Positions 1 through 32,748 of a DNA stretch of 32,748 nucleotides are shown piece after piece. Both the position numbers and the translations under genes were made by a program. Source of the stretch: Rhodoferax sp. (GTDB lineage: Bacteria; Pseudomonadota; Gammaproteobacteria; Burkholderiales; Burkholderiaceae_C); NCBI GenBank assembly GCA_016790475.1, contig JAEUOX010000061.1, positions 1 through 32,748 on the forward strand. Direction: 5' to 3'. Below the pieces are notes generated by a model. That model did not search any database and had not been told where the DNA came from. It saw nothing but the letters and a program-made list of their open reading frames with translations. Within the stretch, counting starts at the first letter, position 1. Each line of letters begins with the position of its first letter.

Positions 1-1169
1 GCTGCGCCGACCGCCAGCAGGATGTCGATGATCCACACCGTGTCGTAGGAGCCGGTGGCCTGGAACACCTGCCCGCCCAGCCAGGCCCCAAGGAAGCCGC
101 CCACCTGGTGCGACAGCATCACGATGCCGAACAGCAGCGCCATGTTGGACGGCCCGAAGAACTTCAGCACCAGCCCGACTGTCGGCGGCACGGTGGACAG
201 GTAGCTCAGCCCCATCACCGCGGCAAAGGCCAGCAGCACCGGCCCGGTCTTGGGTGCCAGCAGAAACACCAGCACCGCCAGCGCACGGACGCTGTACACC
301 AGTGACAGCAGCGATTTCATGCGCCAGCGCCCGACCGCCCAGCCCATCAGGATGCTGCCGGCAATGTTGAACAGGCCCAGCACCGCCAGCGACCAGGCGC
401 CGTACTGCAGCGGCAGGCCACAGGCGGCCACGACGCCCGGCAGGTGGGTAGCCAGGAAGGCCACATGGAAACCGCACACGAAGAGCCCCGCCACCAGGTA
501 GCGGTAGCCCGGCAGCTGCCAGGCCTGCGCGATCGCGGCGCGGGCGCCCAGCCGTGGCTGCCCCGGGGCGCCGGCCGCCGGCTGCGCATGGCCGCGCAGC
601 ACCCAGGCCGCCGGCAGCGCCAGCAGCACCAGCACCGCCAGCCACTGCAGCGCATTGGCCCAGCCGGTGGCCAGCAGCAGACCCCCGGCGATCGGCACGA
701 TCGCAAACTGCCCCAGCGATCCGCCGGCATTGACGACACCGCTGGCCAGCCCACGCCGATGCACCGGCACCAGCCGGGTCGTGGCAGACATCAGCACCGC
801 CGGCCCGGCCATGCCGGCCCCCCCGGCGGCCAGCACGCCGATCGCGAACACCAGGCCCGCCGTGCTGTGCATCCAGGGCGTCAGAAAGGTGCCCAGGGCC
901 ACCAGCAGCACGCCCGCCAGCAGGACCCGCCCGGCGCCGACCCGGTCGGCCAGCGCGCCGGCGAAGGGCTGCGTCAGGCCCCACCAGAGCTGGCCGAACG
1001 CGAACGCCAGGCTGATGCTGGCCACACCCAGCCCGGTGGCGGTATTGAGCGGGCCCATGAACAGCGCCATCGACTGGCGCACGCCCATCGTCAGGGCGAA
1101 GGTGCCGCCGGCGGCGATCAGCACCCACCACAGCAGCGGGTGCGTTGCTTTCGCAGGGGTCTCAGACAT
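1..1169 (-). CDS. MFS transporter, C-terminus cut by window edge
   Basis: This is a major facilitator superfamily permease of the inner membrane; 389 codons are visible and the C-terminus lies beyond position 1. The protein begins MSETPAKATHPLLWW and shows a long series of hydrophobic segments. A conserved-loop-like stretch (LTQPFAGALADRVGAGR, about residues 65-81) resembles the MFS A-motif G-x-L-x-D-R-x-G. The start ATG (1169-1167) overlaps the stop of the upstream MarR gene by 8 nt, so the two are surely one transcript and translationally coupled. The substrate cannot be read from sequence. MarR-linked MFS permeases usually export or import aromatic or toxic small molecules, which is family knowledge and not evidence here. 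Confidence in the superfamily is high; substrate unknown. Confidence 0.9.
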   Translation of the reverse strand, partial: MSETPAKATHPLLWWVLIAAGGTFALTMGVRQSMALFMGPLNTATGLGVASISLAFAFGQLWWGLTQPFAGALADRVGAGRVLLAGVLLVALGTFLTPWMHSTAGLVFAIGVLAAGGAGMAGPAVLMSATTRLVPVHRRGLASGVVNAGGSLGQFAIVPIAGGLLLATGWANALQWLAVLVLLALPAAWVLRGHAQPAAGAPGQPRLGARAAIAQAWQLPGYRYLVAGLFVCGFHVAFLATHLPGVVAACGLPLQYGAWSLAVLGLFNIAGSILMGWAVGRWRMKSLLSLVYSVRALAVLVFLLAPKTGPVLLAFAAVMGLSYLSTVPPTVGLVLKFFGPSNMALLFGIVMLSHQVGGFLGAWLGGQVFQATGSYDTVWIIDILLAVGA

Positions 1170-1644
1170 CGGAAGCCTCCAGGTCCGGCGCGGCGGGCGC
1201 CAGCAGGTCCATGCATTCGTCGATCAGCGCATGCAGCTGCACGACGCGCTGCGTGCCCAGCTGCGCGTTGAGCGCGAGCTGGGCCACCTTCCAGCGGCGC
1301 TGTGCCTCGGCGCGCTTGGCGCGGCCGTCCGGTGTGCTGGTGATGCTGCGGCTGCGGCTGTCCGGCCCGGCGCCCACCGCCACCCAGCCGGCGGCCACCA
1401 GCGGCTGCAGATTGCGTGTCAGCGTGGAGGGCTGCATCTTCATCGCGCGGGCCAGCTCCCCGGGGGCGACCGGCTCCAGCCGGACGATGTGCGACAGCAG
1501 CGAATACTGCGTGGTGCGCAGGCCGGCCGCGCCGACCTCCCGGTCGTAGTGCTGGTCGAGCCGGCGCATCAGCTGGCGCAGCCGCAGGTTGGTGCAGCCT
1601 TGCGGCTTGTCCAGCGCGGCGGGGGATGGGGTCGTATCGGGCAT
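1162..1644 (-). CDS. MarR-family transcriptional regulator
   Basis: A 160-aa winged-helix regulator, normal length for MarR proteins, expected to act as a dimeric ligand-responsive repressor. The DNA-binding part is about residues 35-100: the segment PGELARAMKMQPSTLTRNLQ is the recognition helix-turn-helix, followed by a wing with D-S-R-S-R (residues near 94-98), matching the D-x-R motif typical of MarR wings. The start chosen is ATG at 1644. The frame stays open much further upstream, but that extension would run through the divergent thioesterase gene and its shared promoter region. It overlaps the MFS gene by 8 nt and diverges from the thioesterase, so it probably controls both directions from repeats in the 48-bp gap. 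A candidate promoter (TTGCAT-N16-TACAAT) ends only 6 nt before the ATG, suggesting a leaderless or nearly leaderless mRNA. Confidence 0.9.
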   Translation of the reverse strand: MPDTTPSPAALDKPQGCTNLRLRQLMRRLDQHYDREVGAAGLRTTQYSLLSHIVRLEPVAPGELARAMKMQPSTLTRNLQPLVAAGWVAVGAGPDSRSRSITSTPDGRAKRAEAQRRWKVAQLALNAQLGTQRVVQLHALIDECMDLLAPAAPDLEASDV

Positions 1645-1692
1645 GGCATAATTGTATATGCAACCATTTGATATGCAACAAAAGGATTTCCC
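1645..1692. promoter_or_regulatory. Divergent promoter/operator of marR-MFS and thioesterase
   Basis: This AT-rich 48-bp gap stands out in GC-rich DNA. It holds two copies of ATATGCAAC (1656-1664 and 1671-1679), 15 bp apart, each inside a pseudo-palindrome (TTGTATATGCAA at 1652-1663 and TTGATATGCAA at 1668-1678). On the minus strand TTGCAT (1678-1673) and TACAAT (1656-1651) are spaced 16 nt, a good sigma-70 promoter for marR, with the repeats lying on both elements. On the plus strand AAAGGA (1681-1686) is the ribosome-binding site of the thioesterase. Binding by the adjacent MarR protein is inference. Confidence 0.6.
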
Positions 1693-2274
1693 ATGAGCCA
1701 GCCCCCCTCCCCACCGACCACCGATGCCGCCGATCCGCTGGCGTCCTGGATCGCGCAAGAGCAATCCATCCGTGCGGCGCAGGCCCGCGGCGGCGCCGGG
1801 TTCGGCGTCTCCCGGCGCGAGCAGATCGCGGGCTTGACCGGCCTGCAGATGATGCAGGGCTTGCTGCGCGGCGAGCTGCCGGCCGCGCCGATCGCCGGCA
1901 CCCTCGACTTCCTGCTGGTCGATGTCGCCGAGGGGCGCGCGGTCTTCCAGGGCACACCGTCCGCAGCGCACTACAACCCGTTGGGCACGGTCCACGGCGG
2001 CTGGTTCGCAACGCTGCTGGATTCCGCGCTGGGCTGCGCGGTGCACACGATGATGCCGCCCGGCCGGGCCTACACCACCGCCGAGCTGCATGTGAACCTG
2101 GTGCGCGCCATCACGACGAAGGTCTCCCGCGTCCGGGCGATCGGGCAGGTGCTGCACTGCGGCCGGCAACTGGCCACGGCCGAGGCCCGGTTGGTGGGCC
2201 CGGACGGTACGCTGTACGCCCACGCCAGCACCACCTGCCTGGTCTTTCCGGCGCCGGCCGCTGCAGCGGCCTGA
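1693..2274 (+). CDS. PaaI-family hotdog thioesterase
   Basis: A 193-aa hotdog-fold acyl-CoA thioesterase, cytoplasmic, expected to hydrolyse an acyl- or aroyl-CoA. The diagnostic stretch is NPLGTVHGGWFATLLDSALG (about residues 95-114). It has the HGG turn and the acidic residue in the following helix that are used for catalysis in PaaI/hGG-type enzymes. It carries roughly 60 extra N-terminal residues before the hotdog core compared with minimal PaaI proteins. The start ATG has a good AAAGGA ribosome-binding site 6 nt upstream. It is transcribed away from the marR-MFS operon, so it is likely under the same regulator; a link to CoA-activated aromatic acids is inference only. Confidence 0.85.
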   Translation: MSQPPSPPTTDAADPLASWIAQEQSIRAAQARGGAGFGVSRREQIAGLTGLQMMQGLLRGELPAAPIAGTLDFLLVDVAEGRAVFQGTPSAAHYNPLGTVHGGWFATLLDSALGCAVHTMMPPGRAYTTAELHVNLVRAITTKVSRVRAIGQVLHCGRQLATAEARLVGPDGTLYAHASTTCLVFPAPAAAAA

Positions 2275-2321
2275 GATTTCGGGCATGATGCCCGCGTCAT
2301 CCATACACCGCGGGGGTCCCG

Positions 2322-2756
2322 ATGCACCAGCTGTTCCGTGTCCTGGTTCTGTGGTTCGGGCTGGCCGGTGCCGGCTTCATCGCGCCGGCGCAGGCCGCCG
2401 TCAGTGCGGCGCAGGCGCAGGAGATCCAGCGCCTGGTGCGCGCGCAGCTCGACGCGTTCGCCGCCGATGACGCGCCACGCGCCTTCTCGTATGCGGCGGC
2501 CAGCATCCAGCAGATGTTCGGTACGCCGGAGCAGTTCATGCAGATGGTGCGCAGCAGCTACCCGGTGGTCTACCGTCCGGCCTCGGTCGCCTTCCTGACG
2601 CCGAAGGACGACGCCGGCGGCATCGTGCAGCCGGTGGCGATGACCGACGCCGAGGGCGGCTCCTGGATCGCGCTGTACCGGCTGGTGCAGCTGCCGGACA
2701 AGTCCTGGCGCATCGCCGGCTGCGTGCTGGCCACCGGCACCGCACAGCGCACCTGA
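2322..2756 (+). CDS. DUF4864 exported protein
   Basis: A 144-aa protein with an N-terminal signal peptide (hydrophobic core [18 protein letters not shown], probable cleavage after AQA near residue 25), so periplasmic. The mature part begins with a helix ([20 protein letters not shown]) followed by a small alpha/beta domain ending in W-R-I-A-G-C. This arrangement matches the DUF4864 family (NTF2-like fold is my assumption). Function is unknown. It stands alone between the thioesterase (47-nt gap) and gloA (46-nt gap), all on the plus strand, so co-transcription is possible but not shown. Confidence 0.75.
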
Positions 2757-2802
2757 ACGGTGCCGTGGGAGAATCCGGCGTTTTCAGCCCGGCCCTCCTT
2801 CC

Positions 2803-3189
2803 ATGCGAATCCTCCACACCATGCTGCGCGTCGGCGACCTGCAGCGCTCGATCGATTTCTATACCCAGGTGCTCGGCATGCAGCTGCTGCGCAAGTCCGA
2901 GAACCCGCAGTACAAGTACACCCTGGCCTTCGTCGGCTACGGCAGCAACCCGGATCACGCCGAGCTGGAGCTCACCTACAACTGGGGCACCGACAGCTAT
3001 GACATGGGCACCGCATTCGGCCATGTCGCGCTGGGCGTGACCGACGCCTACGCCGCCTGCGAGAAGATCCGCGCCGCCGGCGGCAACATCACCCGCGAAC
3101 CCGGCCCGGTCAAGGGCGGCACCACGGTGATCGCGTTCGTGACCGACCCGGACGGCTACAAGATCGAACTGATCCAGCGCGACGCCTGA
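2803..3189 (+). CDS. gloA: Lactoylglutathione lyase (glyoxalase I)
   Basis: Converts the hemithioacetal of methylglyoxal and glutathione into S-lactoylglutathione in the cytoplasm, the first step of methylglyoxal detoxification. The 128-aa length is typical for the short bacterial nickel-type enzyme. All four metal ligands are in the expected places: His5 (ILHTMLRV), Glu56 (AELELTYN), His74 (FGHVALGV) and Glu122 (YKIELIQ), the same numbering as Escherichia coli GloA. The glutathione-contact motif [10 protein letters not shown] is present. Its stop codon overlaps the ATG of the following EamA transporter gene by one base (TGATG), so the two are translationally coupled. Confidence 0.97.
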
Positions 3190-4082
3190 TGGCGGCCCTG
3201 GAGCAGCGCGGCGCGGCGCTGGTGTTCGCGTCGGCCGCCGTCTGGAGCTTTGGCGGCGCCATCGCGCGCTACCTCAGCGTGACCGACAGCTGGGTGGCGA
3301 TCTTCTGGCGCTCCCTCTGCGCCGGGCTCTTCCTGTTGGGCTTCATGCTCTGGCGCGAGGGGCGCAGCGGCACCTGGAAGCTGTTTCGCGCCATGGGCTG
3401 GGCCGGTTTCTGGGTTGGCGTGTGCTTTGCCACCGCCTCGACCTGCTTCGTCGTCGCGCTGGGCTACACCACGGTGGCCAACATCCTGCTGATGCAGGCC
3501 GGCGCGCCGCTGATCGCCGCGCTGGCCGGTGCGCTGCTGTTCCGCGAGCGCATCGGGATGCCGACCTGGCTGGCCATCCTTGCCGTGATTGTCGGCGTCG
3601 GGATCATGGTGTCCAACGCGGTGGCCGGCCGGGTGTCACCGGTCGGTGACGGCCTCGCGCTGTTGATGGCGGTCGCAGTGGCTGGTGCCACCGTGCTGAC
3701 GCGCCGCCATGCGGAGGTCGGCATGATGCCGGCGGTGTTCCTGGGCACCGTGATCGCCGCCGCGATCGGCGGCGTGATGGCCGGCCCGCTGCGGGTCAGC
3801 GCGACGGACGCCGCGCTGTTGTTCGTCTTCGGCGCGCTGAACCTCGGTCTCGGGATGGCGCTGTTCGTGACCGGCGTGCGCCTGCTGCCGGCCGCGCTGG
3901 CGGCGCTGATCGGCACCGCCGAACCGGTGCTGGGCCCGGTCTGGGTCTGGCTGGTGCACGGCGAGGTGCCGGGCACGCGCACGCTGATCGGCGGTGCCGT
4001 CGTCATCCTCGCGCTCGTGCTGCACCTGGCCTGGCAGTTCCGCCAGCAGAACCCGGCGCCGGCCGTGCCGCTGATGGACTGA
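3189..4082 (+). CDS. EamA/DMT-superfamily transporter
   Basis: A 297-aa integral inner-membrane protein with about ten hydrophobic segments in two homologous halves, the standard size and topology of drug/metabolite-transporter exporters (RhaT/YdcZ/EamA type). The first half begins ALVFASAAVWSFGGAIARYL and the second half begins near residue 150. The ATG at 3189 overlaps the gloA stop (TGATG). The substrate is not readable; coupling to gloA suggests, but does not show, a role in metabolite detoxification. The gene ends 25 nt before the convergent ahpF; GCGGC-CTGC-GCCGC (4083-4096) in that gap could form a short hairpin but has no T-tract. Confidence 0.9.
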   Translation: MAALEQRGAALVFASAAVWSFGGAIARYLSVTDSWVAIFWRSLCAGLFLLGFMLWREGRSGTWKLFRAMGWAGFWVGVCFATASTCFVVALGYTTVANILLMQAGAPLIAALAGALLFRERIGMPTWLAILAVIVGVGIMVSNAVAGRVSPVGDGLALLMAVAVAGATVLTRRHAEVGMMPAVFLGTVIAAAIGGVMAGPLRVSATDAALLFVFGALNLGLGMALFVTGVRLLPAALAALIGTAEPVLGPVWVWLVHGEVPGTRTLIGGAVVILALVLHLAWQFRQQNPAPAVPLMD

Positions 4083-4107
4083 GCGGCCTGCGCCGCAGCC
4101 CCACGAC

Positions 4108-5694
4108 TCAGGCGCTGACCGTCGTCTCCGCGGCCGCCACCGGCGTGCGGATCAGGTGGTCGAAGGCGCTCAGCGCGGCCTTCGCCCCCTCGCCCGCCGC
4201 GATGACGATCTGCTTGTACGGTGTCGTCGTCGCATCCCCGGCCGCGAACACGCCCGGCACACTGGTGTGGCCCCGCGCATCGACGACGATCTCGCCGAAG
4301 CGGCTGAGCTCCACCGTGCCCTTCAGGAACTCGGTGTTGGGCACCAGGCCGATCTGCACGAAGACACCCTCCAGCGCCAGCGTGTGCTCCTGCCCGGTGA
4401 CCCGGTCCCGGTAGCGCAGGCCGTTGACCTTCTGGCCATCGCCGGTGATCTCGGTGGTCTGCGCCTGCAGATGGATGCGCACATTCGGCAAGCTCTGCAG
4501 CTTGCGCACCAGCACCGCGTCGGCCTTCAGCGCGTCCGCGAACTCCACCAGATCCACCTGCTGCACGATGCCGGCCAGATCGATCGCCGCCTCGACGCCG
4601 GAGTTGCCCCCGCCGATCACCGCGACCCGCTTGCCCTTGAACAGCGGACCGTCGCAGTGCGGGCAGTAGGCCACCCCTTTGTTGCGGTAATGCTGCTCGC
4701 CCGGCACGTTGACGTTGCGCCAGCGCGCACCGGTGGACAACACGATGCTGCGTGCCCGCAGCGTCGCGCCGCTGGCCAGCTGCACCTGCAGCAGGCCGCC
4801 CGGCTCGGTGGCTGGCACCAGGCGCTCGGCGCGCTGCCGGTTCAGGATGTCCACGCCGTAGTGGCGCACCTGCGCCTCCAGCGCCGCGGCGAACTTCGGG
4901 CCGTCGGTCTCGAGCACCGAGATGTAGTTCTCGATCGCCAGCGTGTCGTTCACCTGGCCGCCGAAGCGCTCGGCGGCGACGCCGACCCGGATGCCCTTGC
5001 GCGCGGCATATACCGCCGCGGCCGCACCGGCCGGCCCGCCCCCGACGATCAGCATGTCGTAGGGCGCCTGCGCGTCCAGGCGCGCCGCCTCGCGGGCCTC
5101 GGACTTCACGTCCAGCTTGGCCACGATCTCCTCCAGCGTCATGCGCCCGGAACCGAATTCCTCGCCGTTCAGGTAGACCATGGGCACCGCCATCACGCGG
5201 CGCTGCTCCACCTCGGCCTGGTACAGCGCGCCGTCAATCACGACCGCCTGGATGCGCGGGTTCAGGATCGCCATCAGCGAGACGGCCTGCACCACGTCCG
5301 GGCAGTTGTGGCAGGACAGGGACATGTAGACCTCGAAGTGCAGGTCGCTGTCCAGCGCCTGGATCTGCGCGATCACCTCCGGCGCCACCTTGGGCGGGTG
5401 CCCGCCGGTCCACAGCAGCGCCAGCACCAGCGACGTGAACTCATGGCCCAGCGGGATCGCCGCGAAGCGCACACCGGTGGTCTCGCCCTCGCGGGCCACC
5501 ACGAAGGAAGGCCGGCGCGCATCCGAGCCGGATTCATCGACACGCACCTTGTCCGACAGGCTGGCGATGTCCTGCAGCAGCGCGCGCAACTCGGCCGACT
5601 TCGCACCGCCGTCAAGCGAGCCAATCAGGCGGATCGGACGCTGCAGCCGGCCGAGGTAGGCCTGCAGCTGGGATTTCAAGGTGGTGTCGAGCAT
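4108..5694 (-). CDS. ahpF: Alkyl hydroperoxide reductase subunit F
   Basis: This 528-aa flavoprotein disulfide reductase passes electrons from NADH through FAD and two redox disulfides to AhpC. The N-terminal double-thioredoxin-fold domain carries Cys128-His-Asn-Cys131. The FAD motif is [15 protein letters not shown] near residue 218. The thioredoxin-reductase-type active site is Cys344-Pro-His-Cys347. An NAD-binding motif follows ([14 protein letters not shown]). Cys positions are within one residue of E. coli AhpF. The start ATG at 5694 gives the family length; a longer in-frame reading would overlap ahpC. It lies 16 nt downstream of ahpC on the same strand, an ahpC-ahpF operon. Confidence 0.98.
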
Positions 5695-5710
5695 GGTGGC
5701 GTCCTTCGCG

Positions 5711-6274
5711 TCAGATCTTGCCGACCAGATCGAGCGACGGGGCCAGCGTGGCCTCGCCCTCTTTCCACTTGGCCGGGCAGACTTCGCCCGGGTGGCTGGC
5801 CACATACTGCGCCGCCGTGACCTTGCGCAGCAGCTCGCCGGCATCACGCCCGATGCCGCCCGCCGTGATCTCGACGATCTGGATCTTGCCCGACGGGTCG
5901 ATCACGAAGGTGCCGCGATCGGCCAGCCCCTCGGACTCGATCATCACGTCGAAGTTGCGGGTGATGGTGCCGGTCGGATCGCCGATCATCGGGTACTGGA
6001 TCTTGCCGATCGTCTCGGACGTGTCGTGCCAGGCCTTGTGCGTGAAGTGCGTGTCGGTGGACACCGCATAGATCTCCACGCCCATGGCCTTGAAGGTGTC
6101 GTAATGGTCGGCCAGGTCGCCGAGTTCGGTCGGGCAGACGAAGGTGAAGTCCGCCGGGTAGAAGAACACGACGGACCACTTGCCCTTCAGGGAGTCCTGC
6201 GTCACCGGCACGAACTTGCCGTTGTGGTAGGCGGTCGCGGAAAAGGGCTTGATTTCGGAATTGATGAGGGACAT
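5711..6274 (-). CDS. ahpC: Alkyl hydroperoxide reductase subunit C (peroxiredoxin)
   Basis: A typical 2-Cys peroxiredoxin that reduces hydrogen peroxide, organic peroxides and peroxynitrite in the cytoplasm and is recycled by AhpF. The 187-aa length equals E. coli AhpC. The peroxidatic site is FTFVCPTE with Cys47, and the resolving cysteine is Cys166 in EVCPAKW. The AhpC C-terminal tail [17 protein letters not shown] is intact. The start ATG at 6274 is preceded by AAGGA with good spacing, and the family N-terminus ([11 protein letters not shown]) confirms it. ahpF follows after 16 nt. No oxyR gene is adjacent. Confidence 0.98.
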
Positions 6275-6440
6275 GGTTTTTCCTTGCTTGGGTTGATTAA
6301 CTATTGCCATGTACGTATCGATAGATATTTCCTTGGCACGGGACGAATCATAGGGCGGTTGCTGCAGCGCAGCGATGGCTTGTTTCAATGCCGGCGATAG
6401 ACAATCGCACCGCGCCCACCACCCCGGACACCCCCCACCG
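6275..6440. promoter_or_regulatory. ahpC upstream region
   Basis: This 166-bp gap separates divergent ahpC and the SirB2 gene. The 60 bp nearest ahpC are AT-rich for this genome and contain the palindrome TATCGATA (6317-6324), plus CTAT at 6301 and ATAG at 6321 and 6350. These tetramers resemble OxyR half-site elements, but their spacing does not fit the ATAG-N7-CTAT-N7-ATAG-N7-CTAT consensus. The ahpC ribosome-binding site (AAGGA on the minus strand) lies about 8 nt from its ATG. I can support a promoter region here but not a specific regulator. Confidence 0.4.
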
Positions 6441-6833
6441 ATGCCCCACTGGTACCTCTGGCTCCTGCCGCTGCATGTCGGCCTCGTCCTCACGAGCGTG
6501 ACGCTGTTCACGCTGCGCGGGCTGGGCGTTCTGGCGGGCCAGGCCTGGCCGCAGCAGGCCTGGGCACGCCGCCTGGCACCGGCCATCGACACGCTGCTGC
6601 TGGCCGCCGGCGTCGGCCTGTGGTGGCTGCTGCAGCTCAATCCGTTGCAACAACATTGGCTCGGTGCCAAGCTGGTGCTGCTGGTGGTCTACATCGTGCT
6701 CGGTTCGATGGCGCTCAAGCGCGCGCCGACCCGGGCCTCGCGGGCGCTGTGCCTTGTGGCGGCACTGGCGGTGGTGGGCTTCATGGCCAGCATCGCGCTG
6801 GCGCACCATCCGCTGGGTCTGTGGGCTCCCTGA
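6441..6833 (+). CDS. SirB2-family inner-membrane protein
   Basis: A 130-aa protein with four hydrophobic segments and short loops, starting [17 protein letters not shown]. Size and the pattern of an initial LHV helix, a central [13 protein letters not shown] segment and a lysine before the third helix ([14 protein letters not shown]) match the SirB2 family. Members are often annotated as invasion-gene upregulators from one Salmonella report; the molecular function is unknown. I chose ATG 6441 because the frame upstream codes for a non-hydrophobic His/Pro-rich stretch unlike the family. No clear Shine-Dalgarno sequence precedes it. It diverges from ahpC and converges on the LysR gene. Confidence 0.75.
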
Positions 6834-6852
6834 GGCCTGGACGGCGGGCCTC
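6832..6852. terminator. Possible hairpin terminator between SirB2 and LysR genes
   Basis: GAGGCC (6832-6837) and GGCCTC (6847-6852) form a 6-bp perfect stem with a 9-nt loop, overlapping the SirB2 stop codon and lying in the 39-bp gap between two convergent genes. There is no T-tract, so it is at best a weak or Rho-assisted terminator. Confidence 0.25.
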
Positions 6853-6872
6853 CGGTGGCCATGCCGGCCCCG

Positions 6873-7796
6873 TCATGGTGGCGTCGGGATGCTCCCCCGC
6901 GCCTCCTCGATCAGCCAGTCCCGCAGCGCCAATGCCTCCGCACGCAACTTGCCGCGCCGCGATGCAACGATGTAGATCGGCTGATCGGTGGTCACGCTCT
7001 GTGGCAGCGGGCGCACCAGCAGCCCCTGCGCCACGAGGGGCTCCACCAGATGCCGCCAGCCCATCGCCACGCCCTGACCCTCGATCGCGGCCTGCAGCAC
7101 CACCGAGTAGTCGTTGAAGCGGAACAGGTGGGTGCGCCGCTCCAGCGCCACGCCGAAACGCGCCAGCCAGCCGGCCCAGTCGAGTCGCGGACGGGCGTAG
7201 CGCTCCTCCAGGTGCAGCAGCGTCCTGCCGGTCAGGGCCTGCACGTCGCGCAGCGGCCCGACCCGTTGCAGGTAGGCCGGGCTGCAGACCGGGTAGATCT
7301 CCTCGTCGACGAAATGCCAGCGCTGGTGCTGCGGAAACTCGCCGGTGCCCAGCGTGATCGCCAGATCGATGCGCTCGCGCGCCAGGTCCGGGTCGGTGTC
7401 GGTCGTGATGCAGCGCAGCTCCACCGCCGGGTGCAGCGCCTTGAAGCGTGCGATGCGGGGCAGCAGCCACCAGGTCGCGGTGGCGGTGGACACCGCGAGC
7501 GTGACCTGCGGCCCGGCCGTCATCGCGCGCACGTCGCGCAGCGCCTGGTCAACCAGCGCCAAGGCCAGGCCGACCTGCTCCAGCAGATGCTGACCGGCCG
7601 GCGTCGGGGCCACGCCCTTGTGGCGCCGCTCGAACAGCGGCAGGCCGAGTTCCTGCTCCAGCGTGCGCATCGCATGGCTGACCGCCGGCTGGCTGATCTG
7701 CAGTTCCTCCGCGGCACGGGTGAAGCTGCCAGTGCGTGCCGCCGCCTCGAACGCGACGAGGCTGCCGATGGCCGGGCGCTGCTGGCTGTTGGTCAT
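6873..7796 (-). CDS. LysR-family regulator, GcvA-like
   Basis: A 307-aa LysR-type regulator. The N-terminal winged helix-turn-helix is about residues 10-65, with FTRAAEELQISQPAVSHAMR as the recognition unit and LEQELGLPLFERRHKGV as the typical following helix and wing. The C-terminal periplasmic-binding-protein-like effector domain spans roughly residues 95-300 and resembles the GcvA/AmpR subgroup (DLAITLGTGEFP, WLIEEA near the end). It is transcribed divergently from the MttB-like gene with a 111-bp gap, the classic layout of a LysR regulator controlling a neighbouring catabolic operon. The inducer is unknown; a methylated amine is my guess from context. Confidence 0.93.
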   Translation of the reverse strand: MTNSQQRPAIGSLVAFEAAARTGSFTRAAEELQISQPAVSHAMRTLEQELGLPLFERRHKGVAPTPAGQHLLEQVGLALALVDQALRDVRAMTAGPQVTLAVSTATATWWLLPRIARFKALHPAVELRCITTDTDPDLARERIDLAITLGTGEFPQHQRWHFVDEEIYPVCSPAYLQRVGPLRDVQALTGRTLLHLEERYARPRLDWAGWLARFGVALERRTHLFRFNDYSVVLQAAIEGQGVAMGWRHLVEPLVAQGLLVRPLPQSVTTDQPIYIVASRRGKLRAEALALRDWLIEEARGSIPTPP

Positions 7797-7907
7797 GAGC
7801 CAGGATTATGGCAACGATGAACCGGCAAGGGGATCACAAGCCGCAGCATTCTCGCTAGCATCACAGCAGATCGTGGCCACTGGCGCCCGACACCGGAAGG
7901 CGAATCC

Positions 7908-9440
7908 ATGAGCGAAACTGATACCAAGAGCCGTCGCCGCGGCGGCCGCGAGCGGCGCGACCCGAACGCCAAGCCCGCTGCGCCGGCCTACATCACGCGG
8001 GCGATCCCGACCTACGAGGTGATGAGCGAGGAGAACCTGCGGAAGATCGAGGCCGCGGCCGACCGCATCCTGGCCGAGGTGGGCCTGGACATCCGTGACG
8101 ACGACGAGTGCCTCGCGATGTTCCGCCGGGCCGGCGCCCGGGTCGACGGCCTGCGGGTGCGCTTCGAGCCCGGCCACCTGCGCGAGATCCTGAAGACGGC
8201 ACCCCGCAGCTTCACGCAGCATGCACGCAACCCGGCCCGCTCGGTGCAGATCGGCGGCGACAGCGTCGTGTTCTCACCCGCCTACGGCTCGCCCTTCGTG
8301 ATGGATCTGGACCGCGGCCGGCGCTACGGCACGCTGGAGGACTTCCAGAACTTCGTCAAGCTGGCCTATGCCTGCCCCTGGCTGCACCACTCCGGCGGCA
8401 CCGTCTGCGAGCCGACCGACGTGCCGGTGAACAAGCGCCACCTGGACATGGTCTATGCCCACATGCGCTACTCCGACAAGGCCTACATGGGGTCGATCAC
8501 GTCCGAGGAGCGCGCGGAGGACTCGATCGCGATGAGCCGGCTGCTGTTCGGCGCCGACTTCGTCGACAAGCATTGCGTGATCCTGGGCAACGTCAACGTG
8601 AACTCGCCGCTGCTGTGGGACGGCACGATGACGAAGTCCGCCCGCGCGTACGCCCGCGCGAACCAGGCCGCCGTGATCGTGCCCTTCATCCTGGGCGGCG
8701 CGATGGGGCCGGTCACGAATGCCGGCGCGATCGCGCAGGCCCACGCCGAGACGATGGTCGGCTGCGCGATCACGCAGCTTGAGCGGCCCGGCGCGCCAGT
8801 GATCTACGGCAACTTCCTGTCCAGCATGTCGCTGCGCTCCGGCTCGCCGACGTTCGGCACGCCGGAGCCGGCGATCGGCTCGATGGTCGTCGGGCAGCTG
8901 GCACGCCGCCTCGGCCTGCCGCTGCGCTGCGCCGGCTCCTTCACCACGTCCAAACTGCCGGACGGCCAGGCGATGCAGGAGAGCGTGATGTCGATGCTCT
9001 CGGCGGTGCACTGCGGCGCCAACTTCATCCTGCATTCGGCCGGCTTCCTGGACGGGCTGCTGTCGATGAGCTACGAGAAGTTCATGATGGACGCGGACTT
9101 CTGCGGCGCGCTGCACAGCTACCTGGGCGGCGTCAGGGTGGACGACAACACGCTGGCGATGGGCGCCTTCCACGAGGTGGTGCCCGGCGGGCATTTCCTT
9201 GGAAGCGCCCACACGATGGCCAACTACACCACCGCCTTCTTTGACTCCACGATCTCCGACGACACGCCGTTCGAAACCTGGCAGGAGGCCGGCCAGACCA
9301 GCAGCGCCACACGGGCGAACAAGCGCTGGAAAGCCGCGCTGGCGGAGTACCAGCCTCCGCCGATCGACCCGGGTGTGGACGAGGCGCTGCGCGACTTCAT
9401 CGACCGCAAGAAGGCCGCGATGAGCGACCAGTGGTATTGA
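7908..9440 (+). CDS. MttB-family (trimethylamine methyltransferase-like) protein, non-pyrrolysine
   Basis: A 510-aa member of the MttB superfamily, TIM-barrel methyltransferases that move a methyl group from a quaternary or tertiary amine to a corrinoid protein. Family signatures include an N-terminal helix (LRKIEAAADRILAEVGLDI), LHHSGGTVCEPTDVPVNKRH, VNVNSPLLWDGTM and a long glycine-rich C-terminal half. The frame contains no in-frame TAG, so it belongs to the large non-Pyl branch that includes the glycine-betaine methyltransferase MtgB. The first 30 residues are unusually Arg-rich. The start ATG has GGAAGG about 8 nt upstream. It overlaps or lies just before the DgcA-like gene, so the two act together. 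No corrinoid protein or corrinoid:THF methyltransferase is in the window. Substrate unknown; betaine or a relative is inference. Confidence 0.88.
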   Translation: MSETDTKSRRRGGRERRDPNAKPAAPAYITRAIPTYEVMSEENLRKIEAAADRILAEVGLDIRDDDECLAMFRRAGARVDGLRVRFEPGHLREILKTAPRSFTQHARNPARSVQIGGDSVVFSPAYGSPFVMDLDRGRRYGTLEDFQNFVKLAYACPWLHHSGGTVCEPTDVPVNKRHLDMVYAHMRYSDKAYMGSITSEERAEDSIAMSRLLFGADFVDKHCVILGNVNVNSPLLWDGTMTKSARAYARANQAAVIVPFILGGAMGPVTNAGAIAQAHAETMVGCAITQLERPGAPVIYGNFLSSMSLRSGSPTFGTPEPAIGSMVVGQLARRLGLPLRCAGSFTTSKLPDGQAMQESVMSMLSAVHCGANFILHSAGFLDGLLSMSYEKFMMDADFCGALHSYLGGVRVDDNTLAMGAFHEVVPGGHFLGSAHTMANYTTAFFDSTISDDTPFETWQEAGQTSSATRANKRWKAALAEYQPPPIDPGVDEALRDFIDRKKAAMSDQWY

Positions 9441-9454
9441 CGGACACCGGCACC

Positions 9455-11491
9455 ATGGCACGCGACAACGACCCCCTGCTGCAGCCCTTCCAGCTCAAGC
9501 ACCTGCGGCTGCGCAACCGGATCCTGACCACCTCGCACGAGCCGGCCTACCCGGAGGACGGCATGCCGAAGGCGCGCTACCGGGCCTACCATGTGGAGCG
9601 GGCCCGGGCCGGCGTCGCGCTGACGATGACGGCCGGCTCGGCCACCGTCTCGCGCGACAGTCCACCGGCCTTCAACAACGTGCTGGCCTACCGCGACGAG
9701 GTCGTGCCCTGGCTGCGCGATCTGGTCGATGCGGTGCACGAGCACGGCGCCGCGGTGATGATCCAGCTGACCCACCTGGGCCGGCGCACCGGCTGGTCCA
9801 AGGGCGACTGGCTGCCGGTGGTGTCGCCCTCGCATGAGCGCGAGGCGGCGCACCGCGCGTTCCCGAAGAAGCTGGAGCCCTGGGACATCGAACGCATCAT
9901 CCGCGACTATGCCGACGCCGCCGAACGCATGCAGGCCGCCGGCATGGACGGCATCGAGCTCGAGGCCTACGGCCACCTGATGGACCAGTTCTGGTCGCCG
10001 CTGACGAACACGCTCGACGCCCCCTGGGGCGGTTCGCTGGACAACCGGCTGCGCTTCTGCTTCGCGGTGCTGCGAGCGATCCGCGAGCGGGTCGGAGCGC
10101 AGTTCATCGTCGGCGTGCGCTACACCGGCGACGAGGACCTGCCCGGCGGCCTGACGCGCGAGGACGGCCTGGAGATCTCGCGCCGCCTGAAGGACAGTGG
10201 CATGGTCGATTTCCTGAACGTCGTGCGCGGCCACATCGACACCGACGCCGGTCTGACCGACCTGATCCCGGTGCAGGGCATGCGCAGCGCGCCGCACCTG
10301 GACTTCGCCGGCGAGGTGCGCGCGGCCACCGGCTTTCCGACCTTCCATGCCGCGCGCATCCAGGACGTGGAGACCGCGCGCCACGCGATCGCGTCCGGCA
10401 AGCTCGACATGGTCGGCATGACGCGCGCCCACATGACCGACCCGCACATCGTGCGCAAGATCCTGCTCGGGCGGGAGGACACGATCCGGCCCTGTGTCGG
10501 CGCCAACTACTGCCTGGACCGCATCTACCAGGGCGGCGAGGCCTACTGCATCCACAACCCGGCGACCGGCCGCGAGCTGTCGATGCCGCACGACATCCCG
10601 CCGGCCAGCGCGCGGCGCCGCGTGGTCGTCGTCGGTGCCGGCCCGGCCGGCCTGGAGGCCGCCCGCGTGGCTGCCGAACGGGGCCATGAGGTGCTGGTTT
10701 TCGAGGCTGCCAGCCAGCCCGGCGGCCAGATCCGGCTGACCGCGCTGAGTGCGCGCCGGCGCGAGATGATCGGCATCGTCGACTGGCGGATGGCGCGCTG
10801 CACCGAACGCGGCGTGCAGTTCCGCTTCAACACGCTGGCTGATGCGGCCCTGGTGCAGGCCGAGCGGCCCGACGTCGTGATCATCGCCACCGGCGGGCTG
10901 CCGCACACCGAGGTGCTGGAGAGCGGCAATGACCTGGTGGTGTCGACCTGGGACATTCTGAGCGGTGACGTCCGCCCCGGAAGAGACGTGCTGTTGTACG
11001 ACGACGCCGGCGACCATCCGGCGCTGCAGGCGGCCGAGGTCCTCGCCGCCGGCGGCGCCCGCGTCGAGATCATGACGCCGGACCGCAGCTTCGCGCCCGA
11101 GGTGATGGCGATGAACCTGGTGCCCTACATGCGCAGCCTGCAGAAGCACGACGTGACCTTCACGGTGACCTGGCGGCTGGCGTCGGTGCAGCGCGACGGC
11201 GAGGGCCTGCTGGCGGTCGTCGGCAGCGACTACGGCGGCGTGCGCCGGGAGCGCCGCGTGGACCAGGTGGTCGTGAACCATGGCACGCGGCCGCTGGACG
11301 ACCTGTACCTGGAACTGCAGCCGCTGTCGTCCAACGGCGGCACGGTGGACTACCCGGCCCTGCTGGCGGGCCAGCCCCAGCCCACGGCGCCGGCCGGCGG
11401 CTTCCAGCTGTTCCGGATCGGCGACGCGGTGTCGGCGCGCAATACGCACGCCGCCATCTACGACGCGCTGCGGCTGGTGAAGGACCTGTAG
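9455..11491 (+). CDS. DgcA/StcD-like NADH:flavin oxidoreductase (trimethylamine dehydrogenase family)
   Basis: A 678-aa fusion of an N-terminal old-yellow-enzyme FMN TIM barrel (about residues 5-340) with a C-terminal FAD/NAD-type domain (VVVVGAGPAGLEAARVAAER near residue 390). It follows the domain plan of trimethylamine dehydrogenase, dimethylglycine demethylase DgcA and N-methylproline demethylase StcD. It presumably removes an N-methyl oxidatively from a methylated amine. The Fe-S region reads Cys347-x5-Cys353-x11-Cys365, so one of the four TMADH ligands appears replaced. A GTG at 9431 would give 8 more residues and overlap mttB by 10 nt. ATG 9455 is preferred because ARDNDPLLQPFQL aligns with the family start. 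Its operon partner suggests sequential demethylation of a quaternary then tertiary amine (inference). Confidence 0.85.
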   Translation: MARDNDPLLQPFQLKHLRLRNRILTTSHEPAYPEDGMPKARYRAYHVERARAGVALTMTAGSATVSRDSPPAFNNVLAYRDEVVPWLRDLVDAVHEHGAAVMIQLTHLGRRTGWSKGDWLPVVSPSHEREAAHRAFPKKLEPWDIERIIRDYADAAERMQAAGMDGIELEAYGHLMDQFWSPLTNTLDAPWGGSLDNRLRFCFAVLRAIRERVGAQFIVGVRYTGDEDLPGGLTREDGLEISRRLKDSGMVDFLNVVRGHIDTDAGLTDLIPVQGMRSAPHLDFAGEVRAATGFPTFHAARIQDVETARHAIASGKLDMVGMTRAHMTDPHIVRKILLGREDTIRPCVGANYCLDRIYQGGEAYCIHNPATGRELSMPHDIPPASARRRVVVVGAGPAGLEAARVAAERGHEVLVFEAASQPGGQIRLTALSARRREMIGIVDWRMARCTERGVQFRFNTLADAALVQAERPDVVIIATGGLPHTEVLESGNDLVVSTWDILSGDVRPGRDVLLYDDAGDHPALQAAEVLAAGGARVEIMTPDRSFAPEVMAMNLVPYMRSLQKHDVTFTVTWRLASVQRDGEGLLAVVGSDYGGVRRERRVDQVVVNHGTRPLDDLYLELQPLSSNGGTVDYPALLAGQPQPTAPAGGFQLFRIGDAVSARNTHAAIYDALRLVKDL

Positions 11492-11501
11492 CTGCCGCCG
11501 T

Positions 11502-12212
11502 TCAGGTGATCGGCACAGCGCGGCCGATAAACTGGACCGGCCCCGTGGGACGGCCGGTCGGCGAGCCGCTTGCGGGTTCGAGCGTGAGCTCGAACAGCTG
11601 GTTCGGCTGGAGTGCCGGCAGGCGGTCCAGCGTCACGCGGACGCGCTGACCCGGCTTGACGAGGCCCAGCGAGACGGGGGCGTTCCAGGCATCGCCCTTG
11701 GTCCAGAACTCCAGCGCCTTGTCGGCGGGCACCGCGACGGTGGCCAGCGGAATCAGATTCACCGAGCGGGCATCGCTGGCCTGAACCACCCAGCCGGGGG
11801 CCTTGTCCGCCGGCGCGACCAGCACGACCAGAAAGCGCGGCGTGTCGGCAGGGGGCTGGCGTACCAGCACGATCGACAACGCGATGGTGACCGACAGGGC
11901 CCCTGCGGCCAGGCCCCGCCACAGCGGCAGGCTGTCCCACCAGCCCGCTGCCCGGCGGGCACGGGGTGCCGTTGCCAGTCCGGCTTGCTCCTCGATGCGC
12001 CGCCACAGGCGCTCGGGGGGCGTGATCGGTTCTGCCAGCTGGGTCAGCGGCGCGAGCCTTTGCTCCCAGGCGGCGACGGCCTGCGCGAGGGCCGGATCGT
12101 CCGGCAGCCGGGCCTGCACCGCACGGCGGCGCTGCGCGTCCAGCGTACCCAGCACGTACTCCCCCGCAAGCGGGTCACGATCACCGTCATCAGGGTGCGC
12201 AGTCTGGTTCAT
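11502..12212 (-). CDS. Anti-sigma factor (RskA-like)
   Basis: A 236-aa single-pass membrane protein that should hold the adjacent ECF sigma factor inactive. The N-terminal cytoplasmic part (to about residue 95) includes LAGEYVLGTLDAQRRRAVQA, a typical zinc-free anti-sigma domain opening. One transmembrane helix follows (GLAAGALSVTIALSIVLV, about 98-116), then a periplasmic RskA-type domain (PADKALEFWTKGD and FELTLEPASGSPTGRPTGP are characteristic). ATG 12212 overlaps the sigma-factor stop by 4 nt (ATGA) and has GGGAG upstream; a GTG 9 nt earlier is possible but less likely. It ends 10 nt from the convergent oxidoreductase gene. The inducing signal is unknown. Confidence 0.9.
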   Translation of the reverse strand: MNQTAHPDDGDRDPLAGEYVLGTLDAQRRRAVQARLPDDPALAQAVAAWEQRLAPLTQLAEPITPPERLWRRIEEQAGLATAPRARRAAGWWDSLPLWRGLAAGALSVTIALSIVLVRQPPADTPRFLVVLVAPADKAPGWVVQASDARSVNLIPLATVAVPADKALEFWTKGDAWNAPVSLGLVKPGQRVRVTLDRLPALQPNQLFELTLEPASGSPTGRPTGPVQFIGRAVPIT

Positions 12213-12775
12213 CCGAGGCACTCCCGCAGGGCGGCCAGGCTGCGCTTGATCCAGGCCTTCACCGTCCCCAGCGGCGCGCCGGTCCGCTGCGCGATTTCAC
12301 TGTGGGACAAGCCGTCCAGATAGGCATGCAGCAGACAGTTGCGGCGCACCGGCTCCAGCTGCTCCAGGCAGGGCCCGATGCGGCCGGCGCAATCCTGCCA
12401 GGCGAAGCTGTCCTGGGTGTCGCGCCACGCCTGCAGCGACACCGCGTCGTCCAGCACCTGTGCGGAGTCGTCGTCCACCGCGACCTCGCGTTGCCTGTCG
12501 CGCACGGCATTCAGGGCCAGGTGGCGCGCGATGCTGTAGATCCAGCCCCGCGCGTCGCCGCGGGTGGGTTCGAAGGTGGCGGACCGGCGCCAGATGTTGA
12601 CAAACGCATCCTGCACGATGTCCTCCGCCAGCGCCATGTCGCGCACGATCCGTTGCGCAACCCCGAGCAGGCGACCTCCCTCCTGGAGGTACAGGCTCCT
12701 CAGGGCTGCACCATCGCCGCGGGCGCATCGGCCCAGGGCGGCGGCATAGTCAAAGTCTGGGGCAGCGGGAGGCAT
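12209..12775 (-). CDS. ECF-family RNA polymerase sigma factor (SigK-like)
   Basis: A 188-aa extracytoplasmic-function sigma factor with only regions 2 and 4. Region 2 is about residues 25-95 (LAEDIVQDAFVNIWRRSATF, GDARGWIYSIARHLALNAVR). Region 4 is about residues 130-185 (LSHSEIAQRTGAPLGTVKAW), which contacts the -35 element. The start is ATG 12775; further upstream only a TTG is available. It overlaps the anti-sigma gene by 4 nt and follows the DUF3455 lipoprotein gene by 36 nt, so the three form one operon. Pairing with an RskA-type anti-sigma places it among SigK/ECF19-like systems, which often answer envelope or redox stress; that is family knowledge, not shown here. Confidence 0.93.
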   Translation of the reverse strand: MPPAAPDFDYAAALGRCARGDGAALRSLYLQEGGRLLGVAQRIVRDMALAEDIVQDAFVNIWRRSATFEPTRGDARGWIYSIARHLALNAVRDRQREVAVDDDSAQVLDDAVSLQAWRDTQDSFAWQDCAGRIGPCLEQLEPVRRNCLLHAYLDGLSHSEIAQRTGAPLGTVKAWIKRSLAALRECLG

Positions 12776-12811
12776 GGGCCACCCGAGAATAGCACTGCCT
12801 CCCGGCAAAGG

Positions 12812-13369
12812 TCACACGGCCTTCCAGAAGATGTAGTCGGCCTGGTACTTCACCGTCTGGCGCGCGCTCTGGTTGGCTTCGCCGCAGGCTGCTGCGGGTG
12901 CCACGCCCCCGACGGTCGCGACGCGCTGGATATGGCTGATGCCTTGCAGGGCCCCCATGCCCATCGCCGGGTTGGCCCGGACCAGCTGCAGCGGCAGGTT
13001 GGCGCTGCCCGAGGGCGCCACTGCCAGCTGCGTGGCCGTCAGCCGGGATCCATCATTCGACTCCCAGGTCGCGGGCGGTCCGAAGTAGCGGCCGACCGGC
13101 TGGCCCGTGCGGGACAGCAGTCGGGCCTCGGGACCCACAAAGACCCACTCGAACTGGCCGGCGCTGTCCTTGCTGGCCCGGCATTCGTAGGTGATCTCGC
13201 CCACACCGACCGTCTCCATCGCGATGCGATGCCCAGCCGGCACGCGGACCGCCTCGGGCAGGCTGGACTGATTGAACATGGCAGGCGGCGATGCCGTCGT
13301 GCTGCAGCCGGCCAGCAGCGTCAGTGCGGATGCCGCCGCTGCGGCGGAGAGCGTGGGGGAAAACGTCAT
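12812..13369 (-). CDS. DUF3455 lipoprotein
   Basis: A 185-aa secreted protein. The N-terminus has a signal peptide with a clear lipobox (LTLLAGC, Cys near residue 22), so it is probably a lipoprotein. The mature domain (RVPAGHRIAMETVGVGEITY, then YECRASKDSAGQFEWVFVGPEA, ending YQADYIFWKAV) matches the DUF3455 family, whose function is unknown. Three cysteines are in the mature domain and lipid anchor region. It is the first gene of the operon with the ECF sigma and anti-sigma factors, so it may be a target or sensor in that stress circuit. It diverges from the TauE/SafE permease gene with a 183-bp gap. Confidence 0.82.
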   Translation of the reverse strand: MTFSPTLSAAAAASALTLLAGCSTTASPPAMFNQSSLPEAVRVPAGHRIAMETVGVGEITYECRASKDSAGQFEWVFVGPEARLLSRTGQPVGRYFGPPATWESNDGSRLTATQLAVAPSGSANLPLQLVRANPAMGMGALQGISHIQRVATVGGVAPAAACGEANQSARQTVKYQADYIFWKAV

Positions 13370-13552
13370 GGCTGGAACTCCAGGTAGTAGAAAAGAACGG
13401 GTGGCAACAGCACCACCACCTTGCACTACCCGCCAGCCCGGGAAACGGATGCAGTGTCCAGAAAATTGTGTTTGCGCCGTGCCAGCGTGCGCAGGCGAAG
13501 ACGACCGCCCCGGGCCGCAGCGCGCCAGAGCTGCAGCCGCGATACTGCAGTG
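13370..13552. promoter_or_regulatory. Divergent promoter region, DUF3455-ECF operon and TauE/SafE gene
   Basis: This 183-bp gap holds no gene I can support. On the minus strand TGCATCC (13453-13447) and GGGTAGT, ending near 13425, are spaced about 15 nt. The pair has the look of a bipartite ECF-type promoter and would let the sigma factor transcribe its own operon. This is a pattern guess with no independent support. Confidence 0.25.
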
Positions 13553-14314
13553 ATGGAATGGCCCACCTTTCTGCTGCTGCTGGCCGGCGGATTCACCGCC
13601 GGCGGCGTCACCGCGGTAGCCGGCGGCGCGAGCTTCCTGACCTTCCCGATGCTGATCGCGGCCGGCCTGCCGCCCTTGGTGGCCAACATCACGAACTGGG
13701 TCGCGCTGATGCCGGGCAACTTCATGGCGCTGCCGGCCTACCGCAACGAGCTGCGCGAGATGCGCCAGGAGGTGCGGTCGCACCTGCTGGCGTCCTTCCT
13801 GGGCGGCGCGGTCGGCTGCGTGCTGCTGCTGTGGACCGGCGAGGCCCGGTTCGCGCGCGCCGTGCCCTGGCTGATGCTCACCGCGCTGCTGTTCTTCGCG
13901 TTCGGTGAATGGGTCAAGCGCCATCTGGACCGTCTGCGCAGCCCGTCGCAGCGCCTGTCGCCGCGCTGGATCCTGCTGTTCGAGTTCCTGCTGATGATCT
14001 ACGGCGGCTACTTCGGCGCAGGCGTCGGCATCATGCTGCTGGCCGCGCTGGCGATGGCTGGCGAAACCTCGATCCACCGCGCCAATGCGAAGAAGAACCT
14101 GATGGTGGTCGCGCTCAGCGGCTCCGGCATCCTGATCCTGCTGCCCTCGGGCCAGGTGGCCTGGCTGTTTGCGCTGCCGGTGTTCCTGGGGGCCAGCCTG
14201 GGCGGCTATGCGACGGTGCGCTTCATCCGCCGCATTCCGGCGCAGGTGGTGCGCACGCTCGTGCTGCTGTGGGCGATCGTGCTGACGACGTATTCGTTCT
14301 GGAAATACGGCTAG
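13553..14314 (+). CDS. TauE/SafE (TSUP) family permease
   Basis: A 253-aa inner-membrane protein with about eight hydrophobic segments, within the usual 240-280 residues for TSUP permeases. The two-fold repeat is visible: TAGGVTAVAGGASFLTFPML near the N-terminus and IYGGYFGAGVGIMLLAALAM in the middle, each with the glycine-rich loop characteristic of the family. TSUP members move sulfite, sulfoacetate, taurine-derived or other small organic anions; the substrate here is unknown. The start ATG 13553 places the first membrane helix at the N-terminus; the frame is open upstream but codes for an Arg-rich non-family stretch. Confidence 0.9.
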   Translation: MEWPTFLLLLAGGFTAGGVTAVAGGASFLTFPMLIAAGLPPLVANITNWVALMPGNFMALPAYRNELREMRQEVRSHLLASFLGGAVGCVLLLWTGEARFARAVPWLMLTALLFFAFGEWVKRHLDRLRSPSQRLSPRWILLFEFLLMIYGGYFGAGVGIMLLAALAMAGETSIHRANAKKNLMVVALSGSGILILLPSGQVAWLFALPVFLGASLGGYATVRFIRRIPAQVVRTLVLLWAIVLTTYSFWKYG

Positions 14315-14316
14315 GC

Positions 14317-14340
14317 GCCGCCCGCAGCGGTGTGGGCGGC
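14317..14340. terminator. Hairpin between convergent TSUP and eda genes
   Basis: GCCGCCC (14317-14323) and GGGCGGC (14334-14340) form a perfect 7-bp GC stem with a 10-nt loop in the 33-bp gap between convergent genes. No T-tract follows on either side, so it may be a bidirectional but weak terminator. Confidence 0.35.
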
Positions 14341-14347
14341 CACGGTG

Positions 14348-14992
14348 TCAGCCGGCACGCAATGCGTGCGAAGCCCGCGCCAGCGCGGTGATCCGGGCCC
14401 AGTCCCCGCCGGCCAGCGCATCCCCGGGCACCAGCCAGGAGCCGCCGACGCACGCGACATTGGGAAGGGCCAGGAACTCGGCCGCGTTGCCGGGGCTGAT
14501 GCCGCCGGTCGGGCAGAAACGGGTCTCGACGAACGGGCCGCCCCAGGCCTTCAGCATCGCGCTGCCGCCGGCCTGGAGTGCGGGGAAGAACTTGAGCTCG
14601 GTGTACCCGTCTTCCTGGCACATCAGGATCTCGCTGCCGGTGGCAACACCCGGCAGCAGGGGCAGTTCGGCATCGCGGCAGGCCTGACCGATCGCCGACG
14701 TGTAGCCCGGACTGACGGCGAACCGCGCACCGGCCATCGCGGCCGCCTGCGCGTCAGCCGCGCTGCGCACGGTGCCGGCGCCCACCACGGCCTCCGGCAC
14801 GTCGCGCGCGATCGCTTCCATGCATGCCAGCGCCACCGGGGTGCGCAGCGTCACCTCCAGCATCCGCACGCCACCAGCCACCAGCGCGCGGGCCAGCGGC
14901 ACCGCATGGGCCACGTCCTGCAGCACGATCACCGGGATGACCGGTGCGTCCTGCATCACCTGCAATGCCGTCAGGGTCGGGGTCACAGCCAT
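14348..14992 (-). CDS. eda: KDPG/KHG aldolase
   Basis: Splits 2-keto-3-deoxy-6-phosphogluconate into pyruvate and glyceraldehyde 3-phosphate, the last step of the Entner-Doudoroff pathway. The 214-aa class I aldolase has Glu46 and Arg50 (MLEVTLRT) and the Schiff-base Lys134 (TELKFFPA), each one residue off the E. coli numbering. The phosphate-binding loops CPTGGIS and VGGSWL are also present. The start ATG 14992 overlaps the end of edd by 10 nt, so the genes are translationally coupled. An upstream in-frame extension lies inside edd and is not part of the family. Confidence 0.97.
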
Positions 14993-16854
14993 GTGCAGGC
15001 TCCTTCTTCTGCGCTGAGCGCATTGCGCCGCATGCCGGCGAAAAGTTCGCGGCCCATGCCCAGGCCGTTGTCCTGGACCAGGGCCGGCGGAATCGTGAGC
15101 ACCTCGCGGGCCTGCCACTGCGCCTCGTCCACCAGTGCCTGCAGCGTGCCGGCCACCGCATCCAGCCGCACGATGTCGCCATCCCGCAGCCGCGCCAGCG
15201 GCCCGCCGGCGGCGGCCTCCGGCGACACATGGATCGCGGCCGGTACCTTGCCCGACGCGCCGCTCATGCGTCCGTCGGTGACCAGCGCGACCTGGAAGCC
15301 CCGCCCCTGCAGCACCGCCAGCGGCGGCGTGAGCCTGTGCAACTCGGGCATGCCGTTCGCACCGGGCCCCTGCCAGCGCACGACGCAGACGACGTCACGC
15401 TCCAGTTCGCCCGCCTTGAACGCGGCCTGCAGCGCCTCCTGCGAATCGAAGATGCGCGCCGGCGCCTGCACCACATGGCGCTCGGCCGGCACCGCGGACA
15501 CCTTGATCACGCTGCGCCCGAGGTTGCCTTGCAGCAGCTTCAGCCCGCCGGTGGCACTGAAGGGCTCGGCCGCCGGCCGCAGCACCGCGGTGTCGCCCGA
15601 CGGGCCGGCGTCGCGCCAGCGCAGGCCGCCGCCGTCGCCGGCCTGCGGCACCTGCGTGAACGGCGCCAGGCCGTCCGGGCGCACCGTCAGGACGTCGGCA
15701 TGCATCAGCCCGGCATCGAGCAGTTCGCGGATCACGTAACCCGGGCCGCCGGCCGCCTGGAAATGGTTCACGTCCGCACTGCCGTTGGGATAGACCCGCG
15801 CCAGCAGCGGCACCACCTCGGACAGCGCGGCGAAGTCGTCCCAGTCGATCACGATGCCGGCGGCGCGGGCCACTGCGACCCAGTGGATCAGGTGGTTCGT
15901 CGAGCCGCCGGTGGCCAGCAGCGCGACCATCGCATTCACGATGCTGCGTTCGCTGACGACCTGCCCGATCGGCGCGCAGGCTGAGGCCGGCAGCGCGCGG
16001 CCATCGGGCCCGGTGGCCCGGCCCAGCACGGTGCGCAGCGCCTCGCGGGTGAGGTCCTCGCGCAAGGCTGCGCCGGGGTGCACGAAGGCGGTTCCGGGCA
16101 CATGCAGACCCATGGCCTCCAGCAGCATCTGGTTGCTGTTGGCAGTGCCATAGAAGGTACAGGTGCCGGGTGAATGGTAGGCCTGCGACTCGGCCTGTAG
16201 CAGTTCCTCGCGGCCGACCAGGCCCTGGGCGGCCTGCTCGCGCACGCGCGCCTTGTCGCTGTTCGACAGGCCGGAGCCCATCGGTCCGGCCGGCACGAAC
16301 ACCGTGGGCAGATGGCCAAACTGCAGGGCCCCGATCAACAGGCCGGGGACGATCTTGTCGCACACGCCCAGCATCAGCGCGCCGTCGAACATGTCGTGCG
16401 ACAGCGATACGGCGGTGGCCATCGCGATGACGTCGCGCGAGTACAGGCTCAGCTCCATGGCCGCCGTGCCCTGCGTGACGCCGTCGCACATCGCCGGCAC
16501 GCCACCGGCGACCTGGGCGGTGGCACCCAGCCGGCGTGCCTCGGCCTTGATCACGTCCGGGTAATGCTGCAGCGGCGCATGGGCCGACAGCATGTCGTTG
16601 AAGGCGTTGACGATGCCGATGTTGGGCGCCCGCACCGGCGTGATGCCGATGGCCGGCCGGCGCGGCATCGCGGCCTGCTTGTCCGCGTCGGGCATGCCGG
16701 CAAAGGCATGCGCGACATTCGCGCAGCCCATGCGCTCCGCGCCGGGCGGGCGCCGGGCCATCGCGTCGAGCCGTTGCAGGTAGGCATGGCGCGAACGCGC
16801 GCTGCGCTGCAGGATGCGGGCGGTGACCGTGCCCACGGTAGCGTTGAGTTTCAT
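14983..16854 (-). CDS. edd: 6-Phosphogluconate dehydratase
   Basis: Dehydrates 6-phosphogluconate to KDPG, the committed step of the Entner-Doudoroff pathway, using a catalytic 4Fe-4S cluster. The 623-aa length is close to the E. coli enzyme. Cluster cysteines are likely Cys165 (GVCDKIVPG) and Cys232 ([14 protein letters not shown]), whose 67-residue spacing equals that of the E. coli ligands. Other ILVD/EDD signatures are MCDGVTQG (about 122) and [11 protein letters not shown] near the C-terminus. It begins with ATG 16854 and has no clear Shine-Dalgarno sequence. eda overlaps its end. The upstream gap carries TTTGGT/ACCAAA repeats likely bound by a sugar-acid or KDPG-responsive regulator. 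Confidence 0.97.
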
Positions 16855-16966
16855 GAAATTTGGTAACTAAATTACAAGCACATCGTACTCCTGAAAACGG
16901 TCTCCGGGGGCCCGCCGGGTTACCCTTTGGTTACCAAATCCACAGCGGCTACCATCACGTTCCAAC
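16855..16966. promoter_or_regulatory. edd-eda operator region
   Basis: This 112-bp divergent gap contains an exact 13-bp odd palindrome TTTGGTTACCAAA (16926-16938) and, 5 bp from the edd ATG, TTTGGTAACTAAATTACAA (16859-16877). The second element shares TTTGGTAAC, the inverse of GTTACCAAA in the first. It also contains ATTACAA, which read on the edd strand as TTGTAAT resembles half of the HexR site described for gammaproteobacteria. A second GGTTACC lies at 16918-16924. On the edd strand TGTAAT inside the proximal element could be a -10, so a bound repressor would block it. Identity of the regulator is inference. Confidence 0.5.
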
Positions 16967-17572
16967 GTGACACTGCATCCAGGACCCGCCACTCCCCTGC
17001 TCCGGCCGGTGCGCGACCCCGCGCCAATGCTGCGCCGGGCGCTGCAGGAATGGGGCGGCGCCAGCGACCTGTGGGTGTTCGCCTATGCCTCGCTGATCTG
17101 GCGCCCGGATTTCGACGTCGCCGAGCAGCACATCGCGCGGGTACACGGCTGGCACCGGGCCCTGAAGATGTGGAGCCGCATCAACCGGGGCAGCCCGGAG
17201 TTGCCGGGCCTGGTGTTCGCGCTGCTGTCCGGCGGCAGCTGCCAGGGCGCCGTGCTGCGGGTGCCGCAGCGCGACGCCGAAGGCGTGATGCACAAGCTGT
17301 GGGAGCGCGAGATGGTCACCGGTGTCTACGACCCGCGCTGGCTGCGCTGCCAGACCGCCACCGGCACGGTGCGGGCGCTGGGTTTCACGCTGTCGCGCAC
17401 CAGCCCCAACTACACCGGCGAGCTCAGCCCGGAGCGCTACCGGCAGATCTTCGCGCATGCCCGCGGGCGCTACGGCACGACGCTGGACTACGCGGACCAG
17501 ACGCTGCGCTGCCTGCAGCAGCATGGCATCCATGACGCGGCGCTGCACCGGCTGCTGCGCCACGCGCCCTGA
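16967..17572 (+). CDS. ChaC-like gamma-glutamylcyclotransferase
   Basis: A 201-aa protein of the ChaC family, which cleaves glutathione into 5-oxoproline and Cys-Gly in the cytoplasm. The fold signature is WVFAYASLIWRPDF (about residues 36-49), where most ChaC enzymes have YGSLxW; here the glycine is alanine. The catalytic glutamate is probably in LWEREMVTGVY (about 112-122), aligning with LWKREMITGCY of E. coli ChaC. Two starts are possible: GTG 16967 (used here) and ATG 17027, which would give 181 residues and still keep the domain; neither has a convincing ribosome-binding site. It is divergent from edd, and pdxH follows after 48 nt on the same strand. Confidence 0.82.
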   Translation: MTLHPGPATPLLRPVRDPAPMLRRALQEWGGASDLWVFAYASLIWRPDFDVAEQHIARVHGWHRALKMWSRINRGSPELPGLVFALLSGGSCQGAVLRVPQRDAEGVMHKLWEREMVTGVYDPRWLRCQTATGTVRALGFTLSRTSPNYTGELSPERYRQIFAHARGRYGTTLDYADQTLRCLQQHGIHDAALHRLLRHAP

Positions 17573-17620
17573 GACACCCGCCCTCCGCGCCGGGCCATCC
17601 CGGCTTTCTATACTCGGCCC

Positions 17621-18259
17621 ATGGACAACATCGCCGACCTGCGCAAGAGCTACGAGCGCGCCGAACTCAGTGAAGACGCCTGCCAGGCCGACCCGCTGCA
17701 GCAGTTCAGCCAGTGGCTGGACGAGGCGATCCGCGCGCAGGTCCCCGAGCCGAACGCAATGACGCTGGCCACCGTGGGCAGCGACCTGCGGCCCAGTACC
17801 CGGGTGGTACTGATCAAGGGCTTGGATGCGCGTGGCATCGTCTGGTACACCAACTACGAAAGCCGCAAGGGCCAGGAGCTCGCCGGCAACCCCTATGCCG
17901 CGCTGCAGTTCCACTGGGTTGAGCTGGAACGGGTCGTGCGGATCGAGGGCCTGGTCGAGAAGGTGGCGCCTGAGGAGAGCGATGCCTACTTCCAGAGCCG
18001 TCCGCTGGACTCCCGCATCGGCGCCTGGGCCTCGCCGCAATCGCAGGTGATTTCCGGGCGTGCGGTACTCGTCGCGAATGCGGCGCGCTATGGTGCGCAG
18101 TTCCTGCTGCATCCGCCGCGGCCGCCCCACTGGGGCGGCTACCGGCTGCGGCCGGACAGCTGGCAGTTCTGGCAGGGCCGCAAGAGCCGGCTGCATGACC
18201 GGCTGCGCTACACGCTGCAGGACGATGGCGGCTGGCTGCGCGAGCGGCTGGCGCCCTGA
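17621..18259 (+). CDS. pdxH: Pyridoxamine/pyridoxine 5'-phosphate oxidase
   Basis: FMN enzyme that makes pyridoxal 5'-phosphate from pyridoxamine or pyridoxine phosphate, the final step of B6 synthesis and salvage. The 212-aa length is standard. Family signatures are [12 protein letters not shown] at the N-terminus, [20 protein letters not shown] with the FMN and phosphate contacts (residues about 61-80), [31 protein letters not shown] and the C-terminal dimerisation and binding domain [25 protein letters not shown]. It ends 6 nt from the convergent AEC permease gene. Confidence 0.97.
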
Positions 18260-18265
18260 GCCGCG

Positions 18266-19213
18266 TCAGCCGGCTCCGGCGAGCAGCATCACCAGCGATA
18301 CGCTGAACAGCGCGACCATCGTGGACACCGCGACGCTCGCGGTGATCAGCGGCATCGCCACCCCGTAGCGCTGCGAGAACAGGAACACGTTGGCGCCGAT
18401 CGGCAGCGCCGCGGTCACCGTCAGCACGGTCAGTGGCACACCCCGCATGCCCATCGCCCAGCCGGCGGCGGCAGCCAGCAGCGGCACGACGAAGTTCTTG
18501 ATCGCGGCCTGCTGCAGCGCGCCGCGCAGGTGTTCCCCAATGGATGCATTGGCCAGCGCAATGCCCACCAGCACCAGCGCCAGCGGTCCGAACGCGCGGC
18601 CCAGCCATTGCATCCCCAGCTCCAGCGGCGCGGCCACGCCCCAGCCGGTCTGGGCATACAGCAGGCCCGCAATGATCGGCAAGGGCACCGGGTGGATCAG
18701 GGCCTTGCGCAACGCCAGTGCCCCCACGCACAGCAGGTGGCCGGGCCGCGTCGCAGACTGCGCGGCCTGTTCGCGCGCCAGGGCGAACTCCAGGCCCACG
18801 GTGGCAGCCGTCAGCAGCACCAGCGAGTGGATCGGGATCAAGGTCAGCAGCGTCACCAGCCCGGCATCGCCCCAGGCCAGTTGCACGAGCGGGATGCCGA
18901 TCATCACCGCGTTGCTGTAGGTCACGCCCAGCGCCAGCACCACGGCGCTGCGGTTCATGCCGCGCCAGGCGAGCACGGCGCCAAACACCAGGCCCAGCGC
19001 CAGGATGTAGGCCGCCGCCGGGCGCGGATCGAGCTGCTCGACATGCACGGTGCGCATCGTGCGAAACAGCAGGATCGGCGTGAGGACCTGGAAAGACAGC
19101 AGGGACAGGCGCCGTACCCAGGCCGGGGACACCCAGCCGGCGCGGCCGAGAACCCAGCCCACCAGGATCAGGGCCACGACGGGCAGCAGGGCCGACAGCA
19201 CCAGGGTATTCAT
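18266..19213 (-). CDS. AEC (auxin efflux carrier) family permease
   Basis: A 315-aa inner-membrane transporter with about ten hydrophobic segments. The N-terminal pattern (LLPVVALILVGWVLGRAGWV) and the second-half repeat (LALVLVGIALANASIGEHL, then NFVVPLLAAAAGWAMGM) are typical of AEC permeases such as malonate or malate carriers and YfdV. The substrate is not predictable. ATG 19213 begins directly at the first membrane helix and gives family length. It lies downstream of, and on the same strand as, the TonB receptor (48-nt gap), so read-through from the zinc operon is possible, but it is probably a separate unit. Confidence 0.87.
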   Translation of the reverse strand: MNTLVLSALLPVVALILVGWVLGRAGWVSPAWVRRLSLLSFQVLTPILLFRTMRTVHVEQLDPRPAAAYILALGLVFGAVLAWRGMNRSAVVLALGVTYSNAVMIGIPLVQLAWGDAGLVTLLTLIPIHSLVLLTAATVGLEFALAREQAAQSATRPGHLLCVGALALRKALIHPVPLPIIAGLLYAQTGWGVAAPLELGMQWLGRAFGPLALVLVGIALANASIGEHLRGALQQAAIKNFVVPLLAAAAGWAMGMRGVPLTVLTVTAALPIGANVFLFSQRYGVAMPLITASVAVSTMVALFSVSLVMLLAGAG

Positions 19214-19261
19214 CGCCAACGGGGTGCGCAAAGCGGCGCAGTATCGCACCCCGTGGCGGCG

Positions 19262-21382
19262 TCAGAAGCTGGCCTGCAGGCCCAGCTTCAGGCTGCGCCC
19301 GGGCAGCGGCGCCTTGCCGGGTGCTGTCTGCGTCAGGATCGAGGTGGCGGGCACCGCCAGCACATCGCCCAGGTTGTCCAGCCGGGCGTACCACAGCAGG
19401 TTCGCCACGCCCGCTTTCTGGCGGTAGGTTAGCGCCGCATCGACCAGCGTGTAGGCCGCGGTGGCCCGCTGGCCGGCCGGGACCCGGTTCTGAGCGACGT
19501 GGGTCACGCCCAGCCGCGCACCCCAGGGCCCCGATGCCCAGACCAGCGTGGCACCGAGCCGCGCCGGCGCGATGCGCGGCAGGAACTGGCCGGTGCGCAG
19601 GTTCACCGCACGCACCCGGTCCGCGCGCCATTCCAGATCCAGCGTCTGCACCCCCTCGGCCAGGCGCCAGCTGCCGCTGGCCTCCAGCCCGGTGAAGCGG
19701 GCCGGAATCGGGGCATAGGCGTACTCGGGCAGGACCGCGGCCGTGCCGCCGGACTCGACCGAATTGCCGCTGCCGTCGTCGGTGACGCCGACGCCTGCCC
19801 CATTGCCGTCGGTGTCGCGCAGCCGTCCGGTGGCCTCCAGCGCCAGGTAGTTGCCGAAGCGATTCGCAAACACCCCGATGCGGGCGCTGTCCGCCCCCCG
19901 CTTCCAGGCGACCGCCACGTCCAGGTTGGTCGAACGTTCCTTGCCCAGCCCGGCGTTGCCCACCTCGTACGCATTCGTGGCGATGTGGGGCCCATCGGCA
20001 AAGAGCTCGTAGTCCCGCGGTGCGCGCTCGCTGGTGGCCAGGGTGGACGTCAGCTGCCAGGCCTCCGACAGGTTCCACAAGGTGCCCAGCGCCGCGCTGC
20101 GCGGCGTGAACGCCCGCTCGGCAGGTACGAACCGGGCCACCAGCGGGTTGCCGAGGGAGGCCACCCGCACCAACTCGGCCCGCGCGCCCAGGCTCAGCCG
20201 GCCCCAGCCGGTCGCGATTTCCTCGTAGACCAAGGCGGCAGCCTGGCGCGTGCGGCTGGTCGGCGCAAAGGCCTCGGCACCATCGGCCAAGAAGCGCGTG
20301 GCCTCGGCCTGCAGGCCGACGAGCCCGTCCAGCGGCCCGATGCGGGCATGGCGCAGTTCCAGCCGCAGGTCGATGCCGGCGTTGCTGAACACGGTGCCGG
20401 GCACGCCGGCCTCGAACTCGGTATGCCGGTAGCCCGTGTGGCCGAGCCGGAACCGGACCGCGCGGACGGCGCCGTCCTCGCTTCGCAGCTCCCCCTGCAA
20501 GGTCGTGCGCAGGGAACGCATGCCGATCGTGACCTCGTCCTCCGCGACCGTCCCGTAGTCGGACCGGTAGCTGTCGACCGACAGCCCCAGGTAGCCCTGC
20601 GGCAGGAACACCGTGGCGCCGAGCGCGCCGCCGTGGCTGCGCGCCTGCGAGTTGCAGATCCGGCTGTCCAACGCCGGCGATCCCGGCCGGGCGCAGGCAA
20701 GGCGCACCGGCACACCGGTGTCGCCGGCATCGCGGTGAAAAGCGTCGGCATGCAGCAAGAAGCGGTCGGTGCCGCCCTCCAGCATCAGGCCGGCGCTCTT
20801 CTCGCGGCTGCCGCTGGCATAGCCGGCGTCGGCGCGACCGCCGATGCCGCCTTCCGGGCCGAAGAGCGCTTCCGGCGCGATACGGTTGTCGATCAGGTTC
20901 ACGACGCCGCCGACCGCATTGCCGCCGTACAGCAGCACGCCCGGGCCGCGCAGCACCTCGATGCGCTCGACCGCGATCGGATCGTTGGGTACCGCATGGT
21001 CGTAGCTCAGGCCGGACGCATCGATGCTGGCGCCGCCGTTGCCCAGGATCCGGATGCGGTCACCGTCCAGGCCGCGGATCACCGGGCGGCTGGCGTTGGG
21101 CCCGAAGTAGGTGCTGCTGACGCCGGGGCTGCCGTCCAGCGTGGCACCCAGCGTATTGCCGGCGCGCAGCAGCAGGCCGGTGCCGGCATAGGCCGCGGCC
21201 GGAGCGATCAGGTCGTCGGATCCCAGCGGATTGCCGGTCACGGTGATCGGGGGCAGCGTCCCGGAGGAGGCTGTCTGGGCCTGCGAAGGCACCGTGAACA
21301 AAGCGGCCAGGGCCGCGACCAATGGAAAGGCAGGCGCGCGACGCGCCCGGCGACAGGCCGCCGCAAGAGGATTGGAGGGCAT
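19262..21382 (-). CDS. ZnuD-like TonB-dependent outer-membrane receptor
   Basis: A 706-aa outer-membrane receptor, last gene of the zur operon, expected to import zinc or a zinc complex with TonB energy. It has a signal peptide ending near AQA (residue 36), a TonB-box-like LPPITVTG (43-50), a plug domain with RGLDGDRIRILGNGGASID (103-121) and VLRGPGVLLYGGNAVGGVVN, then a 22-strand-type barrel ending in Phe706. Asp128-His129 in SYDHAVPND correspond to the Asp-His pair I recall as zinc ligands in Neisseria ZnuD. Cys230 and Cys243 could form a disulfide-closed extracellular loop. Unlike Neisseria ZnuD it lacks long His-rich loops. The gap to the upstream gene is 74 nt. Family assignment is good; zinc as substrate rests on context and these residues. 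Confidence 0.85.
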   Translation of the reverse strand: MPSNPLAAACRRARRAPAFPLVAALAALFTVPSQAQTASSGTLPPITVTGNPLGSDDLIAPAAAYAGTGLLLRAGNTLGATLDGSPGVSSTYFGPNASRPVIRGLDGDRIRILGNGGASIDASGLSYDHAVPNDPIAVERIEVLRGPGVLLYGGNAVGGVVNLIDNRIAPEALFGPEGGIGGRADAGYASGSREKSAGLMLEGGTDRFLLHADAFHRDAGDTGVPVRLACARPGSPALDSRICNSQARSHGGALGATVFLPQGYLGLSVDSYRSDYGTVAEDEVTIGMRSLRTTLQGELRSEDGAVRAVRFRLGHTGYRHTEFEAGVPGTVFSNAGIDLRLELRHARIGPLDGLVGLQAEATRFLADGAEAFAPTSRTRQAAALVYEEIATGWGRLSLGARAELVRVASLGNPLVARFVPAERAFTPRSAALGTLWNLSEAWQLTSTLATSERAPRDYELFADGPHIATNAYEVGNAGLGKERSTNLDVAVAWKRGADSARIGVFANRFGNYLALEATGRLRDTDGNGAGVGVTDDGSGNSVESGGTAAVLPEYAYAPIPARFTGLEASGSWRLAEGVQTLDLEWRADRVRAVNLRTGQFLPRIAPARLGATLVWASGPWGARLGVTHVAQNRVPAGQRATAAYTLVDAALTYRQKAGVANLLWYARLDNLGDVLAVPATSILTQTAPGKAPLPGRSLKLGLQASF

Positions 21383-21456
21383 GGGTTGTCGTGTACTGAA
21401 AAATCCGGTCCGCCCGGCCGCGCGCAGGCCGCCGGGTCCACGTAAGCAGGAAGGTC

Positions 21457-21837
21457 TCAGGGCGTGGCGGGCGGACTGCGGGCGCGGACGCGTGTCGGCG
21501 TCCGGCCACAGGGCACGATGCGCGGTGTGGCACGCATCCAGACCGTCGGCAGCACCCCGGCCGCTGCGGCCCCACCCGGCGAAGGCGCGCCAGGCGGGCT
21601 GGTCTGGTCCATCAGACGACAGGTCGCCTCGTCGTCGTGATCGGCAAGGAGATGCAGCAGGCCGGTCGAGTCGGCCTGCGGCGTGTCGGGGGATGCCCGA
21701 AGGGCGTCAGGCTGCCATCCGGCGGGCCCGTGCGCATGCAGCACACCGTGCACCAGCCCCTTCCAGGGTGCCAGCACCAGCGCCGCGAGCAGCAGCCACC
21801 AGGCCGGGTGCCGGGCGCGCCGACGGAGGGAGGTCAT
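21457..21837 (-). CDS. Small His-containing membrane/periplasmic protein, DUF2946-like
   Basis: A 126-aa protein with one hydrophobic segment (WWLLLAALVLAPWKGLVHGV, about 13-32) after a basic N-terminus, so a signal peptide or anchor. Potential metal ligands cluster in the next part: His30, His34, His36, His62, His67 and Cys73 (HAHG and LLADHDDEATCRLMDQ), with Cys110 later. The tail ends in RARSPPATP, resembling the ARGPP-type end common in DUF2946 proteins, small proteins often found next to metal receptors. The match is by pattern only. It lies 25 nt after the DUF3299 gene and 74 nt before the ZnuD-like receptor on the same strand. A periplasmic zinc-handling accessory role is inference. 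Confidence 0.6.
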   Translation of the reverse strand: MTSLRRRARHPAWWLLLAALVLAPWKGLVHGVLHAHGPAGWQPDALRASPDTPQADSTGLLHLLADHDDEATCRLMDQTSPPGAPSPGGAAAAGVLPTVWMRATPRIVPCGRTPTRVRARSPPATP

Positions 21838-21862
21838 GGCGCCCCCGCGGGCGCCGGGGCGC

Positions 21863-22360
21863 CTACTTGATGCTGGACGCGTCGGTCACGCGGTAGAACA
21901 GGCCGTAGGGATCGTCCAGCAGCACCTGGAACCGGCCCTCGACGACGACCGGCTCCAGCGAATAGGCCACCGGCGTCTTGGTGCGGACCTCGACCATGCT
22001 CTCCGGCCCGCCGGGCACGCAGAAACCGCAGGTCATCGGGACCGAAGTCAGCAGGAAGTGCTTCTGTTTCTCGCCGGGCTCCAGCGGCATCATGAAGCCC
22101 TGGATGCGCTGGGTCTTCTGGTTGAGCGCCATCTGGCTCATCTGGAAGACCGGCAGCACCTTGTTCTTGTCGGTCTTGGTCTTGATGTCGGTCAGCACGG
22201 ACCAGGGCACCACGTCGGCCCGGTCCCGCAAGGGCGCGAACGGGCTGTTCGGGCTGTGGATGCCCGGGCCGGTGCCTGTCGCCAGCGGCGCGGTCAATGG
22301 CTGGGCCGACGCGCCGAGCGACGCCAGCGTCAGTGCCAGGACCAGAACTGCTTTTTTCAT
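21863..22360 (-). CDS. DUF3299 periplasmic protein
   Basis: A 165-aa exported protein with a clear signal peptide (MKKAVLVLALTLASLGASAQ, cleavage after ASA near 18). The mature domain has the DUF3299 order: VVPWSVLTDIK (about 50), a conserved strand IQGFMMPLEPGEKQKHFLLT (86-105), then Cys111-Gly-Phe-Cys114 (SVPMTCGFCVPGGPESM), a likely redox or metal site. Function is unknown for the family. From memory, a related gene (PA4066) is the last member of the zinc-responsive PA4063-PA4066 cluster of Pseudomonas aeruginosa. ATG 22360 is chosen because it starts the signal peptide. It lies 82 nt after the 87-aa gene and 25 nt before the DUF2946-like gene. Confidence 0.82.
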   Translation of the reverse strand: MKKAVLVLALTLASLGASAQPLTAPLATGTGPGIHSPNSPFAPLRDRADVVPWSVLTDIKTKTDKNKVLPVFQMSQMALNQKTQRIQGFMMPLEPGEKQKHFLLTSVPMTCGFCVPGGPESMVEVRTKTPVAYSLEPVVVEGRFQVLLDDPYGLFYRVTDASSIK

Positions 22361-22442
22361 GGGGCGCTCCCGATTGACGGATGGAACGGACTTTGGAGCC
22401 GGGCGGCCCACCAAGGTTCCCGTTCATTATCACCCCGGCCGC

Positions 22443-22706
22443 TCAGTGTTCGTGCCGCATGCCGCAGTACTTGCCGATCGCCAGGCCCTTGCAGGCGGCC
22501 TGCAGTTCCTTGTTGCAGACATCCTCCTTCTTGCCGGATTCCAGGCATTTGGCGGCGCCCTCGTGCGCCGCGGCCATCGCGCGGTGGCGCGCGATGTCCT
22601 CCTTGGTCTCCTTGTCGGTGTGGGTGCCGGCGGCCCAGGCCGTGGCGCCCAACAGGCACAGCAGGGACAGCGCGGCAAACCGGAACAGGGGGGATGTCGT
22701 CGTCAT
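22443..22706 (-). CDS. Small secreted Cys/His-rich protein
   Basis: An 87-aa protein with a signal peptide (FAALSLLCLLGATAWA, cleavage near residue 25). The mature chain of about 62 residues holds four cysteines (54, 64, 72, 81) and five histidines (29, 41, 48, 85, 87), ending CGMRHEH. This composition suggests either a disulfide-stabilised helical protein or a periplasmic metal binder. I do not recognise a named domain. Its place beside the ABC genes recalls PA4063 of Pseudomonas aeruginosa by position only. It starts 30 nt after the FtsX-like permease gene and has GGAG upstream (GGGGGAACTCC on the complement needs care). Function unknown. Confidence 0.75.
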   Translation of the reverse strand: MTTTSPLFRFAALSLLCLLGATAWAAGTHTDKETKEDIARHRAMAAAHEGAAKCLESGKKEDVCNKELQAACKGLAIGKYCGMRHEH

Positions 22707-22736
22707 GGGGGAACTCCTGGTGAAAGGGAAAGGGGA

Positions 22737-23945
22737 TCAGGAACGGGATTGCAGCAGCGTCGTGACATCGAGCCGGTAGGCGCCCCAGGCCGGCAGCAGC
22801 GCGGCAACCAGCCCCACCCCCAGGCCCAAAAGCACGATCCAGCCCTCGGCAGCCAGCCAGGTCCAGCCGGTCAGCGACAGCGAGCGCTCCGACTGCAGCC
22901 AGATGCCGGCCACCTGCGTCAGGCCATGGCCCAGCAGCAGACCCAGCACCACCGCCAGGCTGGCCAGCAGCAGCGCCTCGCAGACCACCAGGCCGGCCAC
23001 GCGGCGCGGCGGCGCGCCCAGCATGCGCAGCATCGCCAGGTCAGCCCGGCGCTCGCGCACCGCGTTCCACAGCGCGATGAAGACGCTCAGCCCGGCGGTC
23101 AGCAGCAGCACCGCGCCGAAGCCGCGCAGCACATCGGTGCCGACACCCAGCATCCGCAGCAGCCGGGTGATCTCGACGGCCGGTGCGGCAGCCTGCATCT
23201 CGGTCGTCGTGTTGACGAAGCGCGGGAAGGTGACCGCCGCCAGCGGGCTCTTGTAGGTGATCAGCGCCATCGTGATCTCCCGCTCCGCCTCCAGCAGCTT
23301 GCGGTCCTCCTCGTCGGTCGCGGTGGCCTTTTCATGGACCTGCCAGACCGATTCGGTGGCCGTCAGCAGCAGCCGGTCCAGCACGCAGCCGCAGGGCGCC
23401 AGGATGCCGGTGACGCTGTAGGGGTTCTCGCCATGGGCGTGGCCATTGGCACCCAGGCCGTGCGAGCCGATGAAGCGCGCGCCGACCGTCAGCCCGGTGC
23501 TGGCAGCCACCTGGCTGCCCGCGACCGCCTGCATCGGTGCGCTCCACAGCGTGCCCTGGGTCAGCGTGACGCCGTAGTGCTGCGCATAGGCCGGCGTGGT
23601 GCCGACGATCCGGAAGCCGCGGAAGGTGTCGCCCAGGCTGATCGGGATCAGCCGGGCGATCCGCGCGTCCTTCTGCAACTCCTGCACATCGGCCAGCGCG
23701 ATGTTGCCCGGCGGCACATCGATATGGAAGACGCCCGCCAGGATCAGCTGCATCGGGCTGCCCTTCGCGCCGACGACGACGTCGATGCCGGCCAGGTCGC
23801 GCTCGAAGGCCTGATCGATCTGGCTGCTGACCAGCAGCAGAAAGCTGATCGAGCCCAGCCCGAGCGTCAGCAGCAGCAAGTTCAGCGCGGCTGCCAGCGG
23901 GCGGGCCCACAGGTAGCGCCAGGCGATCGCGAGCATCTGCCTCAT
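22737..23945 (-). CDS. FtsX/MacB-type ABC transporter permease
   Basis: A 402-aa inner-membrane permease with one N-terminal membrane helix (about 18-40), a large periplasmic domain (about 45-265) and three C-terminal helices, the FtsX/MacB/LolC plan of type VII ABC systems. Motifs are VVVGAKGSPMQLILAGVFHI (about 56-75) and RRADLAMLRMLGAPPRRVAG near 325. The periplasmic domain contains His162, His169, His171, Cys185 and Cys187 (GANGHAHGEN and APCGCVLD), a possible metal site. It overlaps the ATPase stop by 4 nt (ATGA). Type VII systems usually transmit force to periplasmic partners or export from the periplasm, and are not classical importers, so its part in zinc supply is open. Confidence 0.9.
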   Translation of the reverse strand: MRQMLAIAWRYLWARPLAAALNLLLLTLGLGSISFLLLVSSQIDQAFERDLAGIDVVVGAKGSPMQLILAGVFHIDVPPGNIALADVQELQKDARIARLIPISLGDTFRGFRIVGTTPAYAQHYGVTLTQGTLWSAPMQAVAGSQVAASTGLTVGARFIGSHGLGANGHAHGENPYSVTGILAPCGCVLDRLLLTATESVWQVHEKATATDEEDRKLLEAEREITMALITYKSPLAAVTFPRFVNTTTEMQAAAPAVEITRLLRMLGVGTDVLRGFGAVLLLTAGLSVFIALWNAVRERRADLAMLRMLGAPPRRVAGLVVCEALLLASLAVVLGLLLGHGLTQVAGIWLQSERSLSLTGWTWLAAEGWIVLLGLGVGLVAALLPAWGAYRLDVTTLLQSRS

Positions 23946-24604
23946 GCGGCCCCCTGCCCGGCTGGTCCGCTGCCCAGCCGGCAGCGTTGCGCCTGCGGCA
24001 GCGCGCTGGCCACACGGACATCGTGCGTGGCAATCACCAGACTGGCCTGCAAGCGGTCGGCGGTGTCGGACAGGAGTTGCAACGCGGCGGCAGCGGCCGC
24101 GTCATCCAGGCTCGCCGTTGGCTCGTCCGCCAGGATGACGCGGGGCCGCAGCAGAACGGCCCGGGCGAGCGCGACCCGCTGCGCCTGCCCGCCGGACAGC
24201 TGGGCCGGGCGCCGCTGTGCCAGCGCCTCCAGGCCGAGGGCGGCCAGCACCTGGGTCACCGCCGCCGGGTCGGCCGGCACGCCGGCGGCCCACGGGGCCA
24301 GGGCGAGATTGCCCTGCACCGTCAGCGCCTCGCTCAGATGCAGACGCTGCGGCAGGAAGCCGATCGCCCGCCCGCGCCAGGCGTCCAGCGTCACCGCGCT
24401 GAGCGCCTGCAGGTCCTGCCCGGCCACCGCCAGCTGGCCACCGGTTGGCCGCAGCAGTCCGGCGGCCAGCGCCATCCAGGTGGACTTGCCGGCCCCCGAG
24501 GCCCCGTGCAGCAGCAGCGTGCCGCCCTGCGGCAGGTCCACGTCCGGGAAGGCCAGGTCCGGGCCCTGGGCGTAGTGGTAGCGCAGGCCCTCGCTGCGGA
24601 TCAC
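23942..24604 (-). CDS. ABC transporter ATP-binding protein (MacB/LolD type)
   Basis: A 220-aa cytoplasmic ATPase that drives the FtsX-like permease. Walker A is GASGAGKS (about residues 35-42), the signature is QLSGGQAQRVALARA, Walker B is VILADEPTASLD, and the H-loop is IATHD. The start is GTG 24604 (first residues VIRSEGLRY as read). It overlaps the stop codon of the Zur-like gene as GTGA; the frame is open further upstream, but that part is antisense-like sequence within the regulator. Its stop overlaps the permease start as ATGA. Both overlaps imply translational coupling of regulator, ATPase and permease. Confidence 0.95.
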   Translation of the reverse strand: MIRSEGLRYHYAQGPDLAFPDVDLPQGGTLLLHGASGAGKSTWMALAAGLLRPTGGQLAVAGQDLQALSAVTLDAWRGRAIGFLPQRLHLSEALTVQGNLALAPWAAGVPADPAAVTQVLAALGLEALAQRRPAQLSGGQAQRVALARAVLLRPRVILADEPTASLDDAAAAAALQLLSDTADRLQASLVIATHDVRVASALPQAQRCRLGSGPAGQGAA

Positions 24605-25080
24605 GGTGTGGCTCCCGAGGCGCAGTCGGCGCAGACGCCACGCACCGCCATGTCCAGGCGCAGGCCCTGGTAACCGAGCGCCTGCAGCGTCTCGATCGCG
24701 GTGCGTGCGGCGCGCTCCAGATCCAGCGCGCTGGCCTGCAGCGCACCGGCCAGCGGGCGCTCGCGGTGGCAGCTCCGGCATTCGAAATGGGGCGTGGCGT
24801 GCACGCTGGCCGGCATGGCCTGGTAACGCCGCACACGCCGTGCATCGACCCGGCACAGCAGCAGGCCGACCTGCGTCAGCCGGTCGATCAGCCGGTAGAG
24901 CGTCACGCGGTCCAGCCCGGCGGCGCCGTCGCCCTGCAGGGCCGCCTGCAGCTGGGCATGCGTGAAGCTGGTGTCCGGGTGGGCGAGCATCCAGCCCAGC
25001 ACCTGCCGCGCCGCCTGGGTACGGCGCAGGCCATGGGCGCTGAGCAGGGCATCGATCGGATCGTCGGGCAGCGGCGGCAT
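24601..25080 (-). CDS. zur: Fur-family regulator, Zur-like
   Basis: A 159-aa Fur-superfamily repressor. The winged helix is about residues 10-85 (HGLRRTQAARQVLGWMLAHP, then LDRVTLYRLIDRLTQVGLL). The dimerisation domain carries HFECRSCHRERPL (Cys about 120 and 123) and GVCADCA (Cys about 150 and 153), the two CxxC pairs of the structural zinc site in Zur and Fur. Zinc specificity is inferred from the operon partners (ZnuD-like receptor, PA4064/4065-like ABC) and from the inverted repeat in front of the gene. It begins the seven-gene operon and would be autoregulated. ATG 25080 has no Shine-Dalgarno sequence and lies about 10 nt from a candidate -10. Fur or PerR identity cannot be excluded from sequence alone. 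Confidence 0.85.
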   Translation of the reverse strand: MPPLPDDPIDALLSAHGLRRTQAARQVLGWMLAHPDTSFTHAQLQAALQGDGAAGLDRVTLYRLIDRLTQVGLLLCRVDARRVRRYQAMPASVHATPHFECRSCHRERPLAGALQASALDLERAARTAIETLQALGYQGLRLDMAVRGVCADCASGATP

Positions 25081-25144
25081 GAGGGTCTTTATTGCAACTG
25101 GGTTGCATTAAACCACAACGAACGCTGCTCTATAGTCGGCCGCC
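25081..25144. promoter_or_regulatory. Zur-box-like operator and divergent promoters
   Basis: The 64-bp gap between the regulator and the AstE/AspA-like gene contains ATTGCAACTGGGTTGCATT (25091-25109), with perfect arms TGCAAC (25093-25098) and GTTGCA (25102-25107). On the minus strand TTGTGG (25118-25113), 16 nt, TGCAAT (25096-25091) is a candidate promoter for the regulator with the repeat filling the spacer. On the plus strand TTAAAC (25108-25113), 17 nt, TATAGT (25131-25136) is a candidate promoter for the hydrolase, its -35 touching the repeat. A repressor bound here could shut both directions. The motif is seen; binding by Zur is inference. Confidence 0.65.
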
Positions 25145-26140
25145 ATGCACGCCTCCCCCACCTCGAACCCGCCCACCGCCCATCTGCGGATCCACCAGTA
25201 CCGCACGCTCGCGCCGGGCCCCCGCGTGATCGTGCTCGGCGCCGTCCATGGCAATGAGACCTGCGGCACACGCGCGATCGAGCGCCTGGTGCAGGCGCTC
25301 GACAGCGGGGCGCAGACCCTGGCGCGCGGGCAGCTGACGCTGGTGCCCGTGACCAACCCGCTGGCCTACCAGCGCCAGCAGCGCAATGGCGAGCGCAACC
25401 TGAACCGCAACCTGCTGCCGAACGCCTCGCCACAGGACTATGAGGACCGCATCGCCAACGTGCTGTGCCCGCTGCTGGCCGAGCACGACGTGCTGCTGGA
25501 CCTGCACTCCTTCCAGTCGCAGGGCGAGCCCTTCGTGATGCTCGGCCCGGTGGACAACACCGGTGACCTGGAGCCTTTCGCGCAGGCGGCGCAGGAGCAG
25601 GCGCTGGCCCTGCGCCTGGGCCCGCGGCGCATCGTCGAGGGCTGGCTGCAGACCTATGCCGTCGGGGTGCAGCGCCGCCTGGAGCGCACCGCGCCGGGCG
25701 ACCGGGCCCATCTGCTGAGCACCGACCCCTGCTACGGCATCGGCACCACCGAGACCATGCGCCGCCACGGCGGTTATGCGCTGACGCTGGAATGCGGCCA
25801 GCACCAGGACCCGCAGGCGCCCGAGGTGGCCTGGCAGGCGATCCAGCGCACGCTGGCGCACCTGCAGCTGATCGACCAGCCGGCGCCCGCCCCGACCCCG
25901 GCCGTCGAGTTCCTGCGCCTGACCGAGGTGGTGGACCGCCTGCATGCCGGCGACAGCTTCGCCCGGCCCTGGTCCAGCTATGACCGGGTGCAGGCCGGGC
26001 AGACGATCGGCACGCGGCACGACGGCACACCGGTCTGCGCACCCCAGGACGGCTTCATCGTGTTCCCGAACGCGAATGCCGTCGCGGGCAACGAATGGTT
26101 CTACTTCGCGCAGCCGAGCACCCGCAGCCTCGGCGGCTGA
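25145..26140 (+). CDS. Zinc-dependent AstE/AspA-family hydrolase (M14-like)
   Basis: A 331-aa cytoplasmic zinc hydrolase of the succinylglutamate desuccinylase/aspartoacylase family, which cleaves N-acyl amino acids or related amides. Zinc ligands are His35 and Glu38 (GAVHGNETCG) and His121 (LLDLHSFQSQ); the catalytic glutamate is Glu216 (LTLECGQH). The substrate-carboxylate Asn-Arg motif appears in ERNLNRNLLP (about 83-92). A C-terminal beta domain (about 245-331, VCAPQDGFIVFPNANAVAGN) is typical. It is not in an arginine-degradation (ast) context. It is divergent from the Zur-like regulator with an operator-bearing 64-bp gap, so zinc control is likely by position. The true substrate is unknown. 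Confidence 0.85.
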   Translation: MHASPTSNPPTAHLRIHQYRTLAPGPRVIVLGAVHGNETCGTRAIERLVQALDSGAQTLARGQLTLVPVTNPLAYQRQQRNGERNLNRNLLPNASPQDYEDRIANVLCPLLAEHDVLLDLHSFQSQGEPFVMLGPVDNTGDLEPFAQAAQEQALALRLGPRRIVEGWLQTYAVGVQRRLERTAPGDRAHLLSTDPCYGIGTTETMRRHGGYALTLECGQHQDPQAPEVAWQAIQRTLAHLQLIDQPAPAPTPAVEFLRLTEVVDRLHAGDSFARPWSSYDRVQAGQTIGTRHDGTPVCAPQDGFIVFPNANAVAGNEWFYFAQPSTRSLGG

Positions 26141-26167
26141 CCGGCCGCTGACCGGCCGCTGACCGGC
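26136..26167 (+). repeat. 11-bp tandem repeat over the hydrolase stop codon
   Basis: GCTGACCGGCC is repeated at 26136-26146, 26147-26157 and, missing its last base, 26158-26167. The first copy contains the TGA stop of the AstE/AspA-like gene (26138-26140). The following 25 bp include GCGGCGA-T-TCGCCGC (near 26176-26190), a tight hairpin that could help terminate transcription. Confidence 0.75.
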
Positions 26168-26208
26168 GGCCGCCGGCGGCGATTCGCCGCGCGCCGCCAC
26201 CGCCGCGA

Positions 26209-26254
26209 TTGACGAGACCGGGGCCGTCCGGCTACATTACTAACCCGTCAGTCA
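26209..26254 (+). promoter_or_regulatory. Promoter and operator of the tetR-MFP-RND operon
   Basis: TTGACG (26209-26214), an 18-nt spacer and TACATT (26233-26238) form a good sigma-70 promoter. TTACTAACCCGTCAGTCA (26237-26254) is a pseudo-palindrome whose arms (TTACTAAC and GTCAGTCA) agree at 6 of 8 positions. It overlaps the -10 and the expected start of transcription. Placement and form fit autorepression by the TetR protein encoded immediately downstream. Confidence 0.65.
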
Positions 26255-26265
26255 TTAATTTTCCG

Positions 26266-26961
26266 ATGCCCCCGAACGTTCCTGTTGGCGAGCCGCCCGC
26301 CGTGGTGCCGCACGCGAAGACCGCCCGCCGCAAGCAGGCCCGTCCGAGCGAGCTGGTGGCCGCCGCGCTGGACCTGTTCGTCGAAAAGGGCTTCGCCGCC
26401 ACCCGGGCCGAGGAAGTCGCCACCCGGGCCGGTGTCTCCAAGGGCACGCTGTTCCTGTACTTCGCCAGCAAGGAAGACCTTTTCAAGGCGGTGGTGCGAG
26501 AGAACATCTCCGGCCTGTACCCGGAGTGGTCGGTGGAGCTGGACAACTACACCGGCAGCACCGCGGAGCTGCTGCACTACTGCATGCAGGCCTGGTGGTC
26601 CCGCTTCGGCGACACCAAGGCCTCCGGCATCTCCAAGCTCATCATGAGCGAGGCACGCAACTTCCCGGAACTGGCCAGCTTCTACCAGCAGGAGGTCGTC
26701 GAGCCGGGCAGCGCGCTGATCCGGCGCATCCTGCAGCGCGGCGTCGACCGCGGCGAGTTCCACCCGATCGACATGCGCTACGGCGTCTATGTCGTGCTGG
26801 CCCCGATGATGTTCCTGGTGACCTGGAAACACTCGCTGGGCGCCTGCCTGCCGGCCCAGACCGGCATCGTGCCGCAGGAGTACCTGCGCTTCCAGATCGA
26901 CACCATCCTGCGCGGCCTGGCCCGGCCCGCTGCCGCCCCCCCGAAAGGATCTGCCCCGTGA
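26266..26961 (+). CDS. TetR/AcrR-family repressor of the efflux operon
   Basis: A 231-aa TetR regulator. The N-terminal DNA-binding domain is about residues 25-75: [20 protein letters not shown], then [20 protein letters not shown], the classic TetR helix-turn-helix. The C-terminal ligand domain resembles the AcrR/TetR_C group found beside RND pumps. ATG 26266 is used; an in-frame reading further upstream would include the promoter. No Shine-Dalgarno sequence precedes it, and it begins roughly 20 nt after the expected transcription start. Its TGA overlaps the GTG start of the periplasmic adaptor gene (GTGA), so regulator and pump are one operon. Confidence 0.92.
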
Positions 26962-28091
26962 TTCGCCGATGGTTCCAGTGGGGCCTTGCCGCCCTGGTGA
27001 TCGCCGCCCTCGCCTTCGGCGTGCTGCGCGTGCTGTCGCAACGCAAGGAGCAGCAGGCCGCCGATGCGGCCAAGCTGTTGCAGCGCGCCCAGGCCGGCAT
27101 CGAGGTCGCCCCGACAGACCTGGTCGCCGTGCAGCTGCGCACGCTGGCGCGCACGGTGCCGGTTTCCGGCAGCCTGAAGGCGGCCAACACCGTTGTCGTC
27201 AAGGCCCGCGTCGCCGGTGAGCTGCAGGGCCTGAGTCTGCGCGAGGGCGACGCCGTACGGGCCGGGCAGACCGTCGCCCGGGTCGAGCCGGCCGACAGCC
27301 AGGCCCGGCTGCGGCAGACCGAGCAGCAGGCCGAGGCCGCGCGCGCGCAGGTCGACATCGCGCGGCGCAGCTTCGAGAACAACCGTGCGCTGAAGGCCCA
27401 GGGCTTCATTTCGCAGTTCGCGCTGGACTCCGCCGCCGCGAACCTGGCTGCCGCCGAGGCCAGCTACCAGGCGGCCCTGGCCGCCGCCGACGTGACCCGC
27501 AAGGCGCTGGAGGACACCGTGCTGCGCGCGCCGATCGCCGGCCTGGTGTCGCAGCGCCTGGCCCAGAACGGCGAGCGCCTGGCGGTGGACGGCCGGGTGC
27601 TGGAAATCGTGGACCTGCGCCGCATGGAGCTGGAAGCCAGCCTGAGCGCTGCCGAGGCCCTGCAGGTGCAGCCCGGCCAGAAGGCGCGGCTGCAGATTGA
27701 AGGTGTCCCGACGCCGGTGACCGCCACCGTCGCGCGGGTCAACCCGACCGTGCTGGCCGGCAGCCGCGCGGTGCTGGCCTACCTGGTGCTGGATCCGGTG
27801 CCGGGCCTGCGCCAGGGCCTGTTCGCCCAGGGACAGGTGCAGGTCGGCAGCGTGCAGGCCACCGCGGTGCCGCTCAATGCCGTGCGCACCGACAAGCCGC
27901 TGCCCTATGTGCAGCTGATCCGTGACCAGCGGCTGGTGCACCAGCAGGTGCAGGTCGGCGAGCGCGCCGACGCGGACGGCCAGACCGTCGTCGCGGTGCA
28001 GGGCCTGCCGGAGAACACCCGCGTGCTCAGCGGCGCCCTGGGTCCGCTGCGCGAGGGCACGCCGGTGACGCTGACCGCTGGCGGCAAATAG
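26958..28091 (+). CDS. RND efflux periplasmic adaptor (MFP)
   Basis: A 377-aa membrane-fusion protein linking the RND pump to an outer-membrane channel. The N-terminus is a single membrane anchor ([19 protein letters not shown]) with no lipobox cysteine, so it is probably anchored by this helix. It has a split lipoyl domain ([20 protein letters not shown] near 77-96 and [19 protein letters not shown] near 192-210), a central helical hairpin rich in Ala/Gln/Glu (about 105-185), and beta-barrel and membrane-proximal domains after that. Start GTG 26958 has AAGGA 9 nt upstream and overlaps tetR by 4 nt; the RND gene follows after 2 nt. Confidence 0.95.
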
Positions 28092-28093
28092 GC

Positions 28094-31000
28094 ATGTGGT
28101 TCACGCGCGTCAGTCTGCAGAACCCGGTCTTTGCGACCATGGTCATGCTGGCCCTGGTGGTGCTGGGCCTGTTCTCCTACCAGCGGCTGCAGATCGACCA
28201 GTTCCCGAACGTCGACCTGCCGGTCGTCGTGGTGATCACCGACTACCCCGGTGCGGCACCGGAGATTGTCGAAAGCGAGGTCACGAAGAAGGTCGAGGAA
28301 GGCGTCAACTCGATCGCCGGCATCAATGCGCTGACCTCGCGCACGACCGAGGGCCAGTCGGTCGTGATCCTGGAGTTCGGCCTGCATGTGGATGGCCGCA
28401 AGGCGGCGGAGGACGTTCGCGAGAAGGTGGCGGCGATCAAGCCGCTGCTGCGCACCGAGGTCAAGGAGCCGCGCGTGCTGCGTTTCGACCCGGCAGCCCG
28501 GTCGGTCTGGTCGGTCGCGGTGGTTCCGGATACGAAGACGGCCACCGGCACACGACCGATGTCGGCCGTGGAAATGACGAACTGGGCCGACCAGGTGCTC
28601 AAGAAGCGCCTGGAGAACGTGCGCGGTGTCGGCTCTGTCAGCCTGGTCGGCGGCACCAAGCGCGAGATCAACCTCTATCTGAACCCGCAGGCCCTGGAGG
28701 CCTTCGGCATCACGCCGGACCAGGTCGTCAGTGCGGTGCGCAACGACAACCAGGACCTGCCGCTGGGCGCCATCCGCTCCCGCGACCAGGAGCGCGTGAT
28801 CCAGATCGAGGCCCGCATCGAACGTCCGGAGGAGTTCGGCCGCATCATCGTCGCGCGGCGCAACGGCGCCGCGGTCCGGCTGGACCAGGTGGCGCGGGTC
28901 GCCGACGGCGCCCAGGAAGTGGACAGCCTGGCGCTGTACAACGGCGAGCGCACGCTGCTGCTGACGGTACAGAAGTCGCAGGACGAGAACACGATCGCGG
29001 TCGTGGATGGCCTGCAGAAGGCCGTGGCCGACATGCAGACCCGGCTGCCCCCGGGCCTGGCGTTGCAACTGATCACCGACGGTTCGCGCCAGATCCGGGT
29101 GTCGGTGGACAACGTGCGCCGCACGCTGATCGAGGGCGCGGTGCTGACGGTGCTGATCGTGTTCCTGTTCCTGAACTCCTGGCGCTCGACGGTGATCACC
29201 GGGCTGACGCTGCCGATCGCGATCATCGGCACCTTCCTGTTCATGAACATGTTCGGCTTCACGATCAACATGATCACGCTGATGGCGCTGAGCCTGTGCG
29301 TTGGCCTGCTGATCGACGACGCGATCGTGGTGCGCGAGAACATCGTGCGCCATGTGCAGATGGGCAAGACCCCGTTCCAGGCCTCGCTGGACGGCACGCA
29401 GGAGATCGGCCTGGCGGTGCTCGCCACCACACTGTCGATCGTGGCCGTGTTCATGCCGATCGGCTTCATGGGCGGCATCATCGGCAAGTTCTTCCATGAG
29501 TTCGGGCTGACGATCGTCGCGGCGGTGCTGATCTCGATGTTCGTCAGCTTCACGCTGGACCCGATGCTGTCCTCCGTCTGGCACGACCCGAGCATCGACA
29601 CCCACGGAAAGCCCCAGGGCGGCTGGTACGGCCGGACGATCGGCCGCGTGACCGGCGCATTCGACCGGGCCACCGACGCGCTGATCGACGCCTACCAGGC
29701 GATCCTGCGCCGGGCGCTGGGGCACCGGCTGGTCACCGTGGTGCTGGCCGTGGTGGTCTTCGCCACCAGCATCGCGATGGTGCCGCTGCTGGGCACGGAG
29801 TTCGTGCCGAAATCCGACTTCTCCGAGACCACGCTGAACTTCTACACGCCGATGGGCTCCTCGCTGGAGGTGACCGAGGCCAAGGCGCGCCAGGTCGAGG
29901 CGATCGTGCGCGCGCAGCCGGAGGTGCGCTACACGCTGACCACGATCAACACCGGCAACGCGCCCGGCAAGATCTCGGCCAGCGTGTATGTGCGTCTGGT
30001 CGACCGCAAGGACCGCGACAAGAGCGTGGATGCGCTGTCGGAGACCCTTCGTGCCCGGCTGCAGAAGATCCCCGGCATCACGGTCACGCATGTGGGTCTG
30101 CTGGATTCGGTGGGGGGCAACAAGCAGATCCAGTTCTCGATCCAGGGGCCGAACCAGGGCGAACTCGAGCGCATCGCCCGGCTCGCGATGGAACGGCTGC
30201 GCGGCATCCCCGGGCTGGTCGACCTGGATTCCAGCGTCAAGCCCGACAAGCCGACGCTGGACGTGGCCGTGCGCCGCGACGTGGCCTCCGACCTCGGCGT
30301 CAGCACCACGCAGATCGGCACGGCGCTGCGCACGCTGGTGGCCGGCCAGACCGTGGGCAACTGGCGGGCGCCCGACGACCAGACCTACGACGTCAACGTG
30401 CGGCTGGCGCCGGAGGCCCGCAACGCGCCGGACGACCTGCTGCGCCTGCCCTTCTCCGCCGGCACCAATGCAGACGGCTCGACCCGGATCGTGCGGCTGA
30501 ACCAGGTGGCCGAGGTGCGCGAGGGCACCGGCCCGAACCAGATCAACCGGCGCGACCTGACCCGCGAGGTGAGCCTCAGCGCCAATGCCGACGGCCGCTC
30601 CGCCGGCGAGATCTCGGCCGACATCCGCAGCACCATGGAGGGCATCGCGATGCCGCCGGGCTACAGCTTCAAGTTCAGCGGCGCGACCAAGGACATGGCC
30701 GAGGCCTTCGGCTACGCGATCTCGGCGCTGGTGCTGGCGATCGTGTTCATCTACATGATCCTGGCCAGCCAGTTCAAGAGCTTCCTGCAGCCGCTGGCCC
30801 TGATGACCGCGCTGCCGCTGACGCTGATCGGCGTGGTGGCCGCACTGCTGCTGTTCCGCTCGACGCTGTCGATGTTCTCGGTGATCGGCGTCGTGATGCT
30901 GATGGGTCTGGTCACGAAGAACGCGATCCTGCTGGTGGATTTCGCGATCCGGGCCCGCCAGGCGCAGATCGCCCCTGACGGCAGCCGGCAACCCGGCCTG

Positions 31001-31285
31001 GACCGCCACGACGCGCTGCTGCTGGCCGCCCGGGTGCGGCTGCGCCCGATCCTGATGACCACGCTGGCGATGGTGTTCGGCATGGTGCCGCTGGCCTTCG
31101 CGATCACCGAGGGCTCGGAGGTGCGTGCGCCGATGGGGCAGGCGGTCATCGGCGGCGTCATCACGTCCTCGCTGCTGACGCTGGTGGTGGTGCCGGTCGT
31201 GTACTGTTATATGGACGATCTGGCGGTCTGGCTGCGGCGGGTGGCCGGCCTGGCGCCAGCGCCTAGAATTGGCGGCGAGCCCTGA
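28094..31285 (+). CDS. RND-family multidrug efflux permease (HAE1 type)
   Basis: A 1063-aa inner-membrane proton-driven exporter, the full length of AcrB-type pumps. It starts with MWFTRVSLQNPVFATMVML, and two large periplasmic regions follow the first and seventh membrane helices. The proton relay has Asp408-Asp409 in LCVGLLIDDAIVVREN (TM4) and a lysine in LMGLVTKNAILLVDFA (TM10). The divided-repeat signature GTEFVPKSDFSE marks the second half. Cargo cannot be read; hydrophobic drugs or detergents are typical for HAE1. The operon has no outer-membrane factor of its own, but tolC begins about 1.1 kb downstream. Confidence 0.97.
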   Translation: MWFTRVSLQNPVFATMVMLALVVLGLFSYQRLQIDQFPNVDLPVVVVITDYPGAAPEIVESEVTKKVEEGVNSIAGINALTSRTTEGQSVVILEFGLHVDGRKAAEDVREKVAAIKPLLRTEVKEPRVLRFDPAARSVWSVAVVPDTKTATGTRPMSAVEMTNWADQVLKKRLENVRGVGSVSLVGGTKREINLYLNPQALEAFGITPDQVVSAVRNDNQDLPLGAIRSRDQERVIQIEARIERPEEFGRIIVARRNGAAVRLDQVARVADGAQEVDSLALYNGERTLLLTVQKSQDENTIAVVDGLQKAVADMQTRLPPGLALQLITDGSRQIRVSVDNVRRTLIEGAVLTVLIVFLFLNSWRSTVITGLTLPIAIIGTFLFMNMFGFTINMITLMALSLCVGLLIDDAIVVRENIVRHVQMGKTPFQASLDGTQEIGLAVLATTLSIVAVFMPIGFMGGIIGKFFHEFGLTIVAAVLISMFVSFTLDPMLSSVWHDPSIDTHGKPQGGWYGRTIGRVTGAFDRATDALIDAYQAILRRALGHRLVTVVLAVVVFATSIAMVPLLGTEFVPKSDFSETTLNFYTPMGSSLEVTEAKARQVEAIVRAQPEVRYTLTTINTGNAPGKISASVYVRLVDRKDRDKSVDALSETLRARLQKIPGITVTHVGLLDSVGGNKQIQFSIQGPNQGELERIARLAMERLRGIPGLVDLDSSVKPDKPTLDVAVRRDVASDLGVSTTQIGTALRTLVAGQTVGNWRAPDDQTYDVNVRLAPEARNAPDDLLRLPFSAGTNADGSTRIVRLNQVAEVREGTGPNQINRRDLTREVSLSANADGRSAGEISADIRSTMEGIAMPPGYSFKFSGATKDMAEAFGYAISALVLAIVFIYMILASQFKSFLQPLALMTALPLTLIGVVAALLLFRSTLSMFSVIGVVMLMGLVTKNAILLVDFAIRARQAQIAPDGSRQPGLDRHDALLLAARVRLRPILMTTLAMVFGMVPLAFAITEGSEVRAPMGQAVIGGVITSSLLTLVVVPVVYCYMDDLAVWLRRVAGLAPAPRIGGEP

Positions 31286-31313
31286 ACCCGGCTATTTTGG
31301 AGTGATGCAAGCG

Positions 31314-31967
31314 ATGAATCTGGAACAAGCCCGCTTCAACATGATCGAGCAGCAGATCCGCCCCTGGGAGGTCCTGGACGCCCAGGTGCTGCACCTGCTG
31401 TCGGTCGTCAAGCGCGAGGACTTCGTGCCCCCCGGTTACCGCAACCTGGCCTTTGTCGACATGGAGATTCCGCTGACCGACGGCCAGTGCATGCTGGCGC
31501 CGCGGGTCGAGGCCCGGCTGCTGCAGGACCTGGGTGTGCAGAAACACGAGAAGGTGCTGGAGATCGGCGCCGGCTCCGGCTACATGGCCGCCCTGCTGGC
31601 CCACCGTGCTCAGCGCGTCATCAGCCTGGAGATCCATGCCGAACTGGCCCGTACCGCCCGCGCGAACCTGCAGGCCGCCGGCGTGCTGAACGCCGAGGTG
31701 CGCCACCTGGACGGCGCCCGCGGCGTGCCGGTCGAGGCCCCGTTCGACGTGATCCTGCTCAGCGGCTCGCTGCCGGAGGTCCCGCAGTCGCTGCTGGGCC
31801 ACCTGAAGGTCGGCGGCCGGCTCGGCGCGATCATCGGCGATGATCCGGTCATGCGGGCCACCATCGTGACCCGCGTCGGGGAGTCCCAGTTCCGTACCCA
31901 GCAGCCCTGGGACACCGTGGCCCCCCGCCTGCTGAACTTCCCGGAACCCTCCCGCTTCAGTTTCTGA
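31314..31967 (+). CDS. Pcm-like protein-L-isoaspartate O-methyltransferase homologue
   Basis: A 217-aa SAM-dependent methyltransferase-fold protein. SAM motif I is VLEIGAGSGYMAALLA (about 80-95), and post-I VISLEIHAELA has the acidic ribose-binding residue. It belongs to the Pcm family by overall pattern (LTDGQCMLAPRVEARLLQDL). Canonical Pcm enzymes read QTIS before the Pro in this loop, with a catalytic Ser; here it is QCML, so isoaspartyl repair activity is doubtful. ATG 31314 is preferred over ATG 31305 because GGAG (31299-31302) is then 11 nt away, not 2, and family members begin with MN-EQARFNMIEQQIRPW. It leads a pcm-rhodanese-tolC run common in Burkholderiales (from memory). Confidence 0.85.
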   Translation: MNLEQARFNMIEQQIRPWEVLDAQVLHLLSVVKREDFVPPGYRNLAFVDMEIPLTDGQCMLAPRVEARLLQDLGVQKHEKVLEIGAGSGYMAALLAHRAQRVISLEIHAELARTARANLQAAGVLNAEVRHLDGARGVPVEAPFDVILLSGSLPEVPQSLLGHLKVGGRLGAIIGDDPVMRATIVTRVGESQFRTQQPWDTVAPRLLNFPEPSRFSF

Positions 31968-31983
31968 CGCCCCCGGATTGCCG

Positions 31984-32328
31984 ATGATTGTCCAAGTCCG
32001 CCCCAAAGACCTCGCCGCCTGGATCGAGAGCGTGCGCAGCTTCGGCCAACCGCAGCTCGTCGACGTGCGCGAACCGTCCGAGCTGCGCACCGCCAGCATC
32101 CCGCCGAGCGACAGCTACACCTTTCTGGCGATCCCGATGGCCACGATTCCCGCTCGGCTGGCGGAACTCGACCCGCAAAAGCCGGTCGCATGTCTGTGCC
32201 ACCACGGCGGTCGCAGCATGCAGGTCGCATCCTTCCTGCACGGGCGTGGCTTTGCGCAGGTGGCCAACATTGCCGGGGGCATCCATGCCTGGGCCGACGA
32301 AGTCGACCCGAGCATTCCACGCTACTGA
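31984..32328 (+). CDS. Single-domain rhodanese-like sulfurtransferase
   Basis: A 114-aa cytoplasmic rhodanese, which carries sulfur as a persulfide on its active-site cysteine. The N-terminal motif LVDVREPSEL (about 25-34) and the active loop Cys72-His-His-Gly-Gly-Arg-Ser with the C-x5-pattern, then VANIAGGIHAWADEVDP near the end, are diagnostic. It lacks a signal peptide. It starts 16 nt after the Pcm-like gene and ends 36 nt before tolC, so it is probably co-transcribed with both; the sulfur acceptor is unknown. Confidence 0.93.
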   Translation: MIVQVRPKDLAAWIESVRSFGQPQLVDVREPSELRTASIPPSDSYTFLAIPMATIPARLAELDPQKPVACLCHHGGRSMQVASFLHGRGFAQVANIAGGIHAWADEVDPSIPRY

Positions 32329-32364
32329 TCGCGGGTTCCGGTGTCGCGCTTGTCAAGGAAATCC

Positions 32365-32748
32365 ATGAAGTTCCAGTTCCGCCTGCTTCCCCTGATCGCT
32401 GCGCTTGCGGCGGCGTCCGTTCTGCCGGCCCGCGCCCAGAGCCTGCTGGAACTCTACGAGGCGGCGCGCAGCTATGACGCGTCCTACCAGTCGGCGCGCT
32501 CGCAGTACGAGGCCACACTGGCGCGTGCGGAGCAGTCCCGCGCGGGCACGCTGCCCACCGTCGGGCTGGCGGGGTCGATGTCGCGCACGGCCATCGACGC
32601 CAACGTCCGGCTTGCCAACCCGGCCTTCGGCACGCAGACGGCCACCGTCAGCGCCTCGCAGCCGCTGTACCGGCCGGTGAACCAGCTCAACTACGAGCAG
32701 GGCCAGAAATCCATCGAGGCGGCGCAGTCGCAGCTGCAGGTGGCCGAG
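32365..32748 (+). CDS. tolC: TolC-family outer-membrane efflux channel, C-terminus cut by window edge
   Basis: The first 128 residues of a TolC-like outer-membrane factor are visible. A signal peptide (LLPLIAALAAASVLPARA, cleavage near residue 24) is followed by QSLLELYEAARSYDASYQSA, the standard opening of proteobacterial TolC, where the N-terminal helix precedes the first outer-membrane beta strands (TVSASQPLYRPVNQLNYEQG). AAGGA lies 6-7 nt before the ATG. It could serve the RND pump encoded just upstream as well as type I secretion. The rest of the gene lies outside the window. Confidence 0.92.
   Translation, partial: MKFQFRLLPLIAALAAASVLPARAQSLLELYEAARSYDASYQSARSQYEATLARAEQSRAGTLPTVGLAGSMSRTAIDANVRLANPAFGTQTATVSASQPLYRPVNQLNYEQGQKSIEAAQSQLQVAE

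What the first reader, a model, noticed from the sequence alone, without database searches (positions are those of the whole stretch)
19262..25144. Compact zinc-starvation operon: regulator, ABC motor, three small periplasmic proteins and a ZnuD-like receptor
Seven same-strand genes join a Zur-like repressor to an FtsX/MacB-type ABC pair, a Cys/His-rich 87-aa protein, a DUF3299 protein, a DUF2946-like protein and a TonB receptor. Regulator, ATPase and permease are linked by GTGA and ATGA overlaps; other gaps are 25-82 nt. Type VII ABC systems are not classical importers. The arrangement therefore suggests an energised periplasmic step, such as extracting zinc from the receptor or remodelling periplasmic zinc proteins, and not ZnuABC-like uptake. 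From memory the ABC part resembles PA4063-PA4066 of Pseudomonas aeruginosa, a zinc-responsive cluster of unknown mechanism; fusion with zur and a receptor in one transcript makes the function easier to infer.
Basis: partly seen in the sequence, partly recalled or inferred. Interest (0 to 1): 0.8.

Follow-up and report, generated by a model that had tools for sequence, protein, structure and literature searches.

The report
Zur-controlled zinc operon, ZrgA-less Zrg branch
Seven linked genes in a Burkholderiales bacterium look like a zinc-starvation operon that resembles the Zrg / PA4063-PA4066 systems of Vibrio and Pseudomonas, but the usual zinc-binding protein is missing and a different small cysteine- and histidine-bearing protein is present in its stead.

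Summary
In detail: seven minus-strand genes (25080-19262) with GTGA and ATGA overlaps and gaps of 25-82 nt. They encode a Zur-like Fur protein, an ABC ATPase, a type VII (LolE/MacB/FtsX-fold) permease, an 87-aa protein (p87), a DUF3299 protein, a 126-aa protein and a receptor closest to ZnuD. Zinc control is supported by inference: a palindrome, TATTGCAACTGGGTTGCATTA (25090-25110), lies 9 nt before the regulator, and a TGCAACNNNGTTGCA match (up to 2 mismatches) lies upstream of 55 of 60 linked zur genes and 0 of 53 zur-less clusters. In 22 of 52 zur-linked loci znuC lies divergent. The seven-gene set recurs in 29 of 96 loci, 4 of 37 in the part not chosen by p87. The ABC system is a second branch of the known Zrg / PA4063-PA4066 kind: in 120 family genomes p87 goes with this branch (29 of 31), ZrgA with the classical one (20 of 20), and none has both. 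A new variant of a known kind. Whether the ABC unit imports zinc, exports a ligand or works on periplasmic proteins is not settled.

The parts
25090..25110 (.). palindromic operator TATTGCAACTGGGTTGCATTA, probable Zur box, in the 64-nt gap between zur and the divergent gene
   Evidence: the only exact TGCAACNNNGTTGCA in the 4.77-Mb assembly
24601..25080 (-). Zur-like Fur-family regulator, 159 aa, two CxxC pairs
   Evidence: PF01475 below cut-off for this member, 10 of 20 aligned relatives match
23942..24604 (-). ABC ATPase (ZrgC/PA4064 position), 220 aa, GTG start overlapping the zur stop
22737..23945 (-). type VII ABC permease (ZrgB/PA4065 position), membrane helices and a periplasmic domain with conserved H162, H171, H204
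22443..22706 (-). p87: 87-aa protein with a predicted leader, four invariant Cys and conserved His; no Pfam family over cut-off
21863..22360 (-). DUF3299 protein (ZrgE/PA4066 relative) with invariant CxFC
21457..21837 (-). 126-aa protein with a hydrophobic N-terminal stretch and H-x3-H, C and D motifs; a relative lies in the zrgD slot of a classical cluster
19262..21382 (-). TonB-dependent receptor, nearest solved structure ZnuD
18266..19249 (-). AEC/auxin-efflux-type transporter, possible eighth gene (12-nt gap)
   Evidence: within 300 nt after the last cluster gene in 22 of the loci mapped, the window included

Best explanation
A Zur-repressed zinc-scavenging operon. When zinc is low, Zur leaves the palindrome at 25090-25110 and all seven genes are made. 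The ZnuD-type receptor brings zinc (or a zinc ligand) through the outer membrane. The ATPase and permease are a type VII ABC unit, a branch parallel to ZrgBC / PA4064-PA4065, that uses ATP to move its periplasmic domain. Its most constant partner is the DUF3299 protein, and p87 takes over the metal-carrier role that ZrgA has in the classical branch. The unit most likely helps pass zinc along in the periplasm (release or loading of carriers) and does not form a ZnuB-like channel. Shown here: gene order, families, operator, znu linkage in relatives, exclusion of ZrgA and p87 across genomes, fold. Inferred: zinc response, zinc binding by p87, and the direction and nature of the ABC step.
Against: No expression or binding data. 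Many branch-B clusters have no zur and no such operator; 32 regions before msrA showed no Zur-type box, so zinc control is not general to the ABC branch. In this genome the operator is a lone exact match; six one-mismatch sites (1 hit in the backward control) were not typed and by eye mostly lie inside open frames, so no second Zur target is shown. p87 is missing from 9 of 38 branch-B genomes and occurs without neighbouring ABC genes in L096, L105, L119 and L174, so it is not an obligatory binding protein of the ABC unit. In 5 of the 20 ZrgA genomes the ZrgA hit is on another contig than the best branch-A permease. p87 is only a predicted helical hairpin (pLDDT 79, pTM 0.55), and its zinc binding is a guess. 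The CGC motif in the permease, which looked like a metal site, is present in only 49 of 117.
Confidence: 0.55

Rival explanations
1. MacB-like exporter: the ABC unit expels a metallophore or a surplus metal-ligand complex under zinc starvation, as argued for PA4063-PA4066 (pyochelin-cobalt).
For: Fold of the permease close to MacB and HrtB exporters; genetics in P. aeruginosa (passages and part of the Discussion).
Against: No adaptor, outer-membrane channel or metallophore gene among the seven, nor among the recurring neighbour groups typed (ten representatives). An HlyD-type group of 13 loci lies about 3-9 kb upstream on the other strand (one member typed), and in the window such a gene precedes an AcrB-type RND pump. 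Not every neighbour was typed.
Confidence: 0.2
2. True zinc importer: ATPase and permease move Zn(II) into the cytoplasm with p87 or the DUF3299 protein as binding protein, as the Vibrio papers propose for ZrgABC.
For: 21 of 38 branch-B genomes, the window's included, have no ZnuA match; V. cholerae zrgA is reported needed for normal growth in zinc-poor medium without ZnuA.
Against: I recall no type VII ABC unit shown to import a solute (recalled, no call); a ZIP homologue exists in this genome, so the operon need not be the only inner-membrane route; the genome is 89.8% complete.
Confidence: 0.15
3. LolCDE- or FtsEX-like unit that works on periplasmic or outer-membrane proteins (reloads or remodels zinc enzymes or the receptor), with no metal as substrate of the ABC unit.
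Against: No protein substrate known; nothing here shows contact with the receptor, which was not found in the neighbourhood of 39 of 91 ABC loci.
Confidence: 0.1

Closest known systems
ZrgABCDE of Vibrio and PA4063-PA4066 of Pseudomonas aeruginosa
   Same: Split ABC ATPase and MacB/FtsX-type permease, DUF3299 protein, probable zinc control, a small protein that may correspond to ZrgD.
   Different: No ZrgA/PA4063 (DUF2796) protein; p87 instead; permease 30-32% identical to four classical-branch relatives of the same family; DUF3299 protein has CxFC where the classical ones have invariant GACIH; zur and a ZnuD-type receptor in the same gene run; operator TGCAAC-NNN-GTTGCA, unlike the TGTTATATTATAACA-type site printed for V. 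parahaemolyticus.
ZnuD zinc receptor
   Same: Best solved relative, 187.5 bits; best NCBIfam model.
   Different: 227.6 bits against a cut-off of 950 for the curated ZnuD model.
ZnuABC with Zur
   Same: In relatives znuC lies divergent from this operon across the operator.
   Different: No ZnuA match in this genome; the permease of the operon matches FtsX/MacB_PCD, not ABC-3.
MacB, LolCDE, HrtBA, FtsEX (type VII ABC)
   Different: Unlike MacB, ATPase and permease are two chains and no adaptor gene is in the run; partners differ from those of LolCDE and FtsEX.

Membership tests
ZrgABCDE / PA4063-PA4066 | Adjacent ABC ATPase and FtsX/MacB-type permease | tested here: met
ZrgABCDE / PA4063-PA4066 | ZrgA/PA4063 protein (PF10986) in the cluster | tested here: not met
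   0 of 91 branch-B ABC loci within the mapped range, by a model built from three branch-A ZrgA proteins; no PF10986 match in this genome, 89.8% complete
ZrgABCDE / PA4063-PA4066 | DUF3299 protein (ZrgE/PA4066) | tested here: met
   PF11736 26.4 bits, cut-off 22; 30 of 30 aligned members match; profile match to classical members E 1.4e-05; PA4066 structure 4hsp only E 0.033
ZrgABCDE / PA4063-PA4066 | Small single-TM protein ZrgD | tested here: inconclusive
   p126 relative in the zrgD slot of L071, but no Pfam match of that relative or of the window protein to any family
ZrgABCDE / PA4063-PA4066 | Repression by Zur with zinc | not testable with these tools
   operator evidence only
Zur (Fur family) | FUR domain over the curated cut-off | tested here: not met
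   16.5 bits, cut-off 23.1; 10 of 20 aligned members match at E 0.001
Zur (Fur family) | Two CxxC pairs (structural zinc site; role recalled) | tested here: met
   C101, C104, C150, C153 invariant in 20 sequences
Zur (Fur family) | Operator shared with zinc importer genes | tested here: met
   in relatives only: znuC divergent in 22 of 52 zur-linked loci, operator match between in 20 of the 22; this genome has no ZnuA match
Zur (Fur family) | Groups with Zur and not with Fur or PerR in a tree | not tested
   no tree built for want of named reference sequences
ZnuD | Curated NCBIfam ZnuD cut-off | tested here: not met
   227.6 of 950 bits
ZnuD | Zinc-binding residues of ZnuD | not tested
   no residue comparison made
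MacAB-TolC exporter | ATPase and permease fused in one chain | tested here: not met
   two genes
MacAB-TolC exporter | MacA-type adaptor in the operon | tested here: not met
   none among the seven genes
[quoted passage not shown]
   long helices 16-51, 255-298, 313-352, 367-390 with a mixed domain between the first two, model pLDDT 89.8; matches; no TM predictor was run
DUF2946 | PF11162 match of the 126-aa protein | tested here: not met

The most novel reading that the evidence does not exclude
p87 is a new family of periplasmic zinc carrier that replaced ZrgA: it takes zinc from the ZnuD-type receptor through its four conserved histidines, held in a disulfide-braced hairpin, and hands it to a type VII ABC unit whose three conserved periplasmic histidines (H162, H171, H204) receive the metal. 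That would be a zinc relay from outer to inner membrane with ATP-driven release, in one transcript.
Probability: 0.25. Interest if true: 0.75.

Novelty: new variant of a known kind. Interest (0 to 1): 0.55.

Why it matters
The role of Zrg / PA4063-PA4066 systems is in dispute (zinc acquisition or ligand export). A second branch in which the zinc-binding protein is swapped while the ABC pair and the DUF3299 protein are kept, and which often travels with zur, znu genes or a ZnuD-type receptor, gives a natural experiment: what both branches share is the core mechanism, what is swapped is the likely metal carrier. It also names p87 as an unclassified candidate zinc protein and gives a candidate Zur operator for Burkholderiales.

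Tried and rejected
CGC motif of the permease as a metal site: present in 49 of 117 branch-B permeases only, rejected as a defining feature. DUF2946 for the 126-aa protein: no Pfam match; DUF6153 matched 3 of 20 aligned members weakly (best E 0.0025). p87 in PDB: no match at E 10; Pfam hits of its aligned members (Conotoxin in 17 of 46, best E 6.1e-05; DUF6488 in 9 of 46, best E 0.0023) are weak and I take them as cysteine and leader bias; its model was not searched for folds, being a small hairpin. With the wider pattern the backward control gave more hits (5 and 7) than the pattern (3 and 4). Alternative operator in msrA-linked loci: none clear in 23 and 32 regions; the best short palindrome, GCGCC-N4-GGCGC, was in 4 of 32 against a maximum of 1-2 in ten shuffles, G+C-rich and not followed. 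PADLOC: only weak partial hits for 2 of 5 proteins. L107 as p87 next to znuCB: the ATPase frame is an ABC ATPase by Pfam, but the membrane frame gave no match, so znuB is not confirmed and it is not used. A phylogeny of Zur against Fur and PerR was not built for want of reference sequences; the nearest PDB hit was 7dh7 (E 0.0083), which I recall as a Xanthomonas Zur. Literature: searches returned no paper; searches listed none that by title or start of abstract describes this Burkholderiales form; open PubMed Central papers only, seen as listings, except the four named in the report, of which passages or sections were seen.
Full report
What is there. Seven minus-strand genes between 25080 and 19262 are open and closely packed: zur-like, ABC ATPase, permease, p87, DUF3299 protein, 126-aa protein, TonB receptor. 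Zur and ATPase overlap by GTGA, ATPase and permease by ATGA; the other gaps are 30, 82, 25 and 74 nt. A divergent gene of the succinylglutamate desuccinylase/aspartoacylase family starts at 25145, leaving 64 nt in between. An AEC-type transporter gene follows the receptor after 12 nt.

Is the order real. I searched 120 genomes of the same GTDB family with the permease. Thirty-eight hold the same branch (call it B; whole or split hits of about 48% identity or more), and twenty-four a second branch (A; about 30-37%); I read these groups from the hit table. Thirty-six B loci and four A loci were fetched with flanks. With the window that is 37 B loci: p87 in 27, zur in 13, receptor in 17, and all seven genes in four (window, L041, L042, L048), read. 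A scan of named genomes with the p87 alignment gave 264 relatives, of which the best 80 were kept, many of them Polaromonas, Rhodoferax, Acidovorax and Hydrogenophaga. Over the loci with 3 kb before and 3.8 kb after the anchor (96, duplicates removed), 52 are zur-linked, 30 have msrA but no zur, 14 have neither, and 29 hold the full seven; this set is enriched for p87 by the way it was made.

Regulation. The window has TATTGCAACTGGGTTGCATTA at 25090-25110, 9 nt before the zur start codon. It holds the only exact TGCAACNNNGTTGCA in the 4.77-Mb assembly; six other sites have one mismatch, against one hit for the backward control, and were not typed. Within 300 nt upstream of zur, a match with at most 2 mismatches occurs in 55 of 60 loci, against 1 of 60 shuffled regions and 0 of 53 zur-less clusters. 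In 22 of 52 zur-linked loci znuC lies divergent, against 1 of 44 others; an operator match lies between znuC and zur in 20 of the 22. Pfam confirms ZnuA and the ABC-3 permease in L032, ZnuA in L045, and a CobW protein near the cluster in L112. This ties the regulator to zinc better than its sequence does: the window's own copy scores under the FUR cut-off, 10 of 20 aligned members match, and both CxxC pairs are invariant.

The ABC pair. Pfam gives FtsX and MacB_PCD for the permease. The AlphaFold model (pLDDT 89.8, pTM 0.80) has four long helices and a mixed domain between the first two, and matches LolE, MacB, HrtB and FtsX structures, so the type VII assignment stands. Three histidines, H162, H171 and H204, are kept in 117, 116 (one gap) and 117 of 117 B permeases and in 4 of 4 A permeases (where they are numbered 160, 169 and 202), and are not found at those columns in three other MacB_PCD proteins of this genome (these align poorly). 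They are a candidate metal site; whether they meet in space was not tested.

The small proteins. The DUF3299 protein is a distant relative of the classical one with an invariant CxFC where the classical ones have GACIH, and is present in 90 of 91 B loci with both ABC genes. p87 has four invariant cysteines, invariant H41 and H48, and H85 and H87 in at least 90% of 46 members, no Pfam family over its cut-off, and is modelled as a leader helix and a helical hairpin of moderate confidence. The 126-aa protein has a relative directly before zrgA in the A locus L071, the place of zrgD in V. parahaemolyticus by locus-tag order, but matches no Pfam family.

Relation to the known system. Branch-A loci carry genuine Zrg parts: the ZrgA of L071 matches PF10986 at E 5.8e-46 and the PA4063 structure at E 4.8e-17, its DUF3299 protein the PA4066 structure 4hsp at E 2.5e-29; zrgA lies beside the ABC pair in three of the four A loci fetched (L069, L070, L071). 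In the 120 genomes ZrgA over its cut-off occurs in 20 (a 21st, G015, is a weak hit below it), all 20 with an A permease, on the same contig in 15 of them; p87 occurs in 31, of which 29 have a B permease; no genome has both. One genome, G013, has both permeases, with ZrgA beside the A one. So B is a parallel branch in which ZrgA is absent and p87 usually present. It is not filed as ZrgABCDE, because ZrgA is missing.

How it may work. In V. cholerae and V. parahaemolyticus the Zrg system is reported as Zur-regulated and contributing under zinc limitation, with ZrgA proposed as binding protein (PMC9820375, PMC9817125; passages seen). For PA4063-PA4066 a 2024 paper argues for a MacB-type exporter of pyochelin-cobalt (PMC11481552; abstract, passages and part 1 of 3 of the Discussion seen). 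PMC8561739 describes PA4063 and notes that PA4066 has an OB-like fold of unknown role (passages seen). For the window I favour a periplasmic zinc relay: receptor, carriers, and an ATP-driven mechanical step on the periplasmic side. Arguments for a relay in place of an obligatory binding-protein importer are that p87 also occurs with the receptor but without neighbouring ABC genes (L105, L174) and that nine B genomes have the ABC pair without p87. The genome has no ZnuA match but does have a ZIP homologue, so the operon need not be the only inner-membrane route.

Limits. No expression, binding or uptake data. The genome is a draft at 89.8% completeness, so absences in it are weak. Clusters without zur show no such operator and may be controlled by something else. 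Counts over loci fetched by p87 are biased towards p87.

Noticed in passing
L033, L034, L036, L040, L049, L050, L053, L056, L058, L062 and others, upstream of the ATPase gene: In 30 of 96 fully viewed clusters a peptide methionine sulfoxide reductase gene (msrA; PF01625 confirmed for L033) precedes the ABC pair and no zur gene is found; no Zur-type operator was found there. Why MsrA and this ABC pair go together is unexplained.
   Followed up: partly
L105, L174, L096, L119: p87 without neighbouring ABC genes: with zur, 126-aa protein and receptor (L105), with msrA, 126-aa protein and receptor (L174), or between msrA and the AEC transporter (L096, L119).
   Followed up: partly
L107:7595-8038 (minus strand): A protein with two p87 repeats in one frame, next to an ABC ATPase (PF00005); the membrane frame beyond it was not typed by Pfam.
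   Followed up: partly
window 18266-19249 (minus strand): AEC-type transporter gene follows the operon closely here; it lies within 300 nt after the receptor, DUF3299 or p87 gene in 22 of the loci mapped, the window included; possible eighth member of unknown role.
   Followed up: partly
window 26209-31285 (plus strand): TetR regulator, HlyD-type adaptor and a 1063-aa AcrB-type RND pump on the other strand; TetR and HlyD groups recur near the cluster in other genomes.
   Followed up: partly
window 16967-18259 (plus strand): ChaC-like and pyridoxamine-phosphate-oxidase genes; their relatives often lie beside the cluster in other genomes.
   Followed up: no
L071:6532-8269: Classical-branch locus with three DUF3299 genes close together, two on one strand and one on the other.
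   Followed up: no
window genome G000: No ZnuA (PF01297) and no ZrgA (PF10986) match, one FUR match over cut-off, one ZIP transporter, two strong and two weak CobW matches; 21 of 38 branch-B genomes, this one included, lack a ZnuA match.
   Followed up: yes
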